Assembly (NCBI RefSeq): GCF_003324165.1
Contig: NW_025407824.1
Span: forward strand, 1,018,834 to 1,082,833
Direction of reading: 5' to 3'
DNA: 64,000 nucleotides
DNA from: Naegleria lovaniensis
Taxonomy: Eukaryota > Heterolobosea > Eutetramitea > Acrasida > Naegleriidae
Made by a program: the position numbers and the translations under genes. Every line of letters begins with the position of its first letter. Position 1 is the stretch's first letter. Below the pieces are notes generated by a model that worked only from the letters and a program-made list of their open reading frames with translations, ran no database searches and had not been told where the DNA came from. Below, piece by piece: positions 1 to 64,000 of this stretch.

Positions 1-3000
1 TAATGGTACCGATGAAAGATACATGCAAAAATTGAATACTGCTTTTGGAACAGGTTATGCATGTTATGAGAAATCGAAATTTGCTGGTCTCATTTTCGAT
101 TTGAAACATTTTGCAGGTAAAGTGACGTATGATGTCGAGGGATGGGTCACTATGAATAAGGACACACTTTTTGAAGATCTTGTTTTGGCCATGAGAAGAT
201 CTCAATCGAATTTAATGCAACAACTTTTCCCTAGAGATGAAAAGGTAGATTCTTTTGGTAAATTGCAAAAAACAACGACCATGCAATTTGCAGAAGATGT
301 TCTCAAATTTGTGGGCAAAATGAAAGGAAAGCATCATCATTTTGTGAAATGTATCAAACCTAATCATGAAAAGAAACCCAATGAATTCTTGGATGAGGTC
401 GTCATGGAACAAGTGAAATATTTGGGAATTACAGAAAATGTTCACATTCGAAACAGTGGTTATTATTTCAAGATGGATTTTGATAAATTTTTAGATCGAT
501 ACAAGATGTGTTCAGATGCTACATGGCCACGTTGGAATGGCTCTCCCAAGGCTGGAGTTAAGAAAATTCTACAAGAAATGAAAATACCAAAGTCCAAGTA
601 TGCTTTAGGTCAAAGTAAGGTATTCTTACAAACTCCAGTTCAATTGTTTGCATTGGATGAAAAGATTGCCTCTCGTAGAATTGAAATGGCTTCTATCATT
701 CAGAGAAATTTTAGAAAGTACAAAGCCAGACAAAAGGTTCTCGCTGAACAACATTTACAAAAGGCCTTGGAAAAGACATTTGGTGAAAAGTGTGACAATT
801 TATTCCAACGTTTGGTGAATCAAATTAACTGGAAGACTGGAGAACGTCAAAGAAAACTTCTCGTCGTTGCACCAAGTGCCATTTATCTGGTAGATCCAAA
901 GACATATACCGTTCTCAAACGTGTGCAGTACAAGACCATTGATAGTTTGAAATGCTCTGCATTGAATGATGAGGTTATTATTATTTCTGCTCCACAAGTT
1001 CACGATTTAATGATCGAAGCAGACAGTAAGAATGAAGTCATGAAGGCCATTCGTGACTCGTACGATTTATTCTTTTCACACATTAATCGTGACAACTCTG
1101 CTCCTTCCAATAATAGCAATTCGTCACAAGATACAGCAGCAAACTCTTCATCTACACCTAGAAAAGATGTTCCAACTGATCCAAATGCTCCTCCATCTAC
1201 TGCCACAGATCCTGCTTCATCGAATGATGATCTCTCAAAGAATGTTGCAGCACTAGCCACCGATGATCACAGCATTAAAACATTGCGTGTAGATATTGGT
1301 GAGGAATTTGTATTCCATCCATTGAAGGCATTGAATAAGAGAGTCAAGTTTGTGAAAAATTTCAATGCCAAATCTGGAACAATGATCGAAGTGACCACTG
1401 AAGGTTTATTGGTCAGTTCAAAACCAAGTGATGACGTCTTTGATGGAATGAAATTGAGAAGAAAGACTTCCTTCCATAAAAAATTCTACGGAGATTATAT
1501 TCACTTGGCCAAATCAGAACTCATGAAAAAGATTTCTGAAGATTTTGGAGATCAAGAAGTGTCATTCAGTGGTGTTGTGACCAAGTATAACAAAAAGTAC
1601 AAGAAACAAGAAAGAATCTTGTTGATCACTGAGAGAGCCATTTACAACATTGATCCAAATGGTTACATTATTCACAGACACATTCCAATGAGAAGATTGA
1701 AAGCAGTGACAGTTTCTCCATATACTGATGGCTTCTTTGTGATTCACACTCCTGATGAATATGACTATGTGTTTGAGAGTAACAAGAAGACTGAAATTTT
1801 GAAAGTTCTTTCAGAAAATTACACCAATGCCACTCGTGCCAAGATGAAATTCTTTGTCAAGAATTCAATCAAACACAGAATGAAGAAGGGTAATGAAAAT
1901 CGATTGGAATTTAAGGAAGTGACTGCCATTCGTGGTAATCATGTCACACCTACCGATTACGGAGCTGAAATTCAAGTCAAAGTTGAAGAAGTGATGAGTA
2001 ATGAATTGGATACAAACGTAGTTCAAGATATTTATCAAGGACAAAAGTTGAGAAGAAAAGATTCTCTCTTGAAATGGTATCTTGGAGATTATTTACACAT
2101 TGCCAACACCAAAGCATTTGAGAAAATTAAGAAGGAATTTGGAGATTGTCAACTCTTGTATAGCGGTTTAGTTCAGAAAATTAACAAACGATATCTCGTT
2201 CAGGACCGTAAATTACTCGTCACTGATCAAGCTGTCTACAATTTGGATAATGACTTGAAAGTATTAAGAAGAATTCCATTTAAAGAAATTTCTGGAATCA
2301 GTGTGAGTACCATGAGAGATGGTTTCTTCATTTTGAAAGTTCCCGATGAATATGATTATCTCTTTTCAAGTCCAGCCAAAACAGAAATCATCAAAGCAAT
2401 TATGGATCAAAAGAAAAAGGTTGAAAATCGATCACTAGAATTACAAGTAGATGACAAACTTGTCTATACCGTTCACAAAGGAAAGGGTGTGAAAACTCTT
2501 GATTTCCAAGATGATTTTTCAGTGAAATCGACTCTTATCATTCCAACCAGTACGGGTGCTCTCATTAAGGTCAACAATGTTGAAGTCGATGAACAACAAC
2601 AAAACGTTCCACAAGAAGCCGAAAAGAATCAACTCGTTTCTGAGGTGAAACAATCCATTGGAGCTGATATTTATAAGGGAAGAAAAGCAAGAAAGAAGGC
2701 ATCCATGATGAGAGAACACATGGGAGATTATTTACCAAATTATTACAACAAACTTGTTCAACAATTATTACAAAAGAATGGAGACACTCAATTACTGTTC
2801 GCTTCAGAAGTGTTGAAAATTAACAAATCACTCAAAACTCAGAAACGTATCATGATTATTACTGATAAGCATATTTACAATATTGATCCACAAGAATTTA
2901 AGGTGAAACGTATTATTGATTTGGATGAAATTGAGGGCGCTTCGATGAGTCCTTTTGCCGACGACAATTTTTGTTTGCATGTTCCAAGTTCATACGATTA

Positions 3001-3613
3001 CTTGTACGATTCAGATAAGAAGACTGAAATTTTGGACGTCTTGTCGAATGCAATCATGAAGAAGGCTCAAAAGAAACTTCCAATTAACATTGCAGATACC
3101 TTCTCATTCTCACCAAGTGGTAATGATGTTGTGAATATTAACTTTGTGGAAGATTCGAATGCGAACGAGACGTTTATTGAACCTCACAACAATAATTTGG
3201 TCGTTCGTGTGAATCACAAAGAACCTGGAGTGGTGTTGGAAGCTGCCTATGTTTATGTGACGAGACATGCCTCAGAAAAGGATAAGGAAAATGTCAAACC
3301 TATTGAAGTCAAGTCGAATCCAATCTTGATCAAACTCAGAAAGAGATGGAAGTACAAATTGGAAATTCGTTTCTACGTCAATGAATATCTTTCACAGTGT
3401 TCATTCCATGAAAAGATTGATACTGTTGGTTCGAGATTGGAATTTGTGTCTCAAGTCTCTGATTTGGAACCTCGTGAAGAACGTTATGTGATTACTTTGC
3501 CTGAACGTGATGTGGTGTACTCGCTACTTTCAAAGACTCGAGTGAAGTGTAAATTAGTGGATCCTATGGGACGAACATTGTTGGCTGTTCGTTTCATTTA
3601 TGATGTGAGATAG
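1..3613 (+). CDS. Class I myosin heavy chain, 3' part, with four TH1 tail repeats and a RhoGDI-like C-terminus
   Basis: The reading frame is open from base 2, so the gene starts left of the window; at least 1196 residues are visible counting from the methionine at 23. Residues 1-215 are the last part of a myosin motor (actin-binding FVKCIKPN segment near 107, converter LGITENV near 134). Residues 217-240 form one IQ-type light-chain site (SIIQRNFRKYKARQ). Four membrane-binding TH1 (myosin tail) modules follow, with cores at about 243-350, 476-600, 675-797 and 885-1015. Each of the last three opens with a basic R/K-R/K-K-x-S patch and a GDY motif, and closes with a Y/H-D-Y-L/V-F/Y strand. A Ser/Asn/Pro-rich linker lies at 355-410. 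Residues about 1068-1196 resemble the RhoGDI beta-sandwich (F-x-VN strand, PREERY turn). Single-headed myosin I normally has one TH1, so this tail is unusual. Likely role: actin-membrane linkage. Confidence 0.92.
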   Translation, partial: NGTDERYMQKLNTAFGTGYACYEKSKFAGLIFDLKHFAGKVTYDVEGWVTMNKDTLFEDLVLAMRRSQSNLMQQLFPRDEKVDSFGKLQKTTTMQFAEDVLKFVGKMKGKHHHFVKCIKPNHEKKPNEFLDEVVMEQVKYLGITENVHIRNSGYYFKMDFDKFLDRYKMCSDATWPRWNGSPKAGVKKILQEMKIPKSKYALGQSKVFLQTPVQLFALDEKIASRRIEMASIIQRNFRKYKARQKVLAEQHLQKALEKTFGEKCDNLFQRLVNQINWKTGERQRKLLVVAPSAIYLVDPKTYTVLKRVQYKTIDSLKCSALNDEVIIISAPQVHDLMIEADSKNEVMKAIRDSYDLFFSHINRDNSAPSNNSNSSQDTAANSSSTPRKDVPTDPNAPPSTATDPASSNDDLSKNVAALATDDHSIKTLRVDIGEEFVFHPLKALNKRVKFVKNFNAKSGTMIEVTTEGLLVSSKPSDDVFDGMKLRRKTSFHKKFYGDYIHLAKSELMKKISEDFGDQEVSFSGVVTKYNKKYKKQERILLITERAIYNIDPNGYIIHRHIPMRRLKAVTVSPYTDGFFVIHTPDEYDYVFESNKKTEILKVLSENYTNATRAKMKFFVKNSIKHRMKKGNENRLEFKEVTAIRGNHVTPTDYGAEIQVKVEEVMSNELDTNVVQDIYQGQKLRRKDSLLKWYLGDYLHIANTKAFEKIKKEFGDCQLLYSGLVQKINKRYLVQDRKLLVTDQAVYNLDNDLKVLRRIPFKEISGISVSTMRDGFFILKVPDEYDYLFSSPAKTEIIKAIMDQKKKVENRSLELQVDDKLVYTVHKGKGVKTLDFQDDFSVKSTLIIPTSTGALIKVNNVEVDEQQQNVPQEAEKNQLVSEVKQSIGADIYKGRKARKKASMMREHMGDYLPNYYNKLVQQLLQKNGDTQLLFASEVLKINKSLKTQKRIMIITDKHIYNIDPQEFKVKRIIDLDEIEGASMSPFADDNFCLHVPSSYDYLYDSDKKTEILDVLSNAIMKKAQKKLPINIADTFSFSPSGNDVVNINFVEDSNANETFIEPHNNNLVVRVNHKEPGVVLEAAYVYVTRHASEKDKENVKPIEVKSNPILIKLRKRWKYKLEIRFYVNEYLSQCSFHEKIDTVGSRLEFVSQVSDLEPREERYVITLPERDVVYSLLSKTRVKCKLVDPMGRTLLAVRFIYDVR

Positions 3614-3779
3614 GTTTTGGAAAATTCACTTGACAAGTTATTTGTGCGTGTTGGTTTATAAAATGTTATTTTGAATTTTAAATAAATTAATATATCATGA
3701 ATGATTTGTGCTTTGTGTGGTGGTAAATATGAAAGTACAGTGGAATTCATTATCGAACAACAACAACAAATGGCTAACA

Positions 3780-4625
3780 CTACTTGTGACTGGTTAATTT
3801 TCGAATGTGATCTTTCAAAATCTTAATCACTTGTTGAGGATTTGAAAAATCATCTTCATGACTCATAATGTACTCAATACTGAGAGTGCTGTCGTCGTTG
3901 TGACTATTGGCCTCTTCTTTTTGACTATTAGCCTCTTTCTTGCTGATATTAGCCTTTTGCCATCTGACCATATCAATTTCTTCACACAATTCATCTACAT
4001 CTTTTCTTGCTGTGATTATTCGTGTTCTCATCATTTTCAACACTTCATGTTGAGAAATTAATTTTTGTTTCAATCCCTCGTTTTCTTCCATTAACTTGCC
4101 TTGATCCTGTAAGATGGCATCTCTCTTCATCAAGAGAGAATCGTATTCCCTTTGAAGAGAGTTATCAGTGGAGAAACGATCTGCCCATAATGGATCAATG
4201 GATTTGTTGGTACTTTGTGTTGTGGTGGTCGAGGTGTTACTGATATTGGAATATTTCCTCTCCAATTCTGCATGAACTTGCAATTCTTGTTGTTTTTTCC
4301 GTTCTCTCTCTTCCATGTACTTTCGGTCTTCTTCCTCTAAACGCTTTCTTTCTTCTTCTTCTTCTGCCATTCTTCTTGCTAGTTCTCGTTCCATCATTGC
4401 TCGTTCCAATTCTACACATAATTCTTCAATATCGCTATGAGCATTCTGTAGTCGTTCTTGCAACATTTGCAAAGTTTCTGTATGAGATTCTAACGTTTCC
4501 ATCAATTCTGATTTTTCATCTCCGAGCTGTTTAATGTTCCGTTCAAGATTAGCCTTTTGTTGTTGCAATTCATCATACTCGTGCTGTAACTTGAGATCGG
4601 TTTCATGAAAAGGTGGTGGTGTCAT
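3780..4625 (-). CDS. Coiled-coil protein with an internally duplicated module
   Basis: The start is placed at the ATG at 4625 because it sits directly behind an A-tract, as in most genes here. The open frame runs further to a TTG at 4697, but no ATG lies upstream in frame before a stop. The 281-residue product is almost wholly charged heptad-type coiled coil (Glu/Lys/Arg/Gln/Leu). An N-terminal module (LQHEYDELQQQKANLE through the IEELCVELE segment) is repeated after a Ser/Thr linker (LQREYDSLLMKRDAIL through VDELCEEID), so the protein looks like a duplicated helical hairpin. A very acidic-basic stretch (EEEERKRLEEEDRK) lies between the copies. No family was recognised; scaffold or cytoskeletal roles are only guesses. 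It converges with the myosin gene and is divergent from the K+ channel gene, 182 bp away. Confidence 0.7.
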   Translation of the reverse strand: MTPPPFHETDLKLQHEYDELQQQKANLERNIKQLGDEKSELMETLESHTETLQMLQERLQNAHSDIEELCVELERAMMERELARRMAEEEEERKRLEEEDRKYMEERERKKQQELQVHAELERKYSNISNTSTTTTQSTNKSIDPLWADRFSTDNSLQREYDSLLMKRDAILQDQGKLMEENEGLKQKLISQHEVLKMMRTRIITARKDVDELCEEIDMVRWQKANISKKEANSQKEEANSHNDDSTLSIEYIMSHEDDFSNPQQVIKILKDHIRKLTSHK

Positions 4626-4807
4626 TTTTTCAACAGTGAGATTTTGATAATTCTCAATGGGAATCTCTACATGATTTGAGTGCAATTTCCATAGCAAGAC
4701 TGCCAGCGAAAGATCTTGGAGCTATACAGGGATCCTTCTGTGGTTGATCAGTGTCCAATGTTTTTGTTAATTGTTTTGGGTATTTTTGATTTTAATTCTT
4801 AAAAAAA

Positions 4808-6361
4808 ATGAATGAAGTGGTCGTTGATGTCGGAGTAGAAGATGGATCATCATCCCGAAATCCCACGCTCAACAATAATAACAAACTATCAAAAGGTTTT
4901 GGATCGAGTATGAATTTTCCTACGAATACCATTGAAACTGCTGCAGATGATGGCGAACCAACGACAAGTGCTTTTGCACAGATATCATCAAAAAAAGACT
5001 TCACCAAAGAGGAAAAGGTTCTTGATGATACAACACCAGCCCGAGGATCGGTAGATATTGATAGATTTATGGAATCACACTCGAGACTTTTCAGAAGTAG
5101 AAGAACGATAGCCATCATCAATTCCATTCCGAAGAATAGTGCCGACCGGTCGTGGAGGCAAAAAATGTACCTGATTTTGGAACATCCTAGGTCGAGTTAT
5201 GTGGCCATGATTGTTACCATTATTTCTTCGTTAATGACTGTTATCCAAACTGTATGTTTGGTATTGCGTTCATTTCCATTCTTCTTTCAATTCGAGTTTT
5301 TGTGGATATTTATTACTGGTTTCCTCTCAATCTATTTCATGATTGAATACATTTTGCGAATGGTGGCCTATGTGCATACTTGGGGAGATTTTAGACATTT
5401 TGTAACTGGTGGAATGAATATTATTGATTTTATGAGTTGGAGCAGTTTTTGGATTGATTTGATTTTATATGAAGCAGATTTAAGCGACCACTTTTATGCA
5501 CAAACACTAACAGTGTTTAGAATTTTACGTTTACTGAAATTAATCAAATTGACGAGACTGTCAGCAAAATTCCAACTACTTGTTGTTTCTATCAGAAGAT
5601 CCTTTGAATTATTGTTATCGTTAGTAGTGTTAACAGTAATGGGAGCCATTATCAGCTCTACACTTATTTATTATGCTGAACGTGGTTTGTTTGATGCTAA
5701 ATCAGGCACATGGCTTCGACCCGATGGTACTCCATCACCATTCTCGAATATTATGGTCTGTATGTGGTTCTCAATTGTTTCTCTGGCCACCGTTGGATAT
5801 GGTGATATTACGCCAGTCACCGTAACTGGACGAATTATTGCTGTCATGACCATTCTCTCAGGTATTGTGGTCATGGCCTTACCTTCCATGGCTATTGGTG
5901 GTATTTACAGCAAATTATTAGCAGAATTTGATGCAGCTCAAGACGAAACAGAAGAAAAGGAAAAACAAAAAGAAAGTGAAGATATGGGAATTGATCTTGA
6001 TATTGATGAAGCTGAGAATGCACCCAAAGCCATTACAGGCGGTGTGATGGATCCATCTCAATCTATTCCATCGTCATCAAACGAACAAAAATCAACATGG
6101 CTCAGTGTGGATGAATTACTCTTTGGTTCAAGTTCTTCCTCGAATAATGCTTCTGGAATTAGGAACAGTTCATCCTTTGGAGATTTGGGAGATTGGTCCA
6201 ATTTGAAGGATCCAACCATTCGTAAAGATTTACAAAACATTGACGAAGGAATTCTCACTCAACTCATACAGCAACAAGAATTGCTCATGCAAGCATGTGT
6301 GCAACAAATGACAGATATGAAACTTGCCATTGAAGAGATGCAACTCAATCGAATGTTGTAA
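4808..6361 (+). CDS. Voltage-gated potassium channel (Kv-like, six TM)
   Basis: 517 residues; the ATG follows an A8 tract. Membrane segments fit the Kv plan: S1 about 131-153, S2 162-189, S3 203-221, S4 230-251 with spaced basic residues (RILRLLKLIKLTRL), S5 265-289, pore helix 313-327, selectivity filter TVGYGD at 328-333, S6 about 341-365. The first 115 residues are polar and low-complexity with no T1 tetramerisation domain. The C-tail (370-517) is acidic and ends in a Gln/Met-rich helix that could be an assembly coiled coil. The S6 lacks a PxP hinge and has ALPS instead. Role: depolarisation-activated K+ permeation across the plasma or contractile-vacuole membrane; the location is inferred only. 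Confidence 0.9.
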   Translation: MNEVVVDVGVEDGSSSRNPTLNNNNKLSKGFGSSMNFPTNTIETAADDGEPTTSAFAQISSKKDFTKEEKVLDDTTPARGSVDIDRFMESHSRLFRSRRTIAIINSIPKNSADRSWRQKMYLILEHPRSSYVAMIVTIISSLMTVIQTVCLVLRSFPFFFQFEFLWIFITGFLSIYFMIEYILRMVAYVHTWGDFRHFVTGGMNIIDFMSWSSFWIDLILYEADLSDHFYAQTLTVFRILRLLKLIKLTRLSAKFQLLVVSIRRSFELLLSLVVLTVMGAIISSTLIYYAERGLFDAKSGTWLRPDGTPSPFSNIMVCMWFSIVSLATVGYGDITPVTVTGRIIAVMTILSGIVVMALPSMAIGGIYSKLLAEFDAAQDETEEKEKQKESEDMGIDLDIDEAENAPKAITGGVMDPSQSIPSSSNEQKSTWLSVDELLFGSSSSSNNASGIRNSSSFGDLGDWSNLKDPTIRKDLQNIDEGILTQLIQQQELLMQACVQQMTDMKLAIEEMQLNRML

Positions 6362-6429
6362 TAGCAACGTATATATTATGCCACTGAAATGGAACATTCC
6401 TAAATTTCCCGCCTTTCCAACTTTAAAAA

Positions 6430-7649
6430 ATGTATCCTATCAACCTTAAAACAAACCCTTACACACCTTCTTCCTCCTCTGAACCCGAAAAACAAACTCC
6501 AAGATATCGTTTCCTTTTAGATTTGGCTGAACAATTACATAAGGCCCGTTTTGAAAAAGCATTTGGCTCTGATGAAGTTGCTAAATGGGATGTCGATTGG
6601 GATGTTTTTAATACCAATACTCCTTAATGGATGTGAGCAAATGAATGGTGAGCAAGAGGAATGTTATTTAGATGTATTGAAGTTGAAAAGCAAACTAAAA
6701 GCTGTTGCTTTTAATAGGCTCAAAGAGTACAGTAAACAATATTTCCAAATTCTCCATCCCGAAGGTGAAATATCATTCAGCATAAAACAAGGAGGAGGCC
6801 AATTAGGAGTGATTATCAATGTAATTAGACGAGGAAATGAAAACTCACTTCGGTATTTTATCAAAACGCATTCTCATGGAAGGAAGGAAAGTAGTTCATC
6901 TGATCCAATACCAGTACAAGCTCTTGAGCTCATAATGTACAAAGTTTTAGAAAAGCTTCAATTGTGTCCTGAAGTCCATTTTGTTTGCAAAGACGCAAAA
7001 GATTTCTACATTGCAACACTTAACGCTGGTCAAGATGAAAACTTTCATGAATATTCAAAATGTATTGAACAGCCAGAAGTGTTGGGACGACATGTATGGG
7101 TAAATTTATTGGAACATTTTAAAGAAGGAGTTGAATTAGACTGTGAACTCGACGAGACAAATGTCTTGGATGAGAAGGCGCATCAATTCGTGAATCAGAT
7201 GACTTTGTTAGACATCATAATAAGAGTGTTCAACATACGAGACGTGATTCATAATACAACCAATTTCGGTTTCGTTCTTCCAAGTGGTGATTTGAAAATA
7301 ATAGACGTTAGAATAGAGCCAGCACAGTTTACAAAACAGTTTCCATGCTTTTTTAAAAGGAAATGGAATGTTTAATTATATCAACGCTAATGCATCAGTG
7401 ACATATCCTTTATTTAGTCGTCCTTTACGACAACGATTACAAACTGCCAGGCACCTTGTTACAGATGGAAGATTATACAACCTTAAACAGAGCCTTAAAG
7501 AATGTGTGAATAACGTGAAAGATCAAATATCTCACAGAAACTCAATATTCAACATTACAACAGCTTATAAGATGTTAAAAAGAAATATGGAAGTGTTTGA
7601 ACAGTTTTTAACTCACGCGCTCTTAGAAGAATACTCGGAATTGATGTAA
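6430..7649 (+). pseudogene. Orphan gene split over three frames (pseudogene, assembly indels, or intron plus frameshift)
   Basis: The ATG at 6430 follows an A-tract. Frame 1 carries about 53 coding residues, then the message continues in frame 2 (to 7375) and frame 0 (to 7649). The first break could be a 46-nt phase-0 intron at 6592-6637 (GTCGAT...GTGAG), which joins KWD to QMNGEQEE; its donor is weak. The second break lies at a T6A4 homopolymer near 7350-7358: removing one T would join PCF to LKGNGMFNYINANA. A 73-nt intron at 7287-7359 is a weaker alternative. The joined protein would be about 390 residues with no recognised family. The segment FGFVLPSGDLKIIDVRI recalls the end of a kinase-like catalytic core but is not diagnostic. 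Confidence is high that one gene or gene relic spans the region and low on its integrity. Confidence 0.55.
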
Positions 7650-7851
7650 ACGCCAATGAAATCGTTTAGAGTTTGAGAAAGACATCTCTTTGTTGGCATG
7701 ATTTGATTCTATTCAAGCCAAGAGTGTGGAAGGAAGAATAATTCTTTAAGAGGTTACAAGTTTGTGCGAATCTACGATTGTGTTCAATGATTATTCACAA
7801 GATATTCTTTGGTCATTTCATCCATTATCGTAATTATTCAAAAATTAAAAA

Positions 7852-9150
7852 ATGTTTAGCAACAGGAGGCATCTGTCAACGTCGTCGCTGTCATCATCTG
7901 GCAACACTCCACTCACACATTCTGCCCGAGCCTCTCTCTTGGTACTCGTGAAGAGGACATTTATTGGAATTGATTTGGCAATTCTTGTTCTACCTAGTGT
8001 GATATTTGCTATATGGTCATCCATTTTACTTTACAATACGGTGAAAGTGGATAATGCAGTGTTGAGTAAATTACAGAATTATACTTCGGATCCGTTTATT
8101 ATTGTGGAACCATCGACCAATGGGTCTGTCAGTGGCAGTACTAGTAGTTCGTCGTCATCATCATCATCGATCTTTATGACTTGGTCGTCATCACCATTTC
8201 ACAGCAGTGAGTCATCATTCAACAATTCCACTCACAACACTTCCAACAATTCCTATTACACTCCTCTCATTTTCCAATGTATGGTTTTTACCATATTATT
8301 TGCATTGACACTCGCAGATTGGATCAATGTACTCTTTACGAGCTTTGGAGGAGAAATTTGTGAACGATTGGCTCTCGATCGATGGAAACGAAAAAAACTC
8401 TCTGAAAATCCATCACTCATCTTTTCACAGAGTCATGAAGAACGAGTGGAAGATGGTGCTGCCGATGCACAAATTCCACCCATGAATGAACATTGGATGG
8501 ATGATGAAGATAAAAGTGAAATGGCACAAACCACTTGCATTTCACATGTTGGATATTTGATTTTCAAATGGTTCATTGTTGGAGGAGTAATTTTGGGATT
8601 ATTTTCGTGGTTTACTGTGGAATTGGTGGCCATGAATCATACATTGAGAAGTCATGAATTGATATCACGAAATAATTTAACAACAATTACGAGTTCACAT
8701 GTATTTTCATCATCTCATGCTGTCAGCACCACTGCTCATGGAAATTCATGGAATGAAATACCATCTCAAATGAATTCGGTTGAAATGGGATCCTCACTCA
8801 ATTTGTGGTTAAATGTTTCCAATTCAGCTAATTTGACTTCTAATACGGTGGCATGTGCCTTGTTGTTTTTAACAGATATTGGACCTCAACAACAGAATGG
8901 TAAAATTGTGCTGCAGCAATCGAAAATTTCCTCTCTTGGCGACTCTGTATTTTTGTATATGGTCATTCGATGGATGGTTTATGGATTGGGATTGTTGCTC
9001 TCCATAGTGGCATCGATTATTATTTCAGTATTTGGATGTTGTGTTTGTGCGGGTGATAAGAATTCAAGACGACGCTCATCGAACAAGTCTGTTTCTGATA
9101 ATGTCACTTATCGACCATTAGCAACTGTATCTGATGATGATGATGAATAG
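7852..9150 (+). CDS. Four-TM membrane protein of unknown function
   Basis: 432 residues; the ATG follows AATTAAAAA. Predicted hydrophobic segments lie at about 37-64, 140-168, 224-250 and 362-395. The loop between TM1 and TM2 (65-139) and the loop between TM3 and TM4 (251-360) are Ser/Asn-rich with many N-x-S/T sites, so both probably face the lumen or outside. The TM2-TM3 loop is charged and cytosolic in that model. TM4 ends in a cysteine-rich FGCCVCAG patch that could be palmitoylated. The tail is basic, then acidic (DDDDE). No family was recognised. The plan is tetraspanin-like in TM count only; the CCG motif and disulphide pattern of tetraspanins are absent. Confidence 0.75.
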   Translation: MFSNRRHLSTSSLSSSGNTPLTHSARASLLVLVKRTFIGIDLAILVLPSVIFAIWSSILLYNTVKVDNAVLSKLQNYTSDPFIIVEPSTNGSVSGSTSSSSSSSSSIFMTWSSSPFHSSESSFNNSTHNTSNNSYYTPLIFQCMVFTILFALTLADWINVLFTSFGGEICERLALDRWKRKKLSENPSLIFSQSHEERVEDGAADAQIPPMNEHWMDDEDKSEMAQTTCISHVGYLIFKWFIVGGVILGLFSWFTVELVAMNHTLRSHELISRNNLTTITSSHVFSSSHAVSTTAHGNSWNEIPSQMNSVEMGSSLNLWLNVSNSANLTSNTVACALLFLTDIGPQQQNGKIVLQQSKISSLGDSVFLYMVIRWMVYGLGLLLSIVASIIISVFGCCVCAGDKNSRRRSSNKSVSDNVTYRPLATVSDDDDE

Positions 9151-9350
9151 GAGAGTGTGTGTTCGATTTGGAGTTTGGTTGCTGTAGTCCCAAGTACTTG
9201 TAGAATTGTTTTTCATTTTTGTTGTCCGAGTTTTTGTTTTCCATTCCGTGTGTGGTTGTATTAGAGTCATTCGGTACAAATTATTTCCAATAAATATCAT
9301 AGCTTTTTACAAAAAGAAATATATTGTGACCTTCCACCATTCACCTCTGA

Positions 9351-11058
9351 TTAAATGCTAGAAGTACCTTCACAAGTCACAACAGAAATATCATAATATT
9401 TAGGTTTTAAAAGTCGATGATGGAAATGTTTGGAAGCAGAGCGAGTAATGTCCAAATATATTAGTGATAAACTCTCATCACAGTCATTGCAATAACCTCC
9501 TCCAATTGCAATTAATTTGCTTTTTTCACTGTACGCAGCAGGCATCGAATATCTACCCTTGTAGCCATAATGTGTTAAGTCAAAGCTACAAAATTCTCTA
9601 CTTTCAACATCGTACAAATAAATAAATTTAGACATGTCTGATGCTTTACCATAGGCTACGTGTGAACCACCAACGACAGCAATGACACTGTTTGATATTT
9701 TCAAGACTTGATGCCCCGAAAGTGTTGGCATTCTAAATATGGTTGGATCTAGAAGTTCCCATGTGCTTGTGGCAAAATGATAGATGAAGCATTGAGATGA
9801 AAGAGGGGCGCCTGTAAAATGTGTAGAGAACAATGTCAAGTTGAAAAAGTTATTTTACAAAAAATGTCAAATTGTAAATAGTGAGCTTACCTTGGCCAGG
9901 TCTCAATTTTCCACCACAAACCACCATAATGTCATACTTTTCTAAATATGTTGCAGAGTGATAAGCACGATGTGAAAACAAGTCACCCTTAACATTAACA
10001 GGCTCTATGGTGTATGTCTCAAAATCAAACACCAACAATTCTTTTTCAAAGGTACCATTTCGACCTGCATTGCCACCTAATACATACATCTTTCCTCGTC
10101 TCATGACGGCTGTGTGGCCTTCCCTATATGGTATTCTATCAAGATCATCATTGGCTTCAGTTTTTCTGATTAATTTAAACTTGTTTGTCAATATTTCAGA
10201 TTGACACACACAATCATCATTGTTGCTACTACTACTACTTTCATCTGCCGTCTCTTTTGTTGTAAAGGTCATTTTGATAATATCATTCGACATGATACGG
10301 CCACGTGTAAATCCTCCATAAATATAAACACAGTTATTTTGTGAATCAAATGCTGTTGAGTGATATATACGGCAACTGGGACGCTGTTTTGAAATGGCCG
10401 TCGATCGAAAATCTCTTGGCTTATACACGCTAGCATTTGGTTGAATGGCTTGTGATTGACATTTTTCTCGAGCTTGCTTCATGACTGGTGTCACATTGAA
10501 ATCTTCAAAAACCACAGTATCCATATCGATTGCAGGAAAAAAAGGTTCTTCATCATCTTCTGATCTTTGCAATTTCGGTGATTCTACAGTGGCTGAGCTA
10601 TCCAGGATTCGCCTAGGTGAGTGCAATCTGACAAATTCTACATAATCAACATCTGCCATTGCAGTTTCGTTCCATCTTTCAAATCCATTGAACACATAAA
10701 ATCGGTCAACATCTTCCTCAACATCGTAGCGCACATTGGTGAGCTGTATGGCACTAGTTTTCTTTGTCTTGTGAGGTGCATTGATGAATACAGCACTTCC
10801 ATTACCGGTTGGATGCCACGGAATGCAATACAAGCCTAATCCTTGCACTCTAGCAAAACTTGAAATTTGATGCTCGATCGGAATCATCATACTTGCTTGA
10901 TCATGAGGTTTTAAAAATAATTCTTCAATGGCTTGAGATCGTTCAGAAGGGGTCATCATTGTTTGTTGGTCGTTCTCTACGGTTTGATCATCATCATCAT
11001 CAAAATTAATATTGTGCTGATTCAAAAGCATGGAAAATAGAGTGTTGTTGTGTTGCAT
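9351..11058 (-). CDS. Kelch-repeat beta-propeller protein, two exons
   Basis: Exons are 11058-9891 and 9811-9351; the intron 9812-9890 (79 nt) has a GTAAGC donor and a TTTACAG acceptor. Splicing restores GGKLRPGQG-APLSSQCFIYHF and gives 542 residues. The start ATG at 11058 follows an A8 tract. Kelch blades are visible through the C-terminal 330 residues: YHSTAFDSQNNCVYIYGG, HTAVMRRGKMYVLGG, HSATYLEKYDIMVVCGG, GHQVLKISNSVIAVVGG and SKLIAIGGGY, the usual hydrophobic strand followed by a GG turn. The N-terminal 200 residues are acidic and unassigned. Kelch propellers mediate protein contacts, for example in cullin-3 adaptors or actin regulation; no BTB partner domain is present here. It is divergent from DBR1, 156 bp between starts. 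Confidence 0.85.
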
Positions 11059-11214
11059 TTTTTTTAACTGGTTTGATTTCTCTAATTCATATTACAATCA
11101 TATTAATTGGAATGGTTAACTAACATCATGATGGTCCCTTGATTATGAAATATTTGGCATCTTAATGGAAATCAATTTTGAAATGTAAATATTAATATTT
11201 AATTGAGAAAAAAA

Positions 11215-12993
11215 ATGTATTTGGCCGTAGAAGGATGTTGTCATGGGGATCTGGATAAGATCTATGCAACCTTGTTGCACGCAATGGAACAAAAACAAAT
11301 GAGTGATCAGAAGGAGATTGCATTAAAATCTTTACAATCATCTTCGGAAGAAGGTGCTGTGGATGATGAATTTTTAAATTCCTTGCAAGAGTATCGGAAA
11401 CCAACCATTGATGTGTTGCTGATTTGTGGAGATTTTGAAAGTATTAGACATGCCGATGATTTGAATAGTATGAGTGTTCCGGATAAGTATAAAGAATGGA
11501 AGGATTTTTACAAATATTTTGCAAAAAGTCCTTTAAAGAAGGAGGGAGAAGAAACAAAAATTGCACCCATTCCAACTTTATTTATTGGAGGTTTGTTTTG
11601 ATTGTTTTTAGTAATGATATTGTATATATATATGCAATGTAATAACTGTGAAAATACATTTGAATGCACTATTGAATCATGATTCCAAAATCATTGATCT
11701 TCATTTACAAAATGTAAATCTGATACAGGTAATCATGAAGCTAGCTTGTATCTCATGAGCTTGCCATTCGGTGGATTTGTCACCGATAAAATCTACTACA
11801 TGGGAAATACTGGCTTTATTAATTTCAAAAAGCGAAATCCACACGATGGAAAGTTTGTTAATTTACTTATTGGTGGATGGAGTGGAATCTATAAAGATGG
11901 AGACTTTTTCAAAGACAGTGCCAGATTTTTCCTTCCCAAGACAGAAACTGGCTTGGTACAGGAAAGCGATAGACATTTGGGTACGACGCTTTTCGATGAA
12001 CAACACGTACCATTTTCTGAGGGAGCAAAAAGGAGCGTGTATCATGTTCGATTTTTTGAATTTTGGAAAATGCTTAATATGAAAGTATGTCTCAATCGTA
12101 GAAAAGAGAAGACACGATCTGATCAACCTCTCGATGTTTTCATGTCACACGACTGGCCAACAGGAGTCACGCGACATGGAGACTTGACTAATATTAGGAG
12201 ATTTAAGGATCATGTCATGAAAGAAATTGAAGACTCTGATCACAAGCTAGGAAATCCCTGGGGCGAAAAATTACTGAACGAGTTGCAACCCAAATTTTGG
12301 TTCTCTGCTCACATGCATTGCAAATTTTCATCAGTTGTATCTCATCATGAACAGTTGACACCCTCGAATACTATTTCGAAAACGACGAAATTCCTGGCCT
12401 TGGACAAGTGTCTTCCAAAGAGAGATTTCCTACAAATGGTAAATTTGGATCATTACATTGACAGCGTCACAGAAGAGGAAATTGGGCTCGTACAAGGAAC
12501 TGAGACAAGCATTAATGACAACACTGAGGAACGAGAAGGATCAGCAGTTACCTCTTCTTCTTCAGATGTAAATGACGAACAAGATGGCCATTATTACTTT
12601 GACTTGGATTGGTTGGCCATTACCAAGCTCTTCCATGCATATAGATATGAAATTTCAAGTCTTCTCAAACAGCCACACATCCAAAAGATTCAAAAACAGG
12701 CGTATGATACATTGAATCTTGATGAAATTGCTCAACATGTGTCATCTACCAGTCTTCCATTCTCAGCAAAGAATAGAATGTATCCACAATTCACACTGCA
12801 AGAAATTGAAAAGGAAAAGGATTGGATTTTGGAGAGGTCTAAAACATTTGCAAATGGAAAGTTTGCGAATCTTCGCATTCCCATGCCTTCTGAGTATGCC
12901 TTGGGAACACTTTCGTCATCGAACACAAGAAGCACTCTTCAGATGGATCCTCAAACACTTGAATTATTGGCATTCTTAGGATTTGATGAATAA
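11215..12993 (+). CDS. DBR1: RNA lariat debranching enzyme DBR1, two exons
   Basis: Hydrolyses the 2'-5' branch of excised intron lariats in the nucleus. Exons are 11215-11590 and 11729-12993; the intron 11591-11728 (138 nt) has a GTTTGT donor and a GATACAG acceptor, splitting a Gly codon and restoring FIGGNHEAS. The product is 546 residues, of usual family length. The start is the ATG behind an A8 tract; the TTG at 11203 in the same frame is rejected. Metallophosphoesterase motifs are in order: EGCCHGDLD (the DBR1-type Cys-x-His), LICGDFES, GGNHE, LPFGG, GGWSGIY, MSHDWPTG and SAHMHCKF. An acidic insertion lies before the C-terminal region. All expected metal-binding positions look intact. 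Confidence 0.95.
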
Positions 12994-13081
12994 AAGTTGA
13001 TCATTTATTAAATTGGCCAACCATTTCACGAATTCACCAATATTTCCACTTTAGAATTTGCCAAAACAAAAACAATTAAAA

Positions 13082-15649
13082 ATGAAACCACTTGCAAATG
13101 GCATTCTTCTCTCCTCTGCAACTCATCATCATTTAAATTCCGTAACTGCTCTGCAAATTGGGACGAGAGCTGTCAAGAGAATTTTACGTGATGATGATCG
13201 TAGACGCGGTATTTGTAACATGTCTTTAAAAAGCGATGGCAACTATTTCCATCAATCAACAACAAAAGCTTCATACCACACCTCGATGAGTCATAGAACT
13301 AGTAAATCGGAAAATAATTTCCGACCTGGTCTTTTGAACCATGCTGTCGTTGATGAATCAATCATCAAATGGACACAACAACAATTACAAAATTTAATTA
13401 TTCAAATTTACAAGTGGAGAGGTTTAGGCACTCAGCAGCAAGTCGTGGCCTCCTCATCGGAACCTCTTAATAACACAATTGATTCCATCATGAGTGAGGC
13501 AAAAAGAATTCTTTCTCAAACCGATGCCGCTGAAGATTTGTATCCTCAACTTGTTGCTCTACAAATTGCAGCTCAATATATCAAGGAGCATGAATTGCCA
13601 AGACCAGCTGACAAGCAACAACAAAATTCATCAGAGAATAATGCGGCAATGAAAATTGGTGAAGTTTCCAAGTTGAGCTTTTCAACAAGCAAACTTCAGT
13701 CTATTGTAAAGAAGAAGACGGATTTTTCAACATTGAACACTTCTAATAGTAGTGAGGCATCTATCAGAGAGCTGAAGGAACATATTGTCAAATATCTCAA
13801 TGAAATGAATGGAGTATTTAGTTTATTGCAATGTTGGTCATTGAGTAAGATTATCCTTCAAAAATTATTGTACTTCCAAAACGACATGACCAGTCTGTCA
13901 ATGACCAAACAAACAATTGAAGAGTTTTTGAAGAGTGGAAAGACTGAAAATCTAGTCACACGCTTTTTCGGAACTTATTTTCAATTAGCAGCCATCTATG
14001 AACGAGAAAATCAATTTAAAAACGCTGCAGGCACTTTATTAGCTCTTCTTCCCAAGTTGGAGGATTCATTGAGTGCTCTCAACGAACTCAACACCGCCAC
14101 CACTCACACTTCGGCTCCATCTAAAGATGCTCTAGCCAAATACATTTCTTCAATTCAACAATATATTAGAGATGTACATAAGCGTTTGTCAGTTCTCTTG
14201 GAAAAGCTCCACGATTACACAAGTGCTGCCAAACATTTGAAAGCATTATTGCCACAAGATTCCAACGGTGTCATTCAACTTCCAACCAACGAGAAGGGAG
14301 CATTTGGAGAGCTGAAAACTCAACTCCTTAAATTGGCTTATTTACATACCATGGCCACTGAATGGAAATCTGCCGATGTGTGCTATGAAGATGCCACTCT
14401 CCTCACAGCACGACAACTCTCAAGTTTAACTGCTAGCACAGACAAGATTACCAGTCATCAAATTGTTTTAGATTCACTTATTGTGTCGTATGAATGGACT
14501 ATCTTTTTGAGAAAAATGTTGTTAATTTTGCAACATGCAGAAGAAACAGAAACCAATGAGAAGGAGACCACAGATGAAGATTCCGAAACCAAGGATCAAA
14601 AACTTGACATTCCATCCAGACTTCAGACCATCAAACGACTCTTAGACATTGGTACGAATATTGGTAAAGGATTAGGAATACTCTCCGAAGAACTGCCCAA
14701 TATTGAAAATTTGCAGAACTCGTCACATCTTGTTCACTTTTTGAAAGAAAAAGTTGAAGTTCAAACATTTAACGAATTGGCCAAATTACAACTTGCATTT
14801 ATTAAGAGTTTTTTGATGGAGGGCGCCAATGGAAATTGGGATGACTTTTCTGCAGTGTGGGATAATTTACTGATGGCAATGAATCATGTATTGACCATGG
14901 AGACCAAAATACTTAATGATGAATATTATCAAAAACTGGAACCTCAACTCTCTCGTCACTTTCACACATTTAAAGATGCAATTATTAATGAAGGTTTGCA
15001 TTTGTTAGGATATTGCATTGCACGCATGAGACACTCACCCAACCATAACCTTAACTCGAATCAACAATTTGAGGCCTTTTATGAAAACTTGCTTGTCATC
15101 TTGTCAAGAAACGAAAAGTGTTTTGAAAATCAATTCAAAACGTGGACTCAATTACGGTCATTGATGGGAAGTTATGCCTTGTATAGAAGAGATATCAATC
15201 CAAGTATTGAATTGTCTCGTTATTTTGTTGAAAAACAGGTCATTCTCGATACATTGACTTTGGCACCTAATGACTCGAGCAATTCATTACCATTTCGTCT
15301 CTATGACGTGCTAGTGGAAGTGTTTGAAAAAGATGAGTTGGCAGCAGATAGTACCAGCTCAGAAACTGCGACCACAGTAAGAAATAGTGTCTACAAGAGA
15401 GCCTATCGTATTCTTGCTCCCACCAAAGAAATAGCCATTGAAAAATCGCTTCAATTTGAAAATTGGGTCATTGAAGGAAAACACGTCATTGAAGAAGCTG
15501 AAATTTATCAAGTTGATATGGATCGATGTGTGGAACATAATGAAAAAACAACACTCCAATTTTTACAAGATTTAATGAAAGAAGAACCTGATGCCAGTGA
15601 ATATCTATTTGCAGGAATTGTCAATGCCTCTGGTGTTTACAAACCTTAA
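13082..15649 (+). CDS. Large helical-repeat (TPR-like) protein, unknown function
   Basis: 855 residues from the ATG at 13082 (TTAAAAATG context); the in-frame TTG at 13058 is not used. The body is alpha-helical with pairs resembling TPR/SEL-type hairpins, for example FFGTYFQLAAIYERENQFKN, LSVLLEKLHDYTSAAKHL and LKLAYLHTMATEWKSADVCY. The first 60 residues are basic with Arg/Lys and hydroxylated residues and few acids until DDDRRR, so a mitochondrial presequence is possible but not clear. I did not recognise an orthologue; proteasome-lid or COP9-type subunits were considered, but no PCI domain is evident at the C-terminus. The gene starts 88 bp after DBR1 ends on the same strand. Confidence 0.75.
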   Translation: MKPLANGILLSSATHHHLNSVTALQIGTRAVKRILRDDDRRRGICNMSLKSDGNYFHQSTTKASYHTSMSHRTSKSENNFRPGLLNHAVVDESIIKWTQQQLQNLIIQIYKWRGLGTQQQVVASSSEPLNNTIDSIMSEAKRILSQTDAAEDLYPQLVALQIAAQYIKEHELPRPADKQQQNSSENNAAMKIGEVSKLSFSTSKLQSIVKKKTDFSTLNTSNSSEASIRELKEHIVKYLNEMNGVFSLLQCWSLSKIILQKLLYFQNDMTSLSMTKQTIEEFLKSGKTENLVTRFFGTYFQLAAIYERENQFKNAAGTLLALLPKLEDSLSALNELNTATTHTSAPSKDALAKYISSIQQYIRDVHKRLSVLLEKLHDYTSAAKHLKALLPQDSNGVIQLPTNEKGAFGELKTQLLKLAYLHTMATEWKSADVCYEDATLLTARQLSSLTASTDKITSHQIVLDSLIVSYEWTIFLRKMLLILQHAEETETNEKETTDEDSETKDQKLDIPSRLQTIKRLLDIGTNIGKGLGILSEELPNIENLQNSSHLVHFLKEKVEVQTFNELAKLQLAFIKSFLMEGANGNWDDFSAVWDNLLMAMNHVLTMETKILNDEYYQKLEPQLSRHFHTFKDAIINEGLHLLGYCIARMRHSPNHNLNSNQQFEAFYENLLVILSRNEKCFENQFKTWTQLRSLMGSYALYRRDINPSIELSRYFVEKQVILDTLTLAPNDSSNSLPFRLYDVLVEVFEKDELAADSTSSETATTVRNSVYKRAYRILAPTKEIAIEKSLQFENWVIEGKHVIEEAEIYQVDMDRCVEHNEKTTLQFLQDLMKEEPDASEYLFAGIVNASGVYKP

Positions 15650-16289
15650 TGTATAGGGACATGTTGGATTGGAATGACGAGTTTTGTGTAAATTTAGAAG
15701 TCATGTTGCCATGGCTCTTCCATTTTGTTGCTGTTTTTGGTGTAAATTTATTATACTGAAAAGTGTTGTTAGAAGAATAGTAATAATAATATTATTTATA
15801 CAATCGTGAGGGAGAATATTCTTGAGGAGATCTGTATGTCTTAAATACCGTAAATAGACATTAGATACCAATGCGATCATTTCGCACTTACATGAGAGTC
15901 TTCTTTTAGTCATCATGATATTCTCCATAATTGTCATGCGAAATGAATGAAACCTTTGTATGATCAACAGACCACATCATGAGTAATTGAGTATTGTATT
16001 CATTCTTTTTTCCATGATCACAACATTATTGAATCAAAAGACAATACTAAGAAGAAATTGCAATTTTGATAGTAGGCGTCTAACTTTATCAAACATTTCC
16101 TTTTTACAAGTTTCAACCACACCATTTGAAGAATAGCATTGTGTCAGTTGTCAATAATTTTGCATCCCATTCGATCCAGAGACCATCGAAAAGAAATATC
16201 AGCAACCATTGCCACGAATTCGAGCACTACCTATCTCTCTCTTGGATTCATTACTCTCTCTTGTTGATCAACAAGTCTTCATCATTGAA
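15650..16289. other. Intergenic segment, no gene seen
   Basis: About 640 bp between the helical-repeat gene and the Asn/Ser-rich gene. I see AT-rich sequence, no tRNA-like cloverleaf and no convincing ORF. The open frame of the next gene extends back to 16209 but only from a TTG. Confidence 0.6.
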
Positions 16290-17096
16290 ATGAATCCTTC
16301 CAATCCATCATGTAAAAATACAATGTCAACAACTACAGTAACAATGATGAACAACAACAACAATGCATCTCGATCGAATCGATCCAATTCTTCATCGTCG
16401 AGTGATGGAAAACTATCCTCTCATACTTCCTTTCATTCTTCTCAATATTCATCAAGTTCGAATGGAAAGAAGATGAACATGTCTCCAAGCCATGGTCAAA
16501 ACAGTAGTCTGCTGTTATATCCAGCACAACAAGAAACATGTTGGGCACATCATGTCCAACCTTGTCAATCATCATCATCCTTAAAGGTGGAGTCTCCCAT
16601 GTCTATATCACCTATACCAATAAATCATGACTCGGTGGTGGAAAATTTGAAAGAACTACTTCAAATGTTAAGATTTAAAGAACAACATCCCAATTCTCCA
16701 CTCTCTCAATATATAGACTCTTCACAAGTGATTCATCAAATCAAATATGTATTGTCCATGATTCAAATTTCATCTGAGAACAACAGTAACTTACAACACT
16801 CCTTTCAAAATACGTTTTTTGAAGCCATTCCAACAACGGCGACAACCATGAACCGAACTCCAAATGTCCATGCAGTGGAACAATCGCAACAATTTCAACC
16901 TGTTCGATGTTCATGGGGAAGCAATCATTCAGACAGTAGTAGTTTCAGTTCACAAGGTCAACAACCGTTCCACCCTCCACCGTGTCAACAACAAGTATCT
17001 TCGACATCATCACAAGGATGTTTTCCTTTAAAATTGGAGTTAACTGAGAGAGATTTATTTGAATTGTTTTTTAGTCAACACTCTTCCACCATGTAA
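16290..17096 (+). CDS. Asn/Ser/Gln-rich low-complexity protein
   Basis: 268 residues if the first ATG at 16290 is used; the open frame reaches to a TTG at 16209 and an upstream exon cannot be excluded because this start lacks the usual A-tract. The product has poly-Asn, Ser-rich and Gln-rich stretches. The only ordered-looking parts are a central helical segment (VENLKELLQMLRFKEQ through IHQIKYVLSMIQI) and a short C-terminal motif (LELTERDLFELFF). Such composition is common in protist transcription cofactors and RNA-binding proteins, but there is no domain on which to base a function. Confidence 0.55.
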   Translation: MNPSNPSCKNTMSTTTVTMMNNNNNASRSNRSNSSSSSDGKLSSHTSFHSSQYSSSSNGKKMNMSPSHGQNSSLLLYPAQQETCWAHHVQPCQSSSSLKVESPMSISPIPINHDSVVENLKELLQMLRFKEQHPNSPLSQYIDSSQVIHQIKYVLSMIQISSENNSNLQHSFQNTFFEAIPTTATTMNRTPNVHAVEQSQQFQPVRCSWGSNHSDSSSFSSQGQQPFHPPPCQQQVSSTSSQGCFPLKLELTERDLFELFFSQHSSTM

Positions 17097-17156
17097 ATAT
17101 ATAATGTAAATTAACATTTCAAAATTATAATATTATGAAACTACTACTGAACAATA

Positions 17157-18128
17157 TTAAAACTTGTCATCTACGAGTGGTGTCACATTCTTGACATTTT
17201 GTTTCGAAAAGAAATCCAAAATAAATTCATCTGTATATCTCAAACTAAAATGAGTTAAAATAAAATGAATATTCGAATTGGATTCCACAATAGGTTTCAA
17301 ATGATTCCAATGCATATGAAAAGCACCCAATGCTTGTTCTTCCTGTCCTTCTTCCAAAAACGTACATTCCACAACAATGACAGGAAATTCCAATAATTCA
17401 GGATTATTTTCAAATACTCGATAGGTCGTATCTCCCATAATAGCAATACGAGGTTCAAAAATTGTATCACAAACTGCATCTTCACCTCTTTCTTTTCTCA
17501 ATTTTCCAATTTCAGGTCCTTTCAAATGTGAAAATTCCTTTTTCAATTTCTTTTTTTTTTCATAAATTTCATAACCATTACATGGAACTGAATGGTCACA
17601 TTTAATGACACGAGCCACAAAATTATCCTTTCCTCCAATCTTTTCAATGGTATCTCCAGGAGAAACTCCAATAATTTGAATTGGTTTTCGTTCCTGAACG
17701 CTCTCTTTAGGTAATTCTTTTCCAGCATTTAATTCTTGACAGGCGTGAAGAAAATTTTCAATAAATTTGACATTTTCATTTGGAACGAATACACGATTGG
17801 GATCTTTTCGATTAATGAATGCAGGTTGACATGCACTGAGATAATACGAATGATCGGCATGAGTGTGCGTAATGAGAAACGTATTCGGATGTTGACTCAT
17901 GTACTTTTTATCAATGAAACCCATATCAATGTTGGTTTGGAGTTGAGGAATTTGGAAATAGGTGGCTTCTGCTGATCGGGAATGACCAATCAGAGAGAGA
18001 GCTTGAGGAGTTTTATGGGTTGTTGAGGAGGATGATTCAGAAGTAGTGGTGGTGGTGGTGGTAGTGGTGCTCAGAGTTTCTGAGAGAATTTCATTCGGCA
18101 GTTGGAAAATATTCGGAATGACTTTCAT
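17157..18128 (-). CDS. RNase Z-like metallo-beta-lactamase-fold hydrolase
   Basis: 323 residues. Motifs of the metallo-beta-lactamase fold are in order: GHSRSAEATYF, the metal-binding HTHADH (about 86-91), CDHSVPCNGYEIY, MGDTTYRVF, VECTFLEEG, HMHWNHL, and the terminal LTHFSLRY. This set and its order match the tRNase Z group, which cuts tRNA precursors after the discriminator base, and the related plant and protist hydrolases. The typical GTG/G-S-G start motif and the classic exosite arm are not obvious, so substrate is uncertain. The N-terminal 45 residues are Thr/Ser-rich. The start has no A-tract; no better ATG is available in frame. Confidence 0.78.
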   Translation of the reverse strand: MKVIPNIFQLPNEILSETLSTTTTTTTTTSESSSSTTHKTPQALSLIGHSRSAEATYFQIPQLQTNIDMGFIDKKYMSQHPNTFLITHTHADHSYYLSACQPAFINRKDPNRVFVPNENVKFIENFLHACQELNAGKELPKESVQERKPIQIIGVSPGDTIEKIGGKDNFVARVIKCDHSVPCNGYEIYEKKKKLKKEFSHLKGPEIGKLRKERGEDAVCDTIFEPRIAIMGDTTYRVFENNPELLEFPVIVVECTFLEEGQEEQALGAFHMHWNHLKPIVESNSNIHFILTHFSLRYTDEFILDFFSKQNVKNVTPLVDDKF

Positions 18129-18322
18129 GATGACAATGAGAAAAAGGGGCCTCTCGAGAAAAGTGTTGTTGTTGTTGATGAGAAGTTTGGGACTTTTTTT
18201 TTGTAATTTCTGTGTGGTTTCTTCATTTTCAAGTTTGAAAGGAGTGGTTGCTCTTCAAATTTGAAAATGAGTTCCATGAATCTTCCATCTTGAACGTTCT
18301 TTAATAATTAAGTGCTGCAGTA

Positions 18323-19639
18323 CTATTCATGCATGAAAACAGTATCTGTGAGGTTGTTGTGAGCACCAATGCCCTTAAAAAGAGTTCCTTGTTCTTTGGT
18401 CAAGACTAATTTGATTAAACAATTTCGATCCTTAAACTTTTCATTGACTTGACCATTGGACATGGTAATCACAAATAAACATTCTTCTCCTTTACATGGA
18501 TTGTAATAATGAAAGAGTCCTTGAGGTATAGTGGCAGGAAGAATTTTAAATTCTGAAGAATCGTCTTGATTGTCTTCTTCAAAACCATGTGTGGAAAAGA
18601 TTGGATTGTTTTGAGGAATTTCATGAATTTTCAATTTTTCTGGACATGGATTGCAATAGTCTGTGAGACTCAGAGGTTGGATAGTTTGAATTTCATCATC
18701 ACTGACCCATTTCGATTCGTCCAATGGGAATAATAATACTTCATGGGAAACACGTTGAATTATTCGAGTGACATTGTTATACTTCAAAATGGTGTCAATA
18801 AATCCGCCATAAATAAATAAAGTGTTCAATTCGAATAATGATTGAGAAGTGGTGTTTGAAATAAAATTAGAAGCATATTGATTGGAAACAAGAGCAATTC
18901 CAGAGTTATATCGTGCATAGGGTGACAGTAAATCAGCATCTCCGTAATGTGTAGTTTTGTAACATGTCCACCACTCCTTCGTGTCAAGATCAAAAGCAAT
19001 GACATCACTACATGCAGCACATGAAGTTATGAATCCTCCAAACATGACAATATATCGATTCTTCCATAATGTAGCACTTTGTAAATACAATGCAGGGCTA
19101 TAATAAAATTGGGAAATTATACTCCATGTTCGTTGTTCAATGTCAAACTTTAACACATCTCTGTTGTATCCTCCTTTAAAATAACAACCACCAATTAAAT
19201 ACAGACATTTTCTTTGAGAGTCGCCAATAAGTGGGGTAAGATATAAACGATGGTATTCACTTGTCGTTTGATGAATGAGCTCACAAAATGGTGTGTCTGA
19301 TGGCATGGAGTCATCACTACTTGAAAATGAAATTTTGAAAATGAACGCCGATGAAAACGCTTTTTCGGCGTAAATATAAATATCATTTCCAACCACACAT
19401 GCAGATTGAATATAAAGCTTTAAATCTTGTTCTTTCTGATCATGTGTCGGAACTGGCAATTCATCATACTCTAAATGCTGTAAATTCAATTTATAAATTC
19501 TGAAACTGTTTCGTTCCTCATCAAAGAAAATACTGTAAATATTTCCATGCATAGACACATGGACCATCTGATCTCTAAAGTACGGAATGGAGAGGATTTC
19601 CTTTGAGAGGAAGGCTTTTGTTGGGGCGGTGTGCAACAT
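18323..19639 (-). CDS. Kelch-type beta-propeller protein
   Basis: 438 residues; the ATG at 19639 follows TAGAAAAA. Propeller strands with paired glycines and following Asp/Phe-x-Asp are visible: CLYLIGGCYFKGGYNRDVL, NRYIVMFGGFITSCAACSDV and NTLFIYGGFIDT, with YKLNLQHLEYDEL and FDLDTKEWWTCY as closing strands. It has the same general build as the kelch protein at 9351-11058 but no close sequence match. No signal peptide or membrane segment is seen. It is 107 bp downstream of the DUF4116 gene on the same strand. Protein-binding role inferred from the fold only. Confidence 0.8.
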   Translation of the reverse strand: MLHTAPTKAFLSKEILSIPYFRDQMVHVSMHGNIYSIFFDEERNSFRIYKLNLQHLEYDELPVPTHDQKEQDLKLYIQSACVVGNDIYIYAEKAFSSAFIFKISFSSSDDSMPSDTPFCELIHQTTSEYHRLYLTPLIGDSQRKCLYLIGGCYFKGGYNRDVLKFDIEQRTWSIISQFYYSPALYLQSATLWKNRYIVMFGGFITSCAACSDVIAFDLDTKEWWTCYKTTHYGDADLLSPYARYNSGIALVSNQYASNFISNTTSQSLFELNTLFIYGGFIDTILKYNNVTRIIQRVSHEVLLFPLDESKWVSDDEIQTIQPLSLTDYCNPCPEKLKIHEIPQNNPIFSTHGFEEDNQDDSSEFKILPATIPQGLFHYYNPCKGEECLFVITMSNGQVNEKFKDRNCLIKLVLTKEQGTLFKGIGAHNNLTDTVFMHE

Positions 19640-19746
19640 TTTTTCTAATTGTTGTGAAAATACGATGTTTGATTCCAGCAGTCACCCTTTTTCTAGATCC
19701 AATGTCGAGTATTTCGTAATTGCGCACTGCTTGTGGGTTAACAGCA

Positions 19747-21351
19747 TTATCGTATAGATCGTCCCAAGTAAGCACCATAATAACAATGTTTCATCCTTGT
19801 GTGAAACAATTCGTCGTCATATGAAAAAACAAAGCCAGTGCTTTTCAATGCTTCCATTGCAAATGATTGTGATTGTTCCTCAGTGGAGTGCCACAGGGCA
19901 AATCCATCATTGTTCACTGCAGTTAACATGATCTCATCGTCACCATAAAATTCAGGTGGTAGATATTCTACAGTTTTGCCATTTTGTTTCACAACTTCCA
20001 ATAAAAATTGCTTGTCAGAGAGCAATGCTTTTGAGGCCCACTGTAGTACTTGTCGGTATCCTTGTTTGGCAGCTTGTATTAAGAACGCCTTGTCGTTGCA
20101 CAGCTCAGCTGATGAAATTCTACAAGAATATCCATTTTGGATTGCTGTTAACAACGTTTCCTTATCTTGCTTTAGTTCTTGTGAAGCATGTCGAAGCGCA
20201 TTTCCTTTCTGTCTAATAGCTTGCAACACTATTTCACGATTATTCCTCAACTCACTTGATGCATAGACAAGAGCTTCTCCATCTTGAGTCACAGCAGCTA
20301 AAACTACTTCTCGATCTCCTTGTAATACATCAGATGCATGTCTAAGAGCACAGCCATCACGATGAACAGCAATCAATACAACATCTCTGTCTCCTCTTAA
20401 TTCACGAGATGCATATTCCAATAATCCTCCATCTTTCTCAATGACATGTAAAATAATCTCTTCATCTCCTCTCAACCTTTCCGATAAATGTTCAACTGCT
20501 TTGGCCGTCTGACGAACTGCCTTCCATGCAATTTCTTGGTCGTCCTTCAATTTATTGGAGGCGAACCATAGAGCCCATCCATCGTTGCTGACAGCATTTA
20601 AAACTATTTCTCGGCTCTCTCTAATTTCTCTAGGACACAATTGCAACAGAAATCCATATTCTTGAGTAACCTTGATCATTACTTCTGGGTTGTTATAACT
20701 AAATGTATTCAATTCTGGAAGCACTAATTTGAGTGCTTGCAACATAAACGTTTCATCTCTAAGCAATGTGTACGAAGCATATTTTAGGGCTTTCTTATTT
20801 TGTTTGATTGCCGCGAAAACAAGCTCATTGTCACTTTTAAAATCTTCTGGAGCAAAACACAAAGCCAAACCGTTCTGTTGCAATGCTTGTTTGACAAATT
20901 CCTTGTTGTCGCGTATTTTCCACGGTGCATAATTCAATGCTTCAGGTTGTTGTGTAATGATATTTAAAGCAAGATCAAGATCATCTTGCAATTCTTCAGC
21001 TATTGAAAGGTATTGAGAACCGTCTTGTATCACCATTTTCAAAACAAAATCTCTATCACTTGTCAATCTTGATGATGCCAATGACAAGCCATATCCATAC
21101 TTTTTAAGATGATTAAACACAAATTGTGGATCATTCATAAATTCAATCGGAAAGAAATCGGTATATTTCAATTCACTATTTTGCAACCATTTCTTTTTTC
21201 CCAATTGTTGTAACATAAACCGTTGTTTCAACAATGATTCCAACGATTTATATTGGTCCCGATGATTGTTAGAAATATTTTGAAATTTTTCATCAGCACG
21301 AAACGATGAAAAATCGATCAAAAGTATTCGCACACCATCGTGTGTCTTCAT
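19747..21351 (-). CDS. DUF4116 repeat protein
   Basis: 534 residues; the ATG at 21351 follows an A7 tract. From about residue 95 to 500 there are tandem units of roughly 24 residues, two per DUF4116 repeat, with the signature D-R/K-E-x-V-L-x-A-V-x-x-x-G-x-A-L-x-x-A-S-x-x-L. Clear units are GDREVVLAAVTQDGEALVY, NNREIVLQAIRQKGNALRH and GDRDVVLIAVHRDGCALRH. DUF4116 arrays are numerous in amoebae, algae and giant viruses and have no known activity; they form helical solenoids probably used for protein binding. The N-terminal 90 residues are a unique cap. No F-box or ankyrin partner is visible. Confidence 0.88.
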   Translation of the reverse strand: MKTHDGVRILLIDFSSFRADEKFQNISNNHRDQYKSLESLLKQRFMLQQLGKKKWLQNSELKYTDFFPIEFMNDPQFVFNHLKKYGYGLSLASSRLTSDRDFVLKMVIQDGSQYLSIAEELQDDLDLALNIITQQPEALNYAPWKIRDNKEFVKQALQQNGLALCFAPEDFKSDNELVFAAIKQNKKALKYASYTLLRDETFMLQALKLVLPELNTFSYNNPEVMIKVTQEYGFLLQLCPREIRESREIVLNAVSNDGWALWFASNKLKDDQEIAWKAVRQTAKAVEHLSERLRGDEEIILHVIEKDGGLLEYASRELRGDRDVVLIAVHRDGCALRHASDVLQGDREVVLAAVTQDGEALVYASSELRNNREIVLQAIRQKGNALRHASQELKQDKETLLTAIQNGYSCRISSAELCNDKAFLIQAAKQGYRQVLQWASKALLSDKQFLLEVVKQNGKTVEYLPPEFYGDDEIMLTAVNNDGFALWHSTEEQSQSFAMEALKSTGFVFSYDDELFHTRMKHCYYGAYLGRSIR

Positions 21352-21464
21352 TTTTTTTCAAGTTCCTGAGCTCGCCAGTATCGTTCGTATTGGGTTACGA
21401 AGAATCTAAAATTGCGCCAATTTTTTACTTTTAAAAAAAATATTTCTCAATCACCCTAAAACCC

Positions 21465-23558
21465 ATGGGCATTTTCAAAAATCCATCTTCATCATCGGGA
21501 TATCCCAATACTCTCGGAGAGTTATTGAGTCGTAAAGATGAATATACTCTTCGGAAGAGAAATGATGAGGAGGCTAGGAAGGAAGCTGAAAAGAATGAAC
21601 AGTTGGCTGAATTGGAGGAAGCAAAATTACCCTTTTACAAACGACCCTTTTACAAGAAACATATCAAACCTAAAATATTATTTATTGTGGATAGAAATAG
21701 ATGGTTCAACAAGATGTGGATGCTCATGATTTTTTGCATAGAGCTGTATAATAGTTTTTTAATACCTTACCGATCTGCTTTTGATTATGAAAACTCCATG
21801 TATTGGTATTTGGCAGATGCTCCTTTTGATTTTTTACTTTGGGTCGATGTGGTCATGAACTTTTTCTATCCCTATCGAGATCAGATGAACATTTTAGTGA
21901 CAGATTTCAAGAAGACAGCTCGTAGATACGTGTTTAAGGAGAAGATTGGATTTTTTGCAGACTTTGTCTGTCTGTGTTTACTCGATTGGATTCCTGTGGC
22001 CATTGGAGCTGCAACCAATGGTTCCATGACATATTCACCTGTGTGGCGCCTGAATCGAGCACTCTTCTTCTTTAGAGCCCTCAAACGTTTGACTAGAATT
22101 GAGGCACTCGTTCCCGATCGATTTGCTGTCCTCTCCAAAATGGTCAAGCTACTCAACTTTGTCATTATTGTCGTCATGTCTGTGCACATTGTTGCATGCT
22201 GCTGGTTTCCAATTATAATGTCAGAATATCCAGATTCTCAAGTGTTTACTTTGAGCGCTTCTATCTTTGAACCAACCACTTCAACCCTCTACAAGTACAT
22301 GTTGGGAGTTTATTGGAGTTTGGTGTCCATGTCAGGTTTTGGAGGTACCATGCCTGTCACCAATTTACAAGTTGCATTTTGTACTCTGGTGTATTTGGTA
22401 GGAATTGCCGTCTTCGTTACTGTGATTGGTATTGTGTCTGACTTGGCTCAAAATTTGAACATCACTGAGAGTGCCTTTATTGAGAAATTGGACTCTGTGA
22501 CTGATTACATTAATTCTAGAGGTTTATCACCAGATTTGAAAAAGCAAATTTTACAATATTATCAATATTTGTGGAAGAGTAGAAAGGGATTGGACGAATC
22601 AAAAATTATTAGAGAATTGCCTGATTTTCTAAAGATCGACGTGGCCATGCAGCTTAATGCAGAGATTGTGAAAAAGGTGGAATTATTCAAATCGTGCTCA
22701 CAAAACTTTATTCATGAAGTTGTGATTAATCTGAAACCAAGAATTGTAATGCCTGGTTCTTATGTCATTAGAGAAGGCGAACCAGGAAATGAAATGTTTT
22801 TCATTGGTAAAGGAGTTGTAGAAGTAAGATCTAAAACTGGACAGCTTTGGTCCACGTTAGGAAGCGGCTCATTTGTGGGTGAGACTGCACTGATTGACTC
22901 TGTGAAAAGAACTGCCAATGTCATCTCGACAGAGTATGTTGACTTATTCGTCCTTGAGAAGCATGCGTTTGACGAAATCATGTCGACGTACCCTGAGGAC
23001 GCCAAGAATGTCATTGCTACAAGTGAAGCTAGAAAACAAATGAACAAGCAAAAGGCAGCTCTTAATAGTGGAATTCCTTTCGACAAAATTAACAAGCTGT
23101 TGGACAGCATTGGTTGTTCCTATGTGGACATAGAAGGACATGATCTATTCTTGTCCTTGGCGACCCTACTGGGAGAACAAAGAAATATTGTTCAACGACA
23201 TATTGAGGATTATATTAGAGACAAGGACCATGAGTTGCAGCAACACATCAAAACAGAACACAAGCATGAGTCTATTGATGACTATTTCGATCATTTAAAG
23301 AAGGGTCAGATTAAGCCTGGATTTAATGAGATTGCTGCTGTAGCTAAAAACTATCAACGAACAGTGGTGCTGGCAAAACCCGCCGCACAAGGAGACGATA
23401 TTGGCGAATTTATTGTTTTCGATCATCACACTGGATCCAAACATGAAACTAAGGAAATACTTGATCTGTTCACTAACACACAACAATATCACAATCCTAT
23501 TATTATTGTATCAACAGGCAAGGAAGGAGGTTTTTTGGCAGCTACAAGAAAAAAGTAA
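21465..23558 (+). CDS. Cyclic-nucleotide-binding channel with a C-terminal OTU-like domain
   Basis: 697 residues. S1-S6 of a CNG/HCN/EAG-type channel occupy about 75-330: S4 near 194-220 (NRALFFFRALKRLTRIE), S5 about 229-251, pore loop 278-299 and S6 302-328. The filter reads SGFGGT rather than the K+ signature GYGD/GFGN or the animal CNG GET. A C-linker leads to a cyclic-nucleotide-binding domain (about 428-505) with a phosphate-binding cassette, GETALIDSVKRTANV, whose Arg is intact. Residues about 550-697 resemble an OTU fold: EGHDLFLSLA stands where active OTU proteases have DGNCLFxALA, followed by a FNEIAAVAKNYQRTVVL strand. The catalytic Cys is replaced by Asp and no final His is seen, so no peptidase activity is expected. 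Start ATG at 21465. Confidence 0.88.
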   Translation: MGIFKNPSSSSGYPNTLGELLSRKDEYTLRKRNDEEARKEAEKNEQLAELEEAKLPFYKRPFYKKHIKPKILFIVDRNRWFNKMWMLMIFCIELYNSFLIPYRSAFDYENSMYWYLADAPFDFLLWVDVVMNFFYPYRDQMNILVTDFKKTARRYVFKEKIGFFADFVCLCLLDWIPVAIGAATNGSMTYSPVWRLNRALFFFRALKRLTRIEALVPDRFAVLSKMVKLLNFVIIVVMSVHIVACCWFPIIMSEYPDSQVFTLSASIFEPTTSTLYKYMLGVYWSLVSMSGFGGTMPVTNLQVAFCTLVYLVGIAVFVTVIGIVSDLAQNLNITESAFIEKLDSVTDYINSRGLSPDLKKQILQYYQYLWKSRKGLDESKIIRELPDFLKIDVAMQLNAEIVKKVELFKSCSQNFIHEVVINLKPRIVMPGSYVIREGEPGNEMFFIGKGVVEVRSKTGQLWSTLGSGSFVGETALIDSVKRTANVISTEYVDLFVLEKHAFDEIMSTYPEDAKNVIATSEARKQMNKQKAALNSGIPFDKINKLLDSIGCSYVDIEGHDLFLSLATLLGEQRNIVQRHIEDYIRDKDHELQQHIKTEHKHESIDDYFDHLKKGQIKPGFNEIAAVAKNYQRTVVLAKPAAQGDDIGEFIVFDHHTGSKHETKEILDLFTNTQQYHNPIIIVSTGKEGGFLAATRKK

Positions 23559-23674
23559 GCTGGTGAATTCTCCTAATAATGTGATTTCAATTAGGGTGGG
23601 TGTGTTTGAATTAGGACATGGAACGACTTGAAGAAAATGCGTGATAAAATTTATTCGAAAATGATGTTCTCACT

Positions 23675-25441
23675 CTACAAATAAGCTCCCTTCTTCATCC
23701 AAGGATGATCATACACTTCTTCAATGGTCAATCTCTGTTTTGGATCCTTACAAATCATGGCCAAGATAAAGTCCTTGGTTTCCTTATTAATAAACGAAGG
23801 AAATTGAATTTTCACATCTTCAATCATTCGATGCAATTCGTGAATGTCATCATGATCAAATGCAAAACATCCTGTCAAGAGAGCAAATAAAATGCATCCC
23901 AATGACCAAATATCTGCCTTTCTTCCATCGTATCGTTGTCGATTGAGAACCTCAGGCGCACACCAGCTCTCAGTACCAACAACATCATCGAAGAGAGTTT
24001 GAGAAGAAGCACCTGGTTTTTTCAAAATACCACAAAATCCATAATCTGTTATTTTCAACACAGGATGATGGTTTTGAGAAGGTGTGAAAGCTTTCGTTTG
24101 AGAGGATGAACTAGCAGTTGTGGTAGAATTCATCTTTGTCTTTTCATCAAGAGTCACTAGAATATTTTCTGGTTTCAAATCTCGATGACAAATTCCACAT
24201 CGATGCATATACAAGACACCACAAACCACTTGTTTAAAATAGTAACGTGCTTGCTCTTCTCTCATTCTTCCATAGGACCCATGTGTATCATAATATTCAA
24301 TAATACTAAATAAATCACCACCATCTGCATACTCCAACACAATACAAAGTTTGTTCTCTTTTGGATCTTCAATCACTTTTTTCATTTGACAAACATATTT
24401 CGAGAAGGTTTCAATTTTCTCTTCATCACTAATTCGTTTTGGCTTTTCACCAAATGGCCATTCCATCACTTTGGAATTTCCGTTCGTCGACGTGTCATAA
24501 ATTTTAAAAGGTCCTTTGGCAATCGTTTGGAGGGCATGAATTTCGTTTTGAATGTATTTCATTTCTTGTTTCTTTTTCTTTTGAATCATATCATTCATGG
24601 TCATTTGAACTTGAGGAGAGACTTGTTTCTTTGTTTGATTTGTGCTTGTAGGAATAAAGACATTTAAATTATCACTCGACAGTTTTTTTTCATTTTTCAA
24701 TAAAGCACCTGTCACGTTATCACTCATGGTATGAGTGGCATCTAAACTTAATGTCAAATTTTGTGTTTTGTAAATTAATTTGTTGGAATCGTCTTGTTCA
24801 TCCAAATCATCGTCACTCTCTTGATCATCATCGGATTCTACATGTTGATTCACAAAATCTTCCACAAATGTCGAAATACCTTTACTCTTTCTCGTAATTG
24901 GAGAAGGAGGAGATGCACATTGAGTTTCAATTTTCACAGAGAAGGCCGTTTCCAATGTCACATTATTCGAAGATTGTGTGAAATTGTTTCTTCTCGGAGA
25001 AGGTGTTGATGCAATTTTGGCTCCTAAATGAGAACCACGTGGACTTGAATGTTGTTGCTGCTGCTGTTGTTTTCGTTTCCAAGAATTTGTTTTTTCCGGG
25101 GCACTATTCAAACTGGTCGAACTGGTGGATGGAGTTGTATTCGAAGAAACAGTTGGAACTTGAATGGATAATGGTTGTTGTTGTTGTTGTTGTGGTTCTT
25201 TTTGAGAAGAAGAGTGAATTTGTTCATGTTCATCGTTACTACTACTGTCATCGTAGTTACTATCATCATCCGAGTCGGAGGCAATCACGACTACTTCTTC
25301 GGCACCCCAATCATCATCGGATGGTTTTGGAACATTGATTTGTTTGATGGCATAGAGTTGTTGAGTGGGAATGTGCCTGGCTAAAAGAACTTTGGAGGTG
25401 GCTGTTTTAGCGATGGTGGAGAGGATTTGATAGTCATCCAT
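23675..25441 (-). CDS. Atypical Ser/Thr protein kinase with a large N-lobe insertion
   Basis: 588 residues. The catalytic core is intact: AIKQI lysine (about 33), YADGGDLFSII hinge, HRDLKPEN (about 418), CAPEVL, DIWSLGCILFALLTG and a final RLTIEEVYDHPWM. Three features are odd. The nucleotide loop reads IAKTATSKV and lacks all three glycines. The magnesium motif is DYG instead of DFG. About 260 residues of Ser/Asp/Gln-rich low-complexity sequence separate beta-3 from the alpha-C region. The activation segment has a further Ser/Thr-rich insertion before the DYG. Closest general resemblance is to the CAMK/AMPK-like group, judged from the hinge and the C-lobe; substrates unknown. Confidence 0.88.
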   Translation of the reverse strand: MDDYQILSTIAKTATSKVLLARHIPTQQLYAIKQINVPKPSDDDWGAEEVVVIASDSDDDSNYDDSSSNDEHEQIHSSSQKEPQQQQQQPLSIQVPTVSSNTTPSTSSTSLNSAPEKTNSWKRKQQQQQQHSSPRGSHLGAKIASTPSPRRNNFTQSSNNVTLETAFSVKIETQCASPPSPITRKSKGISTFVEDFVNQHVESDDDQESDDDLDEQDDSNKLIYKTQNLTLSLDATHTMSDNVTGALLKNEKKLSSDNLNVFIPTSTNQTKKQVSPQVQMTMNDMIQKKKKQEMKYIQNEIHALQTIAKGPFKIYDTSTNGNSKVMEWPFGEKPKRISDEEKIETFSKYVCQMKKVIEDPKENKLCIVLEYADGGDLFSIIEYYDTHGSYGRMREEQARYYFKQVVCGVLYMHRCGICHRDLKPENILVTLDEKTKMNSTTTASSSSQTKAFTPSQNHHPVLKITDYGFCGILKKPGASSQTLFDDVVGTESWCAPEVLNRQRYDGRKADIWSLGCILFALLTGCFAFDHDDIHELHRMIEDVKIQFPSFINKETKDFILAMICKDPKQRLTIEEVYDHPWMKKGAYL

Positions 25442-25685
25442 TCTGATGTGAGGGAAGAGATGATTTCACGTTTTTTTTTCTTTGGTTAGAACAAATGACA
25501 AGTGACATTTGAGCGTCTTTCTTGCACAAAATAAGAGCTCGTGGTTCTTTTTGTTTGTCTTAAACCTTAATTAATATCTTCACGTGTGCTCTCGGGCAAT
25601 AGTTGTCACTGAATTAATTCTCACACATTTTATCTAGTACGAATTATTGTAATCGCTTATTCGAAATCGTTCTAACAAGGAAGAA

Positions 25686-28430
25686 TTAAACATGAACATC
25701 ACCTAAGGGAATCATTGGTGCAAGGTCATGAATCTTTTCTAAACCCAGCATGGTATTCTTCTCAACTTGCACAGTCAAGTTATGTTCCTTAATAATGCCA
25801 TTGGAGCAAAATATTTTTCGAACAGCTTGTAATACCCGTTGATGATCGACTTGGACATCATTGGCAATTCGTACCTTAATGGTTGCGATCAATTCTTGTT
25901 TTCTCTTCTCAGGGTCAACCTGTATCAGTTCTTCTTCATCTGCTTCATCCAATGAGGCAGTATTGAGAGCCCAAAAGTGTTCGCTGTGACATTCTAAAAC
26001 TCCATCCACGGTGGTTGAAACTTCCTTGACACATGCATTTAAATGAGTACACAAATTTTCTGGTGTTGTCTGAAGTAATACTTTTCCATTGGCTTTCAGT
26101 ACTGGAACGACAAAATAAACGCTTGTCATGGTACTCATACAGCACAAAATAAAATCGAACATGAGTCCACCTGTGGAATAATAAATTGCTCTCATGTAAA
26201 TAAACAACACGGCGTGAATATGAGCCTCTCTCATGATGCGATAAATCCAAAATCTGGCATGTGGAATTTTTAAGCGAATAAAGGTAATGAGAGAGTTGTA
26301 AAATTTGTAAACAAGTGAGGAATGTGCTGAATTTAGAGCAGCATTGAATGACGAGAATTGTTGTTGGAACCATGGAGAAGTGTTGTACCACATTGCATTC
26401 GCAGAATTGTTGTATCTATTTGCTGCTCTTACACTAGCGGAGCCTCTTCTCATATCTGGTGGAGGCGATTGTAAAAATGATGAAAATCCTGTAGATTCAC
26501 TTTGATCTGCCTCTTCATGTTTCTTTTGAAATGTTGCAGAAACACCATCTTGTGAATAATTTCCAAAGAGATAAATTGAAAGTCCATTAACCAACAAGCC
26601 AAATATTACAATCGTGTGTGTGAAAAATCCAATGCTCATGTCTTGCAATTGTCTTGGCTCTTGTTGTGTATGGGGTGTTGATTCTGATGCAAATTTCGTT
26701 GTTAATACATATTGTATCATTTCTGACAAAACGCTAAGTGAAAGGAATGTGGCATACATGGCATTGGCAAATCGTAACAGTACACGTAACCGTTTCCATA
26801 AGGAAAATGTGTACGGTGCAAATATTGGATCTAATTTTGTTTTTCCTTCTTCAACGAGACGAGACGTAGATGATAGTGAAGATGAGGACTCTTCGTTATT
26901 CGTTAACTGTTCAGTTAATGAAGATGAAGACTCCAACGGAGATTCTATCTGTACAGTAGGGTTTGTTGGAGTTAAAGATTGTTGATCCATTTTGGATTTA
27001 GCTTCGAGTGTGCTTTTTGAAATGCACACACCGTTTGGTGATGTTTGTTCTTGTGTCGTTTTCATAAATATTACAATTAGGTCAATTAAAAACATGAATC
27101 CTCTATGCAATAAATAAAATCCTGAAAACAAAATTAGTAGTCCAACTAGAAATTCATGATTTCTCATACTCGTGACGTATAGCTCTTCTTCTCCTCCATT
27201 AGCACTCGACTCATGGTAATGAGTATTTCCATAGTGGAAAAGCCCAACCATTACTTCAAGAAATCCAAATCCCAAAATGAGCATGCACGCAAAGAAGTGA
27301 ACTTTAAGCTGTGCATGTTGTTGGGTGGTAAGCTTGTAATTTCTCGCAGATGCCAGAGACAAAGGCTGCACAAAGAATATTAAAAATTGCTGCACATATC
27401 CAACAATCCATTCAGCATCTGGATTTAAATTTTTGATACTCTGTATCCAATGTGAAATGTTTTTTGTAGATAATTGATCCATTAATTTCTTCTTGGAAAG
27501 CATGGTTTTGTACTCTCCATTCGAGAAAGATACACCAATTTTCCACAAAAAAGCTACAATAATCAATACTAAGGTACGTATCCATTTGGCAAACAACGAG
27601 GCAAATAACACGACACGGTTTGTCATGTCTTTCAAAATTAAGGATGCTTGTTTTTTTCCTTTTCCTCGAGGTGCGTGACGATCATCTCCAAAGAAGGGTG
27701 AGTTATTCGGAGAAGAGGATTTATCATCATCACCAAATACTTTAGAGAAGGACTTTGGTATTCTTTTTAGTCTTAACCAAATATTATTCCATAAAGATTT
27801 TCCTCCTTTGGAGCTTTTATGACTACAATTAATGTGATCACAAGAAGCCTCTGCTGTTGATGGAATCATTCCGAGTTTAGACCGTTTTCCGGCAACAAAT
27901 TGCGGAGTGAATGAAAAATCCTCGTCCGTGTTGGTGGCAGCCAGTGATGGCGAAATTCGTGATGATGCAGTTTGTTGAAGGGTTGGTGAAAGGCCACTAC
28001 TATTATTGGCAAGTACAAAGCTAATAGCAATATCATTTCCTGTTGCTGTGTTATTGTTTTTGGCTGATGTAGCAAATAAATCGTAAGATGAATGAGCGTG
28101 AGATGCCGTAGTTCGTATGTAGAGTCCTTGCGGTGATTTTGAAAGGGATCCTACCGAGAGAGGTCGTGGAATTTGGTTAGAGCCGAATGCCGATGTTGAT
28201 ATTGTTGGTGGTGTTGATGAATTTACATTTTCAGCATTGTTTGATGATAATATTTGGGTTGATGATTCATCGGTATTGGTCGGAGGAGAATTACCCTCAA
28301 GCTGTTGTTGTCCACTACCAACATTCCCGTCATCCGTAGTAGTAGAAATGGCTGTTATGGCAACTGAGGAATCAAGAATCGGTGTGGAGTTGTTCTGAAG
28401 AACTGCAGCCTCTTGTTCTTCGTGATCCAT
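25686..28430 (-). CDS. ZnT6-like cation diffusion facilitator (SLC30 family) with long N-terminus
   Basis: 914 residues; the ATG at 28430 follows A7. Membrane segments lie between about 275 and 760, interrupted by a low-complexity loop. The C-terminal cytosolic domain is recognisable: VLLQTTPENL, VDGVLECHSEHFWALN, ATIKVRIANDVQVDHQRVL and LTVQVEKN match the ZnT6 type. In CDF proteins the TM5 zinc site is HxxxD; here HAVLFIYMRAIYY has no Asp at that position, as expected for ZnT6, which does not carry zinc itself but forms a heterodimer with ZnT5 to load secretory-pathway enzymes. The first 270 residues are Ser/Thr/Asn-rich and probably disordered. Function as a partner subunit is inferred from the family. 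Confidence 0.83.
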   Translation of the reverse strand: MDHEEQEAAVLQNNSTPILDSSVAITAISTTTDDGNVGSGQQQLEGNSPPTNTDESSTQILSSNNAENVNSSTPPTISTSAFGSNQIPRPLSVGSLSKSPQGLYIRTTASHAHSSYDLFATSAKNNNTATGNDIAISFVLANNSSGLSPTLQQTASSRISPSLAATNTDEDFSFTPQFVAGKRSKLGMIPSTAEASCDHINCSHKSSKGGKSLWNNIWLRLKRIPKSFSKVFGDDDKSSSPNNSPFFGDDRHAPRGKGKKQASLILKDMTNRVVLFASLFAKWIRTLVLIIVAFLWKIGVSFSNGEYKTMLSKKKLMDQLSTKNISHWIQSIKNLNPDAEWIVGYVQQFLIFFVQPLSLASARNYKLTTQQHAQLKVHFFACMLILGFGFLEVMVGLFHYGNTHYHESSANGGEEELYVTSMRNHEFLVGLLILFSGFYLLHRGFMFLIDLIVIFMKTTQEQTSPNGVCISKSTLEAKSKMDQQSLTPTNPTVQIESPLESSSSLTEQLTNNEESSSSLSSTSRLVEEGKTKLDPIFAPYTFSLWKRLRVLLRFANAMYATFLSLSVLSEMIQYVLTTKFASESTPHTQQEPRQLQDMSIGFFTHTIVIFGLLVNGLSIYLFGNYSQDGVSATFQKKHEEADQSESTGFSSFLQSPPPDMRRGSASVRAANRYNNSANAMWYNTSPWFQQQFSSFNAALNSAHSSLVYKFYNSLITFIRLKIPHARFWIYRIMREAHIHAVLFIYMRAIYYSTGGLMFDFILCCMSTMTSVYFVVPVLKANGKVLLQTTPENLCTHLNACVKEVSTTVDGVLECHSEHFWALNTASLDEADEEELIQVDPEKRKQELIATIKVRIANDVQVDHQRVLQAVRKIFCSNGIIKEHNLTVQVEKNTMLGLEKIHDLAPMIPLGDVHV

Positions 28431-28654
28431 TTTTTTGTAATTTTAATTCCCACAGCTTTCGTCACAGAATTGATCAATTGGATTTAAAGAATGTACACAA
28501 AAAGAGTTCCGCTTGAAACAAAAGAACGAATCTATAAGGGTTTATATCTTGCAAACAGCCGCATGAAGGAATGATTGCCTCTCTTTACAAAATAATGTTT
28601 TGAAGTTTTAACAATATGATCTTGTTAAGTAAACACCTCTCGGTGGTTCATTTC

Positions 28655-29691
28655 CTATCGTATCAATAGAATTGAAATGAGCTGATGTATTTTAAGAAAG
28701 GCTTTGCAGATGATGGTAAGTTCGATTGGATTGAGAACTTTCAAAATAAGGGTGTCATTATGTTGCGTCTCTTCCACCATGTCATCACTCTCTGTGTTCG
28801 TTTCTACTCCACGATCGTATGGTATTACGAAAAGGTCCAGTAACAATCTGATAATTTGAAGTAATGAAGGTGAGTGTTGAGGAGACTCTTCTAGAAGGGA
28901 AACAGACTCCTCTTGCAATGGAATTCCATGATGCCACAATTGTTGAAAAATTGTCGCCGCTGCTCTAGTATTCCAAAACAAGCGCTTTCCGTCTGGAGTG
29001 AAATATTTGAAAATTTGATAACTTGTTTCTTCAATAACTTTTTCGAATTTTAACGAGAATGGAATTTCTTCGAAATTGCGTTCCCTTAATTTCGAATCTT
29101 TGCTGACATGTTGAGAGTTTTCGAATAAAAGTTTAAATAATTTGTTTCCAATGCGTTTCAGAGTTTGAGGGTTGGGGCACCCAAATAAATGCAAAAGAAG
29201 TTTCATTTCTTCTTGGGATTGATGTGTTGAACTCTCAGTGATTTTTCGAATAGAATTTAAACCTCTATAAATGTACTATTTCATATTTTGGAGAATGGTA
29301 TTATGATTCATCATTATAGTTACAAACACACCTTCCAACAATAAGGAGTTTGAAATTTCAAATGGTCGTCATCAATAAAACAAAATCCAATATTGCAACA
29401 CTCGTCGTAAAAAGTAGAAGGCATCATGAAATAGTCCAAATAATACTCCTCCAAAATAATATTCATTGCATTTACATTATTAAACGCTTCATCATCGTTT
29501 AATTTTCGGAACACCATCTCTTCGGAATTTGACTTGTTATTGTGCTTGATATGTTTCGGTATTATAATAATATTTCTTGCAATCATTGTTTCAAATATTA
29601 TTTTCTGCAATAATTCCTTCAAGTATTTCCGTTTCACTTGTTGGACATGATGAAAAAATACGTTCAACAGAGAAGTAGTTTGCGCCTTCAT
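28655..29691 (-). CDS. Unknown protein, two exons
   Basis: Exons are 29691-29332 and 29233-28655; the intron 29234-29331 (98 nt, GTGTGT donor, CACTGAG acceptor, phase 0) joins PYCWK to SSTHQSQEE and gives 312 residues. The second exon could alternatively start at the ATG at 29206. The product is mostly helical (LKRIGNKLFKLLFENSQ, ATIFQQLWHHGIPL, LLQIIRLLLDLFVI) with no recognised domain. Just upstream, an ATG in a different frame has the favoured A-tract (near 29698) and opens 35 codons before a stop, so either the start or the frame of exon 1 is uncertain. Confidence 0.55.
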
Positions 29692-29775
29692 GTTTCATTT
29701 TTTGTTTCCGAAAGGATGACGGCAGGTTGGGATGATCGAATTATGCGAGGTCGATTTTATTAGAATACACAATAT

Positions 29776-31725
29776 TTAATTCATACATGAACCTCCATTG
29801 CACAAGACATTGAATACAGTATTACCAACTGCAACACCAGCATTGAAACCAGCCTTATTTCCATATTCAAAGTGAATACCTCCGTAAATTCTTGATTTAC
29901 CAGCTTCCTTGGCAGCACTGGAAAAACTTGAGAATGTTCTCACATGTTGAATATACCCTTCAGAAACAGTCTCGAATTGAATATCATCAGTACCCAATGC
30001 AAGACTCAAGACACGAGCAGCCGCAGCAGAGAAGGTCGAATGTCCACTCACATACTCAGGGAAAGGAGGAGTTGGAATGAATGGCCACCAATTTGAATTT
30101 CTATTTCTTTGAGCAATGGCAGTGAATGGTCTCAAAGTATTGTAATAATATTTGTGATCCCAAGCAACAATGCCTGCATCAGCAACAGCCACACTCACCA
30201 ACTTGAAGAGTGCAGAAATTTTGTACAAATCGGATAAACCTCGTTGACGAATGACACTCTGAGTAATGACAAGCCAATGTCCAGGTGGAGTTGCAGTACC
30301 AGCACCATCAGCCCAGAATAGTGCAATTCTTCTCTGATCAAAGGTTCGAACAGCACTATTGTTTGCTCCCAATGTTTGAACTTCCAACAAATCAGCTTCA
30401 TATTGAGGAGAACCGATGGCTGGAGGAGCACCTTGTCTGTAACTTGATACCTCATTGATGGCGAATGGATCCACCTTTGCCCATTGTGGCAATGAAGGGA
30501 ATCGTTGATAGGCTGGTGCTGTTGGTTTCCAAGCATTCTCAGCCTCAGAGAATTGATAATCGACAAAATCATTGGAACCATCGTTATCACGACAACGTAA
30601 GACACGATCAGCCACTAACACAGCACTTCTCTTGATATCTTCCAAATCATTCTTACTCAAAGCAGCAACGAGAGAATGTTCCAAAGCTCTCTTCAAAGCC
30701 ACAGTAAAACACTCAATTTCATCAGGGAATAAACTAGCTAACACACGATACGCAGCATGAGAGATGGTAGCAATCAAGGTTCCTTGAGAGCACTTTCGAG
30801 AGCTGAATCGTTTTCTCTTGCAGGTCGACAAGGCATCATCAACCGCAGAATTGAGAATGGCCATGGCACGTGCAGCAACAGGAGGAGCAGTCTTTCTTGA
30901 ACGAACAATACTTAACAAGACATTGTTCCATTTCGAAACGAAATCTTCCTTATAGGCAAATCGTTCAGTGGTATGATACGCACACTTGGGAGCCACATCA
31001 CTCTGAATCGATGGATAGGTATGAGAGCTGAAGACTCTCACGTAAGGCTTGTTTTCAACAGGATCAAAAGCATAAGTCACAATTCCACGGGCCATTCCTT
31101 CACCCCAAACCACACTCTTCAAACGACAATCCACCAAGAGAGTTCCATCAGGCATGAATTGCATTGGCATTTCACCCATGAAAGTAACTCTTGGGAAGGC
31201 AACAGAACCATTGTTCTTATAAAAGAAGGTATAGTAACCGAAAATCAAGACCGAGTTGGCAGGAGCCCATGTACCATTGGGACCACCATAAGCTCCATGA
31301 ACCACGGTAGGTTCAGTCAACATGACTGAGATGGTATCATCATGAACACCCAAATCTTGAGAACCAGCCACCACAGGGAAGCCTTTCACTTTGGCATAAT
31401 TCACCACATAAGTGGATGATGAGCCTTCCATTACTTGAGCACCTCGAGGTAATTTAGCACCACCCTCTGAAATATCCACACCATATTGATTTCTAAAGAA
31501 TGAAGTAGCCTTTTCATGCGCATCTGGATATCTAGTAACTGGACCTAAAACAGCACTGGTATCAGCAACAATCGAGAGTTGGAATTGAGTGGTATACTCG
31601 AATGGATTGGTAGTGGTCTTGAAATCTTGTTGAGCGTGAACAAGCAAAGAGCAGCACAAGCAAACAAGCAGAGCGATCACGCTCAATATTGGGCGTGAAT
31701 CACGAGGAGAATATAATACAGACAT
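29776..31725 (-). CDS. Secreted vanadium-dependent haloperoxidase (PAP2 superfamily)
   Basis: 649 residues. The first 31 residues are a signal peptide (ILSVIALLVCLCCSLLVHA, then cleavage near AQQ). Residues about 35-220 form an N-terminal domain that also occurs alone in the divergent neighbour at 32176. The C-terminal half is all-helical with the vanadate pocket of the family: K525 and R532 in KYYYNTLRP, S560-G561-H562 in EYVSGHSTF, and R612 with H618 in RIYGGIHFEYG. These enzymes use H2O2 to oxidise halides, giving hypohalous acid or halogenated products. Secretion suggests an extracellular or phagosomal role (inferred). A related secreted acid phosphatase activity is possible because the two folds share the same pocket. 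Confidence 0.9.
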   Translation of the reverse strand: MSVLYSPRDSRPILSVIALLVCLCCSLLVHAQQDFKTTTNPFEYTTQFQLSIVADTSAVLGPVTRYPDAHEKATSFFRNQYGVDISEGGAKLPRGAQVMEGSSSTYVVNYAKVKGFPVVAGSQDLGVHDDTISVMLTEPTVVHGAYGGPNGTWAPANSVLIFGYYTFFYKNNGSVAFPRVTFMGEMPMQFMPDGTLLVDCRLKSVVWGEGMARGIVTYAFDPVENKPYVRVFSSHTYPSIQSDVAPKCAYHTTERFAYKEDFVSKWNNVLLSIVRSRKTAPPVAARAMAILNSAVDDALSTCKRKRFSSRKCSQGTLIATISHAAYRVLASLFPDEIECFTVALKRALEHSLVAALSKNDLEDIKRSAVLVADRVLRCRDNDGSNDFVDYQFSEAENAWKPTAPAYQRFPSLPQWAKVDPFAINEVSSYRQGAPPAIGSPQYEADLLEVQTLGANNSAVRTFDQRRIALFWADGAGTATPPGHWLVITQSVIRQRGLSDLYKISALFKLVSVAVADAGIVAWDHKYYYNTLRPFTAIAQRNRNSNWWPFIPTPPFPEYVSGHSTFSAAAARVLSLALGTDDIQFETVSEGYIQHVRTFSSFSSAAKEAGKSRIYGGIHFEYGNKAGFNAGVAVGNTVFNVLCNGGSCMN

Positions 31726-32175
31726 TGTACAGGGGATAATAATAATTTACAAAGGTAAAAGTACAAGAGCTCTGAACCTCTAACTGCAAAAGTTGGCAAT
31801 ACAGAGCGAATAGAATACAAAGGTAAGTTGATTTGTTTTTTTTAGTTTTTTGCTTTGAAGCGTATCTGATCAAATGTTCAAGATCGCACATGATGAAGTG
31901 TTTCACTCAAGTGTGGAAAAAATCTAAATGTCACCATTGAAAATTGGTCTTGCTCACCAGATAAGGAAATTCTGTACATTTTTTTGATTTGACCATAGCA
32001 GTAGGGATCCTTCTAATATTGCGGAATCATTGCTGTGTTGGTTGGGTCGCAATGCCTTTTTGGCTTACGACCATTTCATTTCTCCCTTTTGTGTCAAATG
32101 TTATTTGCACGTTCAATATTGTTGTAACTATTTAAAAAACACAACGAACACAGAACCGTCGTTTTTAATACAACT
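31726..32175. promoter_or_regulatory. Divergent intergenic region of the haloperoxidase pair
   Basis: 450 bp separate the starts of two divergently transcribed secreted-protein genes that share an N-terminal domain. I see no ORF and no clear palindromic operator. A shared promoter is an inference from geometry alone. Confidence 0.4.
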
Positions 32176-32964
32176 ATGAAATTGTCGTTACTTTTGTCCT
32201 TCATTCTCTGTATTTATTTCACACTTTCTCAACAACGGGTGTGCTTGGTACAGGCTCAAGTGAACTGTGATCTTTCTCAACTCTACGATGCTGAATTATT
32301 ATTGCTCTATGATGATACCATTCCTTTTGAACTAGTTCCAAGACGTGTCGAATTACCACTCAATACCACTCGTTTTCCATTAGCCAAACAACAAGAAGCT
32401 TTACAATTCTTCAAAACTCGTTTCAATATTGATTTTACCAATTCATCGAATGTACCAACTAACTTTCGGTTGGAATCAGGTTCATTCGAAGGATATCATG
32501 TTTATGGAGCTACCACAACCAAGAGTCGATTCTTTGGTTCACCTCTCATTAGAGTCTATGCTGATTTCATGACATTGGTTGCTTTGGATTCAAGTGCAAT
32601 CGATCCATTCACCAATGCTCCCATCAACAAGGATTCCCTCGCACAATATGGATACTATACAATGTTGTATGTAAATAATGGAACTGCATTCACTGCTCCA
32701 ATCAAGGCAACTTCTCAACGTTTCTTAGATGCTTGGCGTGATAATATGGGAAATTTGGATTGGGCCAGAACCATTGATTTCAATTTGGAGAGTCCTGAGT
32801 GGGGAGTTGGTGAAAGTGTTGGAACCTTCTTGGCACCCATGCAAGATCCATTCTTTGGAAGATCTCAAGTAGCAATGCGTGAAACCATGAGATTCCCACC
32901 CACTCGATATCTCAATCGAGGACAAAGTACTCAAATTACTTCATGTCAATCTTGGTTGAATTAA
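32176..32964 (+). CDS. Secreted stand-alone haloperoxidase N-terminal domain
   Basis: 262 residues. A signal peptide (LSLLLSFILCIYFTLSQQ) is followed by a domain that matches the N-terminal region of the haloperoxidase at 29776-31725: RFPLAKQQEALQFFKTRFN against its RYPDAHEKATSFFRNQYG, QYGYYTMLYVNNGTAF against GYYTFFYKNNGSVAF, and PEWGVGESVG against VVWGEGMARG. The order is the same, and the product stops where the catalytic helical domain would begin; no K-R-H pocket is present. It therefore cannot be a haloperoxidase but could bind the same partner or surface. Cysteines at the two ends may form a disulphide. The gene is divergent from the enzyme gene. Confidence 0.82.
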   Translation: MKLSLLLSFILCIYFTLSQQRVCLVQAQVNCDLSQLYDAELLLLYDDTIPFELVPRRVELPLNTTRFPLAKQQEALQFFKTRFNIDFTNSSNVPTNFRLESGSFEGYHVYGATTTKSRFFGSPLIRVYADFMTLVALDSSAIDPFTNAPINKDSLAQYGYYTMLYVNNGTAFTAPIKATSQRFLDAWRDNMGNLDWARTIDFNLESPEWGVGESVGTFLAPMQDPFFGRSQVAMRETMRFPPTRYLNRGQSTQITSCQSWLN

Positions 32965-33181
32965 TCATATAATGGTGGTCAAGCCTTTAATCATCTTTAT
33001 GATGATCATCATTCTGTACAATAAAAATGTAAATAAAAAACAACAAACAAACAACCAATGATGATTTCACCAGCCTTCTGTGTTCCTGTGTAACAAGAAC
33101 AGAATATGAATAACTGATTCTTCTCGGCCTAGAACGGATCTCTTGAACTCCGACCTCTTTTGTTATGATGCGAGCAAAAAA

Positions 33182-36100
33182 ATGAATGGACCAGTAGGAG
33201 GAGAGGAAAATAATGATGAGAATGATGTTGTTGGATATTTCAATAATGATAACGATGATATTCATACGACGAGGAATGATTATTTTCAACCATCGTCATC
33301 ATCATCGCATTCGGAGGATGTAGGATTGAATTTGGGACGACCGGTCGTTGATGAACAAGAGGATCTTGGTGGAGGAAATGGATTTTATTATTCGGATGAT
33401 GAGGAGGAGGATGTCATGAATGGTAGTTTTTCATTTGAGAAGGAAAATAATAACCGTGATGACATAACAAGAGACAGTATGCCACCCAGACGAACATCAT
33501 TCACGATGAGTGACAATGATGAGGATGATGGATATAATAATATTTTCGGGGCTGTTGGAAATAGTTCCGTATCCAACAAATCACCGAACACGTCGTCAGG
33601 ACCCTATGGTTTGCCACCACGATACCTTCATCGTGATGACCGTTATTACTTGCCACAAGACATTTCCACCTCTAGTACCATGACTACATCGTCAGATCCT
33701 ATGAATTCTATACAACTCGAGTCCATCGATCATATATTTGAAGAGTCCCAAGTCTCACCCATTCAACCAGTATCTAACAACGTCCTATCTCCACCCAATT
33801 CCATACATCCCTTTGACGTTATATTATCACCAACACACCCCGAAGAAATGAATTTTGAAGATGGATTTGCCATGCTTTCTGTTGACACTTCTTCGATGGT
33901 GTTAGACCAACCTCTCGACTTGAATGCCAACAATAACGACAGCATGATGGATGAGTTAAATAATGTTCGTGTCACTACTCCTGTCATGCAAGACAACAAT
34001 TTTGTGAAAATGAAATCAAAAAGAAATAGCTCGCAAAAGAAGAAAGTACGATTCTCAGATAATGATATTTTATTTCCAGTGACAGTAATTCCTGCATCAC
34101 CAAGCGAGGACGACACAAAGAAAACATTGGACTTTAATTCCCCTTCAACTAACACTGTGGTGAATAATTTTTCACCATCAACCACTTCTGCCATGCAAGA
34201 CACAAAAAATAATCAACTACCTCCCCAAATTCCCTTTCATCTCTACAACAGCAAAAATTCTGAGACTTCTACAAATGGTGAAGTAATACCTAGCAAATAT
34301 AGCAATGGTGTGAATCAAAGTGATCTCTCACCAATGGATCATTCGCTACGCAATGACAATTTTGATAACAACGAGGATGATGAATTTAAAACTCATGATG
34401 GAAAGAAGAGATTATTCGGCTTAACTGGGTATCAATATTTGGTATTGGCCTCAGCTTGGCTTGGTTGGGCCTTTGACATTTTTGATGGAGTGCTATTCAG
34501 TTATGCAGCTCCCATTTGTATTCCTAATTTATTAGGTTTCGCAGACGATCAACTGACATCTACTGCTGCTAAAGAACAGACTGCATTATGGAGCAGTATA
34601 TTGAGTAGTGTATTGTTATTTGGTTGGGGCTGTGGAGGCGTATTTTTCGGATGGTTAACAGATAGAGGTTTGTAGTTGTGTGGCGTCTAGTGACACCTTG
34701 TGTGAAATTTTTTATTTTATCTCACTTTTTGGATTCTTTTCTCACGTATAATTTCTATGATCCTTAAATTGATGAAAATAATTTACAACAGTTGGACGAT
34801 CGAAAACAATGATGATAACAATTGTTGTGTATAGTATTGGCACGTTTTTAGCTGCCTTTTCTTTCCACATTAGTGTGCTAGTGATTTTACGATTTATTGC
34901 TAGTTTGGGCATTGGAGGAGAGTGGTCCGCAGGAGCAGCCCTCATCAGTGAAACATTACCAATAGAAAAGCGAGTCATTGGTGGTGTTGTTCTTTACACT
35001 GCTGCACCTATTGGAAGTATGGCCTCATTTGCTGTCAATTATTTAATTACGAGTGTGTTACTTCAACGAACAGGACCACCAGTGAACGGAACTGTCACAA
35101 ATTCTACCATACATGCAATGATGGATTTTGTAACATCTACTGACACGATTATGAGTGAAGGTATTAATGCACCAGTCATTACAGGAGGACCCATTCCTGT
35201 GTGGCTTTCATGGAGAATACTTTTTGCCATTGGTGTCATTCCAACCATTGTTGGAATTTTCATTCGTATTTGTGTGAAGGAGCCAGATTCATGGGTCGAA
35301 CAACAACGAAGAGAGAAGGAAGAGCATGAACAACAAGAGAATGCAAACACGTCGAATCCTCATACTAATCTGAACGAGGATGAACAAAAATTACCAACTC
35401 CTATTCGATCGTATGCAAATTCAATTCTTGCAAGTCCATCTTCTGGAAATGATGACTCGCCAACAGTTTCAACCAATTCCGAAGATGACATGAAAGAAAT
35501 TGATCTTGGAACTCCCACCCATGCGAACGGAAATTTGAATGGAGAAAAGTTTGAAACCCTTCCATTCACTCGAAGTGAATCTGATCTCTCTACGACTAGT
35601 TCACAACAACCACTCAAGAAAAAACGAAAAGGAAAGTCCTATTTGGATTTATTTTCTAATGCAGATTTGAGACGAAGAACTATTAGTTCTATTTTATTTG
35701 TATGTCCTGCATTAATCTCGTGGTGGTGTATTAGTACTTTTATACCAATTTTGAGTACTTATCTAGCTTCCAATTACAAAGACCCTGATGAAAAGAAGCA
35801 TTATCAAGATTTATACTCGGTACTTGGAAATATGTTATTTAATTTTGGAGGACTGATTGGAACTTTGATGGTAATTCCCATTGCTACCAAGTTTGGACGA
35901 TTGTGGGTGTATAGAATTTACTTCTTTTTTGCTACAGTATCTATTGTTGTGGCATTTGGAATTCCTGACATGTCTCCAGTACTTAGATTCAGTTTAATGT
36001 TTCCAGTAGGAGTTTTTGTTTTTGGTGCTTTTGGAAGCTTTACTTTTTATTTACCTGAATTATTTCCAATGGAGTTGAGAGGAAGAGGATCAGGATTTAC

Positions 36101-36278
36101 ATATAACTGCGGACGATTTGGTACAGCCATTTTCCCATTTTTAGTTGGATTAATTGTGTCACAAGGAGTGAATCCACTTATTGTACTATCATGTATTTCC
36201 ATTGCTACCTTCTTTGGATTTATTGTTTCGGTAATACCAAGATTTGCAGTAGAAACTAAGGATGTGATTATTCACTAA
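33182..36278 (+). CDS. MFS transporter with long disordered N-terminus, two exons
   Basis: Exons are 33182-34667 and 34792-36278; the intron (124 nt, GTTTGT donor, CAACAG acceptor) restores WLTDRVGRSKTMM, the MFS loop 2-3 signature. The product is 990 residues. The start is the ATG behind A7; the in-frame TTG at 33143 is rejected. Residues 1-415 are Asp/Asn/Ser-rich and disordered. TM1 reads YLVLASAWLGWAFDIFDGVLF, which recalls the sialate/shikimate (SHS/MHS) and SV2-like branches of the superfamily. A central cytosolic loop of about 130 residues follows TM6. The last six TMs run to about residue 980 (LPELFPMELRGRGSGFTYN is the TM10-11 loop). Substrate unknown; organic acids or sugars are likely. 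Confidence 0.85.
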
Positions 36279-36313
36279 GCGAAAGATTATTATTTCAATA
36301 CCACCATAATTTA

Positions 36314-38906
36314 TTAAATTTGTTCCAAATAACATCCACTAGCAGATCTTGACATGGCTACAGCTTCAAATGGATGAACTCGGTTTCGCCACACGAATCT
36401 AGAAGAGGTATTTCTCTTGTGATTCCTTTGGTAATAAAACTCTCCTAAATCTGTCAAGACCAATTTCAAATCACACTTCTTGACTGCTTCGAGTTGTTTG
36501 GGGAGCATCCAATCAAAAATTCGAACCAATTGGTGCTTGAGATCGATGATTGGGGAGGGAGTTAAAGCTGATGAAGAACTACTGGTGGTGGTTTGCGTGA
36601 TTGAAGAAGCAACTCCTTTCCTTACTAGTTCGTTATGGTGTGGCATTATGAAGGTGCTTTTGATATTCAAAATCTTCAGCTTGCTCCCAAATTTACATCT
36701 TACTAATGCATTCACAAGGTTTGCCAACGAGTGGAATGAATAATTTCCTTCGAGAGACAACTCCTCTAATTCTTCAAATGTTGCAGGTATTTGGTTCAAA
36801 CTAATCTCTTTACAGTTTGGATACGTATTTAAATGGAGACTATTTTTGAAATGAATAATGCCAAAATGATTGTATTTCAGAAACAGTAAAGACGACGAAT
36901 GGTTGAATACTTTCAACTTACCATTTGATAGTTCGACCACAATGCTCTGCCAATGCGTGAAGTCCGTTTTGAGTGATTGATCCACATCCTGATAAATTAA
37001 CCTTTCGTAAACATTTTCTTTCATCCACTATATCAGATTCACATTTTCTGGCATGCTCTCCTATTGTTCTAGCAAGTATTTCAAGCTGATAGTTTTGTAA
37101 TAATTTGCATTGGCTTAAATCCAAAATTCTCAATCGGTTCATATTGCTATCAAATAGTTTCGAAATGTCCAAAGAAAAAAATAAGGACTGGGTGGAAATA
37201 AATTTTTCAACATTTGCAAACATTTGATGAAAATTAGAAACAGTGGTATAATTCAAAGACATGGCGTCTAATAGGGTTGAGTTGCTCCAAAAAATTTGTG
37301 TCAATTTTGGAAATGTAAAATTAGTAACGAGTTCTGAAATTGGTGTCTTAGTTTTTTCTGTATTCTTCTTCTTTTTCTTCGTTTTGCTTTCGAGAGAAAT
37401 AGTATTTTGTTTGTTTTCTTCACTTTCAGCTGGAAAATAATGTAAACACGATAACTGTTCTCTAAACATTGATACAAATGGTAAAGTCAGTCCTTTTCCT
37501 GTCAAATGCCAAGTATTTGGAAAAATTTGAGAAATTATATATTCCTTGCATTTCTGTGAAAGAGAGCGAATAGAAATGTCCAATGATGGCGTAGAACGTG
37601 GTTCATTAACGGGGTTTTCATTAGCATCACTTGTCAAAATGGTGACTGGTTCCCTGTTCATCTCATCGATTTGTTCTCGATGTTTTTTCCAATAATTCAG
37701 TATCCATTTGTCGACTTTTGCTTGCAATCTTCGCTTATAATATATCTCGGGTGATGTTGCAGACAATTCATCAGAGTCTTCATGATCATCAATAGAGTTA
37801 GAACATTGAGAGCATGCTTTACAGAGTTCAGGTACTTCATTGTAACAACCGGAACAAATTAATACTTGGCTTGCGGAGAAAAAATTCAAACGGCTGTGTT
37901 CACATATAATGAAATATTCGTATTCAGTCACAAACTCTTTCCAATTTTTAGAAACCCTCATAATGACAGTATACAACTCTTTCCAAGGAAGAAATGAAAA
38001 TATGTTAATGACCAATTCATAGGGTAGGACAATATTTTGACCTATTTTTGTGTGATTGGTGGTTTTAGACGAGATGGGTTCAATTCGTGTAATTTTCCGT
38101 CTTGCCATGCGTGTACTGGTAATCATTGGCAACTCGATCGGTGATTTTTCAAATGCTTTTTGGTTGGCAATAGCTTGTTTCGTTTTTTTCGAAGGTTGTT
38201 TCAGCTTGGATTTTGGCAGGCTTGCCTCTTCCAGGACCTTATTTCTAATATACTCCACATGTTTTTTAACTATCGGTATTCGTTGTTGCAGTTGCTCCAA
38301 AATTGAAAAGTGACAATGATTGGGGTCCAAGGACACTGGAGATGGAGTTGTTTTAATATGAGCCTCCGTCGAAACAATGATCACTGCTTCCAAATCACTT
38401 GCACCAGCCAATAATTCCTTTTCGTCAGGTTTATCCACTCTTTCATGCAACACATCTTTAGAAATTTTAAATAAATTATCTACACTCGGAACAGATTTGC
38501 TTGCTGATGGAGGAGTGGATGGTTGTTTCCTCTTTGATAGTTCATTCAAATATTGTTGTTCCGACGATAAAAAAGCTCTCCGTGCCATTTCGTCAATATT
38601 GGGTGTTGTTGATGTTTTTCGTGTGGTTGTTGTTGTTGTGGAGGATGATCTTGGAAGTGTTGAAGTTTTTGATTGGTTATTTTGATTCAACTGTTGAACA
38701 TTCTTTTGACTTGTTGAAGAGGAGGAGCCGCAAGATCGTCGTTCTTCAGCCTCCATTAAATTTCGTTTTTTAGTAATTGTTGCATGAGAGGGTGAGGTTG
38801 CATCCTTTCGGATCTCTGCACTTGGTGTTTTAGTTGGATTCAACGGCTCTGATTTCTTATTTGCTTTTGAAATTGCAGGTTTCTGCAGCGTTGATGAAGA
38901 CTTCAT
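36314..38906 (-). CDS. F-box and leucine-rich repeat protein, two exons
   Basis: Exons are 38906-36922 and 36839-36314; the intron 36840-36921 (82 nt, GTAAGT donor, AAATAG acceptor) joins CGRTIK to C-LHLNTYPN. I prefer the ATG at 38906 because it follows A7; an in-frame ATG at 38942 adds 12 residues and lies only 14 bp after the upstream gene stops. The F-box is IVLPYELVINIFSFLPWKELYTVIMRV... NWKEF, near the middle of the protein. A cysteine group follows (ICSGCYNEVPELCKACSQC), possibly zinc-binding. LRRs follow: LRILDLSQCKLL, LRKVNLSGCGSIT and LEELSLEGNYSF. The N-terminal 250 residues are Ser/Thr/Lys-rich. Likely an SCF ubiquitin-ligase substrate receptor, inferred from the F-box. Confidence 0.85.
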
Positions 38907-38956
38907 TTTTTTCTTAGGGTTGCAATTAAAACAATTATTCATCTTATCAACAAAAA

Positions 38957-41126
38957 CTACTTTTTATAGGCAAATAAGGCAATTCCTCGTGGAGAAATAT
39001 CTTCATCGAACAACTGAACTAAATCTGCTTGCACACCACCGCGTGATGTTCCACTCAAAAATAAATATCGATCCAATAGTATCAAGCACTCAATGACTGG
39101 CCCTATCATACTTCGCAGTGTCCAGAAAATGTCTACACTCTTAATTTGTGACGTTTCATGATTTCCATGGCATTGCTGATAATAGAAATGATTCAATTGT
39201 TGTTTGAAAGAGGCTGTAAAATGTTGAGTACTGGCCATGTCAATGATTTCTTGTTCATGAAGCAATGGATCTAGAGTTTTGGTTTGATAGAGTCTCACTA
39301 ACACACTTGTTGCATATTTGGAAAAATCTGTGTCTTCATTGTGACCATTGTGATCTGTTGCAAAAGTTGAACTTTTCAAATTGTTATCTGATATACTTCC
39401 AAAACTATTGTTTCATTCCACAGACAAGAGTTATGAATAACATAATACTTGAATTGGAAAAAACTAACCTATAAACTACTGGTCGACGTATTGTTGGAGG
39501 AATTGTTTTCTTTTCCACATACTCATGTAAGAAATATTCCATGGCACATCGAAATGCATTTCTTTTCCAGTACTCTTGCACTTTGTAAGATGTGTTTCTC
39601 GATGTTTCGTGATTGTCTCCATTAGTAACATTTCTCACATTCCAAATATTGTTTTCCGTACATCCAAGAATTAGACCAGAACGTGTTAATTGAAATCCAT
39701 TCAGATTGCATGTAATATAATTATTGACAAACGATGTAAGAGGAAAGCCGTGGAAGTGAGTCAATGCTTGTGAAGAGTCCGAGTGAATGTTGACCTGGCC
39801 TGCATCTTTTTGTACATGGTACGTTTCAGTGAGTTTGTGATAACAACATCCAACATTCACCAAAGAATGAATCAATGACTTGTTCTGCTTGGTATATACG
39901 GTGTCATTCAAATACATGTCACAAAGTATGGGTGTTAAATCTCCACATGTATGCAAACCAACAATACAATTATTTCCACCATTTCTGTCATCGTGCTGAT
40001 AAATCGAGCGAGTGGTTTCTAACATTTGATTGACCATTTTTGACAATTGCTCTCTGTTGCATTCCAAGTGAGAAGAAATTGCTTTGAGTTGATTTTTCTG
40101 CTGTTTGTTTTGCTTTGAACGGAGACTGGTTGATTTGTCGAATTTTTTTGTTTTTTCTTGAATTTTTTGAACTAGCTGCTCATTATGATCGACAGCAATG
40201 ATGTTTAGTCCATATTTGGCAAAGAGTACGTGAGAAAGGTATCCTTTTCCTGATCCAATATCTAGAATGGTGGGTATTTGTTCATTGTCATCATTATCCA
40301 ATTTCGAGGAAAATGTATGTTGTGAAAACGTGCTAATAAATTCAGCTAATCTCTCAATTTCATGAATTTTTTTTGGTGACATGTGTCTCAAGAGCTCTGT
40401 ATTTTGACATTCCGAGGAGGTGTACTGACAATGTAACACACTCGACGAGTCGGAATCATTGAAGCATTGCTTTGGATTTGTTTCATCCGTTGTCAAATAT
40501 TTCACAATTTCTTTAGCGCTTGGTAGAATGACTTTGTGGAATCTCAATAGTTTGCATCCAAGAACAAAACGTCTAAATGATGATGGTATTGTATTGTCTG
40601 AGAAATATTGGGCTGTGTAGTTTTGGAAGTCTTCTTGCTGGTGATATTCTTGTTGCGTGAAATTCATCAATTCTATCAATTGAATATCTGAGCATTTCTC
40701 TAAATATTCTCTCCATGCTTTGGGAACTCTTGTTGAATAATTATCTTTCCATAAAAAGTAAAGTAAATGATTGTCTCTTTCTCTGTCAGTGTGGTCTTGT
40801 ACTTTGCTCGAGCCATAGGCATCCCCATTTTGTGAATTTACAAAAGTAAACAAGAATGAAAATTCATTTAAAAATTCCAAAATTAATTTCATAATTTCTT
40901 GCACAATAATTAATGATGGATATTTCAAAGTATCGGATGAAGTGTTGTCAAAATTTGTCCAAAATTTAAAAATTTCTTCCATCCTCTCGGTCAGTGGTGA
41001 TATTTCTTCATCATTCTTGCTATTCAATGCTCTCCATTCGTGAATATAGTTCAAAATCTCATTCCTTCTCGGAAGTAAATGTCGGAACAAGTAAGTGTGA
41101 TTCATATTCCAATCATCGTCGAGCAT
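38957..41126 (-). CDS. METTL25/RRNAD1-type methyltransferase-like protein, two exons
   Basis: Exons are 41126-39469 and 39404-38957; the intron 39405-39468 (64 nt, GTTAGT donor, CAATAG acceptor) joins VVYS to FGSISDNNLK and yields 701 residues. The ATG at 41126 follows CACAAAAA. The SAM-binding motif I is DIGSGKGYLSHVLFAKYG, followed by IIAVDHNE as motif II. VGLHTCGDLTP and LVNVGCCYHKL are the family hallmarks, and the second exon carries the conserved C-terminal helices (LILLDRYLFL). METTL25 relatives are linked to rRNA or ribosome modification, but activity is not settled. The long N-terminal half is helical and typical of the family. Confidence 0.88.
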
Positions 41127-41303
41127 TTTTGTGTTATTTCAAAAAAAACTTCATTTACAACTCGAATCCAAGATGTCCAACAAGCAGCGAATGTTTTTTT
41201 TCTTCTCTTGCAACCAATCTAGTTCATTGTTCCTTGAGGTCAAAGAACCAAGAACTTGACTTTGTTTGATTTTCAAATACAAAAAAAATTCTACAACAAC
41301 AGC

Positions 41304-42680
41304 ATGCATAACACCATCAACCATGCCATTCTCGTTCATGGTAATAATCAACTCGGGCAACTTGGTACAGGAGATTTTACGAAACGAGAAATTCCCACTA
41401 AGGTAGAATTAGCACCTGGATATTCCGTTCGGAAAGTAGCCTGTGGTTTTGCTCATACGATTGTAATGGTTGCTGAAGAGAAATGTTGTTATAGCCATCG
41501 TCATCATCATCAATCTGACTTAAATCAAGCGATTGAACAACCCTGCTCATTCGCCTTGATGGGATGTGGAACCAACTGCTGCTCCCAACTCGCGCAACCA
41601 GGAAGTGCCTTCAACGACACTGAAATACCTCATCTGAGTCCCATTCAAAACTCAAAATGCTTACAAGAGATGAGATCCATACATTGCGGATGTAACTTTA
41701 CCATGATTTGTTCAAAAGATGGAAAATCATTGCATGCCATGGGTGATAATGCGAATGGTCAGATTGGATTGAGAAATTGGCTTGAAGTGAGCATGCCAAA
41801 TTCGGTGCCGTTGAAATCATTGAGAAATAACTTGACGAATGAATTCGATACCATTCTGAAAGTTTTCTGTGGTTATGATCATACAAGCGTCCTCTGTGAG
41901 AGCGGAAGTGTGTATTCAACGGGAAAGAACAATTTTAGGGAACTTGGATTTTCAAATAGTGCCATTCAAAATGATAGTCAATACACTTTAACAAGAGTGG
42001 CTTGTTTGGATACTATATTACAACCTACTGAGCGAGTGGAAATGATTGCATATGGAGAAAATCATTCCTTGTTGCTCATACGGAATGGAGAATCGAACAC
42101 AGATCGATTACTTGCGTGTGGAGACAACAAGTATGGAGCTTGTGGACTTGGAACGTCGGTGCATTTAGTACCAAGTTTTACCCAGGTTGACATTGGCAAC
42201 CAACAAACTGTACAACAAATTTCCAAAATTGCTTGCGGTGAATTTCACAGTGCTGTTTTAACAGAACGAGGAGATGTTTGGGTTACTGGAAGGAATAGTG
42301 AAGGTCAACTTTCATTTGGTAATTTAGATCACCGCTACAGGTTTACAAAAATTGATGTATTTGGATTAGCAATTTCGGACATTTCTCTTGGAAATTCTCA
42401 CTCCATATTTATTAGTGCCCTTAATCGACAATTGATGTTTGGAACAGGAGGTGGATTTGATCATCCCATCTCTCAAAAATCCAGGTTGCAACGAATAGAA
42501 TTTGGAAAGGAAAATAACTACATGCTAGTGAATAGCGCAGCTTGTGGTGGGTTGCACACCGTTTTTTATAGGGATCAAGACGTGGAGGATGGAATATCGT
42601 CCCAACTAATGAAACGAAAAGTATTGTCTTGCTCCAAAGGTAATTTGTTGGTAGATATTGCCATTCATGCTACAATTTGA
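41304..42680 (+). CDS. RCC1-repeat beta-propeller protein
   Basis: 458 residues from the ATG at 41304; the in-frame TTG at 41256 is rejected. It begins almost at once with an RCC1 blade (ILVHGNNQLGQLGTGDF). Further blades include MGCGTNCCSQLA, AMGDNANGQIGL, STGKNNFRELGF, CGDNKYGACGLG and VTGRNSEGQLSFG, with the usual intervening VACGFAHTIVM/CGEFHSAVL strands. Seven blades fit the length. RCC1 itself is the Ran exchange factor; most protist RCC1 proteins are adaptors and no Ran-specific feature is seen here. It is divergent from the METTL25-like gene, 177 bp apart. Confidence 0.85.
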   Translation: MHNTINHAILVHGNNQLGQLGTGDFTKREIPTKVELAPGYSVRKVACGFAHTIVMVAEEKCCYSHRHHHQSDLNQAIEQPCSFALMGCGTNCCSQLAQPGSAFNDTEIPHLSPIQNSKCLQEMRSIHCGCNFTMICSKDGKSLHAMGDNANGQIGLRNWLEVSMPNSVPLKSLRNNLTNEFDTILKVFCGYDHTSVLCESGSVYSTGKNNFRELGFSNSAIQNDSQYTLTRVACLDTILQPTERVEMIAYGENHSLLLIRNGESNTDRLLACGDNKYGACGLGTSVHLVPSFTQVDIGNQQTVQQISKIACGEFHSAVLTERGDVWVTGRNSEGQLSFGNLDHRYRFTKIDVFGLAISDISLGNSHSIFISALNRQLMFGTGGGFDHPISQKSRLQRIEFGKENNYMLVNSAACGGLHTVFYRDQDVEDGISSQLMKRKVLSCSKGNLLVDIAIHATI

Positions 42681-42800
42681 AATGAGACACTCCCTTGTCC
42701 AAATGAGCAAATTTGAAGAACTCTTAATTTGATTCTTCAACCAGTAGATAGTGGGTTTCCATCGAGTTGAGGCATTTGTAACTAATAATTCCTTGTAAAT

Positions 42801-44894
42801 TTATTGCAACTGTATCTTCTTCTTTTTTGGCATTGTTTCAGCTTTCTCATCAGCAAGTTCAATAAGATTTCTTTTCTTTCCACATTGCAATAGTTCACTC
42901 CAACAAATTACAAACGTATCCTTGACTTGGTTTCTATTGATGCTACTGATGATACTGCTAAAGAATTTGTCAATCGTTTGGCAATAAGAGAGAGGAGAGT
43001 AGAATTGACGACCGGAAAAACGGTTAGCATCAAAGGGAAGAAGAATTCCATCTAGTGTCTTATAGGTTTCGTTCATTGTTTCAAGGATGTCCAGAGCAAG
43101 TGCAACTTCTTCTTCAGCACAAAAGTTTTCATAGGCTGATTTAAAATCTTGTTTTAACTCTAATCGTAGGAGCTCAGAGCTGTAGGCACTTTCTTCAATT
43201 CGATACGAAACTACAGACTTTAAAATAACTTGAATAATATTGGCTCTCCAGCTTGAAGATGCATATAACTCGTCATTCCAATTCAATAATCCATTTTCAA
43301 ACAATGGTTTCAAAAGTACTTGCCAGTTTTCTTTCAAAAATTTTGTGTCAATTAGATATTGCGATGCGATGACTTCACTTAGCATATTTCTGCAATACTT
43401 GATTAAGGAGCCTCCTTTTTTAAAATCTGTCATATAGTTCATGTATGGCTTGAGCTCAGAATTAATCATATCTTGTTTCGAGTCTTCGGTATAGTAAAAG
43501 AATGGATTTCGTAAAAAAACTAACTTCTTTAACGTCTTGCCAGCAAAAATAAAATCTAATAATCGTCGTCTAGGCTGTTTCCTAGTCATGCTAACATTTG
43601 ATAAATCCAATTGAACTTCATCTATTGAGCAAGACTTTTCCAACTTGCAATGTTCGTCCAAAGTTTCAAGATCAATCAAATCATTTTCATTGATACAATC
43701 AACAATTAGGATAGTTTCAATATTCTGCAATATCGAGAGTGTTTGTGAGTCATACTCAACATTTGTGGAAGCAAGTCTATCTTCATCAAGTTCATTACTT
43801 TCGACATCCACAATGTCATGGTCGTCATCGTTTTCTTCTTCCTCATCAACAGTATAATCTTGATCGTCATTATCGAACTCTATGAAATCATCCATATCTT
43901 CCTCTTCTTCAGCTTTTCCTTTCGAAGATGGTTCAGAATATCCGACATCAGAAATGCTATTTCCTACTTCGAGTGACGGGAAAAATGATACTTGAGCTGC
44001 ACTCTTTTGTTTAGTGGGAAGTTTGGGTATTGTGAAATTGTGAACTGCTTTTTCGTTGACCCATCCTACAGTGATGGAAACAATCTTGATGGTTTGGAAT
44101 GTGGTGGCGTTGTGCATCATACCTTTGATTGGTGCAGGAGTTGGTGGGAAAAATTCTGCTTCCAATGTCAGTGAGGTTGGTCCTGAAGGGCTCATCAGTG
44201 GATCACGTTGAGTCGATGATGTCAATGTACTACAAGTACTAACTAGGGTGAGTCTCTTTAAAATGTATTCCATTTCGGGTATTGACAAGCCAAGGAATTC
44301 AAGATGAGAAATTATGGTTTTAGGTCCAATAATTGCTGATGATGAAGATGATGATGAAATAAATTGCTCTAGCATTGTTAAAGGGTAATTAATTTTCATT
44401 CTAGTTTTTACGTCCTGAAAGACTGGTTTGTTGTTTTTTCGGATATATTCATCATCATCTTGATTCATATCTGGAAATTTGGAAAATGTAAGTAATGAAA
44501 GTGCGACAGTGCCATTATAAATATTCGATCGCAAACGATGTACAGTATTGTTCCAGGCAGTACTGATCGCTCTCATCAAAAACAAAGCTTGAATCGGATG
44601 AAGAAATTGGAGAATATTATGTTGAATGATAGGATTGTGAGAGAGGAGAGTGGAAGCATCTTGTTGTACTATTGCTTCCGATGATGAGAATGGAATGGAA
44701 AACAAGAAAGAGTTGTTAGTTCCGCTTGTAGAGGATGATGTTGGTGTCATTAATGGTGTATTTAAATTATTAAATGAATGATGATGATTCATTGATGTTG
44801 TTGGTGTTGTTGTGTTATCCTCCGTTTCACCACCAAATGTACCATCCGAGAGCAAACTGAAATCATCTTGAAGGGAGAAGGGATTTAAAGACAT
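42801..44894 (-). CDS. F-box-like protein with an acidic central region
   Basis: 697 residues; the ATG at 44894 follows an A-tract. After a Ser/Thr/Asn-rich N-terminus, residues about 85-130 (NPIIQHNILQFLHPIQALFLMRAISTAWNNTV) fit an F-box helical pattern: a hydrophobic face, then the W of the last helix. A very acidic segment lies near 325-375 (EEEEDMDDFIEFDNDDQD). LRR-like strands (IETILIVDCINENDL, LKKLVFLRNPF) follow, then a helical C-terminus ending in a lysine-rich KKKKIQLQ. The LP dipeptide expected at the F-box start is missing, so the F-box call is moderate. Confidence 0.65.
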   Translation of the reverse strand: MSLNPFSLQDDFSLLSDGTFGGETEDNTTTPTTSMNHHHSFNNLNTPLMTPTSSSTSGTNNSFLFSIPFSSSEAIVQQDASTLLSHNPIIQHNILQFLHPIQALFLMRAISTAWNNTVHRLRSNIYNGTVALSLLTFSKFPDMNQDDDEYIRKNNKPVFQDVKTRMKINYPLTMLEQFISSSSSSSAIIGPKTIISHLEFLGLSIPEMEYILKRLTLVSTCSTLTSSTQRDPLMSPSGPTSLTLEAEFFPPTPAPIKGMMHNATTFQTIKIVSITVGWVNEKAVHNFTIPKLPTKQKSAAQVSFFPSLEVGNSISDVGYSEPSSKGKAEEEEDMDDFIEFDNDDQDYTVDEEEENDDDHDIVDVESNELDEDRLASTNVEYDSQTLSILQNIETILIVDCINENDLIDLETLDEHCKLEKSCSIDEVQLDLSNVSMTRKQPRRRLLDFIFAGKTLKKLVFLRNPFFYYTEDSKQDMINSELKPYMNYMTDFKKGGSLIKYCRNMLSEVIASQYLIDTKFLKENWQVLLKPLFENGLLNWNDELYASSSWRANIIQVILKSVVSYRIEESAYSSELLRLELKQDFKSAYENFCAEEEVALALDILETMNETYKTLDGILLPFDANRFSGRQFYSPLSYCQTIDKFFSSIISSINRNQVKDTFVICWSELLQCGKKRNLIELADEKAETMPKKKKIQLQ

Positions 44895-45119
44895 TTTTTT
44901 TGTAAAAAGAAAAAGTCAACACACAACAACAAGGAACGGTTGTATCGGATTGGGATTCCTTTTTAATCATGATTTGAATGACTAGCAGTGACTGTGTGAA
45001 AATCATGAGTCAAGTTCTGTCAAGTTGAAGATTGGAGCACTCTAAAAAAAATTATTATTGTTAATAACAACACGAACTACTCTTTTTGATCTTGAGAATT
45101 TGCCATCATCAAAACATCA

Positions 45120-46707
45120 ATGCCTAACTCCTCATTCTCCATTCCCTTCTACATTTGTGGTCAAGGAATTACCTGTAGTAACATCAAAGGATGTGGACGT
45201 TCGTATCGGAGTAACCATGACACCATAGTGTTGATGAATGATTCTCTCGCAACCAAAGATGAACTCATTTCAACCATACCAAACTCCTCCTTTATTCGAC
45301 TCTCCATTCCTGAAAATGTTCCCAACTATTCCATACCTCTTCATGCTGCCTATGGTCCTCCTCCTTCGTATATTCGGAAAGTTTCAAGTGGTGCTGATTA
45401 TTGTTTGATTTTACTGAATGATGGATCGTTATTTTCATGTGGCATGAATGAGCACAAGCAATTAGCGATCACACCAGAACAATGGAATGAGAGTAGTAAT
45501 GATCATTCCGAGACCAAATCATCTTCAAATTTTGACCACGACCACCACTCTTCTCAAAACACTCTCACGGAACGAAAAATATTTCAAGTGAAATTGTTAG
45601 AACATGTCAAAATCAAGACGATGGAATGTGGCTCGCATTACTCACTCATTGTTTCTGAAAATAATGACTTGTATGGATGTGGTGTCAATGACTATAATCA
45701 AATTTCACTTGGTGAAACATTCTCGAGATATCCTCAATTGGTGGATTATGGTCGAGAGGTTGGTGATGAAATGTAAGTTTTGGGTTCAGAAAAATTGCAA
45801 TTTGAGTTGGTAAATGTTGAATTTTGGAAAATTCTAATTATCACAATATAGAACACACGTGGCATGTTGCTTTTCATTCTCACTATTTGTCCTCAATTCT
45901 CGTAAATTGAGATTAATGGGACAAAATTGGGTCTATGAACAAGATATTCATCAAAAATTATCGAATGGTCGTCTCTCTCCAAAACAAGATTTTCACGTGT
46001 TTGATTGTAATGTCAAGAAGATTGTTACAGGTGGTTTTCATTTTGTCGTTCTTCTCCAAAATGGAACAGTTTATGGAGGCGGAGACAATGCATCTAATCA
46101 ATACGGAAATTTTGACCATGAAAACCAGAATACCATCTTTTATAATATTACTGAAAAGAACTTTGAAAATCAACAAATTATTGATGTGAGTTGTGGAGGA
46201 GACAATACTGCATTTTTGACTGCTGACGGAGAGTTGTACGTGTGTGGAATTAATAACCATCAATTTACTGCCAAGTACTGCGAGCGTTATTCGACAATGA
46301 CCAAGATGGACTATAAAAGACCATTGGTTCGAATATTCGCTGGAGATAGTTACTCGTGTGCCATTTTAGATGATGGAACTATGACTTTGAGGTTGGTATT
46401 GACTGTTGGAATTTCATGTGTAAATTTTCACAACTTTTTTCACACTAAAATTAGAGGAAAAAACGAAAAGCATCAATTAGGTTCAATACTAGCTGATATG
46501 AATGAAAACACTTTCCATATGAAATGCTTATTCCCAGAGATACATAATCCATCAGATATAACCGTTTCCATGGGATACTACAATACTGTTGTTTATTGTA
46601 GCAAAAGCTTGTCAATTACCAAACATTTTCTATTTATTTCAAAACGAATTAATTGTGAACACCTCAGTGATGTTGCATTTATTGTAAATACCACTCATTT
46701 GCATTAA
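45120..46707 (+). CDS. RCC1-repeat protein ending in a truncated BTB domain, three exons
   Basis: Exons are 45120-45772, 45852-46391 and 46455-46707, 481 residues. Intron 1 (79 nt) has a GTAAGT donor. Intron 2 (63 nt, GTTGGT...AAATTAG) contains no stop and keeps frame if retained, but splicing restores the RCC1 motif LRGKNEKHQLGS. RCC1 blades are visible: IRKVSSGADYCLILLNDGSLFSCG, MECGSHYSLIVSENNDLYGCG and VSCGGDNTAFLTADGELYVCG. The final residues, CEHLSDVAFIVNTTHLH, match the first strand of a BTB domain and then stop. In RCC1-BTB proteins a further 90-100 residues would follow. A 23-bp direct repeat at the 3' end (46641 and 46715) suggests the truncation came from a local rearrangement. Confidence 0.78.
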
Positions 46708-46737
46708 TATATGAAAAACGAATTAATTGTGAACACC
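46641..46737 (+). repeat. 23-bp direct repeat at the 3' end of the RCC1-BTB gene
   Basis: The identical 23 bp occur at 46641-46663, inside the last exon, and at 46715-46737, after its stop codon; the offset is 74 bp. The intervening sequence holds the stop codon that ends the BTB stub. Confidence 0.85.
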
Positions 46738-46782
46738 GAGTTGTGTGACGACTAAAAAAGGCAATTTCATAATTTCAAAAAA

Positions 46783-48343
46783 ATGTCTTCATTTTCTCCC
46801 TTGCTCGAAACAATGATGTTCGAACCATCATCCTTCTCACCCGTTCTGGACAAGGTATTTGTATCTAACACTTCTAATACAACTGTTGATCCGTTCTCAT
46901 GGCAATTTTTGGTCGGAGTTCATCCCGTGTTTCAAACATTAATTTTTACTTTCATCAATGCTCTCACGACAGCGTTAGGAGCAAGTTTGATATTTTGTAC
47001 AGTGTGTTGTTCAAAATTAGACACGACTCATAGAAATGAAGACAAAGAAAATCCGAACACTGTCACCAAATGGGTCACTAAATTCGTTAATTTATTTTAT
47101 GAATTGTCTTTCAAAATAGGATTATTTCAACAAAATCAAAACAAAACAGCTTCATTTTCTAACGACTTATTTATTCCTCTTTCGATTGGATTTGGTGGAG
47201 GAGTCATGCTTGCAGGTTTGTATTTTGTGTGAATAACAATTGTCTCATGTGAAAATTAATTGTATTGAATATCACAAAGCTTCCTTTTTTAGTTTGTTAC
47301 TTCCAGCTTTAAACCACTTCTCGAATACTGAAGCATCCAAATCTCATTCATTATTCGCCATTGGATCAAGCTTCTTTGTAGGAGTTTTGGCAATCTTAAT
47401 ATTTGATGCAATCATTCACAAAGTTCAAGATGTTGTGGAAAGGAAAATATCAACCCGAAGTGGTTCTCAGATGGAAAATGTCAGAGATCAAATTCAATTA
47501 GAAGAAACACCTTCAATGAATGAAAATTCGACACATGTCAATAACACTGAAAACATTGAAAGTTATAACAACTTGGAGGAAGGTGGAATCAATGAAGGTG
47601 AAACTTCTTTGGATGAAAACAATACAGTATCTGTTCGTAACATTGGAGAAAATAGTGCAACCTGCAATTCATGTATTGAGGATCCAATGACATTTCATGA
47701 CAAGTCTCAAAATAATTTGAGAGACAGTCGACATGGTGTCAGAAGAAGCTGGATTATATTTGTCGCAATGACATTGCATAACATACCTGGTATGTATAAT
47801 TCTGTGTCACATACTATTTCTAAAATGACATCTTGGATAACAATATCCAAATAATTGTTGTTTGCACTTGAAACATTAGAGGGAATTATTGTTGGAGTTG
47901 CATTTGCAGCTGCATCAAATTCTAGCACTTCTGGAGCAACATTGGCATCTGCCATTGGCCTTTCGCTTGGAATTGCTATTCAAAATATTACAGAAGGTGT
48001 TGCTGTGACTTTTCCTATTTATGGCAATGAGTGTAGAAAAATTATGAAAAAGAAAAATTACGGCATCCAGTGGAAACTCGTTGCGAAATCCTTCTTTCTA
48101 GGCGCAATTTCAGGAATAACAGAACCAATGGGTGGATTATTTGGATGTCTTTTAGTTTTTGCGTCAGCTGCCATACTTCCTTATTCCCTTGCCTTTGCGA
48201 GTGGTGTCATGGTTTATGTGGTGATTCATGAGTTAATTCCATTAATGTTTGTGGTGCCCAGTAGACTTGTAGCAAAATTGTCAACCTTAATGTTCATGGT
48301 TGGATTTGTTGCCATGATGGCTCTCGACATTGGACTTGCTTAG
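46783..48343 (+). CDS. ZIP-family zinc transporter, three exons
   Basis: Exons are 46783-47219, 47293-47789 and 47880-48343, 465 residues; the ATG follows A7. Intron 1 is 73 nt (GTATTT), intron 2 is 90 nt (GTATGT). Splicing restores GGGVMLAGFLLLPALNHF (TM2) and TLHNIPEGIIVGVAFA (TM4 metal motif HNxPEG). TM5 has IQNITEGVAV and the tail carries EPMGG, as in the ZIP11/GufA-like branch. A charged cytosolic loop (about 195-305) separates TM3 and TM4. ZIP proteins move Zn2+ or Fe2+ into the cytosol. If intron 1 were retained the protein would stop after LYFV. Confidence 0.9.
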
Positions 48344-48463
48344 AATTTGTGAAGCAACATGAGAATCTAAATGATGCAACAGAGTGATACACTTCTTTTG
48401 CCATTCAGAGGACCAATAGACACGTAACTCTTTATTAAACATGTTCGAGTCAAATATCATGTT

Positions 48464-49506
48464 TTAACATGCCGTAGTTAATGTGAAATTGGTACTGACT
48501 TGAGCCAACAATCTTGAATGAGGTCTTGAAGCTCCACATTCACCTTCACATGCATTGATCACAACCTTGTAAAGTCCAGGGAACCACATTAAATCTTGTG
48601 AATCATCATTTTGAGTTTTGATCTCAAATTTAATTTCATAAGATCCTGGCATGAAACCATTGGCTTGATAGTATCTCTCAATAATTTGTTCAACAGAGAA
48701 AGGACCTGTCACTTGAAGGATGACTTGACCTGGGCCAGATTCATTGAAAACATTTAATCTGGAATAGGCAAGGACTTTTCCACCACATTCACTCACTTGT
48801 GGAGAAACACCTGGAGATGTGAAAGTAGCGCAAGTCTTGGCTGTGCAGTCATGAATGGGACAAACATTCATTAATTGACATCCATAGACAGGATCAAGAT
48901 CGGCTTTCTTCAAAATTGCAATGAATGCATTCACTCCAACAACTATTCGTTCCAATCACATTTCCAAAGTGTTTTTGAAAGTATATAATAATAATGAGGA
49001 ACTCGATGATAAATTCTTTCAACAATGAATGACTTACCTGTACAAAGCAGTTCACAAGTTTGATAAGCATATGGAAAGAGTGGAGGAACATATTGACACA
49101 AATCAACACACGAAACAACAACTCCTGTGTCAATGGCAGCCATCAAATCAGCAACAGCAAAATCCAACAAATTCACACATGCTTCACACAATTCACTTCC
49201 TGCTAAATTGGTACGAACTTGAACCATTGAAAAGGAAGCTATACTTGGCTTATGATGAGAGGATGGAGATTTCTTAGCAAGTTTGTTTAATGAATAATTG
49301 ATCAATTTGTTTGTCAATTCCTTGTCTTTCAAAACTTCATTCTTCACTTGCTCTTTGAATGCCATGGAGGGACTGAGATTTGCGTCTGATGATTGTTGTT
49401 GGGTTGATTTAAAGCTAATGTCAATGGCTTGCACTAACGCGAAAGCCAACAACAAGGAGATGCACAAGATCGCGATGAAGGTGAGTGAACGAGTGAATGG
49501 TTTCAT
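48464..49506 (-). CDS. Secreted saposin-type (SapB) domain protein, two exons
   Basis: Exons are 49506-49038 and 48942-48464; the intron 48943-49037 (95 nt, GTAAGT donor, CGAATAG acceptor) joins CELLCT to VVGVNAF, 315 residues. The ATG follows A6. A signal peptide covers about residues 1-27. The SapB half carries the six-cysteine pattern: SELCEACVNLLDF, VSCVDLCQYVP, YQTCELLC and YGCQLMNVC. Saposin-like proteins bind or disturb lipids; in amoebae some, such as amoebapores and naegleriapores, form pores, but most are lipid carriers and I see no basis to call this one a toxin. The C-terminal 140 residues are beta-rich with further cysteines and are unassigned. Confidence 0.8.
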
Positions 49507-49733
49507 TTTTTTGGGTGACTTGACAGCATTTCAAATTCCCTTTAAAGAGAAACCTCGTCGATAAAAGGAAATTTGTGAAAATTTCAGCAACATTGAAACT
49601 GGCTCTTGAAACAAACAATTATGTGAATTGACCTGAGAATTGACGAAACAGTTGGATTGAGGAAATTTAATTAGATTGGATTGCTTCAGTGGAACGATTT
49701 GGTTGATTGGATAGAACATTGAAATCATCCAGA

Positions 49734-50790
49734 TTACAACACAATCACTCCCAAATCACGTGCTAACCTTTTAATCAACTCATGATGTGTATTTTTGTGT
49801 TGAAACATTTCATAAAATGTTCGACATGCTATTGAAAAGTTATACAAGGTTTTTGGATCACCAATAAACATCATAATGCAATATAACATGTCGTATTGAT
49901 TACTCAAGGGTTTCAAATCTAATGTAAGCCTTATATTGTCTTGATTGTCACTTGTTTCATCATCGTGATGGTCATTATGGTCTTCTTCATCATCATCTTC
50001 TTCATCGTCTTTGTGCTCGTCATCACTGAGAGTGTTACACCAAGAATCTGGTATTTTAGATTCTTGATCTACCCGATTTAGACGATAATGATATTGCCTC
50101 AATAAAGCGTCACAATAGTCCATTGGTCCAATTTCCTCCAATATCTCTCTAACCATATTCTTGATTTCTCTATCTTCTGGCTGTTGATTCGGTATTGCGA
50201 GTTTTCTTCGTTTGTTAGAAACATCATCTTCTTCCTCACTATTGTTCTCATTCATCAATTCCTCTTCTTCTCTCTTTTCAATTTTGTCCTTAAAATATTT
50301 AATTAACACTTGATCGGAGACGTTTGGTGCCAACTCTGCCAATTCAAAATAACGAAACATGTGTATCGGATGAATGACAGTTAAAAATTCATTGGTGCAT
50401 GCCTTCACATGTGGATACTCTCCAGAAATGCATGATAGATAGGGACGGTATAATTTTTCACTTTGTTCCTCTGCATGCATGAACATGTTAGCACTGTAAA
50501 GTGTGGTTTCAATTCCACCTTCAAACTCACTAAAATCTGTATCGTTGTCGTCTCCAAACAAACCTGTAAACAAGGGAAGTGCAGCAAATTCTGACATGGG
50601 AAAGCCTCTCATCGTGTAAAATTTCATCGGGAACCACAATTGGGTCTGATAAACTTGAGAAAAATCTTGCAATAACTTGTTCACATCCACACAGAACACA
50701 GGTTCTCCAGTTTCATCATCAATTTTTTCAATGTGTTTCTCTGATGATTTATTTTGAAAGTTATTATAATGTACATACTCAAATATTGGT
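49734..50790 (-). CDS. F-box-like protein, 5' end missing
   Basis: The open frame begins after a TAA at 50805-50807. A splice acceptor (GATTGTTAG) would put the exon start at 50790, but no exon 1 with an ATG and a matching donor was found. A GTG at 50699 is not a likely start. About 350 residues are readable: a body with WFPMKFYTMRGFP, an acidic stretch (EEDDDEEDHNDHHDDE) and a C-terminal F-box-like segment (LYCIMMFIGDPKTLYNFSIACRTFYEMF). It overlaps the decayed + strand gene region at its 5' end and may itself be a truncated copy. Confidence 0.5.
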
Positions 50791-51009
50791 CTAACAATCG
50801 AAAATTAACAATCAACACTTTATAATCGGTACGACATTTGGTACGTGCCATGTGTATTTTTTTCTGTTTGCATTCTCCAAGATTGGAGCACAATCACTGT
50901 AACAGCTCACCATTACAAATATCAAAACCGCAACTGGATGAACTGTGGTCTTCAAAAAAATGGGCCTCTTCGAACCGTATTCCAAGAATATTTCAAAGAC
51001 CAAAAATCA

Positions 51010-51655
51010 ACAGAAGCAACAGCAACAACATTTTATCGAATACTAATATCATCATTCATCATATCATTCCGTATTTAAAACAAAATGAACATTTCATTTT
51101 CTGCTGTTTGTTCCGCATGGAGAAATATCATCAAATCATCATCAATTTTTACATCTCCTAAAATAACTGAATTATATTTATATTCAACAAATTTCAAACC
51201 ATCCATTCCATCCATTCCAAATACAACACTAACATCATTGAATGTAGGTGGGGTCGACCTTTCATTGAAAGATGTGAAAAATCAGCAACAATTTGACATT
51301 TCTCAAAACACTTGAGATTGGAAACCTCAGTAGCAAAGGAATGAATTTAATAATGAATGGAGGATTAACACAACTTGCTCCATCTGAACAAGTGTTTGTT
51401 GATAGAATTGTTGGACATGTAATTTCTTACAATTTAGAAATACTATGGATCAATGAGAGCCAATTACTGAAACTGTTAATAACCAAATGTGGTATTGATT
51501 TAGATGGTGTAAAACATATTTCCAAATTGTTGTTTGTGAAACATTTGAATATTGCTCATGGCTTGTTCGGATCTGAAGGAGCAAAATATGGAATGCAAAA
51601 TCTTACAGATTTGAACATTTTATACTGCAAGATTGGAAATGATGGCCTCAAATAG
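51010..51655 (+). pseudogene. Decayed F-box/LRR gene
   Basis: The F-box is split over two frames: ILSNTNIIIHHIIPYLKQ in one, FSAVCSAWRNIIKSS in the next (break near 51085-51105). A second break at about 51290 moves the LRR part (LTSLNVGGVDLSL, then FLKTLEIGNLSSKG) by one more base. The remaining repeat units (LTDLNILYCKIGNDGLK, VKHLNIAHGLFGSEGAK) match the N-terminal part of the common amoeba LRR type. There is no start codon in frame and the array is short. Confidence 0.7.
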
Positions 51656-52816
51656 TTTCAAATGGAGAGCTCATTAGGGTGCTAAAGTTTTTGTAATACA
51701 CAGTTAAGTCGTCATCAACATTCCACTCCGACTCGAATCACACCAACCACGAATTGAGGAGCCCAAATGATGTCATGAAAAATCATCCCGAAACAACAAG
51801 ATTTCCACCTTCGACATGGATTGTTGGTGATTACGGTGAAGTTGTTCCCATGGTCTATCCTCATCATGATGACAACAATAAGAACAACAACCATCATCAA
51901 GGGGATGCTCCACCTGTTGACATGGCACTTCAGAAGAAACAGAACCTTCTTCCATTCACAAACAAGACCATTCTTCTCCTCTTCGAATTTCCATTCATCA
52001 TTGGAGAAGTTGGTGTTGATGTGGTGAGTGTTGATGTGGTGAGTGTTGTTGTTGGTGATAGATTGGTGTCTCCTGTCATCATGACGAGTGGAGAGAGTGG
52101 GGAAGAAGAAGACACTAAAAAACGAGAGGTTTCATCGTTTTCATACTTGTTGTTGCAATGAGGAGGATGATCCATTACTCATGATGGGAATCCAGTCTCG
52201 AAGGTCCTACATGCAACAGCCCTGTTGGGACATTTAACCAACCACTCAACAACCATCGCTCGACATAGATCCAATTCGGGAGGAACTTTGAATGGCAGCT
52301 TTTCTAGAAATTCAATGATGAATGGTCATGAAGATGATGAGGATTCATTTCGTTTGGAAATGATGAGGAGAAGACAAAAAAAAGAAAATCTTTTGACAAC
52401 AGGCAAGGAAAAAAACATTCCAAATTTGAGTGCACAGTTATGGCCACCGTTGAAGAAATCAAATGGGAACAATGCTTTATCAGTGGGAAGATGGAAAAGA
52501 TTTTGGAATGCTTTTTGGAGTTTTTTAATTGCCTTGTTTTACTTTATCATTCATTTTCGATCGAGAATGAAAATTTATGGACCTTTGATGTGGAATTTCA
52601 TTGTAAATGTGACAAAATGAATTTGGATGAATTTTGGAATTGCATTTCTCAAGATTGTCATTTATTCCCTCTCCACACTTGTTGAACTTTATTAATGGAA
52701 GGCATAATCTCGACCATTAACATACGAACTACCTTCTCTCAACAGCGAAGTTGATGATCATTAAGGTTATGAAACACTTGAATTGATCCTTACCAATCCA
52801 AAATGACCAAAATAAT
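51656..52816. other. Ambiguous low-complexity segment, possible gene remains
   Basis: Contains two open stretches without a good start: 51754-52161 + (His/Asp/Val-rich, with a near-repeat of gttgatgtggtgagt) and 52225-52620 + (Arg/Ser-rich, TTG start). A third, 52440-52685 +, has an ATG but no A-tract and reads like an isolated acidic fragment. None has a recognisable domain. I would not call a functional gene here. Confidence 0.35.
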
Positions 52817-53851
52817 TTATTTCTGTTTCTTGGTTTGTTGGGTCGAGTCAGATTGAAATGGTCTCTTTTTGTTAACAATTTCAGATGGCATGGAAAAATA
52901 GCTCGGTTGGTTATCCTCCTCTTCCTCCTCATCGTCATCATCATTTTCTTGCTCTTTTGGAAATATATGATTGACCATTTCTTCAAACCATACTTTTTTT
53001 CTCTTGTCTGATGCTAATTCGACAAACTTTTTAAAGAATTTTTTGATATCATCATCAACATCCATTTTATCCACTTTCGTTGCATAATTCTTCCATGGTA
53101 TTCCCATATCTAGTTTAAATATTTCAAAAGCTCTCGCTCCTCTAATTAAATCCATTTGTGGCCCTATCTTTTTAAACACTGAGGCCAAGATAAAGACAGT
53201 TCTTGGTCTTGTAATTTCAATGAGGGATATATTGCACGAGTCAAATGTATGCAATAGCTCAGAAGCCATGTTAAACAATTCGTGTGGTTTCGGGGGAGGT
53301 CTTACAAAATCTTCATCTTTGAATGAAATAGTTTTTTTGTCGTTCTTCAAAGAGCTTGTAGTCATCAAAACTCCGTAGGAGTATATTTTCTTCTGGTGTT
53401 CATAGATGATCGTAACGCAGTTCTTTGGAGTTTGTTCTCCTAACATAAATTCACCATTTTGAAAGATGTAATTTTCAATTACCTGATTAGCCTCTGATCC
53501 CACAACGTCTGGTATCTTGTCCATAAGAAAATCAACAATTCCGAATTGATCGCAAACATCAGGCAAGTGCTTGTCCAAAAACACTAACAAAGAGGCGACA
53601 TCATGGCCATCTTTCTTCATCTTCTCAATAATACTCTCCAGTTCCTTGGTTACATACAATTCCGAGGCGTATTCTGATTTTAAGCCTTGAATCACTTTAA
53701 GCAAGCTGTATGCTGTTGAATAATTGATGTTGCAAGGAAAATCAAAGTTATACCGGTCCTGAATATTTTGATGATATTCACCAAAAAGTCGTTCAGCTTC
53801 TTCCATAGGCATCGGAAAGGTATGTTCATTAATACGGATCGTAACGATCAT
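52817..53851 (-). CDS. Unknown protein with acidic and lysine-rich C-terminus
   Basis: 344 residues from the ATG at 53851; the open frame runs to an ATG at 53977, but that would overlap the start of the opposing pseudogene by 20 bp and adds a Thr/Asn-rich leader of low complexity. The body has MIVTIRINEHTFPMPMEEAE (a ubiquitin- or SKP1-like beta start), helices such as LESIIEKMKKDGHDVASLLV, and an acidic run (DDDDEEEEED) before a Lys-rich end that could be a nuclear signal. No family recognised. Confidence 0.5.
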   Translation of the reverse strand: MIVTIRINEHTFPMPMEEAERLFGEYHQNIQDRYNFDFPCNINYSTAYSLLKVIQGLKSEYASELYVTKELESIIEKMKKDGHDVASLLVFLDKHLPDVCDQFGIVDFLMDKIPDVVGSEANQVIENYIFQNGEFMLGEQTPKNCVTIIYEHQKKIYSYGVLMTTSSLKNDKKTISFKDEDFVRPPPKPHELFNMASELLHTFDSCNISLIEITRPRTVFILASVFKKIGPQMDLIRGARAFEIFKLDMGIPWKNYATKVDKMDVDDDIKKFFKKFVELASDKRKKVWFEEMVNHIFPKEQENDDDDEEEEEDNQPSYFSMPSEIVNKKRPFQSDSTQQTKKQK

Positions 53852-53957
53852 GTTTGTGTTCGAGTTGGTGGTGCTGTTGCTGTTGGTCGTGTAGTCACTC
53901 GGTCGTGCGGTTTCATCATTGTGGCCATTTTTTGGGACTATCCGAACCAAAAAAAAA

Positions 53958-54888
53958 ATGGCTGAAAGGCAAACCATCCAGGTGCTTGCCGATCACCAAA
54001 GACGAATTTTCGCATAGAACAGATACACAATTCCTAGATGTTGCAGTGAGAACCAACTTCAAGAGTGCCATCACTGGTTGAAAAAAGAGTTTCCCAACGT
54101 GCAACTGGATGATATCGATTTGATAAGGATACAACACCATTTCGGAACGTTGCATTGGAGCTTTTTGATCCAGATTTATGACTCCCTTGCAAATGAGAAA
54201 ACGTTCATCAAGAGACAATCCCTAAATGTGGTACTTCAAGACATAACCAATTCTTTATTTGAGATCTATGATAGAGATGTCATGCAAACCATTTTATCCA
54301 AACGCCATTGAGTATTTGCTGCAAGGAATTTTTGAAAAGAACTTCTTCGACAACCACCCTTGCGAGAGGGAGTACTTTTTCGTAAAAGACTCCAACTCTC
54401 AAAAGTTTATTTTCAGAGACTTGATGTTCTCAAGGGTAAGTTAAACTTCTCTATGAATGAAAATGATAATCTTGTTGCAGTATTTGCGTTGTAATTACGA
54501 ACACTCTGATGGCAGAATAAAGTACTGGAAGGGATATAAATCAGGGAAATGGATTGACATGGTTTTGCTTCCTTTCATCGTAGCAGGTGAGCAGGCTAAA
54601 GGAAACAATTTCTCTAAAGCAATGATTAAGGTTTTACAAAATCGAATTATTAACGAGAAAGCCTTTTTTACAGGATCGATGTGAAAGAATCGACTCCTTT
54701 TCTGGAAAGAACAAAACACCAGAGGAGAAGCTTCGTATGTTCTTGATTTTCATACGAAACGTTTTGAGTCATTCGCATAACCAGACAGCAGCAATTTATG
54801 AAATTATTTTGGAGTTGTTCTGTAACAATGATGAAGAAAACTTCCAAAGTCTGGTATTGGAAATATCTCCTCATGTTGAAATTTAAGC
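53958..54888 (+). pseudogene. Decayed orphan gene with intact start context and one intron
   Basis: The ATG at 53958 follows an A9 tract. An in-frame TAG occurs after 19 codons, the frame then stays open to 54311, shifts by +1 near 54295, splices a 45-nt intron at 54435-54479 (GTAAGT...TTGCAG) and shifts again by +1 near 54672 to end at 54888 (LVLEISPHVEI). The pieces (PNVQLDDIDLIRIQHHF, NAIEYLLQGIFEKNFF, YLRCNYEHSDGRIKYWKG, KLRMFLIFIRNVLSHSH) read as one protein of about 300 residues with no recognised family. Several lesions point to a pseudogene. Confidence 0.65.
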
Positions 54889-54929
54889 CGAGATTATTTT
54901 AACTCCTTGAATTTCATATTTTGACTTGT

Positions 54930-55130
54930 CCCTGGCTACACGACCAATGCATTACCTCAATATTATGAAATTGGAGGAAACGATATTGGAAAAATATATT
55001 TTGATGAAAATTCCAAAACTCAATCCATACTGCAGAATTTCTTGAACTCGTTGCAAGCATGCTGAAGTTGAATCCATCGGAAAGAATTCTGTCAACGCTT
55101 GTAATTTCTAAATTAATGAAATAAAATTAT
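54930..55130 (+). pseudogene. Remnant of a protein kinase C-lobe
   Basis: In one frame, FLELVASMLKLNPSERI resembles the last helix of a kinase domain, with the invariant Arg of subdomain XI. It is preceded in a different frame by YYEIGGNDIGKIYF and ends at a TAA near 55122. No other kinase motif is left. Confidence 0.4.
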
Positions 55131-55375
55131 TACCCTATACTCGTGCCTTCTTAAACCTTGGTCAAGGTTGTCTACATCAGAATTTCATCAAACTTGACCA
55201 AATGCAAGTCCATACATTGATCAAGCGCTGTGGTTAATTTCATCTGTCTTGTTGCTGATCAACATTTGCTTGCTCATTGTTATTGGGTATCTTGTAATAC
55301 TTTGAGCAAAATGCAATTAAAAATAGGTCTTGATTGTAGCATGATATTGTTCTTGAATAATAAACAAAGAGGTCA
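55131..55375. other. Intergenic, nothing seen
   Basis: AT-rich sequence between the kinase remnant and the end of the minus-strand propeller gene, without ORF or repeat. Confidence 0.5.
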
Positions 55376-56287
55376 TCATTGAAAGATTTCTATTGTCCTA
55401 ATAAAATTAAAATCCGATCCTTCACAATTCAACTCCGAACGAGGATTGATTAACAGTAACTCACCAGTCTGCATATTTAAACAAGCACCCGAAGCACAAA
55501 ATTCAATTTTTCTTTCCAAAACAACTCTTCCATTTGGGCTAAGTATTTGAATTACATCAAATTCGGGATAGAGTTTTTGGGTATAAATCAATATCATATT
55601 ATTGGATGAGCGATCGTGGAGAAGAAATTCAACATAATAGTCAGTCATTCTTCTAATCTTCATTATTACATGTCCATCTCTGGTTACGAGCGTATGGTTC
55701 TTGTAATATTCACAAACCAACAGATTTCTATTTCCATCCAATTCAACACGCTCTAAGCAATGAAAGCCACGAATTATTTTCAATAAATTCCCATCAAAAC
55801 CATTCAGCACTAAAATGATGTCGATACAAGCAACAAAAATGACGCCACTTCCGCAATGACTCACTTGATTGTCATCGATATCAATGGTTAAATCTCTCAT
55901 CGGACGATCAGTAGCAGTGTTACTGTCGAATGTCCAAATATGTTGTAATATATTTTCATTACATCCTGCTAATATTTTGGTAACGTTGTATTTGTGTTTA
56001 GTTAACTTTACATCCCCGAGGTCATAAATTGAATTGTCATTTTCACAAATCTTAAGTATGCAGTTGAATTTTCTCGTTGGGGAGCTCACACAAGCTTTGA
56101 TTTCTTTTTTCTGTAAATCAAAAATGATTAATCGGAAAGTTATACAATCTGTCATAAACACTAGCTGGTTATGGATATCAATGGCGAGACTACCTATATG
56201 GGAGCGTGCAGCGGCTATTGTACTTTTGTGAGAAAAATCAGTTCTCAAGGGAATAATTTTGGGAAGCGGACAAATAATGCGTTTCAT
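55376..56287 (-). CDS. Probable NHL-type beta-propeller protein
   Basis: 303 residues. Repeated strands of the form G-S-L-A-I-D-x-x-N-x-L-V-F-x-T-D (IGSLAIDIHNQLVFMTD, VELDGNRNLLVCEY, IQILSPNGRVVLERK, ACLNMQTGELLLIN) fit NHL or six-bladed propeller blades. No signal peptide or RING/B-box partner is present. The start has no A-tract. It may be a paralogue in fold of the larger propeller at 57507, which lies 1.2 kb away on the other strand. Function not predictable. Confidence 0.6.
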   Translation of the reverse strand: MKRIICPLPKIIPLRTDFSHKSTIAAARSHIGSLAIDIHNQLVFMTDCITFRLIIFDLQKKEIKACVSSPTRKFNCILKICENDNSIYDLGDVKLTKHKYNVTKILAGCNENILQHIWTFDSNTATDRPMRDLTIDIDDNQVSHCGSGVIFVACIDIILVLNGFDGNLLKIIRGFHCLERVELDGNRNLLVCEYYKNHTLVTRDGHVIMKIRRMTDYYVEFLLHDRSSNNMILIYTQKLYPEFDVIQILSPNGRVVLERKIEFCASGACLNMQTGELLLINPRSELNCEGSDFNFIRTIEIFQ

Positions 56288-56377
56288 GAAAATGTGTTGT
56301 TGTGATACTGAATTGCGACGGAGAAGATTTTGTTGGGATGAGTAGTACTGCTTGGTTATAATTTGAATGTCACAAAA

Positions 56378-56980
56378 TCATGTCTTCAATTGTCCATCAT
56401 TATCATCATTTGTATCATAACAGGGTTGATGATGCTTGCAAGATTGATAGGAAGGATTTGAAATAACATAATTCATCATTGCAATGTTGTTGTCTTCATC
56501 AATTTCTTCTACTTCATCGGGTGGCACCTCTTCATCATTTTCATCATCACTGTTGTCGTTTTCATCAGTTTCTTCTTGCTCTTCATCAACACCATTCTTA
56601 TAGTCATCATTGTTTTCTTCGTCATCAGAATCATCCAGCTCTTCTTCATCATCGCTCTCTGGATTGTTTCGTAGTTTCTTGATGTTTGAACCTTCTGGTT
56701 GGTCAGAAACGAGTGAATGTTTGAGAGTATTCGATGATGACGAACTTGTTGATAACGGACTACTCTGTAGTGTGAGTGGTGTAAATGTCCATGTTTGTGT
56801 AGTATGGTTGAAATCCGCAATCTCTCTGAGAATTGGTTCGATTTGATGTTTATAGCTATACCCATCAAACGCAAGAACAATCTCTAGGAGCGTGCGAGTG
56901 TGCTTTTCTTTAAAAAAATCAACCAGCCTATTTTTGATATCATCTGGATTGAAACCCACAGTGCCAGCAGTGTTCAGCAT
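56378..56980 (-). CDS. Small acidic protein with a winged-helix-like N-terminus
   Basis: 200 residues; the ATG at 56980 follows an A8 tract. Residues about 10-68 (IKNRLVDFFKEKHTRTLLEI through IEPILREIADFN, then TWTFTPL) have the helix-helix-helix-wing pattern and spacing seen in the TFIIF beta (RAP30) C-terminal winged helix, but identity is low. Residues about 95-165 are mostly Glu/Asp. The end is HHQPC-rich (CKHHQPCYD). If the RAP30 analogy holds it would be a transcription factor piece; no other RAP30 domain is present, so this is tentative. Confidence 0.55.
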   Translation of the reverse strand: MLNTAGTVGFNPDDIKNRLVDFFKEKHTRTLLEIVLAFDGYSYKHQIEPILREIADFNHTTQTWTFTPLTLQSSPLSTSSSSSNTLKHSLVSDQPEGSNIKKLRNNPESDDEEELDDSDDEENNDDYKNGVDEEQEETDENDNSDDENDEEVPPDEVEEIDEDNNIAMMNYVISNPSYQSCKHHQPCYDTNDDNDGQLKT

Positions 56981-57506
56981 TTTTTTTAAGAAAGTTTATT
57001 ACAACCGAGTTGTCTTGACAACGTGCTTGCAGTGAAACTCCTACCGTTTGGCAGCATTAGATAATGTTTGTATACCTTGATAGTTGTTGGTTCCATGTGT
57101 AGTGATTGTGAAGCCATACATTTCTGTTATTCCAAATAGAGTTGTTGCATTTTGCAATTTCTTTGATGATGCTTTTGTGAACGTTTGATTTAATTTGAAA
57201 AGACTCTAAATTGGTTAGTCCAGTGGCGTATTTTGATGGCAAATGTGTTTACAGAACTCCTCTAAAGTCTTGAGTGCATTTGAATTTGTCTTGGGATACT
57301 TCAGCAATAACTCTTTGTACATATAGAGTGAGTCGGCTATTGGGCGAAGGTTTTGCTAGATTTCTATATAAATATACTCTTTTTTATTGAGATAGAAGGA
57401 GAGGGTAATGCTAATTTTTGAAGAAACCTTCGCCACTATCTAAGGCGAGAACCTTTTGTGTGATTTTGCGATCTCAAAAAAAAAAAAACGGCACCAGCCG
57501 ACAAAA
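56981..57506. other. Intergenic with possible minus-strand fragment
   Basis: Minus-strand 57325-57057 carries two abutting short frames (YKELLLKYPKTNSNALKTLEEF and LTNLESFQIKSNVHKSIIKEIAK) that may be a gene scrap. An 11-bp perfect inverted repeat (57343-57353 and 57424-57434, aaaccttcgcc) brackets 70 bp upstream of the next gene. Confidence 0.35.
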
Positions 57507-59342
57507 ATGCTCTCACAAAAACGAAAACACCAGCACGAATCCACAACCGACACACCAACATGTTCTTCCATCAACAATTTTCCAGTCAAATTTTGGTGCT
57601 CTGGAAAGCTCGTGTGGGGAAGTATACATTCCATCATGGAATCGGTTGTGTATGATGATTGTACTACAAATGGCAACACCAAAAATTGTTTTCTCTCTGC
57701 ACAACAAGGTGTATGGATTGTCGAAGAAACCATTTCGGACAGCAATACAAAAGCTTTTATTATTCATCATTCAGATGTAAATGGAAATGAATTGATTGAA
57801 TCATGTTTTAATCATAATTCGAGACAATATAATATTGCTGCAATCAAGAGACAAGACTGGGACAAAGACAGCAAGCAAAACAACAATATCAGACATGTTT
57901 TAAAAAAGAAAAAAACAACAAATGGTTCACTGGATAGTAATGATTTGTTATTGCCAAATGGGTTCCTATTGATTGATTCTGAAAAATATGAATTATTTTT
58001 GAATGGAATTGCTAATTCTGAAATTGAAGATGAATGTTTATTATTCAGTGATGGTGAAGAAGAACATTCTTTTGGTGTTCATTTAACAGTCAAACCAAAC
58101 AAACAATTTTTTTATGAAAAAAAGCTTTGGATGATCACCAACACACAAAATTCTGAAACTGCAACGCAAGTGATTGGTTTTGTTTATTCAATATCATCGA
58201 AAAAGATTGGATTTTGTGATTTATCAATAATTACTCTCAACAAAGGAGACACACCGACAACCACAGAAGATTATCCTTCTCCCTCTATCCTTTTTCCTTC
58301 AATCAGAGGTACACTCAAAGTTCAAAACAGAATTATTTCATCCTTTAATCGCCTACAACAGCCTCGTAGTATAACTTATCACAAAGACACTCTCTATATT
58401 TCCTTAACATGTTGGCACACAATCTTCATCTTCAATCTTACCACAAAATCATTGAAGCCATTCAAAACTAAATATTCACCATATGAGGTTGCAATATGTG
58501 ATCAGGACAGTACCCTAGTTGTGGCCTCTCCAGACTGTGTTTTCAAAATAATTTTAACAGAAATTCCAGTAGGAACAATACAGGATACGTCCAATTATTC
58601 AAGTAGTTCTGGCTCTGATTCAAGTGATTTAAGTGATGCAAGCGATTCAAGCGATTCCAGTAGTTCTAGCTCTGATTCGAACGATTTAGATGAATTGCTA
58701 GGCTGTAATTATACTCTATATGCTACACAAGTACAATGGGAAACCAAGTTACCTAGTTCCACTAAGATTGGCCATAATGCGTGTATGGTTACCGATAATA
58801 CTATGGTGTTTGTATGTGCGCAATATATGGATAGTATTGCTGTATTCGACATCATGAATGGACAAATGTTGATGAATGTGATCACTACTGATAATTTTGC
58901 GATTCGATTTCCTTATTCCATGAAATTGGATAACGATGGAAATATTATTCTCCTAGAATATGACACAATAATGACTATCTCAAAACAGGGCATATTGCTT
59001 TCTCAATTTAAAGTCAATGATGCTGGTTCAACCCTCGCATTTGACTCCTCCACAAACGATATAATTTTAGGTAGTTTAGATGGCGAAATTGACAGGTACA
59101 AAAGGGATGGAACATTGATAGACTCTGTTCTAACACAACCAATGTTACAGCAAGTATTATCTATATCTATGGATAGCATTAACAGAAAAATGTATGTGCT
59201 AGATAAACATGGCGTGATACCATGTAGTTATTGAAGATATTGTCAGTAAAGACAAGCTGGAAAATTTGGAGAGAGCTTGCTTCCCAGACCCTGATATTGT
59301 TTGTGCTGTTGGTACTTGTATAAAGTTACTTATAAGTAAATT
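57507..59342 (+). CDS. Beta-propeller (NHL-like) protein with a frame break near its C-terminus
   Basis: The ATG at 57507 follows ACAAAAA; the TTG at 57456 in the same frame is rejected. The uninterrupted frame gives 575 residues to a stop at 59234. Blades of the type RSITYHKDTLYIS, TIFIFNLTTK, SMKLDNDGNIILLEY and QVLSISMDSINRKMYVLDKHG are seen. A Ser/Asp run (DSSDLSDASDSSDSSSSSSD) interrupts the propeller near residue 400. Skipping one base at 59220 turns KHGVI-PCSY-stop into KHGVI-HVVIEDIVSKDK and opens 40 more residues to a stop at 59342. The break is one base from intact, so this may be a real gene with an assembly indel or a recent mutation. Confidence 0.65.
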
Positions 59343-59440
59343 ATGAAACGACAGAATTTATTTAACAGGGTTGGGATTCCTTTGGGTTTGGAAGTGCACG
59401 TTTCTCTCCAGAGGCTTTTTTCATGATGATCTTTGATTGG
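59343..59440. other. Transition to subtelomeric sequence
   Basis: No gene. Contains an isolated tttgggtttgg, which resembles two telomere units, about 50 bp before the first large repeat. Confidence 0.5.
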
Positions 59441-60765
59441 GTTTGGATAGGTGCCCAGCTCGACTTTGAATCTTAATTTTTCGACATGCTTAATCATTGG
59501 ATTTTTAATTTTTATGAAATCGTCGGGGATGGAGGTATATCTATGTGTTGATATGACTTTCATCCATTAATTATGGGTAATTATTGAACTGTACTCGCTT
59601 AAAGTAGACCTTTCGTGCATGGTCGGGTTTTTCGTCATCTTTGATGTTGAGCTTGATCCAAGCACATCATTCGATTGATTTTGAAGAGTAGTACAATCGT
59701 GCTAGCGACATCAATGAATAGTGAGCTAAGTTGGTTGAGTAGTTCAACAAATGGTGACAGGTGTCAAATTTTTGATAGAATTTAAGCGAGACCTTTTTTG
59801 TAGATCTCACGAAAATAATGGGGGTCATGATAGAGCATTCGATCAGGTTTAGGGTAGTTTTCGAGAAAATCAAGTTTGAAGGAGTTTAATTGAGTTCAAA
59901 AATGACATGAAAATTTTTCAAAAAAAAATTAAAAAAAAATGAAGCCAAAACTCCCTGCATTTTTGAGGTGATCCTCATCAAGATCGGGTCATGTTTCCAT
60001 TCATCATCATGTCATATTTATATTGATCACATCAAATGTGAACATCATGATCAACATTTATGAGGAATATTTTGTGTGTATGAATACACATGGAAATGAT
60101 AATCATCAAATAGTACTGGTTGGAATTGTAGTGAACTGCTCCCGTTGGATGTGATGATCATGGAATGAATCTGATGATCGGAATGTCGTTACAGTGATCA
60201 GAAACCATAGAATTGATCGTTGATTCAGTTCAAAGTGATGGTCATTTCATGACTTTGTGTGATGTGAAGTGTGATGGTGGCTCTATGGTAGAGGTGAAAA
60301 GTACGATCGAGACAAGTACTTCACAGAACTTCATGAAATTGATATGGATGGATGTTCTGATCATTCAAACAACAAATCATCAGTTTTATTCATTGACATG
60401 ATTGTTTCATTGAATGGGAGCACTTCGCTTTTCTCGGAAAACATCATTTCTTGAGGAAGGGTACAACTCTCCTCTCTTGCTCATGTCATTCATTCTATCA
60501 TCATGACACGTTATGATCATCATTGTAGAAGTGTTTCATGTGATTATGAATGGTTGAAAGTGATCATGATGAATTGTTGTTGGTATGTATTGTTGTATGA
60601 TTGAATGATCATTTTATAACAATTGATTGATTAAGTTTTTCGATAAACCGATGATTGAAATGTTGTATAATACATTGTGGAGAGTATTTCTATGACTATT
60701 GATGATGGATATGATCATTATTGGTGGAGTATCATGATGAATGTTGTAGAGGTTTGATACCATAT
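59441..60765 (+). repeat. Subtelomeric tandem repeat, copy 1 (1325 bp)
   Basis: Starts exactly at gggtttggataggtgcc and ends at gataccatat; the same sequence begins again at 60766. By eye the two copies agree at the large majority of positions, with scattered substitutions and a few small indels. Short ORFs inside (for example 60213-60401 +) are not credible genes. Nine TGATCA palindromes lie at 60024-60717. Confidence 0.92.
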
Positions 60766-62092
60766 GGGTTTGGATAGGTGCCCAGCTTGACTTGTAATCT
60801 TAATTTTTCGACATGCTTAATCATTGGATTTTTAATTTTTATGAAATCGTCGGGGATGGAGGTATATCTACGTGTTGATATGACTTTCATCCATTAATTA
60901 TGGGTAATTATTGAACTGTACTTGCTTAAAGTAGACCTCTCGTGCATGGTCGGGGTTTTCGTCATCTTTGATGTTGAGCTTGATCCAAGCATTTCATTCG
61001 ATAGATTTTGATGAGTAGTACATTCGTGCTAGCGACATCATTGGATAGTGAGCTAAGTTGGTTGAGTAGTTCAACAAATGGTAACAGCTGTCAAATTTTT
61101 GATAGAATTTAAGCGACACCTTTTTTGTAGATCTCTCGAAAATAATGGGGGTCATGATAGAGCATTCGATCAGGTTTAGGGTAGTTTTCGAGAAAATGAA
61201 GTTTGAAGGAGTTTCAGTGAGGTCAAAAATGACATGAAAATTTTTCAAAAAAAAATTAAAAAAAAATGAAGCCAAAACTCCCTGCATTTTTGACAGGATC
61301 ATCATCAAGATCGGGTCATGTTTCCATTCATCATCATGTCATATTCATATTGATCACATCAAATGTGCACATCATGATCAACATTTATGAGGAATATTTT
61401 GTGTGTATGAATACACATGGAAATGATAATCATCAAATAGTAGCGGTTAGAATTGTAGTGAACTGCTCCTGTTGGATGTGATGATCATGGAATGAATCTG
61501 ATGATCGGAATGTTGTTACAGTGATCAGAAACCATGGAATTGATCGTTGATTCAGTTCAAAGTGATGGTCATTTCATGACTTTGTGTGATGTGAAGTGCG
61601 ATGGTGGCTCTATGGTAGTACTGAAAAGTACGATCGAGACAAGCACTTTACAGAACTACATGAAATTGATATGGATGGATGTTCTGATCATTCAAACAAC
61701 AAATCATCAGTTTTATTCATTGACATGATTGTTTCATTGAATGGGAGCACTTCGCTTTTCTCGGAAAACATCATTTCTTGAGGCAGGGTACAGTTCTCCT
61801 CTCTTGTTGATGTCATTCATTCTATCATCATGACACGTTATGATCATCATTGTAGAAGTGTTTCATGTGATTGTGAGTGGTTGAATGTGATCATGATGAA
61901 TTGTTGTTGGTATGTATTGTTGTATGATTGAATGATCATTTTATAACAATTGATTGATTCAGTTTTTCGATAAATCGATGATTGTAATGTTGTATAATAC
62001 ATTGTGGAGAGTATTTCTATGACTATTGATGATGGATATGATCATTATTGGTGGAGTATCATGATGAATGTTGTAGAGGTGTGATACCATAT
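60766..62092 (+). repeat. Subtelomeric tandem repeat, copy 2 (1327 bp)
   Basis: Head-to-tail with copy 1. It ends at gataccatat, after which unique sequence (ccttccaagagcg) follows. ORFs at 60994-61308 (minus) and 61266-61481 (+) are disrupted or changed at many amino acids in copy 1, which argues against coding. Confidence 0.92.
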
Positions 62093-63531
62093 CCTTCCAA
62101 GAGCGATTGTGTCATGAACAATACACATCAACATGTTCGTCATGATGAGTGTGATTCATCCATGTTGGTTGTACTCACTGAATCATCAATTTATGGAAGT
62201 GGTGTCTCACTTTTTCAATTCATTTTTCTTTTTCACGTGATATTACGATACTGAATAATTTTAAGAATATCACAGTGACTTTATATGATAGTATATAGCG
62301 TGATATTGTTATTTTGAAATTTGTGGAATTTATCTATATGAGTTGATTTTGTTATGAGGTACATGAGATGTGTTGAAAATGATTATTAATTAATTTTTGA
62401 AGAGTTGTCAGGAGAGTGATGCAGATAGTTTTTTATGGTAGATGAGATGGTGTACAACACATTGACATTAATTCTTGTATTTGTTCATGTCTAGAATGTA
62501 TTGTTGTTGAGCACCTTAGAAGATTTCGTCATGAAGTGGATTACAATGTGAGACATGGTTCTTTCCTTGAGTTGTAGCAATCATTCATGTGTTGATCTTG
62601 TTCTATTGTGTTATTATTGATGTTGTGGAGTGTTGTGATTCACTGTGTGATGGAAGGATTCACTCATGTCACATTTGACAATTTTTCATGGAGATTCTGT
62701 GTTGATTCATGATGGCTACGTTGAAAATAAAGAATTAATTCATTGATTTTCATGATCAGTGCATGTGAAATGTATGGTGTATGTGGTTGATATGCGTCAA
62801 TGTTCATGTCATCTTGATTTTGAATTTTGTCTGGTTTTACTGACCCTATACTTCCGCATTTAGAATTTATCCAAAAAAATGTTGTTGTGATTGGTCAGTG
62901 TTGTTTGGTGTTGTGATGACGGAATCATGATTGAAATCATTTGTAGTGATTGTAGATGTGTCCTTCAACCGTATTGGATACGTCTACCACGATCGTTGCT
63001 ATCACCAAATGAATGAGTGTTCAAAGTTGTTCATGAAGATTGATGAGATGAAACATGGTTGTTTGAATGTTCATTCAAGTTGATAAACATGCTTGTCATG
63101 ATGATGTGATCACGTGATAGTGATTGCGTTGATCCATCAATTGTATTTGTCGAGTAATGCTTTAATCATTTGAAAAAAATTTGATGTCATGGTGGATGAG
63201 ATGTTTGTGTTGAATGTTAAATATTCTTTCATGATCATGAAGTACTCATGTCATAGTGTGAGTACTTTTATTTTGAAGTGTTGTGTATAGTTGTGTGCAT
63301 GGTGTGATATGAAACGTTGAAAAATTTGTGACATTCTCTTTATATGTTGTGATGATGTTCACAACTCTTTGTGAAATTGATATAACATGTTTATCATGTA
63401 TATGACAACATACCTATGAAGTATTATTGAATGTGTATTGATACTTGTTGAGATAATTGATAAATGTTGACTTTGGAGTGTTTGGAAAAATTGTGGTCTT
63501 AGTCTCTTTACATGGGTTTGATAAAAATTCT
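62093..63531. other. Unique subtelomeric segment, C-poor on the + strand
   Basis: About 1.4 kb without a credible gene. The + strand has several times more G than C in most 60-bp lines, and contains further TGATCA and TCATGA motifs (for example near 62750, 63108 and 63232). No tRNA or repeat array was seen. Confidence 0.6.
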
Positions 63532-63635
63532 ACTCTTTGGGTTTACTCTTTGGGTTTACTCTTTGGGTTTACTCTTTGGGTTTACTCTTTGGGTTTACTC
63601 TTTGGGTTTACTCTTTGGGTTTACTCTTTGGGTTT
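63532..63635 (+). repeat. Eight tandem 13-bp telomere-derived units
   Basis: Eight perfect copies of actctttgggttt (104 bp). Each unit contains one TTTGGG telomere hexamer plus a 7-nt extension. The array runs directly into the pure telomere repeat. Confidence 0.95.
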
Positions 63636-64000
63636 TTTTGGGTTTGGGTTTTGGGTTTGGGTTTGGGTTTGGGTTTGGGTTTGGGTTTGGGTTTGGGTTT
63701 GGGTTTGGGTTTGGGTTTGGGTTTGGGTTTGGGTTTGGGTTTGGGTTTGGGTTTGGGTTTGGGTTTGGGTTTGGTTTGGGTTTGGGTTTGGGTTTGGGTT
63801 TGGGTTTGGGTTTGGGTTTGGGTTTGGGTTTGGGTTTGGGTTTGGGTTTGGGTTTGGGTTTGGGTTTGGGTTTGGGTTTGGGTTTGGGTTTGGGTTTGGG
63901 TTTGGGTTTGGGTTTGGGTTTGGGTTTGGGTTTGGGTTTGGGTTTGGGTTTGGGTTTGGGTTTGGGTTTGGGTTTGGGTTTGGGTTTGGGTTTTGGGTTT
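63636..64000 (+). repeat. Telomere, TTTGGG repeats
   Basis: About 60 hexamers of TTTGGG to the end of the window. The G-rich strand reads 5' to 3' toward the end, as expected for a right telomere. Variant units are few: a four-T unit near 63650, a two-G unit near 63773-63778 and a four-T unit near 63991. Confidence 0.97.

What the first reader, a model, noticed from the sequence alone, without database searches (positions are those of the whole stretch)
3224..3613. RhoGDI-like domain at the end of a myosin I heavy chain
Residues 1068-1196 follow the strand order of RhoGDI: a VVLEAAYVYV strand, then YKLEIRFYVN where RhoGDI has its F-x-VN strand, a K-I-D segment, and PREERYVITLPERDV where RhoGDI has its PR-x-EEY-x-F-x-TP loop. 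A prenyl-binding fold on a membrane-binding actin motor could link Rho-family GTPases directly to myosin I. I know of no described myosin with this domain, but cannot check.
Basis: partly seen in the sequence, partly recalled or inferred. Interest (0 to 1): 0.8.

Follow-up and report, generated by a model that had tools for sequence, protein, structure and literature searches.

The report
Myosin I with RhoGDI-like tail domain
An amoeba's membrane-binding motor protein ends in a domain folded like the part of RhoGDI that holds the lipid tail of Rho switches, and this domain is better preserved between species than the motor itself, which suggests an untested direct link between a motor and lipid-tagged signalling proteins.

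The parts
3215..3610 (+). RhoGDI-like immunoglobulin-fold domain, last 132 residues of the myosin; stop codon 3611-3613
2690..3226 (+). fourth TH1 domain, directly before the RhoGDI-like domain
2051..2515 (+). third TH1 domain
   Evidence: PF06017 positions 1-165, E 9.1e-33
1457..1936 (+). second TH1 domain
   Evidence: PF06017 positions 1-165, E 3.8e-35
755..1066 (+). first TH1 match, partial (profile 23-135 of 185)
   Evidence: PF06017 E 3.7e-10
5..628 (+). C-terminal part of the myosin motor; the rest lies upstream of the window on the same contig
   Evidence: PF00063 positions 453-678 of 679, E 1.2e-47; upstream exons

Best explanation
A myosin I whose tail has four TH1 domains and then a RhoGDI-type lipid-binding immunoglobulin fold without RhoGDI's regulatory arm. 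Shown by computation: the predicted fold, its likeness to RhoGDI's C-terminal domain, the junction to TH1, the missing arm, and conservation above that of the motor. Inferred: the TH1 domains hold the tail on phosphoinositide-rich membrane, and the last domain takes up the prenyl or other lipid tail of one conserved partner (a small GTPase is the first candidate). That would place or switch the motor where the partner is, or move the partner along actin. Without the arm it should not block nucleotide exchange; it would work as a membrane-delivered lipid receptor, nearer to PDE6-delta in operation than to a GDI.
For: Fold. Sequence: 5 of 13 members match only Rho_GDI recurrently, hhalign E 6.2e-6 with shuffle controls, HMM against 2000 shuffles. 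Arm absent: of the 5 Pfam matches three start at profile position 56-57 and two at 91 and 94, of 193, and TH1 abuts RhoGDI residue 65. Pocket-side positions aligned with RhoGDI L170, I177, W192, W194 and L196 (these pocket assignments recalled, except I177, which PMC8253491 discusses) are L/F, V, V/I, F and Y in 13 of 13. Constraint: 72.7% mean pairwise identity against 53.2% for the motor. The genome has a separate, ordinary RhoGDI, so the plain GDI job is already taken.
Against: No binding data of any kind. I had no coordinates, so whether a cavity exists was not tested. The domain's net charge is +5 to +10 in 13 of 13, while the same part of 32 RhoGDIs lies between -3 and +3 in 31 and is +8 in one. 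The position aligned with RhoGDI E163 is Arg in 13 of 13, and those aligned with D184 and D185 are not acidic except one Glu (role of these residues recalled). W192 is V or I, which could shrink or reshape a pocket. RhoGDI identity is only 16-21%.
Confidence: 0.45

Rival explanations
1. The domain kept the RhoGDI fold but lost lipid binding and works as a protein-protein module: a cargo adaptor, or an internal lock that folds back on the motor or the TH1 domains.
For: Many invariant residues are charged or polar, e.g. K65, R69, E83, R91, E93, K124, K128, K130, R143, D147 in domain numbering, more than a buried pocket alone would need; the acidic mouth is gone; net charge is basic.
Against: Pocket-side positions remain hydrophobic in 13 of 13, and the nearest fold families after RhoGDI, PDE6-delta and UNC119, are lipid-tail binders too.
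Confidence: 0.35
2. The domain binds a membrane lipid (acyl chain, sterol or phospholipid) rather than a lipidated protein, adding a further membrane anchor to the four TH1 domains.
For: Basic domain directly after membrane-binding TH1; lipid carriers of related fold such as NPC2 appear further down the fold lists.
Confidence: 0.15
3. No special relation to RhoGDI: a generic immunoglobulin-like fold or an extension of TH1 that merely resembles it.
For: 16-21% identity to RhoGDI; Pfam scores stay below the 26.5-bit cut-off; no PDB sequence found directly.
Against: TH1 ends just before it; RhoGDI leads the other folds by more than 3 Z units and about three orders of magnitude in E; separate sequence-profile signal with controls.
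Confidence: 0.04

Closest known systems
RhoGDI (PF02115), C-terminal immunoglobulin-like domain
   Same: Predicted fold over RhoGDI residues 65-199, strand order, profile-profile match, hydrophobic pocket-side positions
   Different: No N-terminal regulatory arm; basic rather than near-neutral; acidic pocket mouth not kept (positions recalled); 16-21% identity; part of a motor protein
PDE6-delta (PrBP/delta) and UNC119
   Same: Same general lipid-carrier beta-sandwich, and PDE6-delta also lacks a RhoGDI-like arm (PMC5758567, passages)
Myosin I of Myo1c type
   Different: Four TH1 matches instead of one and a RhoGDI-like domain where the matched part of Myo1c stops

Membership tests
RhoGDI (PF02115) | RhoGDI-type immunoglobulin-like beta-sandwich | tested here: met
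RhoGDI (PF02115) | Score above Pfam's curated cut-off (26.5 bits) | tested here: not met
   Best member 22.1 bits; 5 of 13 match at all (12.9-22.1 bits); the window's own copy none
RhoGDI (PF02115) | N-terminal regulatory arm that binds the GTPase switches | tested here: not met
   Pfam matches start at profile 56, 57, 57, 91 and 94 of 193; TH1 directly precedes RhoGDI residue 65 in the two-domain model, with no helical hairpin between
RhoGDI (PF02115) | Hydrophobic isoprenyl pocket in the C-terminal domain | tested here: inconclusive
   Aligned pocket-side positions are hydrophobic in 13 of 13, but no coordinates were available to measure a cavity
RhoGDI (PF02115) | Extraction of prenylated Rho GTPases and inhibition of nucleotide release | not testable with these tools
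   Needs biochemistry
Myosin I | Myosin motor domain with intact P-loop, followed by TH1 | tested here: met
   PF00063, GESGAGKTES in P0001, PF06017
Myosin I | A single TH1 in the tail, as in the usual head-IQ-TH1 layout | tested here: not met
   Four TH1 matches in the frame; usual layout from PMC3942036 passages
PDE6-delta / UNC119 (PF05351) | Family sequence profile | tested here: not met
   No PF05351 match at E <= 10 in 13 of 13 members; the fold is alike but ranks below RhoGDI

The most novel reading that the evidence does not exclude
Heterolobosean amoebae have a motor protein with a built-in prenyl receptor: a myosin I that reads a prenylated GTPase and phosphoinositides together at the membrane, and so couples Rho-type signalling to actin-based force in one molecule, without an effector domain and without a GDI arm.
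Probability: 0.35. Interest if true: 0.85.

Novelty: new variant of a known kind. Interest (0 to 1): 0.7.

Why it matters
A lipid-receptor fold kept more strictly than the motor it rides on implies a conserved partner, and would make a direct link between Rho-type GTPases and myosin I testable in crawling amoebae. It also shows how such fusions escape notice: every Rho_GDI match here lies below Pfam's cut-off, and one whole-genome myosin survey states that it used Pfamscan at the default gathering threshold (PMC3942036, passages), while a Naegleria pangenome paper counts one RhoGDI gene (PMC9928731, passages).

Tried and rejected
Searches that found nothing: phmmer of the last 179 residues against PDB sequences, the 13-member profile against PDB sequences, NCBIfam for the domain (the whole myosin gave one irrelevant match at E 0.14). 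The domain profile against short proteins gave 10 hits; 6 of these 10 also match TH1 at their start and one matches Rho_GDI at E 0.019, so they look like fragments of the same kind of myosin, not stand-alone relatives. These protein searches need shared 5-residue words, so distant relatives can be missed.

Rejected: end of TH1; PDE-delta or UNC119 as the nearest family; chance. Limits of the controls: the column-shuffle maximum (30.2) is close to the score of a window that holds only part of the domain (31.1), and a PDE-delta profile was not run in hhalign. Of the five AlphaFold2 models of the domain one was clearly weaker (pLDDT 68.1 against 82.4-85.2); in the two-domain model pTM is 0.56, so the arrangement of the domains is not known.

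Literature: 10 searches. 'myosin' with 'RhoGDI domain' gave 0 papers. One search gave 544 papers, of which only 20 were seen, as a listing; one search gave 4, one read as passages. PMC3942036 and PMC5583752 were read as passages only; the letters GDI or RhoGDI occur nowhere in either main text. PMC9928731 and PMC4082629 were read as passages and do not join the two. PMC5758567, PMC8412110 and PMC8253491 were read as passages.

Full report
What is there. The window opens inside a myosin I gene; frame 2-3613 (+) is part of its last long exon. The gene starts upstream on the same contig, with introns, and the protein database holds its 1746-residue product as P0001. The tail carries four TH1 matches, at window 755-1066 (partial), 1457-1936, 2051-2515 and 2690-3226, then about 130 residues with no Pfam match of their own.

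By sequence, yes, but only with several members taken together. Of 13 members scanned singly, 5 match Pfam Rho_GDI and no other family matches more than one. Taken one by one (9, 4), the five score 22.1, 20.3, 18.6, 17.4 and 12.9 bits (E 1.3e-4 to 0.086), all below the 26.5-bit cut-off; three run from profile position 56 or 57 to 190 or 191 of 193, the others start at 91 and 94. The window's own copy matches nothing. hhalign of the 13 myosin domains against 32 RhoGDIs (chosen from the 120 listed) gives probability 85%, E 6.2e-6. Its score of 40.3 compares with a maximum of 30.2 and mean of 13.8 in 200 column shuffles and 15.8 for the reversed alignment; sliding 150-residue segments of the same myosins score 31.1 and 25.5 where they overlap the domain and at most 17.3 elsewhere. 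With a RhoGDI HMM all 13 domains outrank 2000 shuffled sequences, the weakest narrowly (12.6 against 10.7 bits). Searches for PDB sequences with the domain or its profile found nothing.

Who has it. The three genera named are Heterolobosea. A profile search among short proteins added 10 hits that look like fragments. In the window's genome the domain occurs twice at E <= 1: here and at C3:57399-57815 (-), 73% identical, at the end of another long myosin with four TH1 matches. A motor tree splits the 13 into 3 (P0004, P0005, P0008: Willaertia and Naegleria) and 10.

Conservation. Over 78 pairs, mean identity is 72.7% (minimum 63.3%) for this domain, 53.2% for the motor, and 35.6, 49.5, 52.5 and 53.1% for the four TH1 matches. 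Between the window protein and the three members of the other clade the motor is 44-46% identical and the domain 77-79%. The N-terminal extension and the neck were not compared. This points to a conserved partner or ligand.

What it probably does. RhoGDI's C-terminal domain takes up the geranylgeranyl group and its N-terminal arm binds the switch regions (PMC8253491, passages). PDE6-delta has a similar fold, lacks such an arm and acts without it (PMC5758567, passages). The myosin domain has the fold and hydrophobic pocket-side positions but no arm; TH1 stands in the arm's place and could bring the domain to the membrane (inference). The genome has an ordinary RhoGDI as well. I therefore favour an arm-less receptor for a lipidated partner. 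Against this: net charge +5 to +10 in 13 of 13, where 31 of 32 RhoGDIs lie between -3 and +3 and one is +8, and Arg in 13 of 13 at the position of RhoGDI E163 (the role of E163 and of the other mouth residues is recalled). A polybasic GTPase tail is thus unlikely to be held as in RhoGDI. A protein-binding module with a closed pocket is a serious rival.

Novelty. Both parts are known kinds; the combination was not described in anything I could find (searches listed in Tried and rejected; supplements and most subscription papers not readable). I file it as a new myosin I architecture with a RhoGDI-like domain, not as a RhoGDI: two defining features of that family, the arm and the curated score, were tested and not met.

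Noticed in passing
window 755-3226: Four TH1 matches in a row in one myosin I tail; the usual myosin I has one. A search for 'TH1 domains' with 'myosin' and 'tandem' found no paper.
   Followed up: partly
L026 (G000:C3:57393-63857, minus strand): Second myosin with the same tail plan in this genome; its long frame starts with a WW-like stretch, and the N. fowleri relative P0008 has a WW domain listed.
   Followed up: partly
G000:C10:433909-435558, G000:C9:434308-435201, G000:C28:310807-311538: Further frames with two or three TH1 matches each; those on C9 and C28 showed no motor match nearby in the search.
   Followed up: no
window 4808-6361 (+): 517-residue frame that by eye reads like a voltage-gated potassium channel (TVGYGD filter); not searched.
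   Followed up: no
window 3780-4697 (-): Frame of 305 residues rich in charged, coiled-coil-like sequence, tail to tail with the myosin gene.
   Followed up: no
G000:C22:264116-264741 (-): The genome's ordinary RhoGDI gene; a joined reading of its exons is 97% identical to a Naegleria fowleri protein.
   Followed up: yes
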